Positions 1 to 64,000 of a stretch of 64,000 nucleotides of DNA are shown here, one piece after another. Below the pieces are notes generated by a model. That model did no database searches and was not told where the DNA came from. It was given only the letters and a program-made list of their open reading frames with translations. This stretch comes from Kaistella flava (ex Peng et al. 2021). Lineage in GTDB: Bacteria; Bacteroidota; Bacteroidia; Flavobacteriales; Weeksellaceae. A program made the position numbers and the translations under genes. Location: positions 1,364,001 to 1,428,000 of the forward strand of contig NZ_CP040442.1 in NCBI RefSeq assembly GCF_015191005.1, read 5' to 3'. Positions within the stretch are counted from its first letter, which is position 1. Every line of letters starts with the position of its first letter.

Positions 1-125
1 ATCACTTTTTCCGCATTTCTAATTTCTTCAAAATCTGAAGTGATTAAGGTTTCAAAGCCTAATTTTCTCACGGCATTTTCAACGGATTTCACGTTTCCAG
101 CAACGTAATCGATAATCGCTATCAT
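1..125 (-). CDS. hisH: Imidazole glycerol phosphate synthase glutaminase subunit HisH (partial, C-terminus outside window)
   Basis: Only the first 41 codons are present because the gene runs off the left edge. The translation begins [19 protein letters not shown], which fits the N-terminal strand and first helix of the class I glutaminase HisH. HisH supplies ammonia to HisF in the fifth step of histidine synthesis. The start ATG overlaps the hisB stop in an ATGA arrangement, so translation is probably coupled and this is the next gene of the his operon. One detail is unusual: the family normally has DYGAGN here and this copy reads DYVAGN. The catalytic Cys-His-Glu triad lies outside the window and cannot be checked. 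Confidence 0.85.
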
Positions 126-1216
126 AATATTCCTTTGGTACTTGGGATGGAGAAATTGTTATCATCTCGCTTCACTGCATCCCGTAAAACTTTTGCAAAT
201 GCTTTAAAAATCGATTCAATTTTGTGGTGTTCATTCTCACCTTCACACTGAATATTGAGATTGCATTTTCCAGTGTCCGTAAATGATTTAAAGAAGTGAT
301 AAAAAAGTTCTGTCGGAACATCGCCAATTCTTTCTCTTTTAAAATCAACATTCCAAACTAACCAGTTTCGTCCACCAAAATCTAATGCGACTTGCGCCAG
401 ACAATCGTCCATTGGCAAAGCAAAAGCGTAACGTTCAATTCCTTTCTTTAAACCTAAAGCTTGCTCAAAACAAGTCCCTAAAACCAAAGCCGTATCTTCA
501 ATGGTGTGATGTTCATCGATCTGTAAATCGCCATTAACCAAAACTTCCAAATCAAAATTCCCATGTTTTGAGATTTGTTCTAGCATGTGATCAAAGAACG
601 CCAAACCTGTATTGATATTTGCTTTTCCGCTTCCATCCAAATTCAATTCAATAGAAATTTCAGTTTCTTTGGTTTTTCGATTGACCTTTGATTTGCGCGG
701 AATCTGCTTTAAATATTGATAAATTTCGTCCCAGTTCTTAGTAGTTAAAGTTGCACCTTCAAAATTTCCTTCTGCAATATAAATAGATTGCGTTCCCAAG
801 TTTTTCGCCAATTCTATATCTGTTTTTCGATCACCGATAACAAATGAGTTTTTCAAATCGTAATTTCCATAAATGTATTTTTGAAGCAATCCGGTTCTTG
901 GTTTTCTGTTCGGTGAATTTTCTGATTCAAAACTATTATCAACTAAAATGTCAGAAAAAATAATATTTTCATTGGCTAAAGTTTTCAGCATTTTGTCCTG
1001 GGGAATTCTGAAATCTTCGTGCGGAAACGAATCCGTGCCCAAACCATCCTGATTCGTCACCATGACCAATTCGTAATCTAACTCTTTCACAATCTTGGCT
1101 AAATTCTGAATCACTTTTGGATAAAATTCTAATTTTTCTAAAGAATCTACTTGTAAATCTGTCGGCGGTTCAATAATTATCGTTCCGTCGCGGTCGATGA
1201 ATAATACTTTTTTCAT
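122..1216 (-). CDS. hisB: Bifunctional histidinol-phosphatase / imidazoleglycerol-phosphate dehydratase
   Basis: This 364-residue protein is a two-domain fusion. Residues 1-165 are a HAD phosphatase with the DxD nucleophile motif FIDRDGT (Asp8, Asp10) and a late VIGDRKTD motif near residue 126. It would dephosphorylate histidinol phosphate. Residues about 175-364 are imidazoleglycerol-phosphate dehydratase, with metal-binding segments FFDHMLEQ (207-214), HHTIED (236-241) and EHHKIES (329-335). Length and order match fused HisB. The loop that carries the structural zinc ligands (Cys-x-His and Cys-x-Cys) in E. coli HisB reads [16 protein letters not shown] here and has no cysteine or histidine. 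The gene follows hisC by 2 bp and overlaps hisH, so it belongs to the his operon. Confidence 0.95.
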
Positions 1217-1218
1217 GA

Positions 1219-2244
1219 TTAGTTTATTTCTGATAATACTTTTAATAGTTCTAAATTTTCTTGAGCAGTTCCGACACTAATTCGAAGGCAGTTTTTTAAA
1301 TTGGGATGTCTTAAACTTGTCAAAATGTTTTTGTCTAATAATTTCTGATAGATCAATTGTGCATCTTTAAATTCAATCAGGAAAAAATTAGCATCAGAAG
1401 GATATATTTTTACGACCTCATTAATTTGATCTAAACCTTCTTTCAATTTTTCCTTTTCTTCCAAAATAAGTTTGATATTATTTTGAATTGGTCCGATATT
1501 ATTCAATTGATCCAAAGCCAATTTTTGACTTTCTGAACTGATATTGTAAGGAGGCTTAAGTTGTATGAACAAATTTGCAATTTCTGGTGAGGCAAAACCA
1601 ACTCCGACTCGTAAACCAGCCATTCCAAAAGCCTTTGATAAAGTCTTTAGCACAATTAAGTTTGGGTAGTTATTCAATAATTTGACCGCAGAATCATTCG
1701 GCGAAAACTCAATATACGCTTCATCAACGACTACAATTCCATTAAAATTTTGAATATAAAACTCTAAATCGTCAATAGAATTTCCTGTTGGATTATTTGG
1801 CGAACAGAGAAATAAAACTTTTGCTTCACTTTTAGAAACTGTATCTAAAAACTTATCTTTTTCTAATTCAAAATCTGAATTCAGTTGTAATTTTTCAACG
1901 TGAAGATTATTCATCTTTGCATAAATTTCGTACATCACAAAACTCGGATTCATAATCAGAATGGAATCTTTCGTCGGTTCGCAAAAAATGCGCATCGTTA
2001 AATCGATCAATTCATCGCTGCCATTTCCTAAAAATAAATTCTCAGTTTTTGCGTAATTAATCTCAGCCAGTTTCTTTTTTAGTTGAATCGGATCACCATC
2101 GGGATATCGGTTAAATTCACCAAACGGATTTTCATTTGCATCCAAATAAATCGCTTGTTTACCGATGTAAGAATCGCGCAAAGTTTGGTAAGATTTCACT
2201 CCAACCAAATGCGGACGAATCATTTTATTTAAATTAAATTCCAT
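1219..2244 (-). CDS. hisC: Histidinol-phosphate aminotransferase
   Basis: This is a PLP-dependent fold-type I aminotransferase of 341 residues, the usual HisC length. It converts imidazole-acetol phosphate and glutamate to histidinol phosphate in the cytoplasm. Visible motifs are LDANENPFG near 34-42 (substrate loop), SPNNPTG at 148-154, VVVDEAY with Asp174 binding the pyridine nitrogen, the Schiff-base lysine in [10 protein letters not shown] (Lys204), and LRVG with the conserved arginine near 212. Its start overlaps the end of hisD by 11 bp and its stop lies 2 bp before hisB, so it sits inside one transcription unit. The context between hisD and hisB makes HisC more likely than another branch-chain aminotransferase. 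Confidence 0.95.
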
Positions 2245-3529
2245 TTTCTAAAGATTTTAAGCGAAGTGAAACAGCATTTTTGTGAGCGTTCAAACCTTCC
2301 GCTTCTGCCATGACTTCTATAGTTTTTCCAATATTCTTCAGTCCGATTTTTGTAATTTCCTGAATGGTTATTTTTTTCACAAAACTGTCGAGGGAAACGC
2401 CACTATAATTTTTAGCAAAACCGTTTGTTGGCAAAGTATGATTGGTTCCGCTCGCATAATCTCCGGCTGATTCCGGCGTATAATTTCCGAGGAATATAGA
2501 ACCTGCATTTGTAATTTTTGAAATATAACTTCTTGGATTTTCTACCGATAAAATTAAATGTTCAGGTGCATAGAAATTACTCATTTCAAGGGCTTCATCC
2601 ACAGATTTCAATAAAATAAAACGGCTGTTATCTAAAGCTGATTTTGCAATTTCGTTTCTTGGAAGTTCAGCTAACTGTTTTTCAATTTCTTTTAAAGTTT
2701 CATTAAAAATAATTTCATCTGTCGAAATAAAAATGACTTGTGAATCAGATCCGTGTTCCGCTTGAGACAATAAATCTGCGGCACAAAATATAGGATTTGC
2801 CGATTGATCAGCGATTACTAAAACTTCGCTTGGTCCTGCAGGTAAATCGATGGCGACATTAAATTCCATCGCCAATTGTTTCGCCTGCGTGACATATTGA
2901 TTTCCGGGACCGAAAATCTTGTCAACTTCTGGAATACTTTCCGTTCCAAAAGTTAAAGCCGCAATGGCTTGCGCACCGCCAACTTTAAAAATTTTTGTAA
3001 TTCCACACAATTGCGCGGTGTATAAAATTGCGGGATTAATAGAACCATCTTTTTGCGGTGGCGTACAAAGTATAACTTCTTTGCAACCTGCAATTTCTGC
3101 TGGAACAGCCAACATTAAAACCGTTGAAAAAAGTGGCGCCGTTCCGCCTGGAATATACAATCCGACTTTTTCAATCGCTCTGGATTCACGCCAGCAAACA
3201 ACTCCTTCTGTGGTTTCAATTTCTTCGGTACTTCCTTTTTGAGCAACGTGAAATTTATAGATGTTTTCTGTAGCCTGATTGATTGCAGTTTTTAATTCTT
3301 CTGAAACTTCATTAATCGCAAATTCTAATTCTTCTTTAGAAACTAATAAATTTTCAATATTGACCTGATCAAATTTGTCAGAGAATTCTTTTAAAGCGGA
3401 ATCACCTTCATTTCTGACCTTCAAGAATATTTCCTGAACGGTATTTCTTAAATCTTTCTTTTCAAGAGCTGGCCTTTGTAAGAAAGCTTTCCAGGTGTTT
3501 TGCGCCGGATATTTAATTATATTTTTCAT
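2234..3529 (-). CDS. hisD: Histidinol dehydrogenase
   Basis: The 431-residue protein catalyses the last two oxidations of histidine synthesis (histidinol to histidine, NAD+, zinc). Family signatures visible are the GPGNQYVTQAKQL segment after FKVGGAQAIAAL, AGPSEVLVIAD, the zinc/active-site segment SQAEHGSDSQ, YAPEHLIL, and GTNHTLPTNG near the C-terminus. I place the start at ATG 3529 (MKNIIKYPAQ). A TTG two codons upstream could extend it by two residues and has no extra support. The gene lies 11 bp after hisG and overlaps hisC, as expected in a compact his operon. Confidence 0.95.
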   Translation of the reverse strand: MKNIIKYPAQNTWKAFLQRPALEKKDLRNTVQEIFLKVRNEGDSALKEFSDKFDQVNIENLLVSKEELEFAINEVSEELKTAINQATENIYKFHVAQKGSTEEIETTEGVVCWRESRAIEKVGLYIPGGTAPLFSTVLMLAVPAEIAGCKEVILCTPPQKDGSINPAILYTAQLCGITKIFKVGGAQAIAALTFGTESIPEVDKIFGPGNQYVTQAKQLAMEFNVAIDLPAGPSEVLVIADQSANPIFCAADLLSQAEHGSDSQVIFISTDEIIFNETLKEIEKQLAELPRNEIAKSALDNSRFILLKSVDEALEMSNFYAPEHLILSVENPRSYISKITNAGSIFLGNYTPESAGDYASGTNHTLPTNGFAKNYSGVSLDSFVKKITIQEITKIGLKNIGKTIEVMAEAEGLNAHKNAVSLRLKSLENGI

Positions 3530-3540
3530 CTTCAATCAAT

Positions 3541-4398
3541 TTACATTACCATTTTTTCAATTGGAATTACTAAAATTCCTTCAGCACCAAACTTTTTCAA
3601 TTCATCGATAATTTTCCAAAATTCATTTTCACGAACCACCGAGTGAATACTACTCCATCCAGATTCTGCCAAAGGTAGAACGGTCGGAGATTTCATTCCT
3701 GGCAAAATTTCAATTATTTTTTCGATTGAATCGTTCGGAGCGTTTAATAAAATGTATTTGTTTTCACGGGAATTAATGACTGCCTGAATTCGAAAAAGAA
3801 ATGATTCAAGAATGATTGAAATATCATCAGGAAGATTTTGGCTGGAAATTAAGACCGCTTCACTTTTTAAAACCTGCTCCACTTCTTTCAAACCATTGTG
3901 TAATAAAGTACTTCCTGAGCTTACCAAATCAGCAATCGTATCTGCTAAACCAATACTTGGCGCGATTTCCACACTACCGGAAATCTCAACAATTTCGGCA
4001 TTGATATTATTTTTATCGAAATAGTTTTTAACAATTGAAGGATAAGATGTTGCAATTTTCTTTTTGTCGAAAAAACTTAAATCTGTATATTCTTGATCTT
4101 TCGGAATTGCGAGTGATAAACGACAATTCGCAAAACCCAGCTTTCTTACTAAGTCAACATTTTTGTTCTGTTCCAAAACTTCGTTCTCTCCGATAATTCC
4201 AATATCTACGATGCCTTGTTCTACATATTTTGGAATATCATCATCGCGAAGAAAGAGAATTTCTAAAGGAAAATTGGTTGCTGAATTTTTTAATTTACTT
4301 TTAAAATCCGGAATTTTAATTCCACATTCCTGTAAAAGTTCTAACGATTTCTCACTTAAGCGTCCGCTTTTTTGAAGGGCAATTTTTAATTTGTTCAT
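3541..4398 (-). CDS. hisG: ATP phosphoribosyltransferase, long form
   Basis: This is the first and feedback-controlled enzyme of histidine synthesis, joining ATP and PRPP. The ATG at 4398 gives MNKLKIALQKSGRLSE and 285 residues, the size of the long, self-sufficient HisG that carries a C-terminal ACT-like histidine-binding domain. The PRPP loop is ADLVSSGSTLLHNGL, and the C-terminal part ends GAEGILVIPIEKMVM. An upstream in-frame TTG at 4446 would add 16 residues encoded partly by the terminator U-tract, so I reject it. No HisZ is needed for this form. It is the first structural gene behind the attenuator described at 4445-4611. Confidence 0.95.
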   Translation of the reverse strand: MNKLKIALQKSGRLSEKSLELLQECGIKIPDFKSKLKNSATNFPLEILFLRDDDIPKYVEQGIVDIGIIGENEVLEQNKNVDLVRKLGFANCRLSLAIPKDQEYTDLSFFDKKKIATSYPSIVKNYFDKNNINAEIVEISGSVEIAPSIGLADTIADLVSSGSTLLHNGLKEVEQVLKSEAVLISSQNLPDDISIILESFLFRIQAVINSRENKYILLNAPNDSIEKIIEILPGMKSPTVLPLAESGWSSIHSVVRENEFWKIIDELKKFGAEGILVIPIEKMVM

Positions 4399-4444
4399 GT
4401 CAATTTTGAGATTGGGTCTGAACAAATGCTTTAATTTTTTAACC

Positions 4445-4476
4445 AAAAAAAAAACCGTCTTTGTTCAGACGGTTTT
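4445..4476 (-). terminator. Rho-independent hairpin of the his attenuator
   Basis: On the minus strand AAAACCGTCT (4476-4467), a six-base loop and AGACGGTTTT (4460-4451) form a ten-pair stem followed by a run of T. It lies between the leader peptide and hisG rather than after a gene, the position expected of an attenuator. The segment AGACG just after the leader stop (4519-4515) could pair with CGTCT of the ascending arm and act as antiterminator, but only five pairs are obvious. Confidence 0.75.
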
Positions 4477-4519
4477 TATTATTTGTAGTCACTTTGGACC
4501 ATATTAAATCAACTCGTCT

Positions 4520-4564
4520 TTAGATGAGATGATAATGATGGAATAAAGCGATTGTATTTTTCAT
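4520..4564 (-). CDS. hisL: His operon leader peptide (MKNTIALFHHYHLI)
   Basis: A 14-codon frame begins at ATG 4564, 15 nt downstream of a good Bacteroidota promoter, and stops at TAA 4520-4522. Its translation is MKNTIALFHHYHLI, with three histidines in four residues, two adjacent. It is followed within 45 nt by a strong terminator hairpin and then hisG. This is the classic arrangement in which ribosome stalling on His codons at low charged tRNA-His prevents termination. The reading frame and hairpin are seen directly. The attenuation role is inferred from the known his, trp and leu leader logic. Confidence 0.8.
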   Translation of the reverse strand: MKNTIALFHHYHLI

Positions 4565-4579
4565 GTTGTTTTAACTGTG

Positions 4580-4611
4580 CAAATATAGCTGATAAAAAAT
4601 TTAACCTGCAA
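4580..4611 (-). promoter_or_regulatory. Promoter of the his operon (TTG-N21-TATATTTG)
   Basis: On the minus strand TTG (4611-4609) is separated by 21 nt from TATATTTG (4587-4580), matching the Bacteroidota -33/-7 consensus TTG and TAnnTTTG. Transcription would start near 4575, ten bases ahead of the leader peptide. The element begins only 11 bp beyond the stop of the upstream glycosyltransferase gene. Confidence 0.75.
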
Positions 4612-4621
4612 GGATTTATTT

Positions 4622-5725
4622 TTATTTTAACATAACTTCCTGATAAACAGAATGTAAATTTTTGCCAATTTCTACATCGTTAAATTTCTGAACGAATTCA
4701 AAACTTTTTTCTGCCCGACGTTTTCTTTCAGATTCGTTATTCCAGAGAAATAAAATCTTGGCTTTGATGTCTTCGAAATTGTGAGGATTTATATAAACTG
4801 AATTCTCGCCGCCCGCTTCTGGAAGGCAACTCAGGTTACTTGTGATGACCGGAGTTTTCGAAAATAACGATTCAATAACTGGAATTCCAAAACCTTCGAA
4901 AAAACTTGGATAAACAAAAACATCTGCAAGTTTGAAAATTCCGGCCAATTCTTCCATTGAAACATTTTCCAGGAAGAAAACTTGGTTCTCCAGTTGATGC
5001 TTGATTACATACTTTTTAATTTTCTTAAAGTATTTTGTTTTCTTACCGATAACGACCAAAGGAATTTTTGTTCCATTAATCGCTTTCACTATATTTAATA
5101 AATTCTTCCGTTTTTCAATGGTTCCAACATTCAGAATAAAACGTACTGGAAGATTATATTTTTCTTTAACTGAACTTAGAAATTCTTCAGTTTGATTTTC
5201 TTTAAACGCTTGATGACAACCTTGATAAACAACTCTAATTTTCTCTTCGGGAACTTTTAAAAATTTAATAATATCACGCTTGGTTTGCTCAGAAATAGCA
5301 ATAATTAAATCAGCTTGAACGGTCGCTTTTTTAAATTTCCAGAAATGAATAATACGGTCAAAAAAAGAATAATATTGAGGAAATCTGAGGAAAATTAAAT
5401 CATGAATCGTTACAATTTTTTTGATCGGTTTTTCTGTCCATTTTAATGGTAATTCACCGGAAAGTCCGTGGAAAATATCGGCATTAATTTTTTGCGCATC
5501 TATTCCCATTTTAAACTGTCGCGACATCGTTCCTTTGGAAGTTTCAACAAAAGAAACGTTTGGGATTTCCAAAATATCCTTTCCTCTTTCTGACTGATTT
5601 TCATTAAAAAGGACATACTCATTTTCAGGAAAAGTGGTCGCTAAAATCCGAACCAAATCGCGGGAATAGTTTCCTAAACCTGAAGTATTATTAAAGAAGC
5701 GTTTTCCGTCAAAAGCAATTTTCAT
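4622..5725 (-). CDS. Glycosyltransferase family 4 protein
   Basis: This 367-residue protein has the GT-B fold of family 4 retaining glycosyltransferases. It starts MKIAFDGKRFFNNTSGLGNYS, with the glycine-rich acceptor loop. The nucleotide-sugar domain carries LNVGTIEKRKNLLNIVKA and the E-x7-E signature in PSFFEGFGIPVIESLF. It resembles the MtfB/RfaB-like mannosyl or glucosyl transferases of surface polysaccharide synthesis, but sugar and acceptor cannot be read from sequence. No membrane segment is evident, so it is probably a peripheral cytoplasmic enzyme. Its start overlaps the preceding deacetylase gene by 4 bp (ATGA), which puts it at the end of a four-gene glycan cassette. Confidence 0.85.
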   Translation of the reverse strand: MKIAFDGKRFFNNTSGLGNYSRDLVRILATTFPENEYVLFNENQSERGKDILEIPNVSFVETSKGTMSRQFKMGIDAQKINADIFHGLSGELPLKWTEKPIKKIVTIHDLIFLRFPQYYSFFDRIIHFWKFKKATVQADLIIAISEQTKRDIIKFLKVPEEKIRVVYQGCHQAFKENQTEEFLSSVKEKYNLPVRFILNVGTIEKRKNLLNIVKAINGTKIPLVVIGKKTKYFKKIKKYVIKHQLENQVFFLENVSMEELAGIFKLADVFVYPSFFEGFGIPVIESLFSKTPVITSNLSCLPEAGGENSVYINPHNFEDIKAKILFLWNNESERKRRAEKSFEFVQKFNDVEIGKNLHSVYQEVMLK

Positions 5726-6498
5726 GACTTTATACTTTTTTGAAATTCCTGAAAAGTTCCGAATTGATATCCGGATTTCTTTAAGAACGATAAAAACTGA
5801 TCAAATCTTTCGACCATTTCCTTTCCGGAGTTTTTGGTTGTAAAAGCAGGAAGTTTAAATTTCTCATCTTTAATTTCCGCAAATTCCCACGGATGAAAAT
5901 AAACATTTAAATAATTATCTTTTTTCAAAACATCTTTCGACAGTTTTTTATAGAAACTTAATGGAAAATTATGAAAACTCAACCAAAATAAAGGAATTCT
6001 AAAATTCGGGGAAACCGAAGCTGGAATCTGTAAAACTTCTCCTTCTTTAAAATAAGTTCTGGATACTTTTAAATTATTATATCTTCCAGGAAGAAACGTT
6101 GGATTCACTGATGAATTATAAGAATAGCCAGCTTTTTCAACTTCTTTCTCATCCACTTTCATCATTCTGGGCATTCGAAGTCCGGTGATATTGGTGTTGA
6201 AAAGTTCCATTAATTTTTCTCGAGATTTCTTTAAATCTTCAATTTCAAATTTTGAATGAAACCAAGTGTGAGAAGCCAATTCATGACCATCTTCTAAAAG
6301 TTGATTTATTAAATCTTTATTATTTTCAGCAAAAATAACGGTAGAAAAAAAAGTAGCTTTTGCTCCGTGTTTTTTTAATAATTCCAAGATATTTTGCAAT
6401 CCTTTTCTCGAAATTGAAAGCTGTTCCTCGAAAGAAATATCCCCTTTATATTCGAAAGGCATATCGAATTCTTCAATATCAAAACTCAGTAAAACCAT
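5722..6498 (-). CDS. Polysaccharide deacetylase (NodB-fold) family protein
   Basis: The 258-residue protein has the NodB homology fold. It begins MVLLSFDIEEFDMP, with the metal/base aspartates Asp7 and Asp12 region. The metal-binding HxxxH lies in ELASHTWFHS (His77, His81), followed by a GLRMPRMMK segment that corresponds to the usual RxPxG motif. The DIEEFD start resembles the XrtA-linked and PEP-CTERM-type deacetylases more than chitin deacetylases. There is no signal peptide, so the substrate is probably a lipid-linked sugar handled at the cytoplasmic face, or the fold has another role. It lies 2 bp from the GT2 gene and overlaps the GT4 gene, so it acts within this glycan cassette. Confidence 0.8.
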   Translation of the reverse strand: MVLLSFDIEEFDMPFEYKGDISFEEQLSISRKGLQNILELLKKHGAKATFFSTVIFAENNKDLINQLLEDGHELASHTWFHSKFEIEDLKKSREKLMELFNTNITGLRMPRMMKVDEKEVEKAGYSYNSSVNPTFLPGRYNNLKVSRTYFKEGEVLQIPASVSPNFRIPLFWLSFHNFPLSFYKKLSKDVLKKDNYLNVYFHPWEFAEIKDEKFKLPAFTTKNSGKEMVERFDQFLSFLKKSGYQFGTFQEFQKSIKS

Positions 6499-6500
6499 TA

Positions 6501-7430
6501 TTAAAAATTTTTAGAACGAATAATATAATTGGGTCTTTCTTTAACCTGTTTGAAAATTTTCCCCAGATAAATTCCGATGATTCCCATAATTATTAACTGT
6601 AAACCGCCAAAAAAAACGACGGTCATAATTAAGGAAGCCCAACCGGAAATTTCAGTTTGTGTAATAAAAGAATGGATGACATAAAATAAATAGGCAAAAA
6701 CCGATAATACTGAAAAAGCAAACCCCAAATAGGCTGCTAAATAAAGTGGTTTTACGCTAAAGGCGGTAATCCCGGTAAAGGCGAAACGAACCATTTTGGT
6801 CAAATTATAACTGCTTTCACCAGAAGCCCTTTCTGCAGCAACATAAGGAACACCGGTTTGGCGGAAACCTACCCAACTCGCTAAACCGCGCAGGAAAATA
6901 TCAGTTTCGTTCATTTCACGCACGACATCAACGACAGAGGCATCCATCAAACGATAATCCGAACCACTTCCTTTAACGAGATGCACGTCGGAAATACCGG
7001 ATAATAAATAGTAAAAAACGTTGGATGTTTTTCTTTTAAAAGCGGAGATCTCATTCGGATAAGTCCGAACCGTGTACACGATATCAAAACCTTCCTCCCA
7101 CTTTTTAATTAGTTCAGGAATGAGTTCCGGTGGATGTTGTAAATCGCCGTCTAATGAAATAACAGCGTTGCCGAATGCGAGATCCATACCTGCTTTCACG
7201 GCAGGTTGATGTCCGAAATTTCGGGAGAATTCGATGAATTTTACTTCTTCAAAATTCCGAGCTAATTCTTCCAGGTTTGCCTGAGTTTGATCGCGACTTC
7301 CATCGTTCACAAATATAATTTCGAAAGTGTAATTTTTCAGTTTAACGAAAACTTCTTTGATTCTTTGATGGATCAAGGCAACATTGTCTTCTTCGTTATG
7401 AGCGGGAATGACGATGGAAATTTTCTTCAC
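6501..7430 (-). CDS. Glycosyltransferase family 2 with two C-terminal membrane segments (polyprenyl-phosphate sugar transferase type)
   Basis: The 309-residue protein starts MKKISIVIPAHNEEDNVALI, the GT2 nucleotide-binding start, followed by FVNDGSRDQT and the metal DxD region SLDGDLQHPPEL. Two hydrophobic stretches follow at about 225-250 and 262-288 (YLAAYLGFAFSVLSVFAYLF and MTVVFFGGLQLIIMGIIGIY). This layout is that of dolichol-phosphate-mannose synthase-like enzymes such as GtrB and ArnC, which load a sugar onto undecaprenyl phosphate. The next gene downstream of the promoter side is a multi-spanning protein of possible GT-C type that could use such a donor. That coupling is inference from context. 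Confidence 0.87.
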   Translation of the reverse strand: MKKISIVIPAHNEEDNVALIHQRIKEVFVKLKNYTFEIIFVNDGSRDQTQANLEELARNFEEVKFIEFSRNFGHQPAVKAGMDLAFGNAVISLDGDLQHPPELIPELIKKWEEGFDIVYTVRTYPNEISAFKRKTSNVFYYLLSGISDVHLVKGSGSDYRLMDASVVDVVREMNETDIFLRGLASWVGFRQTGVPYVAAERASGESSYNLTKMVRFAFTGITAFSVKPLYLAAYLGFAFSVLSVFAYLFYVIHSFITQTEISGWASLIMTVVFFGGLQLIIMGIIGIYLGKIFKQVKERPNYIIRSKNF

Positions 7431-7443
7431 TGCTGGAATTTGT

Positions 7444-8616
7444 TTAATCTAATTGATACTCTTTTTCGAAATCTTTGGTCATCAATTCGTAAATAATACG
7501 GAACCAAACGATGCAACAAGGTAATGCTTTTAAGGAATATTTCATAATATAATTATCCTTAATGAATTTAGGAAATAAATCCGAAAATGAGAAACAGGTA
7601 AGAATCATCACAAAGATCAACAATCCGATGATCAATGGTGATTTTTCTTTTTGCACAATGAACCAAATCATGACTCCAGCAACTGCGATAATAAAAGTTG
7701 GCGATTCTGAACCTGAACTAAAAAGTACGATGAATAAAAGCGTCGACGCCAAAATCATCAACTGAAACGGAAGATTTTTATATTGTTTTATTCTTAAATA
7801 AGGTAAAGCGAAAATTGCCATTCCGGGAAGTAGAAAAACCAAGTTAGAAATATCTGCGTGTCCGGAAATTCGTCTTACAATTCCCATTAAAGAATAGTCC
7901 TGGCGATTTCCTAAAACCTGATTAGCCGCATTTTTTTCTGATAACGACTGAAACCAATCTGCATAAGACTGAATTCCAAAATGCGGACTTGAAAGTAACA
8001 TCGGTAAAATTAGAAACAAAATGCTAAATCCTAATAAAGACAAGATGAATTTCCATTTATTCTTAATGAAGAAAAAAGCTGAAAGCCCAGCAATTCCATA
8101 TAGTTTGACGAAAAACCCTATTAAAATTGAGATCGCTGATTGCGTTTCTTTTCGTTCATAAATATAAACTGCAGACAACATTAATAATCCGGTTAATGCG
8201 ATATTAAACTGCAAACTTACCGCTGCGGTAATAAATTCCTGTAAACATAACCAAGCAAAAAAAGCTTTCTTGGCATTAGAAAATGGAAGTTTATGAATGG
8301 CAAAAACAAAAACTAAAGTATTGGCAATATTCCATAAAACAATTCCCAGCCAATCTGGTAAAATGGCGAAAGGTGCGATTAACACGCTAAATAAAATACC
8401 GTAATGATTGGAATCAAAATGAACATCAGGATATAAAAGATAGATATTCTTCTGTTCTAAAGTATTATTAAAAACATTTTTGAAAATCATGTAATTATTA
8501 TACTTCAATGGACCGCCAACATATTTTGTAATTGCAGAGATTATAGAAATTACAAAATAAATCCCAAAAATATATTTGGGATTTGATATGAATTTTAAGA
8601 ATTTATCTTTAAACAT
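7444..8616 (-). CDS. Multi-spanning membrane protein, probable GT87/DUF2029-type mannosyltransferase
   Basis: The 390-residue protein consists almost entirely of hydrophobic segments, about ten. Periplasmic-type loops include NTLEQKNIYLLYPDVHFDSN after the first segment and a loop rich in polar residues near 225-255 (YADWFQSLSEKNAANQVLGN). Acidic residues directly after the first membrane span, and the neighbouring polyprenyl-phosphate sugar transferase, suit a GT-C enzyme of the family 87 type that moves a lipid-linked sugar onto a surface glycan. I recognise the architecture rather than a diagnostic motif, so O-antigen ligase-like or other roles remain possible. It heads the cassette with 13 bp to the GT2 gene. 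Confidence 0.6.
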   Translation of the reverse strand: MFKDKFLKFISNPKYIFGIYFVISIISAITKYVGGPLKYNNYMIFKNVFNNTLEQKNIYLLYPDVHFDSNHYGILFSVLIAPFAILPDWLGIVLWNIANTLVFVFAIHKLPFSNAKKAFFAWLCLQEFITAAVSLQFNIALTGLLMLSAVYIYERKETQSAISILIGFFVKLYGIAGLSAFFFIKNKWKFILSLLGFSILFLILPMLLSSPHFGIQSYADWFQSLSEKNAANQVLGNRQDYSLMGIVRRISGHADISNLVFLLPGMAIFALPYLRIKQYKNLPFQLMILASTLLFIVLFSSGSESPTFIIAVAGVMIWFIVQKEKSPLIIGLLIFVMILTCFSFSDLFPKFIKDNYIMKYSLKALPCCIVWFRIIYELMTKDFEKEYQLD

Positions 8617-8632
8617 TATTTAAAAATAAGTT

Positions 8633-9442
8633 TTAAACTGCAACGTTATTTTCTCTCAACGCATCATTAAGAGAGGTTTTCTTATCTGTAGATTCTTTTC
8701 TTTGACCAATAATCAAGGCACAAGGAACTTGAAATTCTCCTGCCGGAAATTGCTTCGTATAACTTCCAGGAATAACTACCGAACGAGCAGGAACTCTTCC
8801 TTTAATTTCAACTGGAGTATCACCAGTTACATCAATGATTTTTGTAGACGCGGTTAAAACAACGTTTGCTCCTAAAACCGCTTCTCTTTCTACATGAACT
8901 CCTTCTACCACAATACATCTTGATCCAACGAAAACGTTATCTTCAATAATTACCGGAGCTGCTTGCAAAGGCTCTAAAACCCCGCCAATTCCTACTCCAC
9001 CGCTTAAGTGAACGTCTTTTCCGATTTGTGCGCAACTTCCAACCGTAGCCCAAGTATCCACCATCGTTCCGGAATCTACGTAAGCGCCGATATTCACATA
9101 AGACGGCATCAAAATTACACCAGGCGCAATATAAGCTCCTTCTCTCGCAACAGCAGGAGGAACAACGCGAACACCTTTTTCAGCATAGTTTCTTTTCAAA
9201 GGCATTTTGTCATGAAATTCAAACGGACCTACTTCAATAGTTTCCATTTTCTGAATCGGGAAATACATTACGACTGCTTTTTTCACCCATTCATTCACTT
9301 TCCAGCCGCTGTCAGTCGGTTCAGCGACACGAAGTTCTCCTAAATCTAATTGTCTGATTACTTCACGGATTGATGCTTTGCTATCATCATTTTGTAACAA
9401 TTCTCGGTTGTCCCAAATATTTTCTATCGTTTGTTGTAACAT
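8633..9442 (-). CDS. dapD: 2,3,4,5-tetrahydropyridine-2,6-dicarboxylate N-succinyltransferase
   Basis: The 269-residue enzyme makes N-succinyl-2-amino-6-ketopimelate in the succinylase branch of lysine and diaminopimelate synthesis. The N-terminal helical domain (MLQQTIENIWDNRELL, residues 1-100) is followed by left-handed beta-helix hexapeptide repeats from about 105 to 230 (AYIAPGVILMPSYVNIGAYV, GTMVDTWATVGSCAQIGKDV, LSGGVGIGGVLEPL). The motif MVDTWATVGS is diagnostic for DapD against other hexapeptide acyltransferases. The length is usual. It lies 39 bp after the NlpC/P60 gene on the same strand, so both cell-wall-related genes may be co-transcribed. Confidence 0.95.
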   Translation of the reverse strand: MLQQTIENIWDNRELLQNDDSKASIREVIRQLDLGELRVAEPTDSGWKVNEWVKKAVVMYFPIQKMETIEVGPFEFHDKMPLKRNYAEKGVRVVPPAVAREGAYIAPGVILMPSYVNIGAYVDSGTMVDTWATVGSCAQIGKDVHLSGGVGIGGVLEPLQAAPVIIEDNVFVGSRCIVVEGVHVEREAVLGANVVLTASTKIIDVTGDTPVEIKGRVPARSVVIPGSYTKQFPAGEFQVPCALIIGQRKESTDKKTSLNDALRENNVAV

Positions 9443-9481
9443 GTTTATCGTTGAATTTTTAATTTTTGAATAAAGGCAAAT

Positions 9482-10021
9482 TTACAAAACTCTTCGCGCG
9501 AAAAGGTAGGCATTGTTCCAATATTTTTCATTAAGTGAAGAAATAATAACACCTTTCGATGTTGAGGAATGAATAAATTTAATCTCACCATCATTTCCGA
9601 TATCGTGAACGATTCCGACATGGTTAACTCTACTTCCACCCGAGGTTGCGAAAAAGACCAAATCGCCGGGTTTTGCTTCTTTGATTTTAATTGGAACTCC
9701 TTGATTGGATTGTTCTTCAGATCTTCTCGGAAGTTTGTAAGAATTTTCGTCAAAAACTTTGGTGACCAAACCGGAGCAGTCGAAACCGGCAGACGTATTC
9801 CCTGCATATCTATAGGGTGCGCCCAAATATTTCTGAGCATCTTTCAATAATTCATTAACAACAGTTGAATTTTTCCCGGAATAATTAGATTCTAAAGATT
9901 TTAAGCTCGGGGATTTCGCGACGGTCTTGGTGGGAATTGTTCTTTTAACTACCACATTTTTTGATGAACCACAGGAGACCAAAACTACCGCGGAAAAGGC
10001 GATCAAAAGATATTTTTTCAT
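9482..10021 (-). CDS. NlpC/P60 family lipoprotein (cell-wall peptidase)
   Basis: The 179-residue protein has a signal peptide ending in the lipobox LVSC (Cys17), so it is a lipoprotein. The catalytic domain spans about 55-179 with the NlpC/P60 triad. The nucleophile is Cys82 in AGFDCSGLV, the general base is His134 in VNHVGIV, and the third polar residue is His151 in FIHSS. Such enzymes cleave peptidoglycan stem peptides, usually the gamma-D-Glu-diaminopimelate bond, and act at the outer or inner membrane face towards the wall. A TAATTTTG box at 10041-10048 upstream could be its promoter. It precedes dapD in the same direction. Confidence 0.9.
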   Translation of the reverse strand: MKKYLLIAFSAVVLVSCGSSKNVVVKRTIPTKTVAKSPSLKSLESNYSGKNSTVVNELLKDAQKYLGAPYRYAGNTSAGFDCSGLVTKVFDENSYKLPRRSEEQSNQGVPIKIKEAKPGDLVFFATSGGSRVNHVGIVHDIGNDGEIKFIHSSTSKGVIISSLNEKYWNNAYLFARRVL

Positions 10022-10040
10022 TTTTATTATTCAATTTTTT

Positions 10041-10048
10041 CAAAATTA
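10041..10048 (-). promoter_or_regulatory. Possible -7 box TAATTTTG for the NlpC/P60 lipoprotein
   Basis: The minus strand reads TAATTTTG 19 nt ahead of the ATG, matching TAnnTTTG. No TTG is seen at the expected -33 distance, so this is a weak call. Confidence 0.35.
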
Positions 10049-10188
10049 ATGAAAATATTTAAATTTGCGTTTAAATTGTGCGAAATTTCCTTTTTTAAAA
10101 GCCTTTGCAGAAGCATTTTTAGGTTGTCTTGTCTGTTTTTTGAAAAAAAGGATTTATATTTAAAATTCTGAAATATTTAAAATTAAAA

Positions 10189-11040
10189 ATGACATACCAA
10201 GACTATAAAGTTTATTTTAAAAAAGAGGTTTCCACAAATCACACCGATTCTGAAAGTTCAATCCTGTTCGATATTTTTGTGCAGCATCTGATGGATTGGA
10301 ATCAGGTTGAACTTCGTAAAGGAATGTCTCTAGAAGTTGAAGAAAAACAATCTAACGAGCTTCAAAATATAATCGATGAGTTAAAAACCGGAAAACCTTA
10401 TCAGCAGATTTTAGGTGAAACGGAATTTTATGGTTTAAAGTTTTTCGTGGATGAACATGTTTTAATTCCAAGGCCTGAAACGGAAGAGCTTTTGGAACTG
10501 GCGATTGCTAAAATTAAAGATTCAGGTTTCAATAAAAAGGATTTAAAAATTTTAGATATTGGAACGGGTTCTGGAATTATTCCGATTGTGTTAAAGAAAC
10601 ATTTTCCGGAAGCAGAAGTTTCTGCGATTGACTTCTCAGAAAACGCTTTGAAAACTGCGCAACGAAATGCAGATTATCACCAAGTAGAAATTAATTTTAT
10701 TCATCAGGATTATTTGAAGGCAAACTTGACTGACGTTTATGATGTTATTATTTCTAATCCACCTTATATTGGAATGGAGGAAGAAGATGAGATTGCAGAT
10801 TCTGTAAAAGAGTTTGAGCCTAAAATGGCATTGTTTTCTCCAACTTCAAATGCGTTGGTTTTCTACGAAAAGATTGCAGAAGATTGCAAAAATCATTTGA
10901 CTGAAAACGGTTTGGTTTTTCTCGAAATTAATCAGAAGTTGGGTAAAGAGACGCTGAAACTTTTTACTGATGTTTTGTCGGAAGGAGAGTTGATGAAGGA
11001 TTTGTCGGGGAATGAGAGGATTGTTTGGGGAAGAAAGTGA
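10189..11040 (+). CDS. prmC: Peptide chain release factor N5-glutamine methyltransferase
   Basis: The 283-residue protein methylates the GGQ glutamine of release factors 1 and 2 with SAM. An N-terminal helical RF-binding domain (1-85) precedes the methyltransferase core. The core contains LIPRPETEEL (92-101), the SAM motif ILDIGTGSGI (121-130), the acidic loop AIDFSENAL, and the catalytic NPPY at 190-193. Length and motif order are typical of PrmC/HemK. It stands alone on the plus strand, divergent from the NlpC/P60 gene, and its 3' side runs into a repeat-rich intergenic stretch. Confidence 0.95.
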   Translation: MTYQDYKVYFKKEVSTNHTDSESSILFDIFVQHLMDWNQVELRKGMSLEVEEKQSNELQNIIDELKTGKPYQQILGETEFYGLKFFVDEHVLIPRPETEELLELAIAKIKDSGFNKKDLKILDIGTGSGIIPIVLKKHFPEAEVSAIDFSENALKTAQRNADYHQVEINFIHQDYLKANLTDVYDVIISNPPYIGMEEEDEIADSVKEFEPKMALFSPTSNALVFYEKIAEDCKNHLTENGLVFLEINQKLGKETLKLFTDVLSEGELMKDLSGNERIVWGRK

Positions 11041-11078
11041 GATCAGTTTAGAGTTGATGGTTGAGAATTGAAAGTTTG

Positions 11079-11097
11079 GCGCGAGCGAAGCGAGCAC
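11079..11097. repeat. Short GC-rich direct repeat (GCGAGC-GAA-GCGAGC)
   Basis: Two GCGAGC hexamers separated by GAA stand out from the AT-rich background just after prmC. It looks like part of the repeat-rich block at 11041-11458, but its role is unknown. Confidence 0.4.
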
Positions 11098-11210
11098 CGA
11101 AAAGTCGAATTGATGGATTATTGAACTTTGGAGGTAATGATAAATTTAGAACTAATTCAATCTATCTCAGTAACAATGCGGTTAACCAAAAAAAGAGACA
11201 CTCAATAAGT

Positions 11211-11272
11211 TTTGGCTAAAGCCATTGCATTCTTCTATTCTGTAAACGGGCTAAAGCCCGTTCCTATTGATA
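11211..11272 (+). repeat. Dispersed palindromic repeat, copy 1 (GGCTAAAGCC ... CGGGCTAAAGCCCG ... CTATTGATA)
   Basis: This 62-bp unit contains two small palindromes, GGCTAAAGCC and AACGGGCTAAAGCCCGTT, followed by CTATTGATA. A second copy with the same order lies at 56616-56679. The two share the palindromes, the intervening TTGCATT and the CTATTGATAA tail, while the centre differs. This resembles a REP-like intergenic family. It can also fold as a terminator-like hairpin, but it lies 170 bp beyond prmC. Confidence 0.7.
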
Positions 11273-11360
11273 AAAATAGTAACAACAACTGCTAAGTTAG
11301 TGAGATTTATGATAATTTTTCTTAGCCTTTTATTCTTCGAATAAAAAACTGCGTGAAGTT

Positions 11361-11417
11361 ATAGCCCCGATTGGAACGACATCCCCGCCGCGGCGGGATA
11401 TAGTAGAAAGCGGGACC
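11361..11417 (+). repeat. Structured intergenic element with GCCCCGATTGGAACG ... GATATAGTAGAAAGCGGG and a CCCGCCGCGGCGGG core
   Basis: A block of GC-rich sequence reads AGCCCCGATTGGAACGACAT, then the perfect 14-bp palindrome CCCGCCGCGGCGGG at 11384-11397, then ATATAGTAGAAAGCGGGACC. The two flanks can pair imperfectly, giving a branched hairpin. I recall similar 'AGCCC-GGAT-GAAGCGG ... GATATAGCGGAAAGC' blocks as frequent intergenic repeats in Bacteroidota, so it is probably a dispersed family member. Only one copy is in this window. Confidence 0.5.
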
Positions 11418-11458
11418 GGAATTTCTAAGAAGCGAAAATCTTGTTGCTCCTAAAAATA

Positions 11459-12115
11459 CTAGCCAATTCTCTTTTTCACGAAAACCATATAGGCCATATA
11501 AATCAACGGAAGCGCCATGATTCCTAAGTATAAGCCATTATCTATCGCTCTTTCCGGCTGAATGGCAACGGCGTAAACTAAACCGAAAAAGGCGCCACCT
11601 AAATGGGCAGCATGTCCGACATTGTCGTGCTGTTTTGGATTGAGCATCATGTAAACGGAATAGGCGAAATAGGCGAATCCGAAAAGGTAACCCGGAATTG
11701 CAATCGGAATAAAAAAGAAATAAATCCCCAAATCCGGAATCATCGCGATGGACGCAAACAGAATCCCGGAAACCCCACCACTCGCTCCTATCGCTGAATA
11801 CCAGGATTGATTCTTATAAAGATAGAGCGAGAAAATATTTCCTAAAAGGATGGATCCAAAGTAAACGAGTAGAAATCCGAAGGCGCCAAAGACTTCGATA
11901 ACGATTGGTCCGAAGAAATACAGCGTCATCATATTGAACAACAAGTGCATTAAATCGGCGTGTAAAAAACCGGCGGATATTAAACGCACATATTCTTTGT
12001 TGCGCAAAATCGCACCAACATTGAACTTGTATTTTTCGAAAAGCGCTTGATTGCTAAAAGCGATATAACTGATGATTGCGGTTGCTGCAATGATGATCAA
12101 TAAAACTGGACTCAT
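11459..12115 (-). CDS. Rhomboid family intramembrane serine protease
   Basis: The 218-residue protein has about six hydrophobic segments and the rhomboid active site. The serine is Ser112 in GASGGVSG, the partner histidine is His171 in HAAHLGGAFFG, and oxyanion-side residues are in HADLMHLLFNM (His52, His57, Asn61). Rhomboids cleave membrane-spanning substrates within the bilayer. The natural substrate cannot be predicted. It lies downstream of clpS on the same strand but is separated from it by a terminator hairpin at 12132-12154, so it may be transcribed separately. Confidence 0.93.
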   Translation of the reverse strand: MSPVLLIIIAATAIISYIAFSNQALFEKYKFNVGAILRNKEYVRLISAGFLHADLMHLLFNMMTLYFFGPIVIEVFGAFGFLLVYFGSILLGNIFSLYLYKNQSWYSAIGASGGVSGILFASIAMIPDLGIYFFFIPIAIPGYLFGFAYFAYSVYMMLNPKQHDNVGHAAHLGGAFFGLVYAVAIQPERAIDNGLYLGIMALPLIYMAYMVFVKKRIG

Positions 12116-12131
12116 ATTATTTTACAAAATA

Positions 12132-12154
12132 AAAGTTTCGGAGACCGAAACTTT
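12132..12154 (-). terminator. Hairpin between clpS and the rhomboid gene
   Basis: AAAGTTTCGG and CCGAAACTTT form a ten-pair stem with a three-base loop, followed on the minus strand by TTATTTTG. It lies directly after clpS and 17 bp ahead of the rhomboid start. Confidence 0.65.
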
Positions 12155-12157
12155 GGT

Positions 12158-12475
12158 TTAAACAATTTCTGAAGTTAAACTTCGAGAAAGTAACTTTTCA
12201 TGCATGGGTTTTAGTTTTTCTAAACTCCCGGTTTTTACGGTGCATTTGCCTTTATAATGAACAAGCATCGTACATTGCTCTGCCTGCTCTAAGGTATGAC
12301 CGCAAATTTCTATCAGTGCTTCGATAACGTAATCAAAAGTGTTGACTTCATCATTCCACAAAATCAGTTTATAGACTTCGTCTTCTTTCTCAAGAACGGC
12401 AACGTCTTCTTCGTATTCCCGCTTTGGATTTTCATAATCCTTTATATTCGCTGGAATATTATAATGTAATCCCAT
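12158..12475 (-). CDS. clpS: ATP-dependent Clp protease adaptor ClpS
   Basis: The 105-residue protein delivers N-degron substrates to ClpAP. A variable N-terminal tail (1-35) precedes the ClpS core, KLILWNDEVNTFDYVIEAL, in which the Asn-Asp (about 41-42) binds the substrate alpha-amino group. The helix HTLEQAEQCTMLVHYKGKC and the end VKTGSLEKLKPMHEKLLSRSL follow. The size is typical. Bacteroidota commonly use ClpS with a ClpA/ClpC unfoldase, which is not in this window. It follows the CNNM/CBS gene by 32 bp on the same strand. Confidence 0.92.
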   Translation of the reverse strand: MGLHYNIPANIKDYENPKREYEEDVAVLEKEDEVYKLILWNDEVNTFDYVIEALIEICGHTLEQAEQCTMLVHYKGKCTVKTGSLEKLKPMHEKLLSRSLTSEIV

Positions 12476-12507
12476 TTCTTTAATTTTAAAAATTAGTATT
12501 CTTTAAA

Positions 12508-13866
12508 TTAAATTTCTCCTATTTCATCTGCCATATCGCTGGTGATGCTCTGTTCCTCGTAAGTCAATTCAACCAGATCCACACTCTTATTCTGCATTTT
12601 CAGAATCTTTACGTGGTAATCATTAATATTGAACTCTTGATTTTCTGCGGGAATATCTTCCAGTTCATGTAATATAAAGCCGGCTAAAGTATTGTACTCG
12701 CCATCTTCTGATAATGGAAACATCTTTGGTAAATTTTCATTGATCTCATCCAAAGGTTGTGTTGCCTTCACCCAGAAAACATTTTCGCCTACTTTGTCAA
12801 CGATTCTTTCTTCTTCATCTTCTTCATCCTGAATCTCTCCAACCAGTTCTTCCAGGATATCTTCGAGCGTCACAATTCCTTCGGTCCCACCAAACTCATC
12901 AATAACGACTGCCAAATGTTGTTTTTTCTGTTGAAACACTTTCAGCAAATCAGAAATCTTTTTACTACCCACCACGAAAAATGGATCACGCATTAATTCT
13001 TTAATATCGGTGTGGTTAATTTCTCCTTTTCTTTTCACATATTCCCGGATAATTTCTTTTGCGTAGAAAATCCCAATAATATTGTCAATTGAATCCTTAT
13101 AAACAGGAAGTCGAGAATAACCTCCTTCCATGATTTTACTGATCATGTCCTCCACAGGTTCTTCAATATCGATTGAAGAAATATTCTGTCTTGGAATCAT
13201 GATTTGTTTTGCAGAGTGATCTGTAAAATCAAAAGCGTTTTTAATGATCTCGTAATTTTCTTCTTCAATTGCACCTGAATCTGCAGATTGTTTTACCAAC
13301 AACTGTAATTCTTCGGTCGAGTGAATTTCCTGATCTGAGGCAGGATGAATTTTCATTAATCTCAACGCCGCATTGGACATCTTATTCATCGTCCAGATGA
13401 ACGGTTTGAAAATCGTATAAAAAACTCTTAAAGGCATCGCGATGGCCATTGCCGTAGATTCAGATTTTCTAATTGCAATTGATTTCGGAATTAATTCACC
13501 AAAAACAATATGCATTACGGTAATGATCAAGAAACTTAAAACGAGTGAAATCGTGGTAATCGTACTATCTTCAATTGCTATCCTGAAATAGTGAAAAATA
13601 TTTTCGATGACGTGGTGCATGGCACTTTCACCAACCCAACCTAAGGCAAGTGACGCTAACGTAATCCCCAACTGGGTTGCAGAAAGATATTCATCTAAAT
13701 GCTTGATAATGTGTTCCGCCTGTTTCGCCATTGAATCTCCTTCAGCGGCTTTCAGTTGGATTTGGGAGTAACGGACTTTAACGATTGAGAATTCTGCGGC
13801 CACGAAAAAACCATTCAGTACTACTAGAAACACAGCTAATAAAAGCTTAATTATGTCAGAATCCAT
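12508..13866 (-). CDS. CNNM/CBS-domain membrane protein (CorC/HlyC family, possible gliding-associated GldE-type or magnesium transporter)
   Basis: The 452-residue protein has a DUF21/CNNM membrane domain with four hydrophobic segments in residues 1-190 (FLVVLNGFFVAAEFSIVKVR, ATQLGITLASLALGWVG, IVFGELIPKSIAI). A CBS pair follows at about 208-335 with PRQNISSIDIEEP and FGGTEGIVTLEDILEELVG, and a CorC/HlyC C-terminal domain to about residue 440. The family is linked to Mg2+/Co2+ efflux. The Flavobacteriia paralogue GldE has the same layout, so the exact role is open. It heads the clpS transcript. Confidence 0.85.
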   Translation of the reverse strand: MDSDIIKLLLAVFLVVLNGFFVAAEFSIVKVRYSQIQLKAAEGDSMAKQAEHIIKHLDEYLSATQLGITLASLALGWVGESAMHHVIENIFHYFRIAIEDSTITTISLVLSFLIITVMHIVFGELIPKSIAIRKSESTAMAIAMPLRVFYTIFKPFIWTMNKMSNAALRLMKIHPASDQEIHSTEELQLLVKQSADSGAIEEENYEIIKNAFDFTDHSAKQIMIPRQNISSIDIEEPVEDMISKIMEGGYSRLPVYKDSIDNIIGIFYAKEIIREYVKRKGEINHTDIKELMRDPFFVVGSKKISDLLKVFQQKKQHLAVVIDEFGGTEGIVTLEDILEELVGEIQDEEDEEERIVDKVGENVFWVKATQPLDEINENLPKMFPLSEDGEYNTLAGFILHELEDIPAENQEFNINDYHVKILKMQNKSVDLVELTYEEQSITSDMADEIGEI

Positions 13867-14211
13867 TTAGAAATTTAAAAATATTGCGACAAAGATACGT
13901 AAATAAAATAATTAAAATCAGTTATTTATAGAATAGCATTTAGAAGCTGATTAAATTTAACATAAAAATAATTCAACCACAAAAGTCACAAAAGCTTAAG
14001 TAAAAAACTACTTCTAAAAGTTCAAATAAGCTGTGAAATTAATGATTTTCGACTTTGGAGTCTAAAATATTTTATAAATAAAAACTAAACCCTCCATTAA
14101 TAACGTGTATTTACTTAAAAAAGGCTCTTACCCTTTTACACAAAAAAAGCACCGATCAATGTCGGTGCTTTCTATTCTTTATTAAAGAAAATTTATTCTT
14201 TACAATATAAC
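13867..14211. other. Intergenic stretch with half of a dispersed inverted repeat
   Basis: No gene is seen. At 13972-13994 the sequence TTCAACCACAAAAGTCACAAAAG matches one terminal arm of the MITE-like elements at 48504 and 63798 without a visible partner arm. The remaining AT-rich sequence shows nothing I can name apart from the terminator at 14146-14171. Confidence 0.5.
14146..14171 (-). terminator. Terminator of the ATP synthase operon
   Basis: AAAGCACCGA and TCGGTGCTTT form a ten-pair stem with a six-base loop. The A-run on the plus strand becomes a T-run on the minus strand, 40 bp beyond atpG. Confidence 0.8.
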
Positions 14212-15069
14212 TTATGAGTTTTTCAATGCTTCTGCACCGCCCACAATCTCCAAAATTTCATTGGTAATCGCAGCTTGTCTCGCTTTGTTATAAAATATTT
14301 TAAGATCATTTCTCAAAGATTCCGCGTTGTCGGTTGCTTTGTGCATCGCCGTCATTCTCGCACCATGCTCAGAAGCTACTGAATCTAAAATCGCTTTGTA
14401 AACCTGAGTTTTAATTGATTTCGGCATTAATACTTCTAAAATTTCTGTAGCATTTGGCTCAAAAATATAGTCGGTATTTGTAACTTCAGTTTTTTCCGGT
14501 AATGCGATTGGTAATAACTGTTCTTTAATTACTTCCTGAGTAGCTGCATTAATGAACTTATTATAAATCACATACACTTTATCAAAACTACCTTCACGGT
14601 AATCTCTCATCACGTTTTCTACAAAATTAGCAACAACTTCGAAGCTCATGCCATCAAAAATAGCACTTTGGTTATCGTACACTTTTTTGCTTCTGCGAAC
14701 CGCATCATAGACTTTTTTACCAACGGTAAGAATTTCTATTTCGTGATCTGCATCAGCAAGAGAGGTATTTAATTCTTTAATTACAGAAGAGTTAAATGCT
14801 CCGGCAAGACCTTTATTAGAAGTAACTACGATGTAAAGAACTTTCTTCACTTCTCTTTCTTCGGTGTAACTGGACACCCCTTCTAAGTCTACCGTAGAAC
14901 TTACATTTTCTATAATTTCCTGTAATTTCTCTGAGTAAGGTCTCAACATCACAATAGCATCGGTTGCTTTCTTTAGTTTCGCTGCCGAAACCATTTTCAT
15001 CGCACTCGTAATTTGCATTGTGGAAGAGATTGAAGTAATTCTCCCGCGTATTTCCTTTAAATTTGCCAT
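14212..15069 (-). CDS. atpG: F-type ATP synthase subunit gamma
   Basis: This 285-residue protein is the central rotor stalk of F1. The N-terminal helix begins MANLKEIRGRITSISSTMQIT and the C-terminal helix ends ARQAAITNEILEIVGGAEAL, the two coiled-coil helices that rotate inside the alpha3beta3 ring. The family signature TNEILEIVGGAEAL is present. It is the last gene of the operon here, 70 bp after atpA and followed by a terminator. atpD and atpC, usually next in many bacteria, are absent, so they must lie elsewhere. Confidence 0.97.
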   Translation of the reverse strand: MANLKEIRGRITSISSTMQITSAMKMVSAAKLKKATDAIVMLRPYSEKLQEIIENVSSTVDLEGVSSYTEEREVKKVLYIVVTSNKGLAGAFNSSVIKELNTSLADADHEIEILTVGKKVYDAVRRSKKVYDNQSAIFDGMSFEVVANFVENVMRDYREGSFDKVYVIYNKFINAATQEVIKEQLLPIALPEKTEVTNTDYIFEPNATEILEVLMPKSIKTQVYKAILDSVASEHGARMTAMHKATDNAESLRNDLKIFYNKARQAAITNEILEIVGGAEALKNS

Positions 15070-15139
15070 TCTTTGAAGTCAATGTTTAAAATTCAGTATT
15101 CAAAATTAGAAATCCTGAATACTGAAAATTGAATATTTT

Positions 15140-16717
15140 TTAGTTGTATTTCGACGCTAATTCGATAGCGGCTTGTTTTAGAACATCTGTAATTCCTTTG
15201 TCAATTTTTCCAGATTTAATGGCTGCCATTGTTTCAGGATGTTTTGATCTTAAGAACGCTACATATTCTATTTGGAATTCTTTCACTTTATTAATAGGAA
15301 TGTTTCGTAATAAGTTTTCTGTTCCTACATAAATCATCGCAACTTGGCTATCCACAGGAAGTGGAGAGTTTACCGGTTGTTTTAAGATTTCCACGTTTCT
15401 TTCTCCTTTAGAAATAACTGCTTGAGTTGACGCATCTAAGTCTGAACCAAATTTAGCAAACGCTTCCAGTTCTTTATATTGTGCCTGATCTAATTTCAAA
15501 GTTCCAGAAACTTTCTTCATTGATTTAATCTGAGCATTCCCTCCAACACGAGATACAGAAATACCTACGTTAATTGCCGGACGAACTCCTGAGTTAAACA
15601 AATCTGTTTCCAAGAAAATCTGACCGTCTGTAATCGAAATTACGTTCGTCGGGATATAAGCAGAAACGTCACCCGCTTGAGTTTCGATAATTGGAAGTGC
15701 GGTTAATGAACCACCACCTTTTACCAAAGGTCTCAATGAATCCGGTAAATCGTTCATCTGTGCTGCAATTGTATCATCTTTGATCACTTTTGCAGCTCTT
15801 TCCAATAGTCTGGAGTGAAGGTAGAAAACATCACCTGGATAAGCTTCACGGCCCGGTGGTCTTCTCAACAATAGAGAAAGCTCACGGTAAGCAACTGCTT
15901 GTTTAGACAAATCATCATAAACGATCAACGCCGGTCTACCAGTATCACGGAAGAACTCACCGATTGCTGCTCCAGCCATTGGTGCATAAACCTGCATCGG
16001 AGCTGGATCAGAAGCGTTTGCTGCTACAATTACTGTATAAGCTAAAGCGCCTTTGTCTTCTAATGTTTTTACAATTTGAGCAACCGTTGAACCTTTTTGT
16101 CCAATTGCTACATATATACAGAATACAGGTTCACCTGCATCATAAAATTCTCTTTGATTAATAATCGTATCGATCGCTACAACAGTTTTACCTGTTTGAC
16201 GGTCACCAATGATTAACTCTCTTTGTCCTCTTCCTACAGGAATCATGGAGTCGATTGCAACAATACCAGTTTGTAATGGTTCAGTTACCGGCTGTCTGAA
16301 AATTACTCCCGGAGCTTTTCTCTCCAAAGGCATTTCGTAAGTTTCACCTGTAATTGGTCCTTTACCATCAATTGGATTTCCTAAAGTGTCAACTACTCTA
16401 CCCAACATTCCTTCACCAACTTTGATGGATGAAATTCTTTGAGTTCTGTTAACTGTATCACCTTCTTTTACTAATTTAGATTCACCCAAAAGAGCTACCC
16501 CTACATTGTCTTCAGCAAGGTTAAGAACAATTCCTTCAACACCGCTTTGGAATTTTACCAATTCACCGTATTGAACATTTTCTAAACCGTACACTAAAGC
16601 GATACCATCACCGATGGTTAATACCGTTCCTACTTCCTCTACATTAGATTGCGTCTCGAAGTTAGCTAACTGCTGTTTAAGAATTGCAGATACTTCTGCC
16701 GGATTTATTTCTGCCAT
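15140..16717 (-). CDS. atpA: F-type ATP synthase subunit alpha
   Basis: The 525-residue protein forms the non-catalytic nucleotide-binding subunit of F1. The P-loop is GDRQTGKT at 171-178. The alpha-specific segments [20 protein letters not shown] and [13 protein letters not shown] are clear, the latter containing the alpha-chain VSRVGG arginine finger region. Length is slightly above the usual 500-515 residues because of a longer C-terminal domain. It sits 18 bp after atpH on the same strand. Confidence 0.97.
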
Positions 16718-16735
16718 TTTATGGTTGTTTTTGTC

Positions 16736-17275
16736 TTAATTTAATTGAAATTCTTTATTCAATCGGCTTAATTTTGCTTTCACCGATTCATCTATCTGTT
16801 GATCTCCAACACGTAAGATATATCCTCCCAAAATTTCAGGATTGATAATTGATTTTACGTCGAACTGGTTATTGTGATTAACAAGTGTTGTTGATTTCAG
16901 GATATTATCAATATTCTCCTGAGAAAGTGCTGTTGCAGAAGTCAAAGTAATTCTTTGTACTCCATTCATGTCTTCCACTTTGTTAATGAATTCCTGACCG
17001 ATACCAATCAATTGTCCTTCTCTACCATGTTTGATGACCAACTGAATTAAATTCCTAGTCACAGGAGAAAAGCTTTTAAAAATCTCTGCCGAAACACTGA
17101 TTTTTTTCTTCACCTCTATAATCGGAGAACTAAAAAAGCTTTGCAACTCTTTTGATTTTTCGATGGTATTCACCAAGTCCTTCATTTCACCAAAAACAGA
17201 AGTTGTACTTCCTGCTTCCTGGGTAAAATTCAGTAAACCTTGTGCATACCTTTTTGCAACTTTACTTGTACGCAT
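16736..17275 (-). CDS. atpH: F-type ATP synthase subunit delta
   Basis: This 179-residue protein is the stator hinge that joins F1 to the peripheral stalk. The N-terminal helical bundle starts VAKRYAQGLLNFTQEAG, and the C-terminal beta part holds DPEILGGYILRVGDQQIDESVKAKL-type sequence (read NPEILGGYILRVGDQ here), the delta/OSCP signature. It starts one base beyond the atpF stop, so the two are translated together. Confidence 0.95.
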   Translation of the reverse strand: MRTSKVAKRYAQGLLNFTQEAGSTTSVFGEMKDLVNTIEKSKELQSFFSSPIIEVKKKISVSAEIFKSFSPVTRNLIQLVIKHGREGQLIGIGQEFINKVEDMNGVQRITLTSATALSQENIDNILKSTTLVNHNNQFDVKSIINPEILGGYILRVGDQQIDESVKAKLSRLNKEFQLN

Positions 17276-17276
17276 A

Positions 17277-17765
17277 CTAGTTTAAGTTAGAAGTATTAAG
17301 GATGTTTGCTACTAAAGCATCTTGTGCACCATCGTTATCTAATTTTTGTTTCAAAATAGATTCTGCGATGTTTACAGACAAAGTACCAATTTGGCTTTTG
17401 ATATCAGCAACCGCTGCAGATTTTTCTGCTTGGATGGTTTGTCTGGCAGATTCAATCATTTTATCTCCTTCTACTTTCGCAAGACCTTTTGCTTCACCTA
17501 CAATTCTGTCTTTGATATCTCTTGCTTCTTTCAAAATCTGATCACGCTCCACTTTCGCTTCACGGATGATGATTTCGTTTTCAGCTTTCAAGTTTTCAAC
17601 TTCCTGTTTTGCTAATTTAGCCTGGTTAAGAGAATCTACGATGGTAACTTCTCTTTCATTAATTGCAGCCATAATCGGCTTCCAAGCAAACTTTGCTAAT
17701 AAAAACAAGAGGATTAAAAAGGTTAGAGTCATCCAAAACAATAAGCCAATTCCCGGTTCTATCAT
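17277..17765 (-). CDS. atpF: F-type ATP synthase subunit b
   Basis: The 162-residue protein is the peripheral stalk dimer. It has one N-terminal membrane segment (LLFWMTLTFLILLFLLAKFA, about 8-27) followed by a long amphipathic, highly charged helix (residues 30-150). The family motif AWKPIMAAINERE lies just after the membrane span. The gene is between atpE and atpH in the standard order. Confidence 0.95.
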   Translation of the reverse strand: MIEPGIGLLFWMTLTFLILLFLLAKFAWKPIMAAINEREVTIVDSLNQAKLAKQEVENLKAENEIIIREAKVERDQILKEARDIKDRIVGEAKGLAKVEGDKMIESARQTIQAEKSAAVADIKSQIGTLSVNIAESILKQKLDNDGAQDALVANILNTSNLN

Positions 17766-17858
17766 AATTGTAATTTTTTTTAATTTTTTTTCTATATGGA
17801 ATTTAAAAAATTCTTAGCAGAGCCAACCGCGCTGCTAAGAATTGATTTCTGAGGTTTC

Positions 17859-18080
17859 TTATTTAACGAACGCTCCAAAGATGATCGCGATCAAACCAGC
17901 ACCCTCGATAAGACCAGCAGCAATAAGCATTGCTCCTTGAATTTTACCTGCTTGCTCTGGTTGTCTTGCAATAGCATCCATTGCGTGTCCACCGATTTTA
18001 CCAATACCTAGACCTACGCCTAATACTGCTAATCCGATTCCAACATAAATAAGTCCAGTTCCTTGTGAAATGATTTCCAT
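17859..18080 (-). CDS. atpE: F-type ATP synthase subunit c
   Basis: This 73-residue hairpin of two membrane helices forms the Fo rotor ring. The glycine-rich first helix is GIGLAVLGVGLGIGKIGG. The polar loop has the conserved ARQPEQ. The second helix carries the ion-binding carboxylate Glu59 in GLIEGAGLI. The sodium-type glutamine in helix one and the ES/ET pair in helix two are not seen, so proton coupling is likely. The gene lies 38 bp after atpB. Confidence 0.96.
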   Translation of the reverse strand: MEIISQGTGLIYVGIGLAVLGVGLGIGKIGGHAMDAIARQPEQAGKIQGAMLIAAGLIEGAGLIAIIFGAFVK

Positions 18081-18118
18081 AATAAAAAAATATATAGGTT
18101 AAAAATATTCTAAGTTAA

Positions 18119-19234
18119 TTAATGTGCTCCTTCGTGTTCGTGTTCTGTTACTGCGATTCCAATAAACAAAGCCGAAAGAACGGTAAAGATATATGCTTGT
18201 AAAGCTGCTACTAACAATTCCAATAATCCGATAAACAATCCCAATGGAACTGAAGCGAATCCTAAAAGTGGTGTTTTAAAGATAAAGATCAATGACATAA
18301 TCGCCAATACCATAATGTGACCTGCAGTAATATTTGCAAAGAGACGCATCATTAAGGCAAATGGTTTTGTGAACACTCCAATGATTTCAATTGGAACCAT
18401 GATTGGGTATAATAATAAAGGTACTGGTGGCATGAAAATATGTTTCCAATAATCTTTGTTGGCACTGAAGATGGTAATTAATAAAGTAATAATTGCTAAA
18501 ACCGCTGTTGTTGCGATGTTACCAGTTAAGTTATAACCGAAAGGCGCAAATGGAATTAAACCAAACATATTATTAAACCAGATAAAGAAAAATACGGTTA
18601 ATAAATAAGGCATGAATTTTTTATACTTTTTCGCTCCAATATTTGGTATTGCTACTTCATCTCTAATGAAAATAATAATCGGCTCCATAAATCTTCCAAA
18701 TCCACTAGGAACTAAGGTTTTCGCATATCCTCTTGCCATTCCAATAAAAACAAGGAACATAAAGAAGATTGAAATAAAGATCGCTGCTACGTTTTTCGTA
18801 ATCGAAAAATCATAAAATGCGTTGTCTGAATTATGTTTTCCGCTTAAGACAGAGAATAATTTTGCTTGAACTAAACCCTGAGTTGAAGTTACAACCCCAT
18901 GATCTAAAGTATAACCGTCATGTTCATGACCATGTGCAATTGCACTTGACATCATCATATGAAGTCCGTTTTTGTCTTTAACAATAACTGGTAATGGAAT
19001 AGAAACGTGGTGTTCTTCCGGCGTTCCTTCATTTAATGTTAAGATATGCCACTCATTAGAATCACTAATGTGTTCCATAATCATCTCTTTTGCATTAAAT
19101 TTTTGATTATCATCTACAATTTTCTGTTCTAAACTTTCGGTAGATGTAGCTTCAACTTCTTGCTGTGCATAAGTGAAAACACTTGAAAGCGTAAGAAATA
19201 AAACGAAAAATAAAGAAGAAATTCTCTTGTTCAT
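18119..19234 (-). CDS. atpB: F-type ATP synthase subunit a with extended N-terminal region
   Basis: The 371-residue protein provides the ion half-channels of Fo. The core from about 145 to 365 has the usual hydrophobic helices and the essential arginine in MMRLFANITAGH (Arg297). Ahead of it is a cleavable-looking signal sequence (1-24, ending TYAQQ) and about 120 residues rich in histidine and acidic residues (for example HGHEHDGYTL). E. coli subunit a has 271 residues and no such extension. Extended AtpB forms are common in Bacteroidota as far as I recall. The protein also ends in a His/Glu-rich tail (TEHEHEGAH). A well-formed promoter lies just upstream. Confidence 0.95.
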   Translation of the reverse strand: MNKRISSLFFVLFLTLSSVFTYAQQEVEATSTESLEQKIVDDNQKFNAKEMIMEHISDSNEWHILTLNEGTPEEHHVSIPLPVIVKDKNGLHMMMSSAIAHGHEHDGYTLDHGVVTSTQGLVQAKLFSVLSGKHNSDNAFYDFSITKNVAAIFISIFFMFLVFIGMARGYAKTLVPSGFGRFMEPIIIFIRDEVAIPNIGAKKYKKFMPYLLTVFFFIWFNNMFGLIPFAPFGYNLTGNIATTAVLAIITLLITIFSANKDYWKHIFMPPVPLLLYPIMVPIEIIGVFTKPFALMMRLFANITAGHIMVLAIMSLIFIFKTPLLGFASVPLGLFIGLLELLVAALQAYIFTVLSALFIGIAVTEHEHEGAH

Positions 19235-19254
19235 AGGTCAAATTTATCGGTTTG

Positions 19255-19285
19255 CAAATATATTGAATTTATTAAAACCCACCAA
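19255..19285 (-). promoter_or_regulatory. Promoter of atpB (TTG-N20-TATATTTG)
   Basis: The minus strand has TTG at 19285-19283 and TATATTTG at 19262-19255, separated by 20 nt. This is a near-perfect Bacteroidota promoter, 20 nt ahead of the atpB ATG. It would drive atpB-E-F-H-A-G. Confidence 0.75.
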
Positions 19286-19314
19286 TATTAAAAATTGATT
19301 TTTATCAGTTATTT

Positions 19315-19584
19315 TCAGGAACGGTTTAATAATCGAATTACTTTGAAATATAAAGCAAAAGAAGTCACCAAAAAGGCTCCGATAATAAACAGGAAATTAG
19401 TTTGATTTGCTTCTAATTTAATCAACCAATACCCTACCCAGATAATATCTTTAAAGATATTGATCACCAAAAATAACATGGCAGGATTTTCTGTTTTCAT
19501 CAAATATTTTTTAAAAATGTAAAAGATAATTACATTTAAAACTGCTGCAGAAACAAATACTAAAACTAAATTGGTCATATTCAT
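19315..19584 (-). CDS. Small four-segment membrane protein upstream of atpB (AtpI-like position)
   Basis: The 89-residue protein has about three hydrophobic segments (LVLVFVSAAVLNVIIFYIF, PAMLFLVINIFKDIIWVGYW, FLFIIGAFLVTSFALYF). It sits directly ahead of atpB on the same strand, the place where atpI or similar small assembly genes usually occur. I see no diagnostic AtpI motif, so the link to ATP synthase assembly rests on position. A TATTTTTG box lies four bases ahead of the first ATG. A second ATG two codons later is an alternative start. Confidence 0.6.
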   Translation of the reverse strand: MNMTNLVLVFVSAAVLNVIIFYIFKKYLMKTENPAMLFLVINIFKDIIWVGYWLIKLEANQTNFLFIIGAFLVTSFALYFKVIRLLNRS

Positions 19585-19588
19585 GCCG

Positions 19589-19596
19589 CAAAAATA
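19589..19596 (-). promoter_or_regulatory. -7 box TATTTTTG four bases ahead of the ATG
   Basis: The minus strand reads TATTTTTG-CGGC-ATG. If transcription starts about five bases beyond the box, as in other Bacteroidota promoters, the mRNA would have almost no leader. No clear -33 TTG is present. Confidence 0.45.
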
Positions 19597-19847
19597 AGCA
19601 ACTTTAGAATAATTGAACGAAATTCTTTGTTTTCAAATTTTAAAATGAGCAAAAGGCAAAAGGTTTTTTAAAACCAAATAACTATCAGCAACTTCACAGA
19701 TACTCTTATTTTAATTTCTTTAATAAAACAAAACGCCGGATTCAGTAGTGTTTTTTCACGAAAAGTACTTTAATTACTATATTTAGATGTAATATTCATT
19801 ATTTTAGTTGTTTAAATTTTTATTTATCATAAACTAAAATCTTGAAT

Positions 19848-20741
19848 ATGTTAAAGAGAACCATCTTATTAGAAAACAAAACGTCGGTAAGTACGAAAAA
19901 TTTGCAAATAGTAATTCAAACAGAATTGCGAGAAAGTACGATTCCTGCGGAAGATATTGGTTACTTGGTCATCGATCATCCACAAGTTTTTGTGAGCATT
20001 CCTGCAATGAATTTATTGATAGAAAATAATGCGGCAATTGTTGTTTGTGGAAACAATCATTTACCGAACGGAATGTTTCTAAACCTCAACAGCCATCACA
20101 TTCAACAGGAGGTTTTCCGAAACCAAATGGAAGCGAGTTTACCTTTGAAAAAGCAACTATGGCAACAAACTGCTATGGAAAAAATTAGAAATCAGGGACA
20201 ATTATTAGAACGAATAACAGGCGAAAAGAACAGTTTTGAATTTTTAATGTCCAAGGTTTTGAGTGGTGACACCTCTAATATGGAAGGTGTTGCCGCCAAT
20301 CTTTACTGGAAAACATTCTTTGAACATTGTGATATTAAAGTCAAAAGAGAACGTTTTGGAAATTTTCCTAATAATTTCTTGAATTATGGTTATGCTATTC
20401 TGCGAGCTGCAACAGCAAGATCTCTTTCTGGAAGCGGACTTCTCAATACTTTAGGAATTCATCATAGAAACAAATACAATGCTTATGCGTTGGCAGATGA
20501 TATGATGGAACCTTACCGACCGATGGTTGATGAAAAAGTTTTCGAATTAATTGCAATGAGTGAGGAGCAAGAACTTACTACCTCAATAAAGGCTGAGTTT
20601 CTAAAAATCCTGACACAAACCGTGTACTTCAACGAAGAGAAAAGTCCACTTATGATTGGTTTGCAAAGAAGCGCAACTTCTTTGCAGCAATGTTTTACGG
20701 GAGAAAAGAAAAAAATTAATTATCCAAAATTATGGATCTAA
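19848..20741 (+). CDS. cas1: CRISPR-associated endonuclease Cas1, type II-C
   Basis: This 297-residue integrase works with Cas2 to insert new spacers. I chose the ATG at 19848 (MLKRTILLENKTSVS); a TTG two codons upstream is possible. Likely metal ligands are Glu146 in SNMEGVAANLYW, His205/206 in LGIHHRNKYNAY and Glu221 in LADDMMEPYRP, the standard Cas1 spacing. Length and sequence style fit the short type II Cas1 proteins. It overlaps cas2 by 10 bp. No csn2 or cas4 is present, which defines subtype II-C. It is transcribed towards the array, opposite to cas9. Confidence 0.96.
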   Translation: MLKRTILLENKTSVSTKNLQIVIQTELRESTIPAEDIGYLVIDHPQVFVSIPAMNLLIENNAAIVVCGNNHLPNGMFLNLNSHHIQQEVFRNQMEASLPLKKQLWQQTAMEKIRNQGQLLERITGEKNSFEFLMSKVLSGDTSNMEGVAANLYWKTFFEHCDIKVKRERFGNFPNNFLNYGYAILRAATARSLSGSGLLNTLGIHHRNKYNAYALADDMMEPYRPMVDEKVFELIAMSEEQELTTSIKAEFLKILTQTVYFNEEKSPLMIGLQRSATSLQQCFTGEKKKINYPKLWI

Positions 20742-21061
20742 ACGGCTACCGAATTATGTGGATTTTTGTTTTTTTTGATTTACCGACAGAAACTAAAAAA
20801 GACCGACATAATGCGTCGAAATTTAGAACCAATTTATTGAAAGATGGTTTTAATATGATGCAATATTCTGTTTACATGCGACATTGTGCAAGCAGTGAAA
20901 GTGCAGATGTGCACGAAAAGCGGGTTCAACTATTACTTCCACCATTTGGTAAAGTGAGTGTTTTACGAATAACAGATAAACAATTTGGAAATATTATGAA
21001 TTTTTGGGGGAAAGCAGAAGTTCCCAAACCGCCAGGCCCGGTGCAATTAGAATTATTTTAG
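20732..21061 (+). CDS. cas2: CRISPR-associated protein Cas2
   Basis: This 109-residue ferredoxin-fold protein bridges two Cas1 dimers during spacer integration. The start MDLNGYRIMWIFVFFDLPTE has the first beta strand with the conserved aspartate (FFDLP, Asp16), followed by LLKDGFNMMQYSVYMR and a C-terminal PPGPVQLELF. The type II Cas2 pattern is clear. It overlaps cas1, and its stop is five bases ahead of a terminator hairpin, then about 50 bp to the first repeat. Confidence 0.95.
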   Translation: MDLNGYRIMWIFVFFDLPTETKKDRHNASKFRTNLLKDGFNMMQYSVYMRHCASSESADVHEKRVQLLLPPFGKVSVLRITDKQFGNIMNFWGKAEVPKPPGPVQLELF

Positions 21062-21065
21062 GAAT

Positions 21066-21117
21066 AAAAAAATGCTTCAATCTTGCTTTATCAGTGCAAA
21101 AAAGAAGCGTTTTTTTT
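21066..21117 (+). terminator. Hairpin between cas2 and the CRISPR array
   Basis: AAAAAATGCTTC (21066-21077) pairs with GAAGCGTTTTTT (21104-21115) across a 26-base loop. A T-run follows on the plus strand, and an A-run flanks the other side, so it could stop cas1-cas2 transcripts and also minus-strand array transcripts. Confidence 0.6.
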
Positions 21118-21167
21118 AACGATATTTACTTTTAATTCTTTGATTACCAGAAGGTAGCGAGCCAACT
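21118..21167. other. Short AT-rich leader-like stretch next to the first repeat
   Basis: About 50 bp separate the hairpin from the first repeat. It is AT-rich for most of its length and ends GGTAGCGAGCCAACT. If integration occurs at the cas2 side, this is the leader. No promoter matching TAnnTTTG is seen in it. Confidence 0.4.
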
Positions 21168-24100
21168 AATATCGTTCTTTCTAATCTTTAATCAAACCAC
21201 AACCTTTACGAACGATCCTGCAATCATTTTACCAATATCGTTCTTTCTAATCTTTAATCAAACCACAACAGGTCAAGTAGTTGAAGGTGATTTAGATGCA
21301 ATATCGTTCTTTCTAATCTTTAATCAAACCACAACATCAAGTTCAGTTGATGCAACAGTTTAGCAAATATCGTTCTTTCTAATCTTTAATCAAACCACAA
21401 CAAACGAAGCCGTAGTTTTAGAAAAAGTTAAAATATCGTTCTTTCTAATCTTTAATCAAACCACAACAAATTAGGTAACCAAGATAAAGGCGGTGCAAAT
21501 ATCGTTCTTTCTAATCTTTAATCAAACCACAACATCTTTGTTAAGACTGGTTCGACTCCAGTTAATATCGTTCTTTCTAATCTTTAATCAAACCACAACA
21601 AAAGAAGTACAAACTTCGAGATGATGTTAAATATCGTTCTTTCTAATCTTTAATCAAACCACAACTACCAATTACTGCGCGATCAAATAAACTTTAATAT
21701 CGTTCTTTCTAATCTTTAATCAAACCACAACAAACGAATACTGCTAAAACTCAAAAGCAAGAATATCGTTCTTTCTAATCTTTAATCAAACCACAACTAC
21801 GAAAACAATCCCTAACGATAAAGACATAATATCGTTCTTTCTAATCTTTAATCAAACCACAACCAAACGACAAAGATATTTACGTTATAGACAAATATCG
21901 TTCTTTCTAATCTTTAATCAAACCACAACATTTTCGTCGGCATTTGATACCGATATTGTAATATCGTTCTTTCTAATCTTTAATCAAACCACAACAGTAA
22001 TTGTGCTAAATACCGATGTTCCTATAATATCGTTCTTTCTAATCTTTAATCAAACCACAACTGCTAGCTTGCCGATTCCCGACTCCACCCAAATATCGTT
22101 CTTTCTAATCTTTAATCAAACCACAACAGAAAACGCAGATACAAATCATATCCGTTAAATATCGTTCTTTCTAATCTTTAATCAAACCACAACGAAGTCT
22201 TTTAGTGCTTTTTCTCGATTGTAATATCGTTCTTTCTAATCTTTAATCAAACCACAACTTGAATTACTGGTGGGAGAAGACAAAGAAAAATATCGTTCTT
22301 TCTAATCTTTAATCAAACCACAACAGCAGAGGGATTAGGCTTAATGGATGAAAAAATATCGTTCTTTCTAATCTTTAATCAAACCACAACCGAAGTCTTT
22401 CACGTAGTTGAAGGAGTTGAAATATCGTTCTTTCTAATCTTTAATCAAACCACAACTTGCAGAGATGAGAGCGGTTCATTATATCAAATATCGTTCTTTC
22501 TAATCTTTAATCAAACCACAACTCACTCACCAAATAACGACGCACCCGCTTTAATATCGTTCTTTCTAATCTTTAATCAAACCACAACTGGCGCTTTGCG
22601 ACGGCATGGTGTGGGCCGAATATCGTTCTTTCTAATCTTTAATCAAACCACAACTGAAGCGCAGTATCAAATGACTACTGATTAAATATCGTTCTTTCTA
22701 ATCTTTAATCAAACCACAACTTCATTATGCATATTAGACCATAATGGCTCAATATCGTTCTTTCTAATCTTTAATCAAACCACAACTCTGCCACAGTATT
22801 GGCAAGTAAATGAATCAATATCGTTCTTTCTAATCTTTAATCAAACCACAACTCCCGTACTGCCCGGAGCTGTAACTGGCGGAATATCGTTCTTTCTAAT
22901 CTTTAATCAAACCACAACTAAAGCAGAAGAACAAATAATAAAAGAACGAATATCGTTCTTTCTAATCTTTAATCAAACCACAACTTGATCCTGAATATGG
23001 AATAAACGTTACGAAATATCGTTCTTTCTAATCTTTAATCAAACCACAACTTAAAATCTCATTCGATGTTTCAAAATCTTAATATCGTTCTTTCTAATCT
23101 TTAATCAAACCACAACTGAAGATGTTTTAACCTCTTTATTAAAGAAATATCGTTCTTTCTAATCTTTAATCAAACCACAACTGGGATTAATGGATTGGTT
23201 TAAACCAAACAAATATCGTTCTTTCTAATCTTTAATCAAACCACAACTGAGACGTTACCTTTTTAAAATGCGAGTTAAATATCGTTCTTTCTAATCTTTA
23301 ATCAAACCACAACTAATTCTGTTTTTAATATGATTTGGCATTTAATATCGTTCTTTCTAATCTTTAATCAAACCACAACTGTTGAAGTGGTAATTGGTGA
23401 TATTGGCGGAATATCGTTCTTTCTAATCTTTAATCAAACCACAACTCTAAACTGCTCAATTGTCATTGAATGTTTAATATCGTTCTTTCTAATCTTTAAT
23501 CAAACCACAACAATCCGCAATTACAAATGTACAACAATATTAATATCGTTCTTTCTAATCTTTAATCAAACCACAACTAAAAAGCATCGCAAGTAAATTA
23601 GATGTATAATATCGTTCTTTCTAATCTTTAATCAAACCACAACCTTCCGGTGAAGTTGATTGGTCAACCTTGAAATATCGTTCTTTCTAATCTTTAATCA
23701 AACCACAACCAGTAAATATAATTGGATTTATTATTCACAAATATCGTTCTTTCTAATCTTTAATCAAACCACAACTTATAAAGACATCAACAAAACGAAC
23801 AATGAAATATCGTTCTTTCTAATCTTTAATCAAACCACAACCCATTAACTGATTGACCCAATAAGTCCTGCAATATCGTTCTTTCTAATCTTTAATCAAA
23901 CCACAACAGGCGAATAGTATCCTAATTTCCATCCATAAATATCGTTCTTTCTAATCTTTAATCAAACCACAACTCAGTGTCAAAACTTTTATTTTTCAAC
24001 TCAATATCGTTCTTTCTAATCTTTAATCAAACCACAACTCTCAACAGAAAGTAACACAGAATACAAGCAATATCGTTCTTTCTAATCTTTAATCAAACCA

Positions 24101-25421
24101 CAACTAAATTACTCATTGGTTCGTTTAAATATTAAATATCGTTCTTTCTAATCTTTAATCAAACCACAACGGATAATTTCCAACTGACATGAAGTGCGAA
24201 AATATCGTTCTTTCTAATCTTTAATCAAACCACAACAGGAAATGAAATCTCATGTATTGGGAGAAAAATATCGTTCTTTCTAATCTTTAATCAAACCACA
24301 ACACACAAGCATAGATATCCATTAAATCCAAAATATCGTTCTTTCTAATCTTTAATCAAACCACAACAGGTTTAGATGAGTTTGAAGTTATTCAGGGAAT
24401 ATCGTTCTTTCTAATCTTTAATCAAACCACAACTCTTTGTTCTTCATATCCTCCGAAATCTGTAATATCGTTCTTTCTAATCTTTAATCAAACCACAACG
24501 GTCTAATGCTTTGGCTGCTTTAGTTCAAGAATATCGTTCTTTCTAATCTTTAATCAAACCACAACCTATGCTGCTGTTGGTGCTAATTCATTTAAATATC
24601 GTTCTTTCTAATCTTTAATCAAACCACAACAGTAGCATTTAAATCAATAACGTACTCTTGAATATCGTTCTTTCTAATCTTTAATCAAACCACAACGGAA
24701 AACTATGATAAAATAAATCTTTCCATAATATCGTTCTTTCTAATCTTTAATCAAACCACAACGACCCGTGTCTTTTGCTCTACGACTTGCAAAATATCGT
24801 TCTTTCTAATCTTTAATCAAACCACAACAGAAGTCTTTCACGTAGTTGAAGGAGTTGAAATATCGTTCTTTCTAATCTTTAATCAAACCACAACGTAATT
24901 AAGTACGAAACTAGCGACTCTGAGAATATCGTTCTTTCTAATCTTTAATCAAACCACAACCGTAGAGTTCATTTCTTATATCGGTGGATTAATATCGTTC
25001 TTTCTAATCTTTAATCAAACCACAACACCAAGTCTTCCAAGTTGGTCATATTTGAGAATATCGTTCTTTCTAATCTTTAATCAAACCACAACTAATTTAG
25101 GGAAAGGAAATGTAAAGTTGGAATATCGTTCTTTCTAATCTTTAATCAAACCACAACTTTTCAGATAGGACCAATTACAACGAATTCAATATCGTTCTTT
25201 CTAATCTTTAATCAAACCACAACTATTTTGTTTTGCTAACGTAGCATCTTCAAAATATCGTTCTTTCTAATCTTTAATCAAACCACAACTAATTCAGTTC
25301 GAACCCGCTTGGTTTAAAAAATATCGTTCTTTCTAATCTTTAATCAAACCACAACTGCTGCAGGTTCAAACTCACCACTGATCCAAATATCGTTCTTTCT
25401 AATCTTCAATCAAACCACAAC
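21168..25421 (-). CRISPR. Type II-C CRISPR array, 65 repeats of 36 bp and 64 spacers
   Basis: I located 65 repeats, the first at 21168-21203 and the last at 25386-25421. Read on the minus strand the repeat starts GTTGTGGTTTGATTAAAGAT and ends AGAACGATATT, a typical II-C repeat. Spacers are 30 nt, except six of 29 nt (before the repeats at 22223, 23146, 24003, 24332, 24595 and 25122). All repeats look identical except the last, which has C for T at 25407. The variant therefore marks the cas9 side as the older end, and new spacers would enter beside cas2. Complementarity to the tracrRNA at 30211-30301 shows that crRNAs are read from the minus strand. The last repeat lies 20 bp beyond the cas9 stop with no terminator between, so read-through from cas9 is possible. 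Confidence 0.98.
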
Positions 25422-25441
25422 AACACAACTGAAGAGTTGAG

Positions 25442-28400
25442 TTAATCCTTACCAGTTATTTGGATTTTACCTTGCAAGTCAATTTTAACTTTTATTGGAT
25501 TAATTTCCTGATACTTTTTCATACTAGCAACCCTAATTTCTTCATTTTTATTTGTTACTGTAGATGCTAAGTGATGTCTAAAAGAAAAATCCCCGTCAGA
25601 TATTTTTTGAACTCTATATAAATAACTACTCAAGAAAGAACTATTCTCAAAATTATCATTATACTCTTCGTTTGAAAGTCCTAACAAAAACATATCATTT
25701 TCTTGTAATGTTAAAACTAACTCTTTCAGTTCTGGTTCTACATATTTATCTTCAGGTAGTTTATATATTTTGTCTTTATGTTTAACTCTTTCAACAACAT
25801 TCCAAAAATTTGTAATACTATCTTTCAATTCGCCATTTTCATCTTTATAAATAACAATATGATGATTTTTTCTTGGATTTACATATTGCTTAATAGTAGG
25901 TTTTAGCTGTTGGGCATTTCCAATTTCTTGAGAAACTCTAACTTTTTTTATAGGAACAGGTTCTCCTTTTTTATTTGGCAACGTGTAAAGTTGTTTAATT
26001 TGCAAACGCAACTCTATAATTTTTTCGTTTAAAGAAACCTCTTCAAAATCATTTAATTTAGATGATTTCAATTGTTTAGCTAAACTTTCAATTTCCTTAT
26101 ATATCGGGATTTCTTCTTTTCTTGCATTAATTATTATTTTCCTGATTGTAGTATCCACAATCTTATTTATCTGTTTTTCAGAAACTAAACTTTCAACAGA
26201 CTCTCTTCTATGAAACCCCTCTTTACCCTCCGGTGGTGTTCTTTTACCATAAACATTCTCCATATGCAATTGACCGCGGACGGAATCTCCCACACTTAAA
26301 TAGGTCTTTCCATTTTTTACGATCTTTTTTCTAACTTCTGTTAAAATATTCTTGTTTTGCTTAAATGAAATTAGAATACCGTTTACTACTTTTTGAGCGT
26401 CGGTATGAAAACCAGTCCAAGGCTCTATAAAGTTTAAATGTTCTTTTTCATACTCATTTCCTCTTTTTTTATTTTCAGATGATGCATTGTGTTTACTTAG
26501 TTCTTGAAAATATTTTTCTTTGGTCAATGCAATTACTATAGCGTCAATAGCGTGATGTCGATGATCTTCACGGTTTTTCTTTGGATCAAATTTAATTTCT
26601 CCTGTGTATTTATCAACCCAAACCGTACCTTCAACAAGCGTTTGTCCATCTTCTAATTTCTGCTCTTGTGTTTTAACTGGATAAAAGCCTTCAACTTTCG
26701 AAATAATATCAAACAAAACATAATACTTCCCTTGACCTTCATCCATATTAAAATGGTGTTGACTGTCCATATCTGAAACAAAAACATTTTCATTGTTTGT
26801 TGTTCCTTGAATAACAATTTGATAGTCATTTGCTAATGGTTTTTCATTCATGGCTTTGTCAAAAAGCACATTTTCAACATCAATATCAATTATTAACCAA
26901 TATTTTCCATCTTCTTGATTTGTGTCACATTGATATACATAGGAAGAAAAAACTTTTTCTTTTACTTCCCCATATAAGAGTATTTGTTTTCCATTTTTTT
27001 TAGGTTGGTCTTCTTTTGTTGGTTTCTTAAATGTTTTATTAAGTATAGTGAGTTTAGCCCAATAGGTTCCATTTTCATTACCAACTGCATTTATCATATT
27101 AAGCCCTTCAGTCTTAAATTTTTCTTTTTCTATTTTCCCTCTAACGACTATTTCCTTTTCTGATGTTTCGGGTTTTTCCTTAAACACTCGAACAATATTT
27201 TTAGGATTTGATAATTTCAATTTTGTCCAATACTCTCCATGTAGTAAATCTGGGGTTTCAATCTGAAATTTCACGTATTGTTCTTTAGACTTAAAAAGTC
27301 CTTTATCTACATTACCAAAAAGAGTTGTTTCATTTTGTAATAAATCTGGTTTTGCATTAAAAATTCTTTGTGAACTAATTGGATTTTTATCTTTATCAAA
27401 AACAACATAATGTGGAATATGTCTTTCTGCATCAATATATAAATTTGGAATATCAATTGTAAAAGCAGGTTGAAGTATATTGTTTAAACCCCACAATCTT
27501 CGCAATTCAGCCGTTAAGCTCCCTGGCATAACTCGAACATCATCACAAACTTGACTTAATATTCCTGCTGTTTTTTTACTTATATAACGAGTGTCATTTA
27601 ATTGTCTTTCGATAAAAGTGTTTTTATCAAATTTTGTCTGAGAAACAAATCTTTTTGCTTTTTGATAAGGCAAAACTTTAAACGCTCTTCTTTCAATTTC
27701 TTCCCAACTTTTTGCTCCGCCCCATAAATTGACATCTTTGTTGAGTTGATAAAATTCATAAGGTGTTCTCTCTCCTTTTAAACCATTAAATTTTGAATCA
27801 CACAACGTTTTGTTTGCAAAACTATCATCCAATGAGACACTTCTGGGAATAATATGTTCTATTTGAATTTTATTTCCTCTACCTAAAACATCTGAAATAT
27901 TGATTGTTTTATTTGTATAAGGACAAACTGGGAGAATTCCTTTTTCTTGCAATTCCTGATACAATAGAACTTTTTGAATATTTTCTCTTCCGTGGCTTAG
28001 ACCGTATTCCGTTAGTAATTGTTTTGCATTTTCATTCTTTGTCGTATTTTGAGAAATCCTATTCGTTAATTCTTGTCGTTTTGTTTTACCATTTTTTAAA
28101 TCTCTACCTAACTCAACTCTTATTTGATCAAATTTACCATGCTGAACAATTAATTCATTAACAATTCTTTTCACTTCATTCACGCCTTGCTGCACAATTG
28201 GATTTCTTAAATTTTCAATATCTCCAATTTTGTTGAACTGTTTCTTTATTTCAACTTCTTGACTGTGGTGGTACAATTTTTTAAATGAAATATCGCTTTC
28301 TACAAATCCATATTTTTTATCAATCAAATACCTTTTAATCTTTTCAATTGAGTCTCCTTCTTTATTCGTTTTATCGTAATTAATTTTTAAAATATTATTT

Positions 28401-30118
28401 TTTAATTCTTCATACTCATTAGCAAAATATTTCCATCTTTTCCCAAAAGCATTTCGTACACCTCCAAGAATAACAGCATCACTTTCTCTTTTACCTTCTT
28501 TTAAATATGGTAAAATATTCTTAATCGCTTTCAATGAAAAACTTGAATATCCCTCTTTTAAATTAATTTTGGCTATTTTATCTATTTTATCCTCTTCTAA
28601 ATTGTAGTCGTTTTGCAATATTTTAATTAAAATATCATTGTCTTCACAATAATGAAATAAATGCCAAATACGATCTATACCATATTCTATAACATCTTCT
28701 CCATTGACCTTTACTACAAATTCTTTTTCAAGTATTGATTTAGGAAATACTGAATTTAAATTTTTGGTTGTGTAGCTTCCACTTACTGAGGAATCTTTGT
28801 CATAGTTAAATGTTTCGTATTCTAATTTCAATTTTTTTTGAATTTCAGAAAACTTGAAATTAGTATCTTTTGAATTAATCAACTCTAAAACTTCTAACCT
28901 TTGAGATTCTTCAAGACGTTGTTTTTTACCATATTCTATATTATTTATAAACTTATATGCTCTAAATTGTTCAAATAATGGATGCGATAAGTGGCAAGGT
29001 GTTTTACCTTTTTGAATAAATTTTCCAAACTCATCTTTCAAATCTGGCTCGAATCTACATTTAGCTAATAATTTTTTTTGAGATTTCAAAGGTCTTTGCC
29101 AAAACAAAACACTCTCATTACTCTTAAATTTTAGATTTTCTTCTTCATCTTTTTCTATTTTACCAGCCAAAAATTCTTTTAATGGTAATTTAGTTGTCAC
29201 CTTTAATAATATTTTTTTCTTATCATCTTTTGAAAGTTCATCACTTATATATTTAATTTCTACATTTTCAGTTCCTTTTGTTAATTGAAGATGTTCGATC
29301 TTTTTAGCATTCCTTTTATTTTCGATACTACCATTAAGAAATCTTGTCTTCTCGCTCAGACATTCAACTGTTTCCAATCCTAGGTGTTTTGATTGCCGAT
29401 TCCAAATTGCTTCAAACTCTGCAACATACATATCTCTCAATGTATATCTAGATCTAACTCTTAGCTCATTACCATCTTCATCTTGAATAATTTTATAAGG
29501 TTCTCCATCTTTTGGTAAAATATGGAACAAATAATTGCCTAAAGTAGAATCCTGCAACTCTTTAAGAGTAGCATCAATTCCTTTTACGTTCTCTTTTCCT
29601 TTATAAATTGCACCATCATCTTTACCTTTCCTATTACTTAAAAATCCCCTTCGCTGAATCAAATGATATAAAACTCTACCAAATTCCAACAATGTTAAAT
29701 CCTCACGTAAAGCCCTATTACGTAGCTTATACGGATCTTGCTTTAACCATAGATTATAAGAATGACTTTTAGGAAGAAATAATTCAGGAGCCATTCTGCC
29801 TTCTTTCTTTTTTTGCTTATCCCATTTACTCCAAACATCAAGCTCATTATGCTCCAAAGGACACATTTCGAAATTAATAAGAGTTCTTAATAATTTTATT
29901 TTTCTTATTCTCTTCCTATAATATTGCTTCCTAAGTTGTCTGCTATTTCTTCTTTTCGCATTCTTACTTTCTTCTTTATCTCCATAGCCAATAGTTTTCG
30001 AAATAACTCCCTCTGGAAATATCCTTACTCCTACATCTAGAATTTCATTCTCCAAATCATCCACTATCGCCCAACCAATCGAGTTTGTTCCTAAATCTAA
30101 TCCTAAAATTTTTGCCAT
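25442..30118 (-). CDS. cas9: CRISPR-associated endonuclease Cas9, type II-C, with large insertion before RuvC-III
   Basis: The RNA-guided DNA nuclease of this locus has 1558 residues when started at ATG 30118 (MAKILGLDLGTNSIGWAIVD). Key sites are RuvC-I Asp8, an arginine-rich bridge helix near 54-78, RuvC-II Glu669 in IRVELGRDL, and HNH His755 in IEHIIPRS with Asn769 and Asn778. RuvC-III has His1188/His1189 and Asp1192 in HHAIDAIVIAL. All catalytic residues are present, so it should be active. Residues about 880-1185, between LRRLWGLN and HHAIDA, form an insertion with tandem units (separate entry). Compact II-C Cas9s such as that of Neisseria have only about ten residues there. The gene points away from the tracrRNA and towards the array. 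Confidence 0.98.
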   Translation of the reverse strand: MAKILGLDLGTNSIGWAIVDDLENEILDVGVRIFPEGVISKTIGYGDKEESKNAKRRNSRQLRKQYYRKRIRKIKLLRTLINFEMCPLEHNELDVWSKWDKQKKKEGRMAPELFLPKSHSYNLWLKQDPYKLRNRALREDLTLLEFGRVLYHLIQRRGFLSNRKGKDDGAIYKGKENVKGIDATLKELQDSTLGNYLFHILPKDGEPYKIIQDEDGNELRVRSRYTLRDMYVAEFEAIWNRQSKHLGLETVECLSEKTRFLNGSIENKRNAKKIEHLQLTKGTENVEIKYISDELSKDDKKKILLKVTTKLPLKEFLAGKIEKDEEENLKFKSNESVLFWQRPLKSQKKLLAKCRFEPDLKDEFGKFIQKGKTPCHLSHPLFEQFRAYKFINNIEYGKKQRLEESQRLEVLELINSKDTNFKFSEIQKKLKLEYETFNYDKDSSVSGSYTTKNLNSVFPKSILEKEFVVKVNGEDVIEYGIDRIWHLFHYCEDNDILIKILQNDYNLEEDKIDKIAKINLKEGYSSFSLKAIKNILPYLKEGKRESDAVILGGVRNAFGKRWKYFANEYEELKNNILKINYDKTNKEGDSIEKIKRYLIDKKYGFVESDISFKKLYHHSQEVEIKKQFNKIGDIENLRNPIVQQGVNEVKRIVNELIVQHGKFDQIRVELGRDLKNGKTKRQELTNRISQNTTKNENAKQLLTEYGLSHGRENIQKVLLYQELQEKGILPVCPYTNKTINISDVLGRGNKIQIEHIIPRSVSLDDSFANKTLCDSKFNGLKGERTPYEFYQLNKDVNLWGGAKSWEEIERRAFKVLPYQKAKRFVSQTKFDKNTFIERQLNDTRYISKKTAGILSQVCDDVRVMPGSLTAELRRLWGLNNILQPAFTIDIPNLYIDAERHIPHYVVFDKDKNPISSQRIFNAKPDLLQNETTLFGNVDKGLFKSKEQYVKFQIETPDLLHGEYWTKLKLSNPKNIVRVFKEKPETSEKEIVVRGKIEKEKFKTEGLNMINAVGNENGTYWAKLTILNKTFKKPTKEDQPKKNGKQILLYGEVKEKVFSSYVYQCDTNQEDGKYWLIIDIDVENVLFDKAMNEKPLANDYQIVIQGTTNNENVFVSDMDSQHHFNMDEGQGKYYVLFDIISKVEGFYPVKTQEQKLEDGQTLVEGTVWVDKYTGEIKFDPKKNREDHRHHAIDAIVIALTKEKYFQELSKHNASSENKKRGNEYEKEHLNFIEPWTGFHTDAQKVVNGILISFKQNKNILTEVRKKIVKNGKTYLSVGDSVRGQLHMENVYGKRTPPEGKEGFHRRESVESLVSEKQINKIVDTTIRKIIINARKEEIPIYKEIESLAKQLKSSKLNDFEEVSLNEKIIELRLQIKQLYTLPNKKGEPVPIKKVRVSQEIGNAQQLKPTIKQYVNPRKNHHIVIYKDENGELKDSITNFWNVVERVKHKDKIYKLPEDKYVEPELKELVLTLQENDMFLLGLSNEEYNDNFENSSFLSSYLYRVQKISDGDFSFRHHLASTVTNKNEEIRVASMKKYQEINPIKVKIDLQGKIQITGKD
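26606..27328 (-). repeat. Tandem ~57-residue repeats inside Cas9 (residues about 931-1171)
   Basis: Four full units and one partial unit occur in the Cas9 insertion. Each has a hydrophobic strand ending in glycine, then a charged strand, then G-x-Y-W/Y with another hydrophobic strand. The glycines are Gly935, 994, 1050, 1105 and 1164 (steps 59, 56, 55, 59). The later motifs are GEYW 961, GTYW 1017, GKYW 1071 and GKYY 1130 (steps 56, 54, 59). Examples of the first strand are TTLFGNV, IVVRGKI, ILLYGEV, IVIQGTT and TLVEGTV. Sequence between units has diverged, so the duplication is old. A beta-rich repeat domain is the inference. Confidence 0.75.
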
Positions 30119-30197
30119 GACCACTTTGTTTTTTAATAATTCTAAAAATAAGAAAAATCTAGATTGAATTTTAATAATTCATTCAAAAAATATTTTA

Positions 30198-30205
30198 TAT
30201 ATTTG
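30198..30205 (+). promoter_or_regulatory. -7 box TATATTTG for the tracrRNA
   Basis: TATATTTG matches TAnnTTTG and lies six bases ahead of the estimated 5' end of the tracrRNA. A -33 TTG at the usual distance is not obvious; the nearest upstream TTG is 31 nt away. Confidence 0.5.
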
Positions 30206-30210
30206 TCTCA

Positions 30211-30301
30211 AGATAATTTTATTCTAATCTTTAATCTTATCACAATAAGGCTATATGCCGTAGATGAAAATCTTTAGTCCTGCTTCGGTGGGACTTTTTT
30301 T
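30211..30301 (+). ncRNA. tracrRNA of the type II-C system
   Basis: On the plus strand TTCTAATCTTTAATC (15 nt) is identical to the plus-strand form of the CRISPR repeat, so it is the anti-repeat. After a three-base mismatch, TCACAA matches CCACAA at five of six. Downstream lie a short GGC-TATAT-GCC hairpin (nexus), AGAT-GAAA-ATCT, and an eight-pair hairpin AGTCCTGC-TTCG-GTGGGACT followed by seven T (30276-30301), which is the terminator. A TATATTTG box precedes it. It is transcribed away from cas9 from the same intergenic region. The exact 5' end is estimated. Confidence 0.88.
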
Positions 30302-30519
30302 ATTGGTAAAATCTCTGTTTGCGATAAGAATTGAAATTTTTGAGATCCGATGAATTTTCAAAAATAAAAAACAAGTAGCGATGATGTGCAATTTCAGATT
30401 TCTAAAAGGATTCTTCGAGGAGTGAAAAAAATAATTTAGAGTTGACAAACACAATTTTTAAAACGTTTTTTTTCGGTGGGTAAAATCCGTATTTCGCTTG
30501 ATTTCTGTAATTTCATTGT

Positions 30520-30574
30520 CATGAACTCCTCATGAACTATCCATGAAGTATCCTAGGGGGAACTATGGAGTATC
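30520..30574. repeat. Three tandem 11-bp units plus a related fourth
   Basis: CATGAACTCCT (30520-30530), CATGAACTATC (30531-30541) and CATGAAGTATC (30542-30552) follow one another without gaps. After CTAGGGGGAA comes CTATGGAGTATC (30563-30574). The 11-bp period is close to one DNA helical turn, which suits a binding site array, but nothing identifies a regulator. Confidence 0.55.
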
Positions 30575-30752
30575 CGGGAAGGATCTTCTGACGATTTTTT
30601 TCAGTGACCCGTCCGAAATAACAGTAAGAATTGTGCAAAAAATGACACTTTAATTCAATCAATAATCCCAATTGATTTGCATTGTGTGAAATTTTGGTAA
30701 CTATCTACTTCTCTTTACCAAAATTTCAATTTTAAATCCGCAAATATTTCCG

Positions 30753-30760
30753 TATTTTTG
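30753..30760 (+). promoter_or_regulatory. -7 box TATTTTTG for ffh
   Basis: TATTTTTG matches TAnnTTTG and lies 19 nt ahead of the ffh ATG. A -33 TTG is not clear. Confidence 0.5.
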
Positions 30761-30779
30761 CAAATCTTAAAGATAAATT

Positions 30780-32150
30780 ATGTTCAATAGCTTACAGGAT
30801 AAATTAGACAAAGCGCTTCAGAATATTTCAGGACGCGGGAAAATTTCAGAAATCAACGTTGCAGAAACGGTAAAGGAAATTCGCCGTGCGTTGGTTGATG
30901 CCGACGTTAATTACAAAGTAGCGAAAGACCTCACCAAGCGTGTTCAGGACAAAGCACTCGGTCAAAATGTATTGACCAGTTTAACGCCGGGACAGTTAAT
31001 GACCAAAATCGTCCACGACGAATTGGTAGAATTAATGGGAAGCACGCATGAAGGAATTAATCTTTCTGGCAAACCAAGTGTAATCTTAATTGCAGGTTTA
31101 CAAGGTTCTGGTAAAACAACTTTTTCTGGAAAATTAGCGAACTATTTAAAACAAAAAAGAAATAAAAAACCACTTTTGGTGGCGTGTGACGTTTACAGAC
31201 CAGCTGCAATTGAGCAGTTGAAAGTATTGGGATCACAAACAGGAATTCCTGTTTATACTGAAGAAGGCGCCTTAAATCCTTCATCTATTGCAGAAAATGC
31301 AGTAAAATTTGCGAAAGAGAATGGTCACGATGTTGTGATCGTGGATACTGCAGGACGTTTGGCTGTTGATGAAGCGATGATGAACGAGATTAAATCGATT
31401 CATTATTTCATCAAACCAGAAGAAACGCTTTTCGTAGTGGATTCAATGACGGGACAAGATGCCGTGAATACTGCTAAGGCCTTTAACGATGCCCTGAATT
31501 TCGACGGAGTTGTTCTTACGAAATTAGATGGTGATACGCGAGGTGGAGCAGCATTAACAATTCGTTCGGTAGTAGAAAAACCAATTAAGTTTATTTCTAC
31601 CGGTGAAAAAATGGAAGCACTTGATGTTTTCTATCCGGAAAGGATGGCGGATCGTATTCTTGGAATGGGTGATGTTGTTTCCTTAGTAGAAAGAGCGCAG
31701 GAGCAATTTGACGAAGAAGAAGCTAAAAAACTTCATAAAAAAATTGCCAAAAATGAATTTGGTTTTGATGATTTCTTAAAACAAATCAATCAGATCAAAA
31801 AGATGGGTAATATGAAAGATTTGATGGGAATGATTCCAGGAGTTGGCAAAGCGATTAAAGATGTAGATATTCAAGATGACGCTTTCAAACACATCGAAGC
31901 GATTATTCATTCGATGACGCCGGAAGAAAGAAGAAGACCTTCTATCATTAATACTCAGAGAAAAAACAGAATTGCAAAAGGTGCCGGAAGAAAAATTGAA
32001 GATGTAAATGCTTTGATGAAACAATTCGATCAAATGGGCAAAATGATGAAGATGATGCAAGGACCACAAGGAAAACAGATGATGGAAATGATGAGTAAAG
32101 GAATGCCTAAAGGAGCAGGAATGCCTGGTGGTAACTTATTTGGAAGATAA
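30780..32150 (+). CDS. ffh: Signal recognition particle protein Ffh (SRP54)
   Basis: The 456-residue GTPase binds 4.5S RNA and signal sequences for co-translational membrane targeting. The N domain (1-90) precedes the G domain with GLQGSGKTTFSGKLA (P-loop), DTAGRL and TKLDGDTRGGAAL. The C-terminal M domain (from about 300) is methionine-rich, with a helix-turn-helix read as MTPEERRRPSIINTQRKNRIAKGAG and a Met-rich end (KMMKMMQGPQGKQMMEMM). Length and domains are typical. It is a single-gene unit with a terminator after it. Confidence 0.97.
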   Translation: MFNSLQDKLDKALQNISGRGKISEINVAETVKEIRRALVDADVNYKVAKDLTKRVQDKALGQNVLTSLTPGQLMTKIVHDELVELMGSTHEGINLSGKPSVILIAGLQGSGKTTFSGKLANYLKQKRNKKPLLVACDVYRPAAIEQLKVLGSQTGIPVYTEEGALNPSSIAENAVKFAKENGHDVVIVDTAGRLAVDEAMMNEIKSIHYFIKPEETLFVVDSMTGQDAVNTAKAFNDALNFDGVVLTKLDGDTRGGAALTIRSVVEKPIKFISTGEKMEALDVFYPERMADRILGMGDVVSLVERAQEQFDEEEAKKLHKKIAKNEFGFDDFLKQINQIKKMGNMKDLMGMIPGVGKAIKDVDIQDDAFKHIEAIIHSMTPEERRRPSIINTQRKNRIAKGAGRKIEDVNALMKQFDQMGKMMKMMQGPQGKQMMEMMSKGMPKGAGMPGGNLFGR

Positions 32151-32171
32151 AATCACCTTATTATAAAAAGT

Positions 32172-32212
32172 AAAAATCCCGTCTCGTTTATAACGAGACG
32201 GGATTTTTTTTT
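32172..32212 (+). terminator. Strong hairpin after ffh, shared with the convergent barrel gene
   Basis: AAAATCCCGTCTCGTT pairs with AACGAGACGGGATTTT over a three-base loop, followed by T on the plus strand and flanked by A-runs on the other side. It can end transcripts from both directions. Confidence 0.9.
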
Positions 32213-32229
32213 GAAATTATATGATCGAA

Positions 32230-32715
32230 TTAAAATCTTATTCCTAAACCTACATTAAATATATTAAAAGGTAATTTCTCACCAGCTGGACTTTTAAAAG
32301 CTTCATTTAACTGAAACGCATATCTCGCTTCGATTAGTAAGCCAGAAAACAAATCTGCTCCTAATCCAAAAGCAGCTCCGAAATTAGTCTTATTACTAGA
32401 CGCACTATCATTCATTCGAAAAGCGAACTGAGGACCAACCTGAACATTCACCTTCGGAACAAAATAAAACTTCATCATTACCGGAACCTGAAAATAGGAA
32501 TCTTTGTCAATTTTCACATAATTTAAAGCGGGCTGCAATGTAGCAAAACCTGGAATTCCTATTTCTGAAAACACACCAGCATAATAACCTTGCGTTAAAT
32601 TATCGAATTTACTGGAAACCACAGCCGAAGAAAAACCACCATTAATACCAAACTTAATCTGCGCATTAACCGTTCCAAAAAACGAAATTGCTAGAGCGAG
32701 TACTATTCTTTTCAT
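32230..32715 (-). CDS. Small outer-membrane beta-barrel protein (porin-like, PorT/OmpW-like size)
   Basis: The 161-residue protein has a signal peptide cleaved after VNA (about residue 18) and then alternating hydrophobic strands ending in IFNVGLGIRF, the C-terminal aromatic of outer-membrane barrels. The pattern FGINGGFSSAVVSSK with FGAAFGLGADLFSGLLIEARYAFQL suits an eight-stranded barrel of the outer-membrane beta-barrel (OMP_b-brl) type. A function cannot be assigned. It is the first of four similar barrels on the minus strand in 3 kb. A TATTTTTG box is at 32733-32740. Confidence 0.75.
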   Translation of the reverse strand: MKRIVLALAISFFGTVNAQIKFGINGGFSSAVVSSKFDNLTQGYYAGVFSEIGIPGFATLQPALNYVKIDKDSYFQVPVMMKFYFVPKVNVQVGPQFAFRMNDSASSNKTNFGAAFGLGADLFSGLLIEARYAFQLNEAFKSPAGEKLPFNIFNVGLGIRF

Positions 32716-33051
32716 AAAATTTTAACTTTTTACAAAAATATCATTTAAATCCTAGATAAAAAATTCACCCTTATCATTTTCCTAGTTTTAAAGGGGGTTT
32801 TCGAAATAAGCAATAATTTAATTTGGCAAAGAAAAATACTGATTCAACCTAATCAGGTTTTTAAATTCGTTTTTTCCAATTTAATTATTTTAAAAAAGTT
32901 TGGACTTATTCCAAAAGTTTTAATTGTATATTATGTTACTAAAATATTTATTCTTCTAAAAAGTAAATTGGTCGCCAACATCACAAATTACTGAAATAAA
33001 AAAACTGTTTCACAAAAGCAAAACAGTTTTCTCTATATTTAAGTAATTTTA
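32716..33051. other. Intergenic stretch between two barrel genes
   Basis: It holds the -7 box of the downstream gene (TATTTTTG on the minus strand at 32733-32740) and the terminator of the upstream gene at 32999-33030. The remainder is AT-rich without further features. Confidence 0.5.
32999..33030 (-). terminator. Terminator after the barrel gene at 33052
   Basis: AAAACTGTTT and AAACAGTTTT form a ten-pair stem with a ten-base loop. The plus-strand A-run gives a U-tract on the minus strand. Confidence 0.75.
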
Positions 33052-33633
33052 TCATTCAGATTTCATGTTTTTCATCGCTTTGCTTGACGGCAAAAAGATG
33101 TTTAGCCCTAATCTGAAACCTATATTAGAGGTAGTTCCTTTATTTCCAAAACCTAGATTTCCATTTAATTTTAAAGAAGCGTCAAGGCCTATATTTTGGG
33201 TAACAAAATAAGTATAACCAGGTCCAATCCCTAAATCTAAACCGTTCGCAGAAGCTCCGCCGTTAGAAATGGTAGTACCTCCAATTCCAGCATTACCTTC
33301 AACGAACCATCTGCCATGTTTCAACAAACTGTCAACACCTTCTTGTCCAGGAGACAGGTAATATCTAGACAAAGCTCCTACGCCATAAGTGAACGTTGTT
33401 GGCGAAGATTTTGCTCCAGAAAACCCTAATCTAACGTATGGACCTACAGCCCAATTGTCTTGTACAAAAAAAGCAGCTTGTGGAGTCACTTCGAAATTAT
33501 ATCCAGCTCCTTTATTAAGTCCAAAATTAGCGGCTGCTAATTCACCACCAACCATCCAGTTGCCTTGTTGTAATTGAGCAGAAGCGGTGATTCCTAATAG
33601 AGCAAAAGCTCCAGTGATTAATAATTTTTTCAT
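33052..33633 (-). CDS. Outer-membrane beta-barrel protein
   Basis: Started at ATG 33633, the protein is MKKLLITGAFALLGITASAQ plus about 173 residues (193 in total), with signal cleavage after ASA. Strands such as NWMVGGELAAANFGLNKGAG, WAVGPYVRLGFSGA and NIGFRLGLNIFLP are typical of a barrel. An upstream start at 33723 would add 30 residues ahead of an obvious signal peptide, so I reject it. The C-terminus extends past the last strand with a charged tail (SKAMKNMKSE). No specific function is visible. It resembles its neighbours at 33943 and 34595. Confidence 0.75.
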   Translation of the reverse strand: MKKLLITGAFALLGITASAQLQQGNWMVGGELAAANFGLNKGAGYNFEVTPQAAFFVQDNWAVGPYVRLGFSGAKSSPTTFTYGVGALSRYYLSPGQEGVDSLLKHGRWFVEGNAGIGGTTISNGGASANGLDLGIGPGYTYFVTQNIGLDASLKLNGNLGFGNKGTTSNIGFRLGLNIFLPSSKAMKNMKSE

Positions 33634-33942
33634 AATAATTTTTTTAATGATTTCAATTTCCTTAACAGAAATTATGGTTACGTTAATTATTATGCAAAAA
33701 CCGAGCCTATTATTACGAATCACATAACTATTTTCTCTACTATTTCATAAAACCTTATTGCTCCGCTTATCTCAAAAGTAATTTTTGTAACGAGTAAAAA
33801 TTGATAATTTAAAATAGTTTAATATTGATTACTATGCATTTCAATTTCGAAACGAAAAATGCAAGACTTAAAAACTAAATGATAAAAAAAAAATCCCGAC
33901 CACATAAAATTGTAATCGGGATTTAGTTTGATAAAATTCTTA
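33634..33942. other. Intergenic stretch between two barrel genes
   Basis: The terminator at 33885-33924 belongs to the gene at 33943. The rest is AT-rich with no clear TAnnTTTG box on the minus strand close to the gene start. Confidence 0.4.
33885..33924 (-). terminator. Terminator after the barrel gene at 33943
   Basis: AAATCCCGA (33891-33899) pairs with TCGGGATTT (33916-33924). The A-run on the plus strand gives the U-tract on the minus strand. Confidence 0.75.
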
Positions 33943-34476
33943 TTAGAAATGAATTGCGAAACCTACATTTCCTGAAAAGATACCAGTTGAACCAGCAGCA
34001 GTTCCTAGATCATATCTTAATCCTGGTTCAATAGAAATGTTTGGTGCTACAAACCAAGCATAACCACCTTGAAAACCAATAGCATTTACAGAATCTCCTT
34101 CACCGCTAATTCCGTTAAAATCAACCTGCACTGGGAACATGCTTAGAATATAATACTTGGCTCCAATTTTATAATTAAATGCAGTAGAAGTTATCGAACC
34201 ACCACCGTAATATGAATCAGTCGTCAACGAAGTTACTCCCAAACCTATTTTTAAAGCTAAGTTGTCTGCAACGAAATATCCACCTTCACCACCAATTTTG
34301 AATAATGAATTTCCGTCATTAGTGTAAAAACCAATTGACGTATTTGAAGGGCTTAATACTCCAAAATTAGTATTTGCTTCTACTAACCATTTTCCTTTTG
34401 ATAATGCAGGGTTTTGAGTTTGTGCACTTACTGCTCCAAAAAGTGCTACAGCACCTGCTACCAATAATTTTTTCAT
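33943..34476 (-). CDS. Outer-membrane beta-barrel protein
   Basis: The 177-residue protein has the signal peptide MKKLLVAGAVALFGAVSAQ and alternating strands, ending SGNVGFAIHF with the C-terminal phenylalanine of outer-membrane proteins. The signal peptide is nearly the same as that of the gene at 34595 (MKKVLLVGAIALFGAVNAQ), and the overall plan is the same, so these are paralogues. A TACTTTTG box lies at 34502-34509, 25 nt ahead of the ATG. Function unknown. Confidence 0.75.
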   Translation of the reverse strand: MKKLLVAGAVALFGAVSAQTQNPALSKGKWLVEANTNFGVLSPSNTSIGFYTNDGNSLFKIGGEGGYFVADNLALKIGLGVTSLTTDSYYGGGSITSTAFNYKIGAKYYILSMFPVQVDFNGISGEGDSVNAIGFQGGYAWFVAPNISIEPGLRYDLGTAAGSTGIFSGNVGFAIHF

Positions 34477-34545
34477 AATTTATTTTTTAAAAATTGACCG
34501 CCAAAAGTACAATATTATCAATTTAAAGTAAAGATGATTGATATC

Positions 34546-34574
34546 ACAAAAAAGCCACCCTAAAAGAGTGGCTT
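34546..34574 (-). terminator. Terminator after the barrel gene at 34595
   Basis: AAGCCAC (34552-34558) pairs with GTGGCTT (34568-34574) over a nine-base loop, followed on the minus strand by T-rich sequence. Confidence 0.65.
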
Positions 34575-34594
34575 ATTCTATCATTTAAAATAAA

Positions 34595-35074
34595 TTATTT
34601 TCCAAACGAATAGGCATATCCTAAAGTGATTGCACTTGTGTTAGCACCATTATTAGACAATCCCAAATACCCTAGATATACTTCCCCAGGACCAAAATGG
34701 TATGCTACTTTTGGTTGATAATAAAACCCGCCGTCACTTGCTCCACTTGCAAAAACCAATCCGTATCCTAAATCAACGCCTAAACTAAATTGAGGCGTAA
34801 ATTTATATTCTGCGGCAGCTGCAATAGGAATCATGCTCACTGTTTCAGCACCACTCTTCCCAAACCAAGCGGAATAACCCGTGGTAAGTCCTAAATTAAA
34901 GTCTGCAGAAATTGGCCACATATAGGCCACATCTACTCCAGCCAGAAAACCACTAAAATCACTGGAATCTCCAACTGGTAAACCAATATGAGCGCCTAAT
35001 TTAAAATTTCCTGCTGTTTGAGCATTTACTGCTCCAAAAAGTGCAATAGCACCTACTAACAATACTTTTTTCAT
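34595..35074 (-). CDS. Outer-membrane beta-barrel protein
   Basis: The 159-residue protein has a cleavable signal (MKKVLLVGAIALFGAVNAQ), then strands such as FKLGAHIGLPVGDSSDFSGF, FNLGLTTGYSAWFG, FSLGVDLGYGLVFASG and AYHFGPGEVYLGYLGLS, ending ITLGYAYSFGK. This is an eight-stranded barrel pattern. It is the promoter-proximal member of the run of barrel genes, each with its own terminator, so they are probably separate transcripts. Function unknown. Confidence 0.75.
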   Translation of the reverse strand: MKKVLLVGAIALFGAVNAQTAGNFKLGAHIGLPVGDSSDFSGFLAGVDVAYMWPISADFNLGLTTGYSAWFGKSGAETVSMIPIAAAAEYKFTPQFSLGVDLGYGLVFASGASDGGFYYQPKVAYHFGPGEVYLGYLGLSNNGANTSAITLGYAYSFGK

Positions 35075-35336
35075 GATTATAAGTTTAAAATTGTACTGTA
35101 AATGTAAAACTATTTCTCATATTAACAATACATTAGCAAATATTTTATACTATAAATCATATTTTGATTAAAATAATTTCACATCTATAATAAAAAACCC
35201 ATTACCTTAAAGGAATCATTATTCCATTAATATAAGAATAACAATTGATTAATCAGCTTCAATTACTATCGATCTGAATTATTGAAAGCTCGGATCACAT
35301 ATCACTAAAAACATAAATCAAAAGCAAAAAGAAGTA

Positions 35337-36296
35337 TTATTCTTCACGCTGTCTTTTCTCTTCCTTTCCGTAGGCATTAATAATTTTTCTAACGACAGGA
35401 TGACGAACTACATCTTCTTCTGTAAGATGCACAAAACCAATCTCATCTACGTCTTTTAAAATACGCATCGATTCTTTCAAACCCGATTTTTGACGCATCG
35501 GTAAATCAACCTGAGTTGGATCTCCCGTGATAATAAACTTTGCATTCATCCCCATTCTGGTCAGGAACATTTTCATCTGAGAGTGTGTCGTATTCTGTGC
35601 TTCATCCAAAATAACGAAAGCTTCATCTAAGGTTCGTCCTCTCATAAAAGCAAGTGGCGCTACTTCAATCACATTTTTTTCTATTAACCCCTCTAGTTTT
35701 TCATGCGGAATCATATCGCGAAGTGCGTCATAAAGTGGCTGTAAATAAGGATCTAATTTTTCTTTTAAATCGCCTGGTAGAAAACCTAAACTCTCCCCCG
35801 CTTCTACGGCGGGTCTTGTCAGAATAATTCTCTTCACTTCTTTATCTCTTAAAGCTCTTACTGCCAAAGCAACGCTCGTATAAGTTTTTCCTGTACCGGC
35901 GGGCCCAACCGCAAATACCATATCTTTCGTATCACACGCTTTTACCAACTTTTTCAGATTAGTAGTTTTGGCTTTAATGATTTTACCATTAACTCCTTTC
36001 ACAATAATATCCTGATCGAAAACCATTTGTTTTTCGGCTTCATCTTTCAGGTTTAAAATGCTTTCGTAATCTTTTAATGTAATTGAATTGTATTTTGAAA
36101 TAAAACTCACGACATCATTCAATTTATTTTTTAAGATATCTAAAGCTTCCTGAGTTCCTAAGGCAAAGACGAAATGATCTCTTCCTGTAATTTTCAGCGT
36201 AGGGAATTTTGATTTTAGTAAATTAAAATATTGGTTATTGACACCATAAAAAGTTTTGGCATCGATGCCTTCAATTTCGTATTTTAGTTCAAACAT
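35337..36296 (-). CDS. phoH: PhoH family protein
   Basis: The 319-residue ATPase has an N-terminal KH-like region (1-100) and a P-loop core with Walker A in FAVGPAGTGKTYTSVALAV and Walker B in AFVILDEAQNTT, followed by the sensor segment FIITGDPTQVDLP. The family is linked to RNA metabolism and possibly to RNase YbeY. The name PhoH comes from phosphate-starvation induction in E. coli. Length and motifs are typical of the PhoH-like (YbeZ) group. It is divergent from the SAM hydroxide adenosyltransferase gene. Confidence 0.93.
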   Translation of the reverse strand: MFELKYEIEGIDAKTFYGVNNQYFNLLKSKFPTLKITGRDHFVFALGTQEALDILKNKLNDVVSFISKYNSITLKDYESILNLKDEAEKQMVFDQDIIVKGVNGKIIKAKTTNLKKLVKACDTKDMVFAVGPAGTGKTYTSVALAVRALRDKEVKRIILTRPAVEAGESLGFLPGDLKEKLDPYLQPLYDALRDMIPHEKLEGLIEKNVIEVAPLAFMRGRTLDEAFVILDEAQNTTHSQMKMFLTRMGMNAKFIITGDPTQVDLPMRQKSGLKESMRILKDVDEIGFVHLTEEDVVRHPVVRKIINAYGKEEKRQREE

Positions 36297-36397
36297 TTAG
36301 CAGTGGTTTTAATTTTTATTTTTATTAAAAGTATCAATTATATTTCAAATATCAGGCTAACTTTTCCACAATGATGCTTAAAATATTTTATTTAAGC

Positions 36398-36405
36398 TAA
36401 ATTTG
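36398..36405 (+). promoter_or_regulatory. -7 box TAAATTTG for the gene at 36425
   Basis: TAAATTTG matches TAnnTTTG, 19 nt ahead of the ATG. No clear -33 TTG is seen. Confidence 0.45.
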
Positions 36406-36424
36406 TGCTTTCCTAAAATTAAAC

Positions 36425-37252
36425 ATGTCAGTTATAACCTTCACTTCAGATTACGGATTGGTCGATCACAGAGTTGCTGCTGTGAAAGGTGCTATTTTAA
36501 ATTTAAAGGAAGAAGTTACCATCGTTGATATTACGCATCAAATACAAGCCTACAATCTTTTGCAGACCGCTTATATTGTGAGAAATGCCTATTCTTATTT
36601 TCCAAAAGGGACCGTTCATATTATATCCGTAGACAGTTTTTACACGAAAGAAAGAAAATGCATCCTCTATAAAGCAGACGATCATTATTTCATCGCTGCG
36701 GATAACGGAGTTTTAAGTTTGATATTCTATGATATTAAACCTGAAGCGGTATATGAGATTACCTTTAATAATCGTTTTGACGATGAAGTCTCATTTACCT
36801 CTACCGATATTTTTGCACCAGTTGCGGTACATCTTCAAAACGGTGGTTTGCCAGAAGTTATTGGCCGACCGTACAAAACTCCAAAGCAACTTTCTTTTCC
36901 GCGCGCAGTATTTAATGAAAGTGAAAAAATGCTGATTGGTGAAATTATGTATATCGATAATTTTGGAAATGTAGTTTCAAATATCTCAAGGAAAAACTTT
37001 GAAAAAAGCAATGTTGGTTTTGAAAATTACATCTTAAAATTTAGAAATTTAGCATTGACTAGAATTCACAATCAGTATACGGATTTGGTTCATGACTGGA
37101 CGAAGGAACAAGAATTTCATGGAAAAGCCGCTGCGGTATTTAACGACGCAGGCTTATTGGAACTGACGATCTATAAAGGGAATTGCGACAGCGGCGCCAG
37201 AACTCTTTTTGGCTTGCAAGTAGGCGAAAGTATCTATATCGAATTCCAATAA
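36425..37252 (+). CDS. SAM hydroxide adenosyltransferase (DUF62 family)
   Basis: The 275-residue protein belongs to the family that hydrolyses S-adenosylmethionine to adenosine and methionine with hydroxide, related to fluorinase. The start MSVITFTSDYGLVDHRVAAVKGAIL carries the conserved aspartate (Asp9 in TSDYG) and the substrate loop. DNFGNVVSNIS near 180-190 and the C-terminal domain with GNCDSGARTLFG follow. It lacks the extra fluorinase loop. The physiological role is uncertain. It is monocistronic and converges on the secreted protease gene through a shared hairpin. Confidence 0.9.
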   Translation: MSVITFTSDYGLVDHRVAAVKGAILNLKEEVTIVDITHQIQAYNLLQTAYIVRNAYSYFPKGTVHIISVDSFYTKERKCILYKADDHYFIAADNGVLSLIFYDIKPEAVYEITFNNRFDDEVSFTSTDIFAPVAVHLQNGGLPEVIGRPYKTPKQLSFPRAVFNESEKMLIGEIMYIDNFGNVVSNISRKNFEKSNVGFENYILKFRNLALTRIHNQYTDLVHDWTKEQEFHGKAAAVFNDAGLLELTIYKGNCDSGARTLFGLQVGESIYIEFQ

Positions 37253-37267
37253 AAAAAATTAAAAATA

Positions 37268-37300
37268 AAAATAGCCGGCATTTAAAACGCCGGCTATTTT
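37268..37300 (+). terminator. Bidirectional hairpin between convergent genes
   Basis: AAAATAGCCGGC pairs with GCCGGCTATTTT (12 pairs, nine-base loop). It ends both the upstream gene and the protease gene at 37321. Confidence 0.85.
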
Positions 37301-37320
37301 GCTTGTACTATAAATTCCTT

Positions 37321-39495
37321 TTAAGGTTTAATTATTTTCTTAATTACTGTTTCTTTTGTGGTTACAATACTCACCATATAAGTTCCGGCAGACATCGTAG
37401 AAAGATCTAATTTTTCCTGTAGTCCAGAAGATCTACTTACCGTTTTTACTAATTTACCTGAGGCATCAAACACTTGATAAGACAGGATTTGATCTTTAGA
37501 AGTAATAGTAAAGATTCCTTTGGTAGTAGTTGGCGAAATAGATACTGCATTCACACGTGAATTCTCACTTGTCGCCAAAGATTTACATTCAAAACTTGCA
37601 ACCCAACCTGCAGCTGTAGTATTATTTCCATTTGGTATAAATCTAAACGTTATCGCACCAGTAGCATGGGTTGATTCAAATGGACCAGGAATAACAGTAC
37701 CACTGATATTGGTTCCTCCCGGGAATCTAGGTGAAGCGATATTTGGGCCATCATAAACAATTACATTATCACCTTGATCTGTCGCAAACTTACTGAAAGT
37801 AATCTTTAACTTGTCTGTAGGATTTGTTGGATAAAAGGTCTTTACAAATGGCTGGTTGTCTAAATAATTATCATTTTCACCACCAGTATCTGTGAATTTT
37901 TTACCAGAACACCAGTCTGCATCGGTCATCAAAAGTTTTTCACTAGCAAAAGCTTCCGGCCCAGTACAGTCAGCTCCGACAGCAATGAGATAGAAAGAGG
38001 CTTCTTCTAAATTAGTAAAATTAAGTACTTTATTATCGCTAACTCCTGATTGCACTATTGTTCCATCAGGTTTAGAAAGTCTATACTTCCAACCTGCTCC
38101 TGTATTATCAGTAATCGTTGCAGAAAAAGAATTTTTAGTCGGTTCACTTACTGCCAAGCCAGAGATCGTACTGACACAAGAAGCGATACAATCTGTTCCT
38201 AAACATCCTTTTGAATTAATTCTGCTTCTGATTAAAGCACCTGGTTGTTCTCCAAATCCATTAGCAAAGTTAATTCCGACACTGCTTACCAAATGACAGT
38301 AACTCATAATTGTTCCGCCATCACCTGGTAACGGTCCACTTGCACAAGTTCCATTTCCTGCATTTCCCGAAGCTGGTCCACAACCGTCTATTCTTGTACT
38401 ATTACCATTCCATGAACAATCATGCGTGTGAGGCGAACCTAAGTTATGGCCAATCTCATGAGTCATCGCTTCGATATTCCAAGAATAAGTAGGAACTTCA
38501 TTATAACTAAAGTTTACTCCTGAATAAGAATAAGTATTGGATGAGCACAATACATCTAAATAAGCAATACTTGTGGTTGCAGGATTTCTAATTAATTGAG
38601 CAACATCGCCATTAAAAGAAGGACGCCCTGCTCTGAATTTACCTAAAATTACATCTGGCTGTCCAGTATAAGGATCGGTAGTTGTCCAAACAAATACTTC
38701 ACTTAATGCAACCGTAATTCCGTCATTATCATACAATGTTGAAATGTTATTATGCATTGCAGTAACCCAATTGGTTGTCGTAGTAACATTAGAACCATTT
38801 TGAGTATAAGGTCCGTAACCTGCCTCATAATAAATTCTGACACAGTTCGACGTTTTTTTCGCCGTCATTGTTGCCGGATCATAGGGAGTTGAAAGCTTCT
38901 GATTCTCTACTAATTCATCCGTAGAACATGAAAAAGGATTCGCCCCTTTCAATTTCGCATCATTATAGGAAACAAAATTTTCAGAATTTCTAGCTTTTCC
39001 AATCACCACATTTCCTACATTTTTAATGGAAGTCACACCTACCACATCATTATTAAAGAAACTGATGGCAACTAATGATTCATTATCCCCTTTTACAATT
39101 CCGTGGTAGTAAACACCAGGCGTATAAGTTGTGTATCCTTTATCTGTATTAACTTTAAAATCATGAGTTAAGAAATTATTCTTAACCAATTCTACAGAAA
39201 TAGTTTTTCCTTCAAAAGGGAACGTCATTTCTAAAGCTTCTGGTCTTTCAGAAGTAATTCTGTTGATTTCAGATTTATTTAATTTCATTACGGTAATATC
39301 TTCTGCAGCTGCTTTATATAAAGCTTGTTTCTGCGCAGATTGATCGACCGTAAATAAGTCATATTTAACAAATGATTTGTTTGCAAGTTTGGAGTCTTTA
39401 ACTTTTTGCGCAACGGGCTTTAATTCTTGTGAAAACCCAAAAGCAAAGAATGCCAAACTGAAACACAATTGGAAAACTTTTTTCATAATGTTCAT
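37321..39495 (-). CDS. Secreted M12B-type (reprolysin-like) zinc metalloprotease with T9SS C-terminal domain
   Basis: The 724-residue protein has a signal peptide (MKKVFQLCFSLAFFAFGFSQ), a propeptide region to about 210, and a metzincin catalytic domain with HEIGHNLGSPH at 346-356 (two zinc histidines and glutamate, then the third histidine). A fibronectin-like segment follows near 440-520 and a CUB-like segment near 540-640. The final 75 residues (VSISPTTTKGIFTITS ... GTYMVSIVTTKETVIKKIIKP) are a type A sorting domain for the type IX secretion system. It is an extracellular protease; the substrate is unknown. Two start codons (39495 and 39486) are possible. Confidence 0.9.
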   Translation of the reverse strand: MNIMKKVFQLCFSLAFFAFGFSQELKPVAQKVKDSKLANKSFVKYDLFTVDQSAQKQALYKAAAEDITVMKLNKSEINRITSERPEALEMTFPFEGKTISVELVKNNFLTHDFKVNTDKGYTTYTPGVYYHGIVKGDNESLVAISFFNNDVVGVTSIKNVGNVVIGKARNSENFVSYNDAKLKGANPFSCSTDELVENQKLSTPYDPATMTAKKTSNCVRIYYEAGYGPYTQNGSNVTTTTNWVTAMHNNISTLYDNDGITVALSEVFVWTTTDPYTGQPDVILGKFRAGRPSFNGDVAQLIRNPATTSIAYLDVLCSSNTYSYSGVNFSYNEVPTYSWNIEAMTHEIGHNLGSPHTHDCSWNGNSTRIDGCGPASGNAGNGTCASGPLPGDGGTIMSYCHLVSSVGINFANGFGEQPGALIRSRINSKGCLGTDCIASCVSTISGLAVSEPTKNSFSATITDNTGAGWKYRLSKPDGTIVQSGVSDNKVLNFTNLEEASFYLIAVGADCTGPEAFASEKLLMTDADWCSGKKFTDTGGENDNYLDNQPFVKTFYPTNPTDKLKITFSKFATDQGDNVIVYDGPNIASPRFPGGTNISGTVIPGPFESTHATGAITFRFIPNGNNTTAAGWVASFECKSLATSENSRVNAVSISPTTTKGIFTITSKDQILSYQVFDASGKLVKTVSRSSGLQEKLDLSTMSAGTYMVSIVTTKETVIKKIIKP

Positions 39496-39615
39496 TATTT
39501 ATTTTAATATTTTACAAAAAAACCAAAAAAAATCGGGATTACCTTTAAATATGAAAAATTTAACATAATTAAAAAGCTACAAAAAGCAAAATCCCAAATT
39601 ATGAGATAAATCTAT

Positions 39616-39623
39616 TATCTTTG
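39616..39623 (+). promoter_or_regulatory. -7 box TATCTTTG ahead of hemJ
   Basis: TATCTTTG matches TAnnTTTG, 16 nt ahead of the ATG. Confidence 0.45.
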
Positions 39624-39639
39624 CACCTAAATTTTTCAG

Positions 39640-40188
39640 ATGCTTTATACCATTATCAAAGCCGTTCACATCATTTTCATGGTCAGTTATTTCGCAGGTA
39701 TTTTTTACCTCGCGCGGATTTTTGTATACTATAAAGATACCGATGAATTCGAGGAGCAAAAAAAAATGATTCTTCGAGAACAATATGTTTTTATGGCGAG
39801 AAGATTATGGAATATCATTACCGTTCCTGCTGGCGTAATTATGTTGGTTACTGGTTTAACAATGATTTCCCTTAATTTTGGTTTAATGAAAACTCCTTGG
39901 TTTCATTTGAAATTAACCTTCCTGGTCGGACTTGCCATTTACCATTACTGGTGTTGGAAAAAAGTTTTACAGATCAAAAATCTTCACGGAAATATTCTGC
40001 CTATTGAAAACATCAAACTTCGTCAAGCCAATGAAATAGCGACTTTTATTTTATTTCTGGTGGTCTTCACTGTGATATTAAAATCGATGGTTATCGAATA
40101 TTGGTGGCAATTAATCGTCGGATTTATCGTTTTGGTACTTTTGATTATGACCACGGTGAAGTTGGTGAATAAGAAGAAGAATAAGTAA
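39640..40188 (+). CDS. hemJ: Protoporphyrinogen IX oxidase HemJ (UPF0093/CopD-like)
   Basis: The 182-residue membrane protein has about four hydrophobic segments and the HemJ hallmarks: HIIFMVSYFAGIFYLARIFVY with His10, then ARRLWNIITVPAGVIMLVTGL, and WFHLKLTFLVGLAIYHYW, in which histidine and lysine are conserved. HemJ oxidises protoporphyrinogen IX in many bacteria without HemG or HemY. The length is slightly above the usual 140-150 residues owing to a C-terminal hydrophobic stretch. It is the first of three plus-strand genes but about 100 bp from gldF. Confidence 0.85.
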   Translation: MLYTIIKAVHIIFMVSYFAGIFYLARIFVYYKDTDEFEEQKKMILREQYVFMARRLWNIITVPAGVIMLVTGLTMISLNFGLMKTPWFHLKLTFLVGLAIYHYWCWKKVLQIKNLHGNILPIENIKLRQANEIATFILFLVVFTVILKSMVIEYWWQLIVGFIVLVLLIMTTVKLVNKKKNK

Positions 40189-40234
40189 TTGGTAATAAGA
40201 AATGAGTAATTGTGAATGGTCAATAGTGAATGGT
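40184..40234 (+). repeat. Degenerate short repeats based on AAGTAATTGGTAAT / AATGAGTAATTG
   Basis: Downstream of hemJ the sequence reads AGTAATTGGTAATAAGA, AATGAGTAATTGTGAATGG and TCAATAGTGAATGG. The same words, in inverted form, occur between cysD and cysN (45566-45619). It is a simple dispersed intergenic repeat with no obvious function. Confidence 0.5.
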
Positions 40235-40286
40235 GCATTTTTACACCTTTAACCTCGCATCTCGAACCTCAAACTCAACCTAATAT

Positions 40287-41015
40287 ATGTTTGCAATATT
40301 TAAAAAAGAACTTTGGACTTATTTCGGAAACTGGAGCGCTTGGTTAATCATCGGTGCATTTAGTTTAATAGGAACGCTTTTCTTATTTTTCTTTGAAAAT
40401 GATTCTAATATTTTCGACATTGGATCGGCAACTTTGCAGAGTTATTTTGTGCTTGTTCCGTGGCTTTTGATGTTTATTATTCCAGCAATTTCAATGAAGA
40501 CTTTAGCGGAAGAACAACAATCAGGAACATTGAACTGGTTATTTTCGCAACCTATTAAAATATCAGAAATCATCATTGGTAAATTCTTATCAGTTTGGTT
40601 GGTTGGAATTTTATGTTTGTTGCCTTCGCTCGTTTATCTATACACCATTTATGTTTTAGGCGTTCCGGAAGGAAATATCGATCTAGGCGCAACCTTCGGA
40701 AGTTATTTTGGTTTAGTCATTCTCATTGCCGCTTTTTCTGCAGTCGGAATTCTAGCTTCATCTCTTTCCCAAAACCAAATCATGGCTTATTTGCTCGGCG
40801 TATTCATCTCTTTCTTTTTGTATTTCGGAATTGAACAATTGGCAAGTTATAAATTATTAGGCGGCGCAGATTATATTCTTTCAAATATTGGGTTTTATCA
40901 ACATTTTCTAGCATTTACAAGAGGATTAATCGATACTCGAGATATCTTCTATTTCCTTTTAGTGATTGGAATTTGTTTATTCCTGGCCAAAATCTTTGTA
41001 GAAAAGAAAAAATAA
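40287..41015 (+). CDS. gldF: Gliding motility-associated ABC transporter permease GldF
   Basis: The 242-residue protein has about six hydrophobic segments and the ABC-2 permease core, with the amphipathic EL-motif segment MKTLAEEQQSGTLNWLFSQPI followed by ISEIIIGKFLSVWLVGILC. Order and sequence match GldF, the membrane part of the GldA-GldF-GldG transporter needed for gliding in Flavobacterium and kept in non-gliding relatives. It lies 24 bp ahead of gldG, and gldA (the ATPase) is not in this window, as is usual. Confidence 0.88.
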   Translation: MFAIFKKELWTYFGNWSAWLIIGAFSLIGTLFLFFFENDSNIFDIGSATLQSYFVLVPWLLMFIIPAISMKTLAEEQQSGTLNWLFSQPIKISEIIIGKFLSVWLVGILCLLPSLVYLYTIYVLGVPEGNIDLGATFGSYFGLVILIAAFSAVGILASSLSQNQIMAYLLGVFISFFLYFGIEQLASYKLLGGADYILSNIGFYQHFLAFTRGLIDTRDIFYFLLVIGICLFLAKIFVEKKK

Positions 41016-41039
41016 TTCAATTTTTTATCGCTTTTAAAA

Positions 41040-42695
41040 ATGAACAAAAAAAACCTCATCTATAGTATTCTTGCTCTCGTTTTATTACTGGGAACTTTCG
41101 GTATTTTCTCGAAACGTTTCGATTTAACACAAGAGAAAAGATATACGCTTTCTGCTTCTACCATTAAAGTTTTGGAATCGGTTAAAAAACCATTGACTTT
41201 CAATGTTTATCTTGAAGGTGATTTCCCTGCAAGTTTCCGTCAGTTGCAAAACGAAACGAAATTCATGTTAGAAGAATTCCGAAAAGTCAATCCAAAAATC
41301 GATTATAAATTCATCGATCCGATTAAGACGAAAATGTCGAAAGATACCTTAGCCGCGATGGGAATGCAACCGTCGATTTTACCTGATATGAAAGAAGGTA
41401 AAATCTCTGAAATCGTGATGTTTCCGTATGCTGCAATTAAATACGGTTTGCATACAACTTCGATTCCGTTAATCGTTAATTTAAGTGGAATTAATGCTTC
41501 CGAACAATTGAGCAAATCGATTGAAAATTTGGAGTATAATTTTGTGTCCAGCATTAAATCGATAACGGCAGAACGCAAAAAAAATATCGGAATCCTCATT
41601 AATCAAGATGAACTTCGTCCAGATGAATTCCGGGGATTTATGGAAATGGCTTTGGAAAATTATAACGCCGGACCGATTATTCCAAAAAACCAAACGGAAC
41701 TAACTTACGAAGATGTTCCGCAACTTCAGCACATGGATGCTTTGGTCATCGCAAAACCGAGAAAGGCTTTTACTGAAAATGAAAAGGTGATTCTGGATCA
41801 ATATATCATGAACGGTGGAAAAACCTTGTGGATGATCGATGCCGTGAATGCTGAAATGGATACGCTTTTTCATTCTAAAAAAATAATGGCTTATCCGATG
41901 GATGTTAATTTAACCGATTTCTTTTTTAATTATGGAATTCGATTAAATGCTGGTTTGGTAAAGGATATGAAGAAATCTGCGCTCATCAGAATTGTATCTG
42001 GTGAAGTTGCTGGCAATCCACAATACAGCAGTTTTCTGTGGCCTTATTTTCCTTTGGGAATTGCTGAAAATAAAAATCCGATTACGAAAAATATCAATCC
42101 TGTTAAATTTGAATTTCCTACTTCAATTGATACTTTAGGAAGAAAAAACATTAAGACCAAAGTTTTGTTTGAATCGAGCGAAAGAACGAATATCAAACAA
42201 GTTCCTAATTACGTGGCTCTGGCAGAAATCGTTCGAACTGATTCCTTGAGTGAACTTGATAAACCAACTCAACCAAAGATTTATGCAGTAAGTTTAGAAG
42301 GGAAATTTAATTCTGCTTATGCAACCAGAAGCGAACGGAAAATCTATCCCAATTTCAAAGCACAAAGTCCGGAGAACAAAATGATTATTATCGCTGATGG
42401 TGATGTTGCTCGAAATCAAATTTACAAAGGAAACCCTCTCCCACTCGGCGAAGATTTATTAACCAAACAATCTTACGGCAACGAACAATTCTTAAGAAAC
42501 GCACTCGATTTTCTTTTAGATGATTCTAATTTAATGGAACTTAGAAACAGAAATATCGAAGCAAGATTACTCGACCGACAAAGAATTGACGAAGAAAAAA
42601 CCGATTGGCAATGGTTGAATTTACTGCTTCCTTTAGGAATTATTGGATTATTGGGCGGATTGTTTTATTGGTGGCGAAAGAGAAAATTTGAGTAA
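41040..42695 (+). CDS. gldG: Gliding motility-associated ABC transporter subunit GldG
   Basis: The 551-residue protein is anchored by an N-terminal segment (NLIYSILALVLLLGTFGIF) and a C-terminal one (WLNLLLPLGIIGLLGGLFYWW). Between them is a large domain of the ABC-type uncharacterised transport/IFT52-like fold (PKIDYKFIDPIKTKMSKD, MDALVIAKPRKAFTENEK, MNGGKTLWMIDAVNAE). It ends in positive charge facing the cytoplasm. It pairs with GldF in a likely two-gene unit closed by a strong terminator. The transported substrate is unknown. Confidence 0.88.
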   Translation: MNKKNLIYSILALVLLLGTFGIFSKRFDLTQEKRYTLSASTIKVLESVKKPLTFNVYLEGDFPASFRQLQNETKFMLEEFRKVNPKIDYKFIDPIKTKMSKDTLAAMGMQPSILPDMKEGKISEIVMFPYAAIKYGLHTTSIPLIVNLSGINASEQLSKSIENLEYNFVSSIKSITAERKKNIGILINQDELRPDEFRGFMEMALENYNAGPIIPKNQTELTYEDVPQLQHMDALVIAKPRKAFTENEKVILDQYIMNGGKTLWMIDAVNAEMDTLFHSKKIMAYPMDVNLTDFFFNYGIRLNAGLVKDMKKSALIRIVSGEVAGNPQYSSFLWPYFPLGIAENKNPITKNINPVKFEFPTSIDTLGRKNIKTKVLFESSERTNIKQVPNYVALAEIVRTDSLSELDKPTQPKIYAVSLEGKFNSAYATRSERKIYPNFKAQSPENKMIIIADGDVARNQIYKGNPLPLGEDLLTKQSYGNEQFLRNALDFLLDDSNLMELRNRNIEARLLDRQRIDEEKTDWQWLNLLLPLGIIGLLGGLFYWWRKRKFE

Positions 42696-42699
42696 TTAA

Positions 42700-42731
42700 A
42701 AAGACCTTCAAGGACAGTCTTGAAGGTCTTT
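42700..42731 (+). terminator. Bidirectional hairpin after gldG
   Basis: AAAGACCTTCAAG pairs with CTTGAAGGTCTTT (13 pairs, six-base loop), then T-run. It serves gldG and perhaps the convergent DUF4268 gene. Confidence 0.9.
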
Positions 42732-42760
42732 TTTGTTAAAAATGAGAAAGAGAAATGGAA

Positions 42761-43189
42761 TTAAACATCTTTTATAAAATCCTCATATTCATAAAAGACT
42801 CTTTCAAATCCGTCCATTTTTTCAACAAAAAACTCGAAGATTTCTTGCCATGTATTTTTATTATAAATGGAAACATTTTCTTTGGTAATCCAAAATCGGG
42901 AAATGACTTTTCCGTTTTCTAAAGTGTAGAATTCATCCTTGTGAATTTCGCCTAATTCTTCTTCTAAAATAGATTCAAGCGACCACATTTTTTCGAAATA
43001 AGCATTGCGAAAAATTTCATCGTTAATTTCTATATCTAGTGAAACTTCTGCTTTTTTAGCATCAGCATTAAATTTAAAGGCGAAATCTTTAACCTTGGTA
43101 TGGTATAAAATCCACTTTCTGGGAAAACTTTTTCCAAAGGCGATCCAGAATTCTTTTCTAACTTGTTGTGCTTCTTCTTTGCTAAACAT
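42761..43189 (-). CDS. DUF4268 domain-containing protein
   Basis: The 142-residue protein is soluble and mildly acidic. MFSKEEAQQVRKEFWIAFGK, WILYHTKVKDFAFKFNAD and AEVSLDIEINDEIFRNAYFEK fit the DUF4268 family, which has a fold near restriction-endonuclease-like proteins as far as I recall. No catalytic motif can be named here. The tail (FFVEKMDGFERVFYEYEDFIKDV) is also typical. It stands alone, convergent with gldG. Function unknown. Confidence 0.7.
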   Translation of the reverse strand: MFSKEEAQQVRKEFWIAFGKSFPRKWILYHTKVKDFAFKFNADAKKAEVSLDIEINDEIFRNAYFEKMWSLESILEEELGEIHKDEFYTLENGKVISRFWITKENVSIYNKNTWQEIFEFFVEKMDGFERVFYEYEDFIKDV

Positions 43190-43414
43190 TCAAATAAATT
43201 TACGAAGTGCGAACTTAGTCAAAATATCATATTTTATGAAGTCTTAACGCATTATTTTTTTGAGCACACTGATTTACACGGATTTTTCTATTTTAAAAAA
43301 AATAGGATCAGCTCATTTTTACTAACTAAAAATTCATGTCCCGAAACTTCGGGATGGTTAAGAAATTCAATATGTTTGCTTTGATACTTTTTCTGTCTTC
43401 TAAAATCTTTTACT

Positions 43415-43422
43415 TAATTTTG
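43415..43422 (+). promoter_or_regulatory. -7 box TAATTTTG four bases ahead of the Rrf2 ATG
   Basis: The sequence reads TAATTTTG-CTTT-ATG. If the start of transcription is about five bases beyond the box, the mRNA begins at or next to the ATG. Confidence 0.5.
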
Positions 43423-43426
43423 CTTT

Positions 43427-43834
43427 ATGCTATCCAAAAAATCCCAGTACGCACTCAGAGCCCTTTCCTATCTCGTTGGGAAAAAGAATGAAGGTCCAGT
43501 TTTGATTTCAGATATTGCAGCTGAGAAAAAAATCCCTTTAAAGTTTTTAGAAAATATTCTGCTTGAACTGAAAAAAGCCGAAATCCTCGACAGCAAAAAA
43601 GGAAAAGGCGGTGGTTATTTTTTCAATGCCAATCCGGCTGATGTTACGCTTGCCACGATTATTCGTTTGGTGAATGGGCCTATCGCGATGATTCCGTGTG
43701 TGAGTCTTAATTTTCATGAACAATGTCTGAATTGCAATCACGAACATTGCAGTTTACATGATGTTCTTATCGAAGTTCGTGACGCCTCTTTAGCGATTTT
43801 AGAAAAGAAAACTTTGCTGGATATTGCAGATTAA
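43427..43834 (+). CDS. Rrf2 family transcriptional regulator
   Basis: The 135-residue protein has the winged helix of Rrf2 (SKKSQYALRALSYLVG, the recognition helix IPLKFLENILLELKKAEIL, and wing GKGGGYFF). Cysteines cluster in PCVSLNFHEQCLNCNHEHCSLH, where CysR/IscR/NsrR relatives hold an Fe-S cluster, so it may sense redox or cysteine status. It lies 89 bp ahead of cysH on the same strand, and the natural inference is a regulator of the sulfate assimilation genes. Confidence 0.88.
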   Translation: MLSKKSQYALRALSYLVGKKNEGPVLISDIAAEKKIPLKFLENILLELKKAEILDSKKGKGGGYFFNANPADVTLATIIRLVNGPIAMIPCVSLNFHEQCLNCNHEHCSLHDVLIEVRDASLAILEKKTLLDIAD

Positions 43835-43923
43835 TTCGATATCTTTTTATTTGATTTATTAGTCCACTAATTTGGTAGGATAATAAATTTATTGCAAATT
43901 TGCTGACATTAAATAAAGAAATA

Positions 43924-44619
43924 ATGTTCTCAACAGAAGAAATTCAGCAAATAGAAACCCTTTCCCTCGAGCAAAGTCTTTCTAAATTGTGCGAGATGAT
44001 TCCAGACGGAATTGTCTTTTCAACTTCTTTAGGTCAAGAAGACCAAATCATTACCGATGTTATTTTTAAAAATAAATTACCCATAAAAGTATTTACATTG
44101 GATACGGGAAGATTATTTTATGAACATTACGAGCTTCTTTCCAACAACAATTCCAAATACAAAATCAAAACAGAAGTCTATTTTCCGGAAGCAGATGATG
44201 TTGAAAAGTTTGTCAATGAAAAAGGAATTAACGGTTTTTTCCATTCTGTAGAAAACAGAAAAGAATGCTGCTATATCCGAAAAGTAAAACCCCTCAATCG
44301 TGCTTTGAAAGGTGCGAAAATTTGGATTACCGGACTACGAAGTGAACAATCTGAAAACCGACATTCTTTAAAAATGCTGGAATTGGACGAAACCAGACAA
44401 CTTTATAAATTCAATCCACTACTCCACTGGACTTACGATGAGGTTTTAAAATATATTGATGAACATCAAATTATGGATTTACCTCTTCATAAAAAAGGCT
44501 TCATCAGCGTTGGTTGCAAACCGTGTACTAGAGCAATCGAACCCGGTGAAAATCCACGCGCTGGAAGATGGTGGTGGGAAGAATCTCAGAAAGAATGCGG
44601 TCTTCATTCAGAAAAATAA
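43924..44619 (+). CDS. cysH: Phosphoadenylyl/adenylyl-sulfate reductase
   Basis: The protein started at ATG 43924 has 231 residues. It reduces APS (or PAPS) to sulfite with thioredoxin. The PP-loop-like core has VFSTSLGQEDQIITDVI and VFTLDTGRLFYEHYELL. An Fe-S cluster motif is visible as RKECCYIRK and GCKPCTR, and the catalytic cysteine is in ECGLHSEK at the end. The CC...CxxC pattern is that of APS reductases, consistent with the lack of a cysC gene here. It lies 18 bp ahead of cysD. Confidence 0.9.
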   Translation: MFSTEEIQQIETLSLEQSLSKLCEMIPDGIVFSTSLGQEDQIITDVIFKNKLPIKVFTLDTGRLFYEHYELLSNNNSKYKIKTEVYFPEADDVEKFVNEKGINGFFHSVENRKECCYIRKVKPLNRALKGAKIWITGLRSEQSENRHSLKMLELDETRQLYKFNPLLHWTYDEVLKYIDEHQIMDLPLHKKGFISVGCKPCTRAIEPGENPRAGRWWWEESQKECGLHSEK

Positions 44620-44637
44620 AAATTCTAAAACTCGATT

Positions 44638-45546
44638 ATGTCAAAATATCATTTAAATGATCTGGAGCAATTAGAAGCGGAAAGCATTTATATCATGCGG
44701 GAAGTTGCGGCTCAATTTGAAAAACCAGCGTTATTATTCAGCGGTGGAAAAGATTCTATTTTGTTGGTTCATTTGGCGATGAAAGCCTTTGCACCGATGA
44801 AAATTCCTTTTCCATTAGTTCATATTGATACAGGTCATAATTTCCCGGAAGCCTTGGCTTACCGATATTTTTTAGCCAAAGAAATCGGAGCAGAATTAAT
44901 TGTTAGAAAAGTTGAAGATACGATTCACAAACAAAAACTGACAGAACCTAAAGGAAAATTCGCTTCCCGAAATTGGTTGCAAACGCATACTTTATTAGAA
45001 ACGATTGAAGAATTTCAATTCGATGCCTGTATTGGTGGCGCAAGACGTGATGAAGAAAAAGCCAGAGCCAAAGAATGATTTTTCTCTGTTCGGGACGATT
45101 TCGGACAATGGGATCCAAAACTTCAAAGACCAGAATTATGGAAAATCTATAACGGACGAATTCACAAAGGTGAAAATGTTCGGGTCTTCCCAATTTCAAA
45201 CTGGACGGAACTTGATGTCTGGAACTATATTAAAAAAGAAAAGATTCAGTTACCATCAATCTACTTTTCACACGAGAGAGAAGTTTTGGAATATGAAGGT
45301 CAACTCATTGCCGTTTCAGATTTTATTCAAATTGATGAAGACGATGTTATCTCTACCAAAACCGTTCGATACAGAACTGTTGGTGATATGACCTGTACGG
45401 CAGCGGTAGAAAGTAATGCAGCGACTTTAGATGAAGTTGTTCAGGAAATTACCGCGTCAAGAATTTCGGAAAGAGGTGAAACCAGAATCGATGATAAAGT
45501 AACCGAAGCCGCAATGGAAGACCGAAAAAAAAGAGGCTATTTTTAA
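44638..45546 (+). pseudogene. cysD: Sulfate adenylyltransferase subunit 2, interrupted by an in-frame TGA
   Basis: The frame from ATG 44638 to TAA 45544-45546 equals 303 codons, the length of E. coli CysD (302 residues), but codon 147 is TGA (45076-45078). The first part (MSKYHLNDLEQLEAESIYIM ... GGARRDEEKARAKE) ends before the stop, and the same frame continues FFSVRDDFGQWDPKLQRPELW and ISNWTELDVWNYI to RKKRGYF. Family members read AKERxFS here, so CGA (Arg) changed to TGA by one transition. The PP-loop LLFSGGKDS is in the first part. A truncated product would lack half the enzyme. A sequencing error is the alternative. Confidence 0.85.
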
Positions 45547-45565
45547 TGAGCAATCAGTAATGAAT

Positions 45566-45619
45566 AATGAGCAATTGGTAATAAGGAACTCAATTATTAC
45601 TCAATACCAATTACTCATT
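45566..45619. repeat. Inverted repeat between cysD and cysN
   Basis: AATGAGCAATTGGTA (45566-45580) faces TACCAATTACTCATT (45605-45619), matching at 14 of 15 positions with a 24-base centre. The words also occur after hemJ (40184-40234). It could fold into a hairpin in the cysD-cysN transcript, but it belongs to a dispersed family and has no proven role. Confidence 0.6.
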
Positions 45620-45637
45620 GCTAATAAATAAGAAAAC

Positions 45638-46876
45638 ATGGATATATTAAGATTAATGACTGCTGGAAGTGTTGATGATGGTAAAAGCACCTTAATTGGC
45701 CGCCTTTTATACGACAGCAAAAGTATTCTGGTCGATCAACTGGAAGCCTTGGAAAAACAGTCTAAAAATAAAAATTCAGACGGAATCGATTTAGCGATTC
45801 TTACCGACGGTTTGCGTGCCGAACGAGAACAGGGAATCACCATCGATGTGGCGTACCGATATTTCTCGACACCGAATCGGAAATTTATTATTGCAGATGC
45901 TCCCGGTCACGTTCAATACACGCGTAACATGATTACCGGCGCGTCGAATTCTGATTTGATGATTATCCTTATCGATGCACGACAAGGCGTTATTGAGCAA
46001 ACCAGAAGACACAGTATCATCGCTTCTCTTTTGAAAATTAAGCACGTCGTCATCGCGGTGAATAAAATGGATTTGGTTAATTATTCAGAAGAAGTTTTTG
46101 AAAATATTAAAACAGATTATCTGGAAATTGCTAAAAAACTGAACCTCAGCAATATTCAGTTTTTCCCGATTTCTGCTTTAGATGGAGATAATATTGTCGA
46201 CCGCTCTACCAAAATGCCTTGGTTTAAAGAAAATTCTTTATTAGAATATTTGGAGCAAATTGAAATCAATAAAGAAATTAATCTGGAAGATACTCGCTTT
46301 CAAGTACAGTTTGTCATTCGTCCGCAAACCGAAGAATTCCATGATTATCGAGGTTACGCAGGAGAAATCGTAAGTGGAATTTATAAAAAAGGAGATCGCA
46401 TAAAAGTGCTTCCGCAAAATATAGAAACCACTATTTCTAAAGTTGAAACTGGCGGAAAAGAAGTCGATGAAGTTTTTGCGCCACAACCTGCCGTGATTCA
46501 TATTGAAGATGATATCGATATTTCGCGTGGTGATTATTTTGTTCATGCAGATCAAATTCCAAACGTGGCTAATGAATTCGAAGCGTTGGTTTGTTGGATG
46601 GATCATAAAGAATTAGTTCCCGGAAATAAATACTTTCTCCAACATAGAAGCAAATTGATTAAAACCATTATCAAAGAAATCGATTATAAATTAGATGTGA
46701 ATTCTTTAGAGAAAACTCCAACTGACTCCGTAAAACTGAATGAAGTTGTACGAGTTACTATAAAAACCGCGAGTCCGTTGGTTTTCGATTCTTTTGAAAA
46801 AAATAAAGGAACAGGAAGTGCCATTTTGGTTGATGAAACCAGCAATTCAACTGTTGGCGCGGTAATGATTCTATAA
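45638..46876 (+). CDS. cysN: Sulfate adenylyltransferase subunit 1 (GTPase)
   Basis: The 412-residue protein is the GTPase partner of CysD that drives APS formation. The translation-factor motifs are AGSVDDGKSTLIGRLLYDS (G1), EREQGITIDVAYRYF (G2), ADAPGHVQYTRNM (G3) and AVNKMDLV (G4), followed by two beta-barrel domains. The length shows CysN alone, without a fused CysC kinase. It is intact although cysD upstream is not, and is separated from it by an inverted repeat. Confidence 0.92.
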   Translation: MDILRLMTAGSVDDGKSTLIGRLLYDSKSILVDQLEALEKQSKNKNSDGIDLAILTDGLRAEREQGITIDVAYRYFSTPNRKFIIADAPGHVQYTRNMITGASNSDLMIILIDARQGVIEQTRRHSIIASLLKIKHVVIAVNKMDLVNYSEEVFENIKTDYLEIAKKLNLSNIQFFPISALDGDNIVDRSTKMPWFKENSLLEYLEQIEINKEINLEDTRFQVQFVIRPQTEEFHDYRGYAGEIVSGIYKKGDRIKVLPQNIETTISKVETGGKEVDEVFAPQPAVIHIEDDIDISRGDYFVHADQIPNVANEFEALVCWMDHKELVPGNKYFLQHRSKLIKTIIKEIDYKLDVNSLEKTPTDSVKLNEVVRVTIKTASPLVFDSFEKNKGTGSAILVDETSNSTVGAVMIL

Positions 46877-46879
46877 TCC

Positions 46880-48406
46880 ATGACCGAAGTTCAACCTAAT
46901 AATATGCATCCGATATTCCTTAATTTGGAAAGGATTCCCGTATTATTGGTTGGACATGATGAATTGATTTTAAAGGCAGTAAAACAAATCTGTCGAAATT
47001 CCATCCATTGTAAAATCAAAATTTTTGACGAAAATATTTCAGAAGAAATCATTCAATTTTCTTCGGACAAATCCAATATCATTCTTTACCATCGAAAAAT
47101 GGAAGAAGATGATTTTCAGAATTTTGCCTTATTAATAATTTCTACTGAAGATCATGAATACGAAGAACACCTTCTTCAACTTTCTCAAAATAAAAATATC
47201 CTCATCAACGTCATCGAGAAACCACAAATCAGTGATTTCTCTTTGGTTTCTGTTATTAAAAAGGAAAATATAAAATTGGGAATTTCTTCAAATGATTATT
47301 CACCAGAAGTTCAGGAAAGAATCAACCGAATTATCGAACACAGCATTCCATCTGATCTTGAGGAGTTTATTGAAAAATTGAAATTCGCCTACAAAAACCC
47401 TTTAATGAACCGAGATGATGAACTGAAATCGCTCGATACGATTACGGCTGATTATCTTGATCAGAAACAAAAACGTCCTCTTGCCAATTCAGAATTCGAA
47501 AATTTAGAAAAAATAACGAAAGCGGTTCGCCGTCGTTCTAATATCTATCTTGGTATTATCGGCGTCATGGTTTTAATTGGTGTTCTTTCTTATATTCTTT
47601 TTGAATTTCAATTATTCCCAGACATTAATGCATTTCTAAATGCTGACAATCATATTTTCTATAAAATGTTGGCGGTTGGTTTCGTCGCAGAATTGGTTGT
47701 CGGGAGTACGGGAATGGGTTATGGAATTATTTGTACCACGATTCTTTTGATGCTGAATATTGCGCCGCCAATCATTAGTGCAAGTATTCACTCGGCAGAA
47801 ACATTTACGTCTGCAGCAGGAAGCATCAGCCATTTCCGATTAAAGAATGTGAATATGAAGTTGGTAAAAGCCTTAGCGATTCCAGCAATTATTGGTGCGA
47901 TTATCGGCGCATTATCACTTACTTATTTCGGGCAACATTATGCTCCTATTGTAAAACCAATTATTTCCTGTTATACTTTATATCTCGGAATTAACATTTT
48001 ACGAAACGCTTTTAAAAATAATAGAAAGGAAAAACGAATTCAGAAATCCGGACGAAACATCAAAATTTTAGGATTGTTTGGCGGTTTTATCGATTCGTTT
48101 ACCGGCGGCGGTTGGGGACCGATGGTTACCGGAACTTTATTAAAAGACGGACGAACGCCAAGATACGTGATTGGGAGTTCTACGCTATCAAAATTTATTT
48201 TGACCATTACCAGCGCAATCACTTTTGTAATAACGATTGGTATTCAGCATTGGAATATTGTTCTCGGACTTTTGATTGGTGGAATCGTTACGGCACCTTT
48301 TGCAGCAATGCTTACGAGCAGAATTCCGATTAAGAAAATGTTTGTGGTTATTGGTATTCTTATAATTACTTTGAGTGTTATTTCGATTGTAAAATCGTTG
48401 AGTTAG
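46880..48406 (+). CDS. Fusion of a siroheme-synthase-like Rossmann domain and a TSUP (TauE/SafE) transporter
   Basis: The 508-residue protein has two parts. Residues 1-200 align in style with the precorrin-2 dehydrogenase part of CysG/Met8 (PVLLVGHDELILKAVKQ; NVIEKPQISDFSLVSVIKKE; LGISSNDYSPEVQERI). The usual GGG nucleotide loop is replaced by VGHDE, so NAD binding and catalysis are doubtful. From 221 to the end are about nine hydrophobic segments of the TSUP family, which moves sulfite, sulfate or taurine-derived anions (GSTGMGYGIICTTILLMLN; GGFIDSFTGGGWGPMVTG). It starts 3 bp after cysN and so is translationally linked to the sulfate genes. A role in sulfur anion transport is likely but not proven. 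Confidence 0.85.
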   Translation: MTEVQPNNMHPIFLNLERIPVLLVGHDELILKAVKQICRNSIHCKIKIFDENISEEIIQFSSDKSNIILYHRKMEEDDFQNFALLIISTEDHEYEEHLLQLSQNKNILINVIEKPQISDFSLVSVIKKENIKLGISSNDYSPEVQERINRIIEHSIPSDLEEFIEKLKFAYKNPLMNRDDELKSLDTITADYLDQKQKRPLANSEFENLEKITKAVRRRSNIYLGIIGVMVLIGVLSYILFEFQLFPDINAFLNADNHIFYKMLAVGFVAELVVGSTGMGYGIICTTILLMLNIAPPIISASIHSAETFTSAAGSISHFRLKNVNMKLVKALAIPAIIGAIIGALSLTYFGQHYAPIVKPIISCYTLYLGINILRNAFKNNRKEKRIQKSGRNIKILGLFGGFIDSFTGGGWGPMVTGTLLKDGRTPRYVIGSSTLSKFILTITSAITFVITIGIQHWNIVLGLLIGGIVTAPFAAMLTSRIPIKKMFVVIGILIITLSVISIVKSLS

Positions 48407-48503
48407 AGTAATTTTTTTTTTAACCACAAAAGTCACAAAAGTTTTTGATTTCTGAAGTTTAAAATAATGCTGATGAAAAGTTCATAAAATATTTCTTGAA
48501 AAT

Positions 48504-48645
48504 TTTTAACCGCAAAAGATCCAAAAGGTTTATTTATCAGGACATTCAAAAGGTTGCAAAAGATACATGGAATAACGCTCTTAATTATTTACATTCTTTT
48601 GTACTATTTTTTTTCAATTGCCTTTTGCTTCTTTTGCGGTTAAAA
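48504..48645. mobile_element. MITE-like element, copy A (142 bp with 25-bp terminal inverted repeats)
   Basis: The left end TTTTAACCGCAAAAGATCC... and the reverse complement of the right end TTTTAACCGCAAAAGAAGC... match at 23 of 25 positions. A second element with the same ends and length (143 bp) is at 63798-63940. There is no coding sequence. It may be a non-autonomous transposon or a REP-type palindrome. Confidence 0.65.
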
Positions 48646-48647
48646 TA

Positions 48648-48675
48648 AAAAAACCTTCCATTACAGAAGGTTTTT
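48648..48675 (-). terminator. Hairpin downstream of the lipoprotein gene
   Basis: AAAACCTTC pairs with GAAGGTTTT across a seven-base loop, flanked by A and T runs. It can act in both directions. Confidence 0.7.
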
Positions 48676-48755
48676 AAATATATTTTGCAACAATTAACTT
48701 ATTGCGAATTTCTAGGACTATAATTTAAATAAAAACAGACTTCATTTAAATTGAT

Positions 48756-49193
48756 TTAATAATGATAAGAAATACTGTCTAAAGGTTTCCCTCGGTTATA
48801 TTTTTTTATATAAATCAATTTCCCTTTTTCATTATAGTGTTTCCAATCGCCAGAATAAAACCAGTGGATAAAATCATCGGTAACTTCAGTTGTCGATTGT
48901 CCTTTTATCTTCGTTTTTCCGTTAGGATGAAAAATTCTTGTCTTGATGATATCTTTCCTATAAACGTCTTTTTGATAATTCGTATTATCAATCGACGTAA
49001 ACCAAACACCAACTTTATTACCCTTTCTATATTTTCCTTTTGAAACAAAATCTCCCTGCTCGGTAGAATTAGTTTCTATCCATTTGCCATTTCTTTTTTG
49101 AATCTTGTCTTCCTTTACATATTGATTAATTCTCGCAGGACCACAAGATACCACGGACACCATTATAATTAAAAGAAAACATTTTAGATTCAT
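48756..49193 (-). CDS. Lipoprotein with YwqK/MORN-like repeats
   Basis: The 145-residue protein starts with a signal peptide and lipobox (LIIMVSVVSCG, Cys17). The rest has short strand repeats of the MORN/toxin-antitoxin YwqK type (KGKYRKGNKVGVWFTS, FHPNGKTKIKGQST, YSGDWKHYNEKGKLIYIKKYNRGKPLD). Such repeats occur in surface or antitoxin-like proteins of Bacteroidota, with no firm role. It lies four bases after kbl on the same strand, so it is probably co-transcribed. Confidence 0.7.
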   Translation of the reverse strand: MNLKCFLLIIMVSVVSCGPARINQYVKEDKIQKRNGKWIETNSTEQGDFVSKGKYRKGNKVGVWFTSIDNTNYQKDVYRKDIIKTRIFHPNGKTKIKGQSTTEVTDDFIHWFYSGDWKHYNEKGKLIYIKKYNRGKPLDSISYHY

Positions 49194-49197
49194 AGAA

Positions 49198-50391
49198 TTA
49201 AATAACTCCTAAATCCTTTCCTACTTTTTCGAAAGCTTCAATTGCTTTGTCTAAGTGTTCTCTGGTATGAGATGCAGAAAGTTGAACTCTGATTCTCGCT
49301 TTTCCTTTTGGTACAACCGGGAAGAAAAATCCGATAACGTAAATTCCTTCTTCCATTAAATGTTCCGCCATTTTTTGGGCTAAAGGTGCGTCGTACAACA
49401 TTACCGGAACAATCGCTGCATCACCGTCAGGAATGTCAAAACCTTTGGCTTTCATTTCTTTTCTAAAGTATTCTGCGTTTTCCATTACCTGATCTCTCAA
49501 AGTTGTGTCGTCGGAAATCATGTCCAACACTTTAATCGCTGCACCAACGATTCCAGGAGCCAAAGAATTCGAGAATAAATAAGGTCTGGAACGCTGTCTC
49601 AACATATCGATGATTTCTTTTTTACCGGAAGTAAATCCGCCAAGCGCGCCGCCTAATGCTTTTCCTAAGGTTGAAGTAATGATATCTACTCTACCCATTA
49701 CATCGTTTGCTTCATGAGTTCCACGACCGGTTTTACCGATGAATCCTGTAGCGTGAGAATCGTCAACCATTACCAAACAGTCGTATTTATCTGCTAAATC
49801 ACAAAGTCCTTTCAAATCAGCAACAATTCCGTCCATTGAGAAAACACCGTCTGTAACGATGATTTTAAAACGGTGGTCTTTTTTGGAAGCTTCAATTAAC
49901 TGCTCTTCCAAATCTGCCATATTATTATTTTTAAAACGGTATCTCGCAGCTTTACACAAACGAACACCATCAATAATTGAAGCGTGGTTTAATTCATCAG
50001 AAATAATTGCATCCTGATCGGTAAACAATGGCTCGAAAACTCCACCATTTGCATCAAAACATGCAGCATATAAAATCGTGTCTTCTAAACCGAGGAAATT
50101 AGAAATCTTCGCTTCCAGTTCTTTATGAATATCCTGAGTTCCGCAGATGAAACGTACCGAAGACATTCCGTAGCCGTGGCTTTCGATCATATCTTGCGAT
50201 GCTTTCATCACTTCTTTATTATTAGACAATCCCAAATAGTTATTGGCACAGAAATTTAAAAGTGTTTTTCCGTTGGCTTCAATCACCGCAGATTGCTGTG
50301 AAGTGATGATTCGCTCGTTTTTGAACAAGCCGTCGTTTTTAATATTTTGAAGTTCGTTCTGTAAATTTTCCAGATAATTTTTAGAAATCAT
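49198..50391 (-). CDS. kbl: Glycine C-acetyltransferase (2-amino-3-ketobutyrate CoA ligase)
   Basis: The 397-residue PLP enzyme converts 2-amino-3-oxobutyrate and CoA to glycine and acetyl-CoA in threonine breakdown. The PLP lysine is in TSTLGKALGGALGG (SxxxKA type), with FCANNYLGLSNN near the N-terminus and VMVDDSHATGFIG with the PLP aspartate. Length and motifs suit KBL among the alpha-oxoamine synthases. Threonine dehydrogenase is not seen nearby. It heads a short transcript with the lipoprotein gene. Confidence 0.93.
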   Translation of the reverse strand: MISKNYLENLQNELQNIKNDGLFKNERIITSQQSAVIEANGKTLLNFCANNYLGLSNNKEVMKASQDMIESHGYGMSSVRFICGTQDIHKELEAKISNFLGLEDTILYAACFDANGGVFEPLFTDQDAIISDELNHASIIDGVRLCKAARYRFKNNNMADLEEQLIEASKKDHRFKIIVTDGVFSMDGIVADLKGLCDLADKYDCLVMVDDSHATGFIGKTGRGTHEANDVMGRVDIITSTLGKALGGALGGFTSGKKEIIDMLRQRSRPYLFSNSLAPGIVGAAIKVLDMISDDTTLRDQVMENAEYFRKEMKAKGFDIPDGDAAIVPVMLYDAPLAQKMAEHLMEEGIYVIGFFFPVVPKGKARIRVQLSASHTREHLDKAIEAFEKVGKDLGVI

Positions 50392-50420
50392 ATTTAATTA
50401 TTTTGAATCGCTAAAATACG

Positions 50421-50447
50421 AAAAAAAGCACTCTTTCAAGTGCTTTT
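50421..50447 (-). terminator. Terminator of the M1 peptidase gene
   Basis: AAAAGCACT and AGTGCTTTT form a nine-pair stem with a six-base loop, and the minus strand continues with T. Confidence 0.85.
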
Positions 50448-50488
50448 CTAATTTTGTTATTAATAACATAAGGTTAAATTCAACGCTT

Positions 50489-52420
50489 TTATTCTTTAAT
50501 AAATTTCAAATTCTTTTCTGCAATTTTTAACAGATAAACTCCTTTTGGAAGCGTATTTACACCGATTGAATTTTTACACGAAATCGTTCCTGACTTCACC
50601 AACTTACCATCAATACTGAAAATCTCATACGACTCATCTTTAGTAATTCCATCTACAGAAAGTTGGTCCTTCACTGGATTTGGATAAATTCTGATTTCAT
50701 TTTTAGAAGCATCATTTACCGCGAGAATCGAAGTATCTTTCGTTACTGTTGAACCTTTGGTAATAATCTGATTTTCATAATTAAACTGAACTGAAGCCAC
50801 CGTGAAAGTCAAAGCTTCGGCAAAATTTTGATTATTTGAATTATTGTTTAAAACTAAATAAGCAACTTGCCCGGCAGTTCCGTTTACTTTAATGGGTAAA
50901 GGCATTTTAAAGAAACTAACAGAAGGATGGCTTTGAGTTTGACCCACTTTAAATCTCAAAACTTTATCTGTAGTTTGATTCCATTTTATTTGATAAGTCG
51001 GATATCCCTGACCGTAAATCCAGTCGTTGAAAAATTCGGTAAAATCTTTTCCTGTAGATTGTAATAATGAATTCTTTAAATCATCTGTTCGCACATAATT
51101 ATAGGCAAGATTTGGACGGGAATGATACTCTTTTAAAGCTTGATAAAAAACGGCATCACCTAAAATCCATTTAAGCATTCGAACGACATAACCACCTTTC
51201 GAATAAGTTAATCTGCTGTCAAAAACGGCATTGGTGCTTCCTAAATTAGCATCGTTAACGTAAACACTCCCGCCAGCAGAACTTGTAACAAAATTCATTT
51301 CATCCGAAAGAAAAGACATAAACTGACTGTTAGTCATTAATAACTTTTCATTGGCAAGATGCGCTCCGAAAGTTGCGAAACCTTCATTAAGCCAAATGTC
51401 ATTCCATGCTCCAGTAGTCACTTTGTCGCCAAACCATTGATGGGCAAGTTCATGTGCAATAAGACTTTTACTAAAGCCGCCCATTGACGACATGGTTGAA
51501 TGCTCCATTCCACCGCCCCAGCCAAATTCCATGTGACCGTATTTTTCATTTCGGTAAGGATATGGGCCAAAATTTTCTTCGAAAACATTCATAATATCTT
51601 TGGTCCAATTGATATTCGCCATCGTTGAAGAATTGTTTGCTGTAGAAGGATAAACATAATTCACAAACGGAAAAGGTGGCGTTCCCATCACATCATTAAA
51701 CTTCGTATAATTCGTAATTCCCAAAGCCACTAAATAAGCGGGAATCGGATAATTGGTTTGCCAAAAAGTCAATTTTTTATTTCCTGGCAACATTGTTTCA
51801 GAAAATAACTTTCCATTAGAAGCTACATTATATTGATTTGGAGTAGTAATCTTAATATCAAGTTTTTCAATTTTATCATTCATACTCTGTTTGGTCGGAA
51901 ACCATTCCTGCGCACCGTAAGGTTCTGAAAGGGTAAATAGAACAGGCTTTCCTCCCTGAGTTGAAGTGGTGAAAGCATCTCCCGCACTACCAGAAGTATC
52001 AGGTGCACCAGAATATTTAATCGTAAGTGAATCTAAAGTTGCCGACGCGAGCGACGTTGGAAAGTCGATTTTTATTTCCTTCGTTGGTAATTGCGTGAAT
52101 GATAAATTCGTACCATGGTATTTCACTTCGGAAACCGTCAGCACATTAGAAAAGTCAAAATAGATACTGGAAATATTTTGATTCGGAACGAAATGGCTCG
52201 TTACTGTTCCACTCACAAAATATTGTGCTGGATCTAGATTCAAGTCCAATCTTTGATATCTCAAATCATAATTCAAAGTGTTTGGATTCACGTTGTAGTT
52301 AATCATTTTCGTATATCGCCGAGCCTCATTTCTGATCATACTTTTTCTTTCGGCCTCTTCGTTTTGTCCAAAAACCTGAACGAAAGCGAACATTATTACA
52401 AGTACATAAAATTGTTTCAT
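50489..52420 (-). CDS. M1 family aminopeptidase with T9SS C-terminal sorting domain
   Basis: The 643-residue protein has a signal peptide (to about 19, VFGQN), an N-terminal beta domain, and the zinc site HELAHQWFGDKVTTG with His323, Glu324, His327 and the distant Glu346 in WLNEGFAT. The substrate motif GGGMEH is at 302-307. The last 70 residues (IYPNPVKDQLSVDGITKD ... LPKGVYLLKIAEKNLKFIKE) are a type A T9SS sorting domain. It is an extracellular or cell-surface peptidase; N-terminal specificity is inferred. It has its own terminator. Confidence 0.92.
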   Translation of the reverse strand: MKQFYVLVIMFAFVQVFGQNEEAERKSMIRNEARRYTKMINYNVNPNTLNYDLRYQRLDLNLDPAQYFVSGTVTSHFVPNQNISSIYFDFSNVLTVSEVKYHGTNLSFTQLPTKEIKIDFPTSLASATLDSLTIKYSGAPDTSGSAGDAFTTSTQGGKPVLFTLSEPYGAQEWFPTKQSMNDKIEKLDIKITTPNQYNVASNGKLFSETMLPGNKKLTFWQTNYPIPAYLVALGITNYTKFNDVMGTPPFPFVNYVYPSTANNSSTMANINWTKDIMNVFEENFGPYPYRNEKYGHMEFGWGGGMEHSTMSSMGGFSKSLIAHELAHQWFGDKVTTGAWNDIWLNEGFATFGAHLANEKLLMTNSQFMSFLSDEMNFVTSSAGGSVYVNDANLGSTNAVFDSRLTYSKGGYVVRMLKWILGDAVFYQALKEYHSRPNLAYNYVRTDDLKNSLLQSTGKDFTEFFNDWIYGQGYPTYQIKWNQTTDKVLRFKVGQTQSHPSVSFFKMPLPIKVNGTAGQVAYLVLNNNSNNQNFAEALTFTVASVQFNYENQIITKGSTVTKDTSILAVNDASKNEIRIYPNPVKDQLSVDGITKDESYEIFSIDGKLVKSGTISCKNSIGVNTLPKGVYLLKIAEKNLKFIKE

Positions 52421-52446
52421 TGATTAAATTATTTACCGTTAAAGAT

Positions 52447-52477
52447 AAAAAAAACCTTTCAATAATTATTGAAAGGT
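52447..52477 (-). terminator. Terminator of dacB
   Basis: ACCTTTCAATAATTATTGAAAGGT is a perfect 24-bp palindrome. The plus-strand A-run gives a U-tract on the minus strand. Confidence 0.85.
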
Positions 52478-52500
52478 AAATATTTTAATGAAATAAACAA

Positions 52501-53952
52501 TTACAGATTCAGAGTCGGCTCCAGGATTTGCTCCATTCGGCTTTTAACTTGATCTACAGATCCTGCGTAATTATTAATGAGTAGTGAAAACACCAAAGTT
52601 TTACCAGAATTTGTTTTCATATATCCGGCTAAAGTTTTCACTTTATTTAAAGTTCCTGTTTTTGCGAAAACCTGTCCGTTTCCGGTCGTGTTAAACATTC
52701 TTTTTAATGTTCCTGTTTGTCCACCAATTGGCAAAGTTTCCTGAAAAGTAGTATAATATTTTTCATCCATCAAATGCGCTAAAAACTTCACTTGAGAAAT
52801 TGGAGTGACCACATTAGCTCTTGAAAGTCCACTTCCGTCGAAGTAATTTAGACCTTCAGTTTCAAAACCTACTGATTTTAAGTGATCATTTACCACGATT
52901 CTTCCTGCTTCTAAAGTTTGATCACCTAACTTTTGAAAACCTACCATTCTCAACGTTGCTTCTGCCAAAGCATTATCGCTGTGTTGATTGGTATACATAA
53001 TGATCTCTGCTAAAGTTGGAGACTGGTATGAAGTGATAACTTCTCTTTTCTCAGGATTAGGATCGGTCATTTTCGCTACGACTTTTCCTACTACCGGTAA
53101 ACCGCTTTTAAGCATTGCTGCACGTAAATTATTGGCTAAATAAGCTGGAGCATCCGGAAGTTTCGTTGTTAAATTACCACCGTCAAATTTATCAGCATAT
53201 ACCATTTGACCAATATAAGGCGAGATATAGTAATAGTTTTTATTCTCAGAAAACGGATTTGCTTTCTTAGCAATCAGTTTTTCATTTTGAGGATTGATTT
53301 CTTTAGTCGTTCCAACGGGTAAATAATAATTTCCATTTTCAAGCCAAACGATACTTTCCGGTAATAACTGGCTTTTATTTAATTTAAAAACACCGTTTTG
53401 AATAATAATATCTCCATTTACTTTTTTAATTCCTTTCTCGGAAATGGCTGCTTTAAAATCGGAAATTATGCTGCTGTAAGAACTTGCGCCTGCTTTATTG
53501 GTACCCAGTGAAGGATCACCACTTCCCACGATATACAAATTTCCATTAAGAACACCATCTTCAATAGTGCCTGAATACTCTAACTGAGTAACCCATTTAA
53601 ACTGTTCTCCCAAAAGGTTCATGGCAGTTTCTGTGGTTAATAACTTCGTCGTAGAAGCCGGAATCAACGATGCATTCTCATTATAAGAACTAATCACCTT
53701 TTTGGTTTTCGGATCATAAACTACGAAACCCCAGTTTGCATTTCGCAAAACAGGATCGTTCATCATAGAATTCAATTTGATATCTACGAGTTCTTTCGCG
53801 CTTAGAAGTTTTTCAGCGGACTCTTTAGAAGTATTGGAATTTTGATTGTCGTAAGATTGAGGATAATTGGTAGAAGCGAAGGTTCCCTGCCCAAATGCAA
53901 ATGCAGAAACTGCTATTGCAGAGGAAACCAGAATTTTTTTGATGTTAATCAT
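52501..53952 (-). CDS. dacB: D-alanyl-D-alanine carboxypeptidase/endopeptidase (PBP4 family)
   Basis: The 483-residue penicillin-binding protein trims peptidoglycan peptides. It has a signal sequence (to about 26) and the three active-site motifs: SxxK at Ser100-Lys103 (IPASTTKLLTT), SxN at Ser325-Asn327 (HSDNALAE), and KTG at 431-433 (AKTGTLNKVKTLAGY). A large insertion between SxxK and SxN is typical of class C PBP4. It acts in the periplasm. It is a single gene flanked by terminators. Confidence 0.93.
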   Translation of the reverse strand: MINIKKILVSSAIAVSAFAFGQGTFASTNYPQSYDNQNSNTSKESAEKLLSAKELVDIKLNSMMNDPVLRNANWGFVVYDPKTKKVISSYNENASLIPASTTKLLTTETAMNLLGEQFKWVTQLEYSGTIEDGVLNGNLYIVGSGDPSLGTNKAGASSYSSIISDFKAAISEKGIKKVNGDIIIQNGVFKLNKSQLLPESIVWLENGNYYLPVGTTKEINPQNEKLIAKKANPFSENKNYYYISPYIGQMVYADKFDGGNLTTKLPDAPAYLANNLRAAMLKSGLPVVGKVVAKMTDPNPEKREVITSYQSPTLAEIIMYTNQHSDNALAEATLRMVGFQKLGDQTLEAGRIVVNDHLKSVGFETEGLNYFDGSGLSRANVVTPISQVKFLAHLMDEKYYTTFQETLPIGGQTGTLKRMFNTTGNGQVFAKTGTLNKVKTLAGYMKTNSGKTLVFSLLINNYAGSVDQVKSRMEQILEPTLNL

Positions 53953-54103
53953 TTAATTTTATTATTTGATTATCTAGTGAATGCTTTGTTAAAAGAATAC
54001 GATTCTCATATAAAACATCTTTTTAACGCTCAAAAGTATAAAATATTGTTGAAGCACAGTGTTTTAACGGTGCTAAAACCATGGTAATTACTGTTAAACT
54101 TTG

Positions 54104-56551
54104 TTAAAAGTCAACATAAATCACCTTTTTTATAGAATGGTAAGCTGTAATCTCATCAAACTCGGTCAAACTTTTGGTAACTAAATTTTTATAATCTGCA
54201 TACTTTTTACCTCGTGGTAATTTGAGTAAAAGTTGGTATTGATACATTAAATTCAACTTTCCGATTGGAGATTTTTCTGGACCAAGAATACATTCTTCGG
54301 GTAAATATTTTCTAAGAATTGAACCTAAAAACTGTGAAGCACGATTTACTTTATCTTCTCTACGATGCTTTAATTCAATCATAATCAATTTTACGAAAGG
54401 CGGATAAAGGAATTTCTTTCTCTCCGTTAATAAATGTTCGTAAATCATTGGCGTATCATGATCCTTAAGCATTTGAAAAATGGAATGTTGCGGATTATAA
54501 GTTTGAATTAAAACCTTCCCATTTCCAGACATTCTACCGGCTCTACCCGAAACTTGAGTGATTAATTGAAACGCTCTTTCTTCAGCACGAAAATCCTGTA
54601 CATATAATAAGGAGTCCGCTTTTGGAATTGCGACCAATTCAATATTATCAAAATCTAATCCTTTGGAAATCATTTGAGTTCCAACAATAATATCCGTCTC
54701 GCCTTCTTCTATTTTCTCATATAATTTCTCGTAGGCAAATTTCTTGCGCATGGAATCAACATCCATTCGGTCGACTTCTGACTCAGGGAAAATTTTACAA
54801 ACTTCTTCGTGAATCTGCTCTACACCAACTCCTCTTACATTCAATTTTTCAGAATGACATTTCGGACAGGCTTTCGGTTTTGCTGCTTTTTGCCCACAAT
54901 AATGACATTTCATTTCATTATTATACTTGTGGTACGTCATCACCACATCACAATTCGAACAGTAATTTACATAACCACAAGTTTCACATTCCACAACATT
55001 GGCGTAACCACGGCGATTATGAAGAATCATGGTTTGCTTTTTCTGATCGAGTTCTTTTCTAATTTCGTCAATTAACTGCAAAGAAAAACTACCAACCAAT
55101 TTTTTAGAATCTTGTGCTTCTTTAAAATTAATCAATTCAAACTGTGGAATATTTACATTTCCAAAACGTTCGCCCAAGAAAACGTATTTCAGTTTTTCCT
55201 TTTTTGCAGCGTAATAAGATTCTACCGAGGGAGTCGCAGAACCCAGAATAACATTGGCTTTATAGAATTTCGCTAAAACCTGCGCGGCATCTTTAGCATT
55301 AAAAAACGGAGAAATTTCCCGCGGTTTATAACTGGAATCGTGTTCTTCATCAACAACGATTAACCCTAAATTCTCATAAGGTAAAAACAACGCATTCCTG
55401 GTACCAATAAGGATTTTGATATCGTTATTTTTAATTCTTCTCCAAACTTCTACCTTTTCGAAATCAGTTAATTTTTGATGATAAAAGCCCAATTGTTTGC
55501 CGTATTTTTTTTCTAAACGCTGAACGATCTGTTTGGTGATCGCAATCTCAGGAAGCAGAAATAAAACGTTTTTTCCATCAGCAACAGTTTCTTCAATCTT
55601 TTCTAAATAAACGTGGGTTTTCCCGGAAGAAGTAACGCCGTGAAGCAACACATTTTTTCCTTGTTCAAAGGCTTCATCAATTTCAATTTTTGCTTGAAGT
55701 TGAATATCACTCAGTTTTTCTAATTCTTCAGTTTCGCCTTCATAACTTTCTAATCTGTCTTTTTGAAGATAATATTCCTGAACCAAATCTTTTTCAATTA
55801 ATGATTTTAATTGCGCTTGAACGTAATTTCCTTCATGAAAAACATCTGACTTTTTGATTAATTTTTCAGGATGTTCGGTTTGTTTCTCTAATAATAAAAG
55901 AAATAATTCCTGTTGTTTCGGCGAACGTTTTAATGATAAAAGAATTTCAGGTAAATGAGAATTCTTTACGGTTTCATTATTAATCTTTAAATAAGCAACT
56001 TCTTTGGCTTTGTACTTTTCAGCGATTTTCTCATCAATTTCAATGTATTGTAAATCGATTAATGATTTAATAGTTTTTACAATATCTCTTTTAGGAATAA
56101 ATGCTTCAATCTCCGTTAAATTAATGAGTTGTCGAACTTCCAAGGCTTGTATCAAATACATTTCATTGACATCTAAATTCTCGAAATCAATAACAATATT
56201 TGATCTTAATTTTAGATACGTTTCACTTTCTAATTTTAAAGAACCTGGAAATGAAAAACGATAAATCTCACCCAAGTTACAGATATAATAATCTGAAAGC
56301 CAGTTCCAAAATTGAATTTGTTCTTTGGGCAAAATCGGAAAATCATCTAAAATATTGATAATATCTTTCGGTACAAAGGTTTCTGGTTCTTGATCATGAA
56401 GATCGAAAACAATTCCGGTATAAATCTTTTTTCCACCAAAAGCCACCAAAACCCTCATTCCAACTTGAATGGAAGACGAAAGTTCAGCGGGAACTTTGTA
56501 GGTGAAAGTTCCTTTTAAATTTAAGGGAAGAATGACTTGGGCGAAACTCAA
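54104..56551 (-). CDS. priA: Primosomal protein N' (replication restart helicase PriA)
   Basis: The 815-residue helicase restarts stalled replication forks. The N-terminal DNA-binding domain (1-190) recognises the 3' end. The superfamily 2 helicase core has LLHGVTSSGKTHVYLEKI, VVDEEHDSSYKPRE and ILGSATPSVESYYAA. The zinc-binding segment near 510-560 has the pairs CETCGYVNYCSNC, CHYCG and CPKC. QLITQVSGRAGRMSG is motif VI. Length is usual. It is a single gene, and its upstream side carries a dispersed palindromic repeat. Confidence 0.96.
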   Translation of the reverse strand: MSFAQVILPLNLKGTFTYKVPAELSSSIQVGMRVLVAFGGKKIYTGIVFDLHDQEPETFVPKDIINILDDFPILPKEQIQFWNWLSDYYICNLGEIYRFSFPGSLKLESETYLKLRSNIVIDFENLDVNEMYLIQALEVRQLINLTEIEAFIPKRDIVKTIKSLIDLQYIEIDEKIAEKYKAKEVAYLKINNETVKNSHLPEILLSLKRSPKQQELFLLLLEKQTEHPEKLIKKSDVFHEGNYVQAQLKSLIEKDLVQEYYLQKDRLESYEGETEELEKLSDIQLQAKIEIDEAFEQGKNVLLHGVTSSGKTHVYLEKIEETVADGKNVLFLLPEIAITKQIVQRLEKKYGKQLGFYHQKLTDFEKVEVWRRIKNNDIKILIGTRNALFLPYENLGLIVVDEEHDSSYKPREISPFFNAKDAAQVLAKFYKANVILGSATPSVESYYAAKKEKLKYVFLGERFGNVNIPQFELINFKEAQDSKKLVGSFSLQLIDEIRKELDQKKQTMILHNRRGYANVVECETCGYVNYCSNCDVVMTYHKYNNEMKCHYCGQKAAKPKACPKCHSEKLNVRGVGVEQIHEEVCKIFPESEVDRMDVDSMRKKFAYEKLYEKIEEGETDIIVGTQMISKGLDFDNIELVAIPKADSLLYVQDFRAEERAFQLITQVSGRAGRMSGNGKVLIQTYNPQHSIFQMLKDHDTPMIYEHLLTERKKFLYPPFVKLIMIELKHRREDKVNRASQFLGSILRKYLPEECILGPEKSPIGKLNLMYQYQLLLKLPRGKKYADYKNLVTKSLTEFDEITAYHSIKKVIYVDF

Positions 56552-56615
56552 TGCGTAAATATGTTGATTTGATGATGTACCATTGTTATTAATGGTTTAC
56601 AAATTTAGAAATAAA

Positions 56616-56679
56616 TTTCGGCTAAAGCCAATTGCATTTTTGGAAATAAAAAACGGGCTAATGCCCGTTTCTATTGATA
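56616..56679 (+). repeat. Dispersed palindromic repeat, copy 2
   Basis: TTTCGGCTAAAGCCAATTGC, then AAACGGGCTAATGCCCGTTT and CTATTGATAA, in the same order as the copy at 11211-11272. The loop of the second palindrome differs by one base (TAAT against TAAA), and the centre has diverged. It lies between priA and the proline dehydrogenase gene. Confidence 0.7.
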
Positions 56680-56721
56680 ATGATTATTTTGAAAATTCAA
56701 AATAAAAAATTTATTTCAAAA

Positions 56722-57891
56722 TTATTTTCCTTTTCTTCTGTTTAATTCTTTTTGAATCAAACCTAGTTCACGTCCTGTTTGTCCGGCTACAGAAGTATTT
56801 TCCTGCGCTCTTCTCGTCAAATATGGAACAACATCTTTCACTGGTCCGTACGGAAGATATTTGCAAACATTATATTTTTCAGCACCTAAATAATAAGTGA
56901 TATTGTCACTCATTCCGTATAACTGTCCGAAATAAATTTGTGGATGATCGTGAGGCAAGCCCATCGCTTTCATTTTATCCATCACAAGTTCTGTCGATTT
57001 CTCATTGTGTGTTCCGAAAAAGGCAGAAACTTTATCTAAGTTATTTAAGACAAAATCAATGGCACCGTTATAATTATCATCAGACGCTTGTTTGGTCGGC
57101 TGAATTGGATCTGGATATTTCATTTCTGCAGCACGCGCTCTTTCTTTTTCCATGTAAGCGCCACGCACGAATTTGTAACCAAGGAAATAATTTTTCTCTT
57201 TGGCTCTTTCTAGATCTTTTGCCAAATATTCCAATCTTCCAGTTCTGTACATTTGAATCGTATTCCAAATAATGGCTTTTTCTTTATTGAATCTTTCCAT
57301 CATGACATTGACCAGATCATCGGTTGCGTCTTGCATCCAACTATCTTCTGCATCAACCATCAAGACTACATTTCGGTCAAAAGCCATTTGACAAACGTCC
57401 TCAAATCTTTTTACAACTCTCGCCCATTCTTCTTTTTGCGAAGTAGTTAATTCTACTTTTTTACCAACTTCTTCATAAATTTCAATTCGTCCAAAAGCGG
57501 TTGGTTTAAAAACCACAAAAGGAATCGCTGGATTTCCTTCAGCAAATTTGATGTTCTGCTTGATTTCAGTACAGGTATCATCAAAAACTTTTTCTTCTGC
57601 TTTCCCTTCAATTGCGTAATCGAAAATACTCCCGACGTGATGCTTAAACATTTGCTTCACGACTTTCATACTTTCTTCATGCGTTTCACCACCACAAAAC
57701 TGTTCGAATAAAGTTTGCTTCACGATATTGGTTACAAAGGGAAAATCATTCTTTACCGTAAAGTTAAGCGCTGAAATTCCAACATTAGTAATCAAAGGCT
57801 GCTCAATGGCTTTGAACATCCAATACGCTTTTTTAAGTTGCGAATCGGTTTTGTCTGCAAAGGCAATCTGGGTGTTATTGAAAATACTCAT
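56722..57891 (-). CDS. Proline dehydrogenase
   Basis: The 389-residue flavoenzyme oxidises proline to pyrroline-5-carboxylate. The beta/alpha barrel shows the motifs VLMVDAEDSWMQD, KGAIIWNTIQMYRTG-type sequence (KAIIWNTIQMYRTGR), FLGYKFVRGAYMEKERARA, FGTHNEKSTELVM and the FAD/proline end YLPYGPVKDVVPYLTRRAQEN. Size is that of the single-domain enzyme, so the pyrroline-5-carboxylate dehydrogenase is separate. TAAATTTG at 57911-57918 may be the -7 box. It is divergent from aroB. Confidence 0.93.
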   Translation of the reverse strand: MSIFNNTQIAFADKTDSQLKKAYWMFKAIEQPLITNVGISALNFTVKNDFPFVTNIVKQTLFEQFCGGETHEESMKVVKQMFKHHVGSIFDYAIEGKAEEKVFDDTCTEIKQNIKFAEGNPAIPFVVFKPTAFGRIEIYEEVGKKVELTTSQKEEWARVVKRFEDVCQMAFDRNVVLMVDAEDSWMQDATDDLVNVMMERFNKEKAIIWNTIQMYRTGRLEYLAKDLERAKEKNYFLGYKFVRGAYMEKERARAAEMKYPDPIQPTKQASDDNYNGAIDFVLNNLDKVSAFFGTHNEKSTELVMDKMKAMGLPHDHPQIYFGQLYGMSDNITYYLGAEKYNVCKYLPYGPVKDVVPYLTRRAQENTSVAGQTGRELGLIQKELNRRKGK

Positions 57892-57933
57892 GATAATTAT
57901 TAAAGTTGAGCAAATTTAATAATACTGAATGAA

Positions 57934-57963
57934 TTGATAAGACTAAATTAAAGTTTAATTTTG
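57934..57963 (+). promoter_or_regulatory. Promoter of aroB (TTG-N19-TAATTTTG)
   Basis: TTG (57934-57936) and TAATTTTG (57956-57963) are 19 nt apart, the Bacteroidota consensus, 18 nt ahead of the aroB ATG. Confidence 0.7.
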
Positions 57964-57981
57964 TGATAAATTTCAGTATTC

Positions 57982-59022
57982 ATGATTTCAATATTAGATG
58001 AGCACTTCTCGCAACTCAACAATTTTATAAAAGATTTAAACCCAACTCAACTTTTAATTTTAGTTGATGAAAACACTCACGAACATTGTCTTCCCACGCT
58101 TCTAGGGAATTTAGAAACCGAGATCCCTTTTGAAATCATCGAAATTGAAGCCGGCGAAGAATTGAAAACTTTGGAAACGGCGGCGCAACTTTGGGAAATC
58201 TTAACCGAATTTGAAACCGACCGAAAAGCCTTAATGATTAATTTGGGTGGCGGCGTCATCACTGATATGGGCGGATTTATCGCGTCGACTTACAAAAGAG
58301 GAATTTCGTTCACTAATATTCCGACGAGTCTTTTAGGAATGTGTGATGCTTCTATTGGAGGTAAAACGGGAATTGATCATCAATTTTTAAAGAACATTAT
58401 TGGGACTTTTGCCCATCCGGAACAGATTTTTGTATTTCCTGAATTCTTGTATACTTTACCTTTTGAGGAATTAAGAAGTGGATTTGCCGAAATGTTGAAA
58501 CACGGTTTAATTACGGATGAAAAGCATTGGAATGATTTAATTTCCATTAAAGAATTAACACCAGAAAACATTTTCCCTTTCATCGAAAGATCGATGAAGA
58601 TTAAACAAAATGTCGTTGAACAAGATTTTACGGAACAAAACATTCGTAAAACTTTGAATTTTGGTCATACGATTGGTCATGCTTTAGAAAGTTTATTTCT
58701 ATTAAAAGGAAAACCAATTATGCATGGTGAAGCCGTTGCGTTGGGAATGATTTGCGAAACGAGAATTTCATTTTTGCAGGATTTAATTTCAGAAGAAACT
58801 GCAAATGACATTGTTTTCAACATTCGAAAGTTTTACCCTCAATTAAATATTAGCGAGTTTTCATTAGAGGAAATCGTCAATTTAATGAAGAACGACAAAA
58901 AGAACTCTGCGGGGAATATTAATTTCTCTTTATTAACCGGAATAGGAAGTTCAACTTTTAATTGTTCTGTTAGTCTTGAGAACATTAAAAACTCATTGCT
59001 ATATTATCAAAATTTACCGTAA
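57982..59022 (+). CDS. aroB: 3-dehydroquinate synthase
   Basis: The 346-residue enzyme makes 3-dehydroquinate, the second step of the shikimate pathway, with NAD+ and a metal. NAD-binding MINLGGGVITDMGGFIASTYKRG and IPTSLLGMCDASIGGKTGIDH are clear. The metal ligands are the glutamate in RSGFAEMLKHGL and histidines in FGHTIGHALE and MHGEAVALGM. Slightly shorter than the usual 360 residues but complete. It is followed by a terminator. Confidence 0.95.
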   Translation: MISILDEHFSQLNNFIKDLNPTQLLILVDENTHEHCLPTLLGNLETEIPFEIIEIEAGEELKTLETAAQLWEILTEFETDRKALMINLGGGVITDMGGFIASTYKRGISFTNIPTSLLGMCDASIGGKTGIDHQFLKNIIGTFAHPEQIFVFPEFLYTLPFEELRSGFAEMLKHGLITDEKHWNDLISIKELTPENIFPFIERSMKIKQNVVEQDFTEQNIRKTLNFGHTIGHALESLFLLKGKPIMHGEAVALGMICETRISFLQDLISEETANDIVFNIRKFYPQLNISEFSLEEIVNLMKNDKKNSAGNINFSLLTGIGSSTFNCSVSLENIKNSLLYYQNLP

Positions 59023-59046
59023 AAAGTAACTAAACTGCTGAACTAC

Positions 59047-59085
59047 ATTCCTATACAATTATTGTGTAGGAATTTTCTATTTTTG
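59047..59085 (+). terminator. Terminator of aroB
   Basis: ATTCCTATACA pairs with TGTGTAGGAAT (one G-T pair) over a five-base loop, followed by TTTTCTATTTTT. Confidence 0.75.
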
Positions 59086-59320
59086 ATAACTGACTGATTT
59101 ATAGTTAAATAAATAAAATACTATTTAAACCATTGTTTAATTTCATATGTCAATATATTATTTTGGCACACCATTTGAAAGTACTCCAAGCGTAAAACAA
59201 ATTTAAAAATGTAATGATAATGAGGATTGAATGATTTTAGAAATTTAGAAATTTCAATTATTAAAATCAAAACAATTCAATTATTAAAAACGTAAAAATT
59301 AATTAGAAAATTTAAAGATT

Positions 59321-59926
59321 ATGAAAAAGTTAGTATTAGGTGCAGCAATCGCAGTAAGTTCATTGTCATTCGCACAACAATTCGGGATCAAAGCAGGAAT
59401 GAATGTATCTTCTTTATCAAGTGATGCATCATTAAGCGACCAAAAATCGAAAATCGGTTTCAATGCAGGTTTATTTATGAACGCTCCATTAGCAACAAAC
59501 TTCAGTATTCAACCAGAAATTATGTATTCTCAAATGGGTGATAAAGGTACTGCAACAGTTCTTGGTACAGAATATTCTTCTGCAAGAAACCTAGATTACG
59601 TTACCGTACCAGTTATGTTCCAATATAACGCTACACCTTCATTTTATTTAGAAGCAGGTCCAGAATTCGGACTATTGGTAAGTGCTAAAAACAAATTGAA
59701 AAATGAATCAACTGGTAATACCGTTTCTGAAAGTTCAAATTACAAAGACGATTTAAACGGATTTAACTTTGGTTTAGGTTTAGGAGCAGGATATTATTTC
59801 ACTCCAAATGTAGGTTTAACTGCAAGATATGTTGCTGGTTTAACTGACATCGCAAAGGACAGACCAAGTGGATCTGACGCTGTAAGAAACAACTTATTCC
59901 AAGTTGGTTTGGCTTACAAATTCTAA
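59321..59926 (+). CDS. Outer-membrane beta-barrel (porin family) protein
   Basis: The 201-residue protein has a signal peptide (MKKLVLGAAIAVSSLSFAQ) and the OMP_b-brl pattern: FGIKAGMNVSSLSSDASL, SKIGFNAGLFMNAPL, FSIQPEIMYSQMGDKG, YVTVPVMFQYN, FYLEAGPEFGLLVSA, FNFGLGLGAGYYFTPNVGLT, ending FQVGLAYKF. This is the PorT-like small barrel group. The substrate is unknown. About 300 bp of AT-rich sequence precede it with no firm promoter. It is closed by a palindromic terminator shared with purF. Confidence 0.8.
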   Translation: MKKLVLGAAIAVSSLSFAQQFGIKAGMNVSSLSSDASLSDQKSKIGFNAGLFMNAPLATNFSIQPEIMYSQMGDKGTATVLGTEYSSARNLDYVTVPVMFQYNATPSFYLEAGPEFGLLVSAKNKLKNESTGNTVSESSNYKDDLNGFNFGLGLGAGYYFTPNVGLTARYVAGLTDIAKDRPSGSDAVRNNLFQVGLAYKF

Positions 59927-59945
59927 AACACAAATCATATATATT

Positions 59946-59977
59946 AAAAAAGGTTGGGAATTAATTCCCAACCTTTT
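59946..59977 (+). terminator. Bidirectional terminator between the barrel gene and purF
   Basis: AAAAGGTTGGGAATTAATTCCCAACCTTTT is a near-perfect palindrome (14 pairs) with A and T runs at its ends. Confidence 0.9.
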
Positions 59978-59981
59978 GTTT

Positions 59982-61472
59982 TTATTCATCTTTAAAATCA
60001 GGATTTGGTCCTGCCGGAACGGGATACTCTTCCGTAAAGCAACCAAAGCAATGGTTTGAACTTCCGAGAATATTTTTAAGATTATCCATACTTAAAAACT
60101 CCAGAGAATCAACTCCCAAGTATTGTCTAAGTTCTTCAACACTCATATTCGCAGAAATCAAATCGTCTTTTGTTGGTGTATCAATTCCTAGATAACACGG
60201 CGCAATAATGGGCGGAGAAACACTTCTGAAGTGAATTTCCTTAACTCCTGCATCTTTTAGAATTTTCACCAAACGTTTAGAAGTGGTACCACGAACAATA
60301 GAATCATCGATGATCACTACTCTCTTTCCTTTAATTTCAGAAATAATTGGATTCAATTTAAGATTCACAATTCGCTCCCGCATTTCCTGAGTCGGAACGA
60401 TGAAACTTCTACCAATATATCTGTTCTTAATTAAAACAGGACGAAATGGAATACCAGAAGCAATCGAAAAACCAATTGCAGCCGGAACTCCAGAATCAGG
60501 AACTCCGATGACGATATCTGCTTCTACAGGCGCTTGCTCCCAAATTTTCATTCCAGATTTCTCCCGAATTTCGTGAACATTAAGTCCTTCCATAATGGAA
60601 TCTGGTCTGGCGAAATAAATATATTCGAAAGCGCAAGTTCTTTTCTCGCAGTTTTCTTTGGCCATGAAACTTTGTAAACCAGTTTCATTTTCATTGGTAT
60701 AAATAATTTCTCCAGGTAAAATATCACGAACGTATTGTGCTCCAACAGCGTCCAACGCTACAGATTCTGAAGCCACAACATAAGTCTTCTCATCAATCGC
60801 TCCTAAAACCAACGGACGAATCCCATGAAAATCACGGAAGGCAAAGAACTTATTTCTGGTCATTCCAACTACAGAATAAGCACCTTGAATTTTTTCCATG
60901 GTGGTTTTAATCGCCGCACGCAAACCTAAATCCAAATGCTTTTGAATTAATCTCAGAATCACTTCAGAGTCAGAAGTTGCTCTAAAAACTACTCCTTCTG
61001 CTTCCAATTCTCTTTTTAATTCTGCAGCATTGGTTAAATTTCCGTTGTGTGCGATTGTAAGAATCGTTTGATCATATTCATTCTTGGCAAAAAATGGCTG
61101 AAAATTATATTTCTTCTTATCGCCAGCCGTCGTATATCTTGTGTGTCCAATCGCAGAATTTCCCATAAAGGTTTCTGGCTCCCGGATTTCTTTGAAAACA
61201 TCGAGTACCAAACCTTCATCTTTAATATTAAAGATTTTACCCTGTTTCATTACAGAAATCCCACAGGCTTCCTGACCACGATGCTGCAAAGCAAAAAGTC
61301 CAAATTGCGACATCGAAAACGTATCGACATCGTTATCAGAATAGAGTCCGAAAATCCCACATTCCTCAGAAGGCGCATCAAACGGATCATCTGTTTTGAG
61401 AAGATTTCGACCGTACGTATTTTCCTTAAACTGGTTTAAATAATCTTCTCTGTGTTGTTGTAAATCTTTCAT
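59982..61472 (-). CDS. purF: Amidophosphoribosyltransferase
   Basis: This enzyme takes the amide of glutamine to PRPP in the first step of purine synthesis. With ATG 61472 it has 496 residues. The first 37 residues are a likely propeptide, so Cys38 in SEECGIFGLYS becomes the N-terminal nucleophile. A TTG five codons upstream gives the longer frame and is less likely. The PRPP motif is RVVIIDDSIVRGTTSKRL. Cysteines near the end (CFGCFTEEYPVP) and CYLG suit the Fe-S form of the Bacillus type. It lies 18 bp after purC on the same strand. Confidence 0.95.
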   Translation of the reverse strand: MKDLQQHREDYLNQFKENTYGRNLLKTDDPFDAPSEECGIFGLYSDNDVDTFSMSQFGLFALQHRGQEACGISVMKQGKIFNIKDEGLVLDVFKEIREPETFMGNSAIGHTRYTTAGDKKKYNFQPFFAKNEYDQTILTIAHNGNLTNAAELKRELEAEGVVFRATSDSEVILRLIQKHLDLGLRAAIKTTMEKIQGAYSVVGMTRNKFFAFRDFHGIRPLVLGAIDEKTYVVASESVALDAVGAQYVRDILPGEIIYTNENETGLQSFMAKENCEKRTCAFEYIYFARPDSIMEGLNVHEIREKSGMKIWEQAPVEADIVIGVPDSGVPAAIGFSIASGIPFRPVLIKNRYIGRSFIVPTQEMRERIVNLKLNPIISEIKGKRVVIIDDSIVRGTTSKRLVKILKDAGVKEIHFRSVSPPIIAPCYLGIDTPTKDDLISANMSVEELRQYLGVDSLEFLSMDNLKNILGSSNHCFGCFTEEYPVPAGPNPDFKDE

Positions 61473-61490
61473 TTTTAGTTTTCCCAAAAA

Positions 61491-62210
61491 TTATTTTTGA
61501 AGAACTTTTTTCAATCGTTCATAAATTTCTACATACGCTTCGGTCACTCCACCTAAATCACGTCTGAAACGGTCTTTGTCGAGTTTCATCATCGTATCTT
61601 TATCCCAAAGTCTGCAAGTATCTGGTGATATTTCATCAGCCAAGATAATTTTACCTTCTGAATCTTTACCCAATTCAATTTTGAAATCAACCAAAATAAT
61701 ATTCATTTTATCAAAAAGATCGATTAGAATATCGTTGATATCAGAAGTCAATTCATACATTTCATCCAATTCCTCGTAAGTTGCAGCACCAAGAAAAACT
61801 GCGTGGTGATCGTTGATTAGCGGATCTCCAAGATCATCTCTTTTATAACATAGATCAAAAATAGTAACGGGAGATTTAATTCCTTCTTCCACTCCTAATC
61901 TTTGCGCCATACTACCAGCAACGTAATTACGAACCACCATTTCCAATGGAATGATGTGTACTCTTTTCACCAATTGTTCTCTTTCGTCTAACTTTTTGAT
62001 GAAGTGCGTTGGAATTCCTTTAGTGTTCAAATATTCGAAAATCAAGGTGGTAATGGCATTATTCATTTCCCCTTTTAAATCGAAATTTCCTTTTTTTTGT
62101 GCATTGAAAGCGGTTGCGTCATCTTTAAAACGGACAATCACTTCATTGGGATTATCAGTTTCGAAAACTTGCTTTGCCTTTCCTTCATAAAGCATTGCTC
62201 CTTTTGTCAT
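61491..62210 (-). CDS. purC: Phosphoribosylaminoimidazole-succinocarboxamide synthase
   Basis: The 239-residue SAICAR synthase joins CAIR and aspartate with [18 protein letters not shown], the [21 protein letters not shown] segment, [19 protein letters not shown] and [17 protein letters not shown] are the family signatures. The length is usual. It is directly ahead of purF and likely in one transcript with it. Confidence 0.96.
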
Positions 62211-62300
62211 TTTTACTTTTTATTTAATTTTTACTTTCTAATTTTTATAATAGGGCCAAAATCCTATTCTTTTTTAAATCCCACTTTGTGACTTATGGAA

Positions 62301-63002
62301 TTAAATTTTCACTAAAATCCCCGTAAGAACTGCGATGCCAAAACTTAGCAAAGTTCCTATTAAGACATACTCTGTAAGTTTCCTTTGTTTTGCTTCTGCT
62401 AGATCACTAAATCTGAAAACCGATTTTGCGGCAATCATAAATCCTACTCCTTCCCAATGATCAACCAAAATAAAAACGAAGACTAAAAGTCTTTCTAAAA
62501 TTCCAATATACTTTCCAGCATTGACGAGAGATTCTGTTTGTATTTTACTGTGTTCAATGGTAACCGGCGTCCAGATTGAAATAACTGTTTTTATTAGTAT
62601 TGAAGATGGAACCGTTAAAAAAACGATTGCGGTGATCAATTCTAAATTTCGAAGATGAAAGAAATCGTCCCATCTGAAATAGGGAAAATAGAAAATCGAT
62701 ACTGCTCCAATCACTGAAATATGCGCGATTTGATCGATAAAAAACCAAGTTCTTTTGGTCTTTGCAGTTTGAAAATTCAGTTTTGCCCAATCGATTAAAA
62801 AATGAGTAAGTCCGATAATTACAGCAATCCACCACAATTTCAAATTCCATAAAAACACGAATGCAAGCACCGTATGCAACAAAATATGAATGTATAAATA
62901 GATACTCCCGCCCTTTTTCTTCTCTTTATCGGCCACCCAAGAATTAGGCTGAAGAATAAAATCTCCTAATAAATGTGCCAATATGAGAGGAATAAAAATC
63001 AT
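62301..63002 (-). CDS. DUF3307 domain-containing membrane protein
   Basis: The 233-residue protein has about six hydrophobic segments. The N-terminal DUF3307 part has IFIPLILAHLLGDFILQPNSWVADKEKKKGG followed by LYIHILLHTVLAFVFLW and FLIDWAKLNFQTAKTKRTWFFIDQIAHI; the D-x2-HI motifs suit metal or substrate binding. A C-terminal span ends LSFGIAVLTGILVKI. It starts at the base after the SatD-like stop, so the two are coupled. The pairing of DUF3307 and SatD genes is common as I recall, but function is unknown. Confidence 0.75.
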   Translation of the reverse strand: MIFIPLILAHLLGDFILQPNSWVADKEKKKGGSIYLYIHILLHTVLAFVFLWNLKLWWIAVIIGLTHFLIDWAKLNFQTAKTKRTWFFIDQIAHISVIGAVSIFYFPYFRWDDFFHLRNLELITAIVFLTVPSSILIKTVISIWTPVTIEHSKIQTESLVNAGKYIGILERLLVFVFILVDHWEGVGFMIAAKSVFRFSDLAEAKQRKLTEYVLIGTLLSFGIAVLTGILVKI

Positions 63003-63608
63003 TTATAATTCTGATATTTTTTTCCTGAAAAACTGATCAGTTTCGTGAATCAAGTCGAAGTTTGCTCGTTTAAGCCTTTGACTAACTGAAGATTGAGTAA
63101 TATTCAATTCTTTTGCAAGGTCGTCCTGCGTCAATTCTGAATTGCATAATAACTGATGAATAATTTCGGCAGTTGCAACGGTCCAATTATCAAAATCAAT
63201 GGAAGCCCATTTGAAAAGGATATTCAGATCTCGATTTACTTTTTCATTTTCAGTTTGAATTGCTAATGTTCTTCCCTGAGATTTGATGTCGGTCAATAAT
63301 CTTCCAGAATTCACATAAGCAGAGCCGTTTGATTCGGTAATTTTTTCAGATTGAAATACTTCATTTCCAATCCCGATCGCAAGACGAACATCCAGATTTT
63401 CAAAACTCCTGATGAGCGATTTTAAAAGAAGCGCTCTATGGAACACTTGATCTACACTGCATTTTAATTGAAACTCATCGCCTCTGTATACTTCCCAATT
63501 TTGGGGCGTCGTTGACCACGTTCCCATTAAATCTTTCAATTTTGGAAGCCATGTTTCAACATCTGATTTTTGAGAATTAATAATATCTCCAGTGATAATC
63601 GCAATCAT
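63003..63608 (-). CDS. SatD family protein with helix-turn-helix
   Basis: The 201-residue protein starts MIAIITGDIINSQKSDVETW, the SatD family signature, followed by YRGDEFQLKC and LAIGIGNEVFQSEKITESNGSAY. The GD(I/E)xxS and RGDEFQ segments recall nucleotide cyclase-like folds. The last 50 residues contain a helix-turn-helix, LTQDDLAKELNITQSSVSQRL, so it may bind DNA. The family name comes from Streptococcus satD, with no defined activity. Operator-like inverted repeats lie upstream. A TATATTTG box lies four bases before the ATG. Confidence 0.75.
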   Translation of the reverse strand: MIAIITGDIINSQKSDVETWLPKLKDLMGTWSTTPQNWEVYRGDEFQLKCSVDQVFHRALLLKSLIRSFENLDVRLAIGIGNEVFQSEKITESNGSAYVNSGRLLTDIKSQGRTLAIQTENEKVNRDLNILFKWASIDFDNWTVATAEIIHQLLCNSELTQDDLAKELNITQSSVSQRLKRANFDLIHETDQFFRKKISEL

Positions 63609-63612
63609 GTTA

Positions 63613-63620
63613 CAAATATA
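63613..63620 (-). promoter_or_regulatory. -7 box TATATTTG four bases ahead of the SatD-like ATG
   Basis: The minus strand reads TATATTTG-TAAC-ATG. The mRNA would have little or no leader. Confidence 0.45.
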
Positions 63621-63629
63621 AGCAATAAT

Positions 63630-63743
63630 CCTTATAAATTAAAAATATAAGGCAAACACCTTATAATGTTTTGTTAAAATTTAAACCAAATTATAAGTCA
63701 ATTCACTAATATATGATGAATATAAGCAAATTGACTTATAATT
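63630..63743. promoter_or_regulatory. Nested inverted repeats upstream of the SatD-like gene, candidate operator
   Basis: CCTTATA (63630-63636) and TATAAGG (63646-63652) form one 7-bp inverted pair, and CCTTATAA recurs at 63659. Further out AATTATAAGTCAATT (63689-63703) and AATTGACTTATAATT (63729-63743) are a perfect 15-bp inverted pair with a 25-bp centre. The shared word is TTATAAG/CTTATAA. The sites are close to the promoter and the gene product has a helix-turn-helix, which suggests autoregulation. Confidence 0.5.
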
Positions 63744-63797
63744 AAAATCTAATTTCCTTTAAATAATAATTAAAGTTATTTTAAAGTCTTTCGAAAC

Positions 63798-63940
63798 ATT
63801 TACCGCAAAAGACACAAAAGTTTTCTTTTAAAAGCCATTCAAAAGAATGCAAAACGTGCATGAATTGTTATTCTTACTTTTTGCACACTTTTGAAAATCC
63901 TTTTTGTTGGATTTATCTTTTGCCTCTTTTGCGGTTAAAA
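63798..63940. mobile_element. MITE-like element, copy B (143 bp)
   Basis: The left end ATTTACCGCAAAAGACACAA and the reverse complement of the right end TTTAACCGCAAAAGAGGCAA match over most of 23 bp. The interior shares words such as CATTCAAAAG and GCAAAA with copy A at 48504-48645. No gene lies inside. The window ends about 60 bp later without another feature. Confidence 0.6.
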
Positions 63941-64000
63941 AATTTACATTTTAAGACCTTTATTTGAAATACTCAACTCCGTTTTTAAAGATATTATGAT

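Follow-up and report, generated by a model that had tools for sequence, protein, structure and literature searches.

The window, by which we mean the whole stretch of 64,000 nucleotides that was analysed, holds a II-C-like CRISPR locus flanked by a gene for the ATP-synthase A chain (18119-19234) and by ffh (30780). Its features are the following.

19842..20741, forward strand: cas1 (PF01867, 91.7 bits).
20732..21061, forward strand: cas2 (PF09827, 63.1 bits).
21168..25421, reverse strand, on which the repeat reads GTTGTGG...: CRISPR array of 65 repeats of 36 nucleotides, 64 of them exact and the last with one change, with spacers of about 30 nucleotides.
25442..30124, reverse strand: cas9, 1560 amino acids from a GTG or 1558 from the ATG at 30118 (Cas9/Csn1 profile TIGR01865, 502.5 bits against a cut-off of 100; Pfam RuvC_III and HNH_4).
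30223..30299, forward strand: probable tracrRNA, with an anti-repeat, an AAGGC...GCC stem, a terminator-like hairpin and a T run.

The tracrRNA candidate is divergent from cas9. A search of positions 19000-31000 gave no Rfam match at the gathering score, although the candidate varies very little among many loci of Flavobacteriales. Among the open reading frames of at least 80 amino acids from the ATP-synthase gene to ffh, we found neither csn2 nor cas4 beside cas9, cas1 and cas2: the others are a frame of 89 amino acids with no Pfam match, two frames inside the array, and one of 85 amino acids antisense to cas9. The two frames inside the array (22344-22685 and 23330-23596, forward strand) consist of repeats and spacers, with a repeating ISFFLIFNQTTT, and are artefacts rather than genes. 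Across the 3.72-Mb genome, the window Cas9 is the only one matched by its query.

The profile score makes the window protein a type II Cas9. The features of II-C that are found are a set of genes limited to cas9, cas1 and cas2, the 36-nucleotide repeat, and a tracrRNA candidate with an anti-repeat; the nearest PDB sequences are those of CbCas9 and of Nme-type Cas9s, which we take to be II-C. Translation likely starts at the ATG two codons after the GTG, and the database copy of the protein, P0002, has 1558 amino acids. Earlier residue numbers, LRRLWGLN at 872-879 and HHAIDA at 1188-1193, fit this ATG; here, residues of units, insert and motifs are counted from the GTG, in the frame of 1560 amino acids, where these motifs occupy 874-881 and 1190-1195.

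The nuclease residues had been described as intact, and they are: D10, ELGRD from 671, EHIIP from 756 and HHAIDA from 1190 are all found, and the columns of the RuvC-II glutamate, the HNH glutamate and histidine, and the RuvC-III residues H, H and D are invariant in an alignment of 69 rows. The HNH motif (EHIIP, residues 755-760) begins with glutamate, at a position where many Cas9s have aspartate. The passages of PMC12609912 that deal with the HNH domain of Fp2Cas9 describe the same replacement of aspartate by glutamate.

The subject of this study lies between LRRLWGLN and HHAIDA. In the window Cas9 this junction has 308 residues, most of them in an insert whose parts are listed below, from the N-terminal side.

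26582..27472, reverse strand: whole insert, five beta units, residues 885-1181 (about 297), absent from compact relatives, in which the junction has 15 amino acids.
27272..27439, reverse strand: unit A, residues 896-951, degenerate, with HYVV for GxYW (hhalign scores with B-E, 34.7-53.8).
27104..27271, reverse strand: unit B, residues 952-1007, GEYW (hhalign).
26942..27103, reverse strand: unit C, residues 1008-1061, GTYW, basic (hhalign; net charge +8.8 per 100 amino acids, computed with slightly different unit borders).
26768..26941, reverse strand: unit D, residues 1062-1119, GKYW, strongly acidic (hhalign; net charge -16.0 per 100 amino acids, computed with slightly different unit borders).
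26582..26767, reverse strand: unit E, residues 1120-1181, GKYY, running into FDPKKNRxDHRHHAIDA (hhalign).

A unit of about 57 amino acids has the pattern GxYW strand, LxGxV strand, GxF, and the motif GxYW/Y is found at residues 963, 1019, 1073 and 1132. The E-values that hhalign gives for two profiles are uncalibrated, and the yardstick is therefore a set of 22 control windows from this protein itself. With an alignment of 120 sequences, all six pairs of the four GxYW/Y units score between 29.9 and 62.4 over 46-54 columns; units against controls reach at most 16.2 (n=88), and controls against each other at most 22.7 (n=231). With GxYW and GxF as the unit borders, a fifth unit, A, emerges (HYVVFD...GNVDKGLF), and all ten pairs among A-E score between 34.3 and 68.0, against 24.05 for the best control; a higher one (49.9, unit A with window 856-912) was set aside, since it overlaps unit A by 17 columns. 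In one early-branching protein (L076, also recorded as P0164), all five units read [GQ]KYW, and unit A is a canonical GKYW. Unit A in the lineage of the window is thus a worn copy.

Judged by these profile comparisons, the insert is a tandem repeat of homologous units, and five is the better count. The initial annotation, which proposed tandem units of about 57 residues, four or five in number, was therefore right on the repeat, whose internal similarity is strong by hhalign; the number is five, with the first unit degenerate in this lineage. Its coordinates, 26606-27328, do cover residues 933-1173, but the whole insert extends over 26582-27472, and unit A begins before the earlier start. The location proposed, between HNH and RuvC-III, is correct for the junction itself and needs amending for the domain: the RuvC-III profile PF18541 matches the window Cas9 in two stretches, of which the one that follows the insert starts at position 82 of the 179 in the profile, so that the insert seems to interrupt the RuvC-III segment itself. 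It was also said to account for most of the extra length. Compared with the Cas9s of loci L002 and L003, whose open frames of 1131 amino acids are 429 shorter than the window Cas9 and whose junctions are 293 residues shorter, it explains about two thirds (293 of 429 residues).

AlphaFold2 predicts a repetitive all-beta domain (pLDDT 87) rather than one non-repetitive fold. Foldseek finds no significant match to the insert in the PDB or among viral models, and VIA-align returns OB/TOBE-like rows that are too weak for naming a fold. By sequence, no Pfam-A family exceeds its cut-off for the insert of 307 amino acids (best E-value 0.067), and no solved relative is detected (best E-values 0.75 with the five-unit profile and 0.21 with the one-unit profile). 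Searches for free-standing copies among proteins of 145-462 amino acids yield two matches, both with PF18541, so that they are pieces of Cas9. Of 395 genomes of the phylum, the one that contains the window and a single further one match the insert, each within a Cas9; no relative was found in viral contigs. The domain has thus been found so far, in these searches, only in Cas9.

How the insert is distributed can be read from the length of the junction in related Cas9s, measured by alignment columns between LRxxWGLN and HHAIDA. We gathered 352 proteins, of which one does not span the junction, leaving out L033-L060 as well as identical sequences and duplicate records of a protein; for Cas9s taken from loci, lengths are those of open frames from stop to stop. 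The 351 remaining come from searches biased to the five-unit clade, with 120 of 168 and 120 of 2026 matches listed. Their junctions fall below 20 amino acids in 66 cases, at 20-59 in 53, at 61 in two, at 70-75 in 32, at 82-84 in two, at 85-302 in none, at 303-321 in 195, and at 344 in one. Removing near-copies leaves 340 distinct sequences at 97%, with 184 at 303-321 amino acids, one at 344 and again none at 85-302, although this empty gap could close with wider sampling. Three states can be distinguished: no unit, at 15-17 amino acids; one unit, at 70-75; and five units, at 303-344.

Unit number is constant among the five-unit Cas9s seen, with no variation found inside their clade, the relatives having one unit or none. 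The carriers form one mainly Bacteroidota lineage. The same figures weigh against reading the insert as a chance pattern, a frameshift or an assembly error with no repeat domain behind it: 168 proteins match it at E<=1e-3, 196 of the 351 junctions lie at 303-344 amino acids, and the unit scores are far above those of controls, which leaves that reading next to no probability. Nor is the domain a general property of Cas9s of this size, another objection that had been foreseen: L129 and L134, with 1549 and 1580 amino acids, have a junction of 61 and no such insert.

Junctions of the one-unit class read DGEY(L/W)AA.D ... KKG...GNV..G.FYP.K.RDDHR. A profile of 33 such rows (32 distinct) was trimmed at both ends to keep the flanking anchors from producing the match. 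With units A, B and C it scores 32.2, 35.5 and 33.1, against 14.35 for the best of 22 controls; with units D and E it scores only 22.6 and 22.7, near the best unrelated pairs (22.7 and 24.05). In a comparison on smaller alignments, ten one-unit against thirteen five-unit sequences, the probability is 82.7 and the E-value 9.4e-06, uncalibrated as for any two profiles. Since the one-unit profile outscores the controls, we conclude that the single unit and the repeats are homologues; units D and E, taken by themselves, support this only weakly.

Other Cas9s carry inserts of other kinds at this place, spanning 41-49, 61 and 82-84 amino acids. Seemingly unrelated ones occupy the junctions of L108 and L110 (45-49 amino acids), L129 and L134 (61), and L029 and L031 (82-84). 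The last is charged and helix-like; L108 and L110 share DPETGEVF, reminiscent of DKYTGEIKFDP at the end of unit E. Because it carries such inserts elsewhere, the RuvC-III junction looks like a general insertion point.

A junction this tolerant would suit a passive insert, a surface duplication that adds mainly bulk or stability. Rates of substitution speak on both sides of that idea. Eight pairs were tried, of which six have a finite value, two more distant ones being saturated; in each of the six, dN/dS of the insert (0.10-0.26) is higher than that of the rest (0.07-0.17), as a tolerated passenger would show, but it is also well below 1, so the insert is kept by purifying selection. The constant unit number weighs against passivity too, as does the mean pairwise identity of the insert, 0.49, which is like that of WED/PI (0.50; HNH has 0.67) in 1500 random pairs from 108 Cas9s. 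We consider a passive insert quite improbable, and place it last among the four roles discussed here.

The origin of the five-unit state was followed on two trees. With FastTree, on 135 Cas9s from which the junction columns were removed, all 50 five-unit rows (46 distinct proteins) fall in one group (0.988); the next branches are the one-unit pair P0128 and P0130 (0.978), then P0131, with one unit, together with P0134, with none. With IQ-TREE, on 71 thinned rows and likewise without the junction, all 35 five-unit rows form one group (SH-aLRT 85), and P0128 comes next (95). On this second tree, which has a midpoint root and no distant outgroup, the states change six times, against 30.5 in shuffles. 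Deep branches are weak in both trees, so that one gain of the single unit followed by several losses cannot be told from several gains.

On both trees, the five-unit Cas9s thus have a single origin, next to one-unit Cas9s, probably by amplification from one unit to five. More fully, it is highly probable that tandem amplification at one RuvC-III junction turned a single unit of about 57 amino acids into five, that this happened in one lineage, mainly of Bacteroidota, and that every member seen has kept this number. Hosts include Flavobacterium alvei, F. orientale and Halpernia humi (P0022), along with metagenome-assembled genomes labelled mostly Bacteroidales, Marinilabiliales and relatives. 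One such genome, that of L074, is labelled Neomarinimicrobiota, and its five-unit Cas9 is nested among those of Bacteroidota, by horizontal transfer or through a binning error.

Cas9s with and without the domain are found beside the same RNAs. A stretch of 89 nucleotides that includes the tracrRNA is identical, letter for letter, in the window, in L062, whose Cas9 has five units, and in L003, whose Cas9 has none; a core of 77 nucleotides recurs in six no-unit loci, L003 included, and in one five-unit locus besides the window. Identical repeats also link the two classes: the five-unit locus L061 shares its repeat with the no-unit loci L079, L084, L085, L091, L099 and L107, L032 with L077 and L081, and L063 with L094. 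The repeat of the window has no identical counterpart among no-unit loci, differing from that of L077 and L081 at one of 36 positions and from that of L003 at two. The window Cas1, whose highest identity is 74%, to that of L061, belongs to a supported set of twelve rows in which Cas1s from both kinds of locus interleave, nine of them belonging to no-unit and three to five-unit loci.

It follows that a Cas9 can work with this tracrRNA, and with this kind of repeat and Cas1, whether or not it has the domain. A contact with the guide, one of the roles suggested initially, is disfavoured, because an identical tracrRNA serves the L003 Cas9, which has no insert; we reject guide recognition as the most likely role. 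Docking on Cas1 is disfavoured as well, given the mixed composition of the window's Cas1 set. The domain probably acts after guide loading.

Alternatively, the arm may bind another protein. It might bind itself, forming a dimer, or a host factor, or it might block anti-CRISPR proteins of flavobacterial phages; its repeat surface, all-beta and with aromatic and glycine residues conserved, would be suitable, and swapping Cas9s with and without the domain on one module is what inhibitor pressure would lead one to expect. However, five-unit and no-unit loci share one supported set of Cas1s, and no accessory gene was found to mark five-unit loci in a comparison of 18 with 23 no-unit loci, although about five of the 18 have little flank and so say little (L066, L070, L073 and L076 little or none, L032 1.5 kb a side). 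Leaving aside cas9, cas1, cas2 and array frames, the groups present in at least three of the 18, among the 20 listed, are mostly short frames that, by position and length, are antisense to or inside cas9; one further group, in four five-unit loci, is presumably transposase-like. A protein interface is thus unlikely, and comes third in our ordering.

Charge offers another approach. In 108 Cas9s, the set behind the unit charges above too, the insert has a net charge of -2.6 per 100 amino acids and is the sole net-negative region tabulated. Early-branching members include several in which unit D is only weakly charged (0 to -7). A second addition is found in the REC lobe:

29117..29383, reverse strand: REC addition, residues 248-336, about 60 amino acids, net charge +8.3 per 100 amino acids.

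The median length of the segment 246-338 is 87 in five-unit Cas9s, 26 in no-unit and 21 in one-unit Cas9s, and the addition accompanies the five units in 44 of 46 distinct five-unit Cas9s. The two without it are P0156, which is truncated, so that its short segment is meaningless, and L076, the earliest branch; the five units may therefore predate the addition. As the addition was perhaps gained once, this co-occurrence does not count as independent evidence.

The function that we favour, tentatively and as a best guess, is that of a docking arm that sets nuclease activation. The five units would form a rigid beta arm leaving RuvC-III just before the HHAIDA helix, which carries catalytic RuvC residues. 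Its acidic units D and E would dock in cis against the REC lobe, the basic addition of about 60 residues being a possible site, and the docked arm would determine the moment at which HNH and RuvC take up their active positions. Contact of the arm with REC or HNH, and its effect on activation, are inferred; this reading is a proposal, since it rests on charge complementarity and on a co-occurrence that is perhaps one event. Alternatively, an arm beside the RuvC/HNH groove could clamp DNA, holding the displaced non-target strand or the PAM-distal duplex and raising residence time or cleavage. This second candidate in our ordering is rather unlikely, though less so than a protein interface.

An amplified repeat domain serving as a docking arm is our best overall explanation, with a probability of about 0.4. 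In a wider form, which is also doubtful, a new beta-repeat lobe, found so far only in Cas9 and amplified from one unit to five, would control activation or DNA retention in cis, and Cas9s with and without it would be exchanged over one unchanged guide and adaptation module. Should activation or DNA release indeed be governed by the arm, Cas9 would have in it a natural control element. The natural series of none, one and five units, with Cas9s of both kinds beside identical tracrRNAs, makes the function of the added domain testable with one guide.

Differences in size among Cas9s are usually put down to the REC and PAM-interacting domains; here, a large addition lies within the catalytic RuvC part and came about when one small unit was amplified in tandem. 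In NmeCas9, the junction between the two anchors has about ten residues, and this enzyme (6kc8) and other compact II-C Cas9s have the same catalytic core, by sequence and fold search, without the insert. Compact Bacteroidota Cas9s (L002, L003, L084 and others) differ in having a junction of 15-16 amino acids with no unit, a REC segment about 60 amino acids shorter, and open frames mostly of 1050-1163 amino acids; L002 and L003 are 35-49% identical to the window Cas9 in aligned parts. The one-unit Cas9s (P0128, P0130, P0131, L096, P0138 and others), of which P0128 and P0130 are the nearest branch, have one homologous unit at the same junction of 70-75 amino acids, mostly 1140-1230 amino acids in all, and a short REC segment.

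Two large Cas9s invite comparison. The II-C Cas9 associated with PcrIIC1, CbCas9 (PDB 8iyq, 8wmm, 8wr4), is the top PDB sequence match (1.5e-43), but its anchors LKQDWGLND and HHALDA are about 50 residues apart in the alignment with the window Cas9. The partner pcrIIC1 of such loci is, in the part of PMC13153721 that concerns it, a PIN-domain protein; no such partner is found from cas1 to ffh, where the frames of at least 80 amino acids are cas2, the array frames, cas9 and the antisense frame of 85, without Pfam match. Fp2Cas9 of Flavobacterium psychrophilum is presented in passages of PMC12609912 as a II-C enzyme of 1548 amino acids studied in vitro. Its HNH glutamate is given there as E868, whereas the corresponding residue is 756 in the window Cas9, 759 in that of L061, and 860 and 891 in L129 and L134. 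We therefore reject it as a studied five-unit Cas9: judged by residue number, it fits the L129/L134 type, whose junction has 61 amino acids.

Among the matches listed in open-access full text, we found no published description of the insert. The exchange of Cas9 in situ has already been described for Flavobacteriales, in relevant parts of PMC12669027 (including Extended Data Fig. 9) and of PMC10309648, the latter treating exchange at one locus of Flavobacterium psychrophilum. The exchanged Cas9s found here differ by a whole domain of five units.
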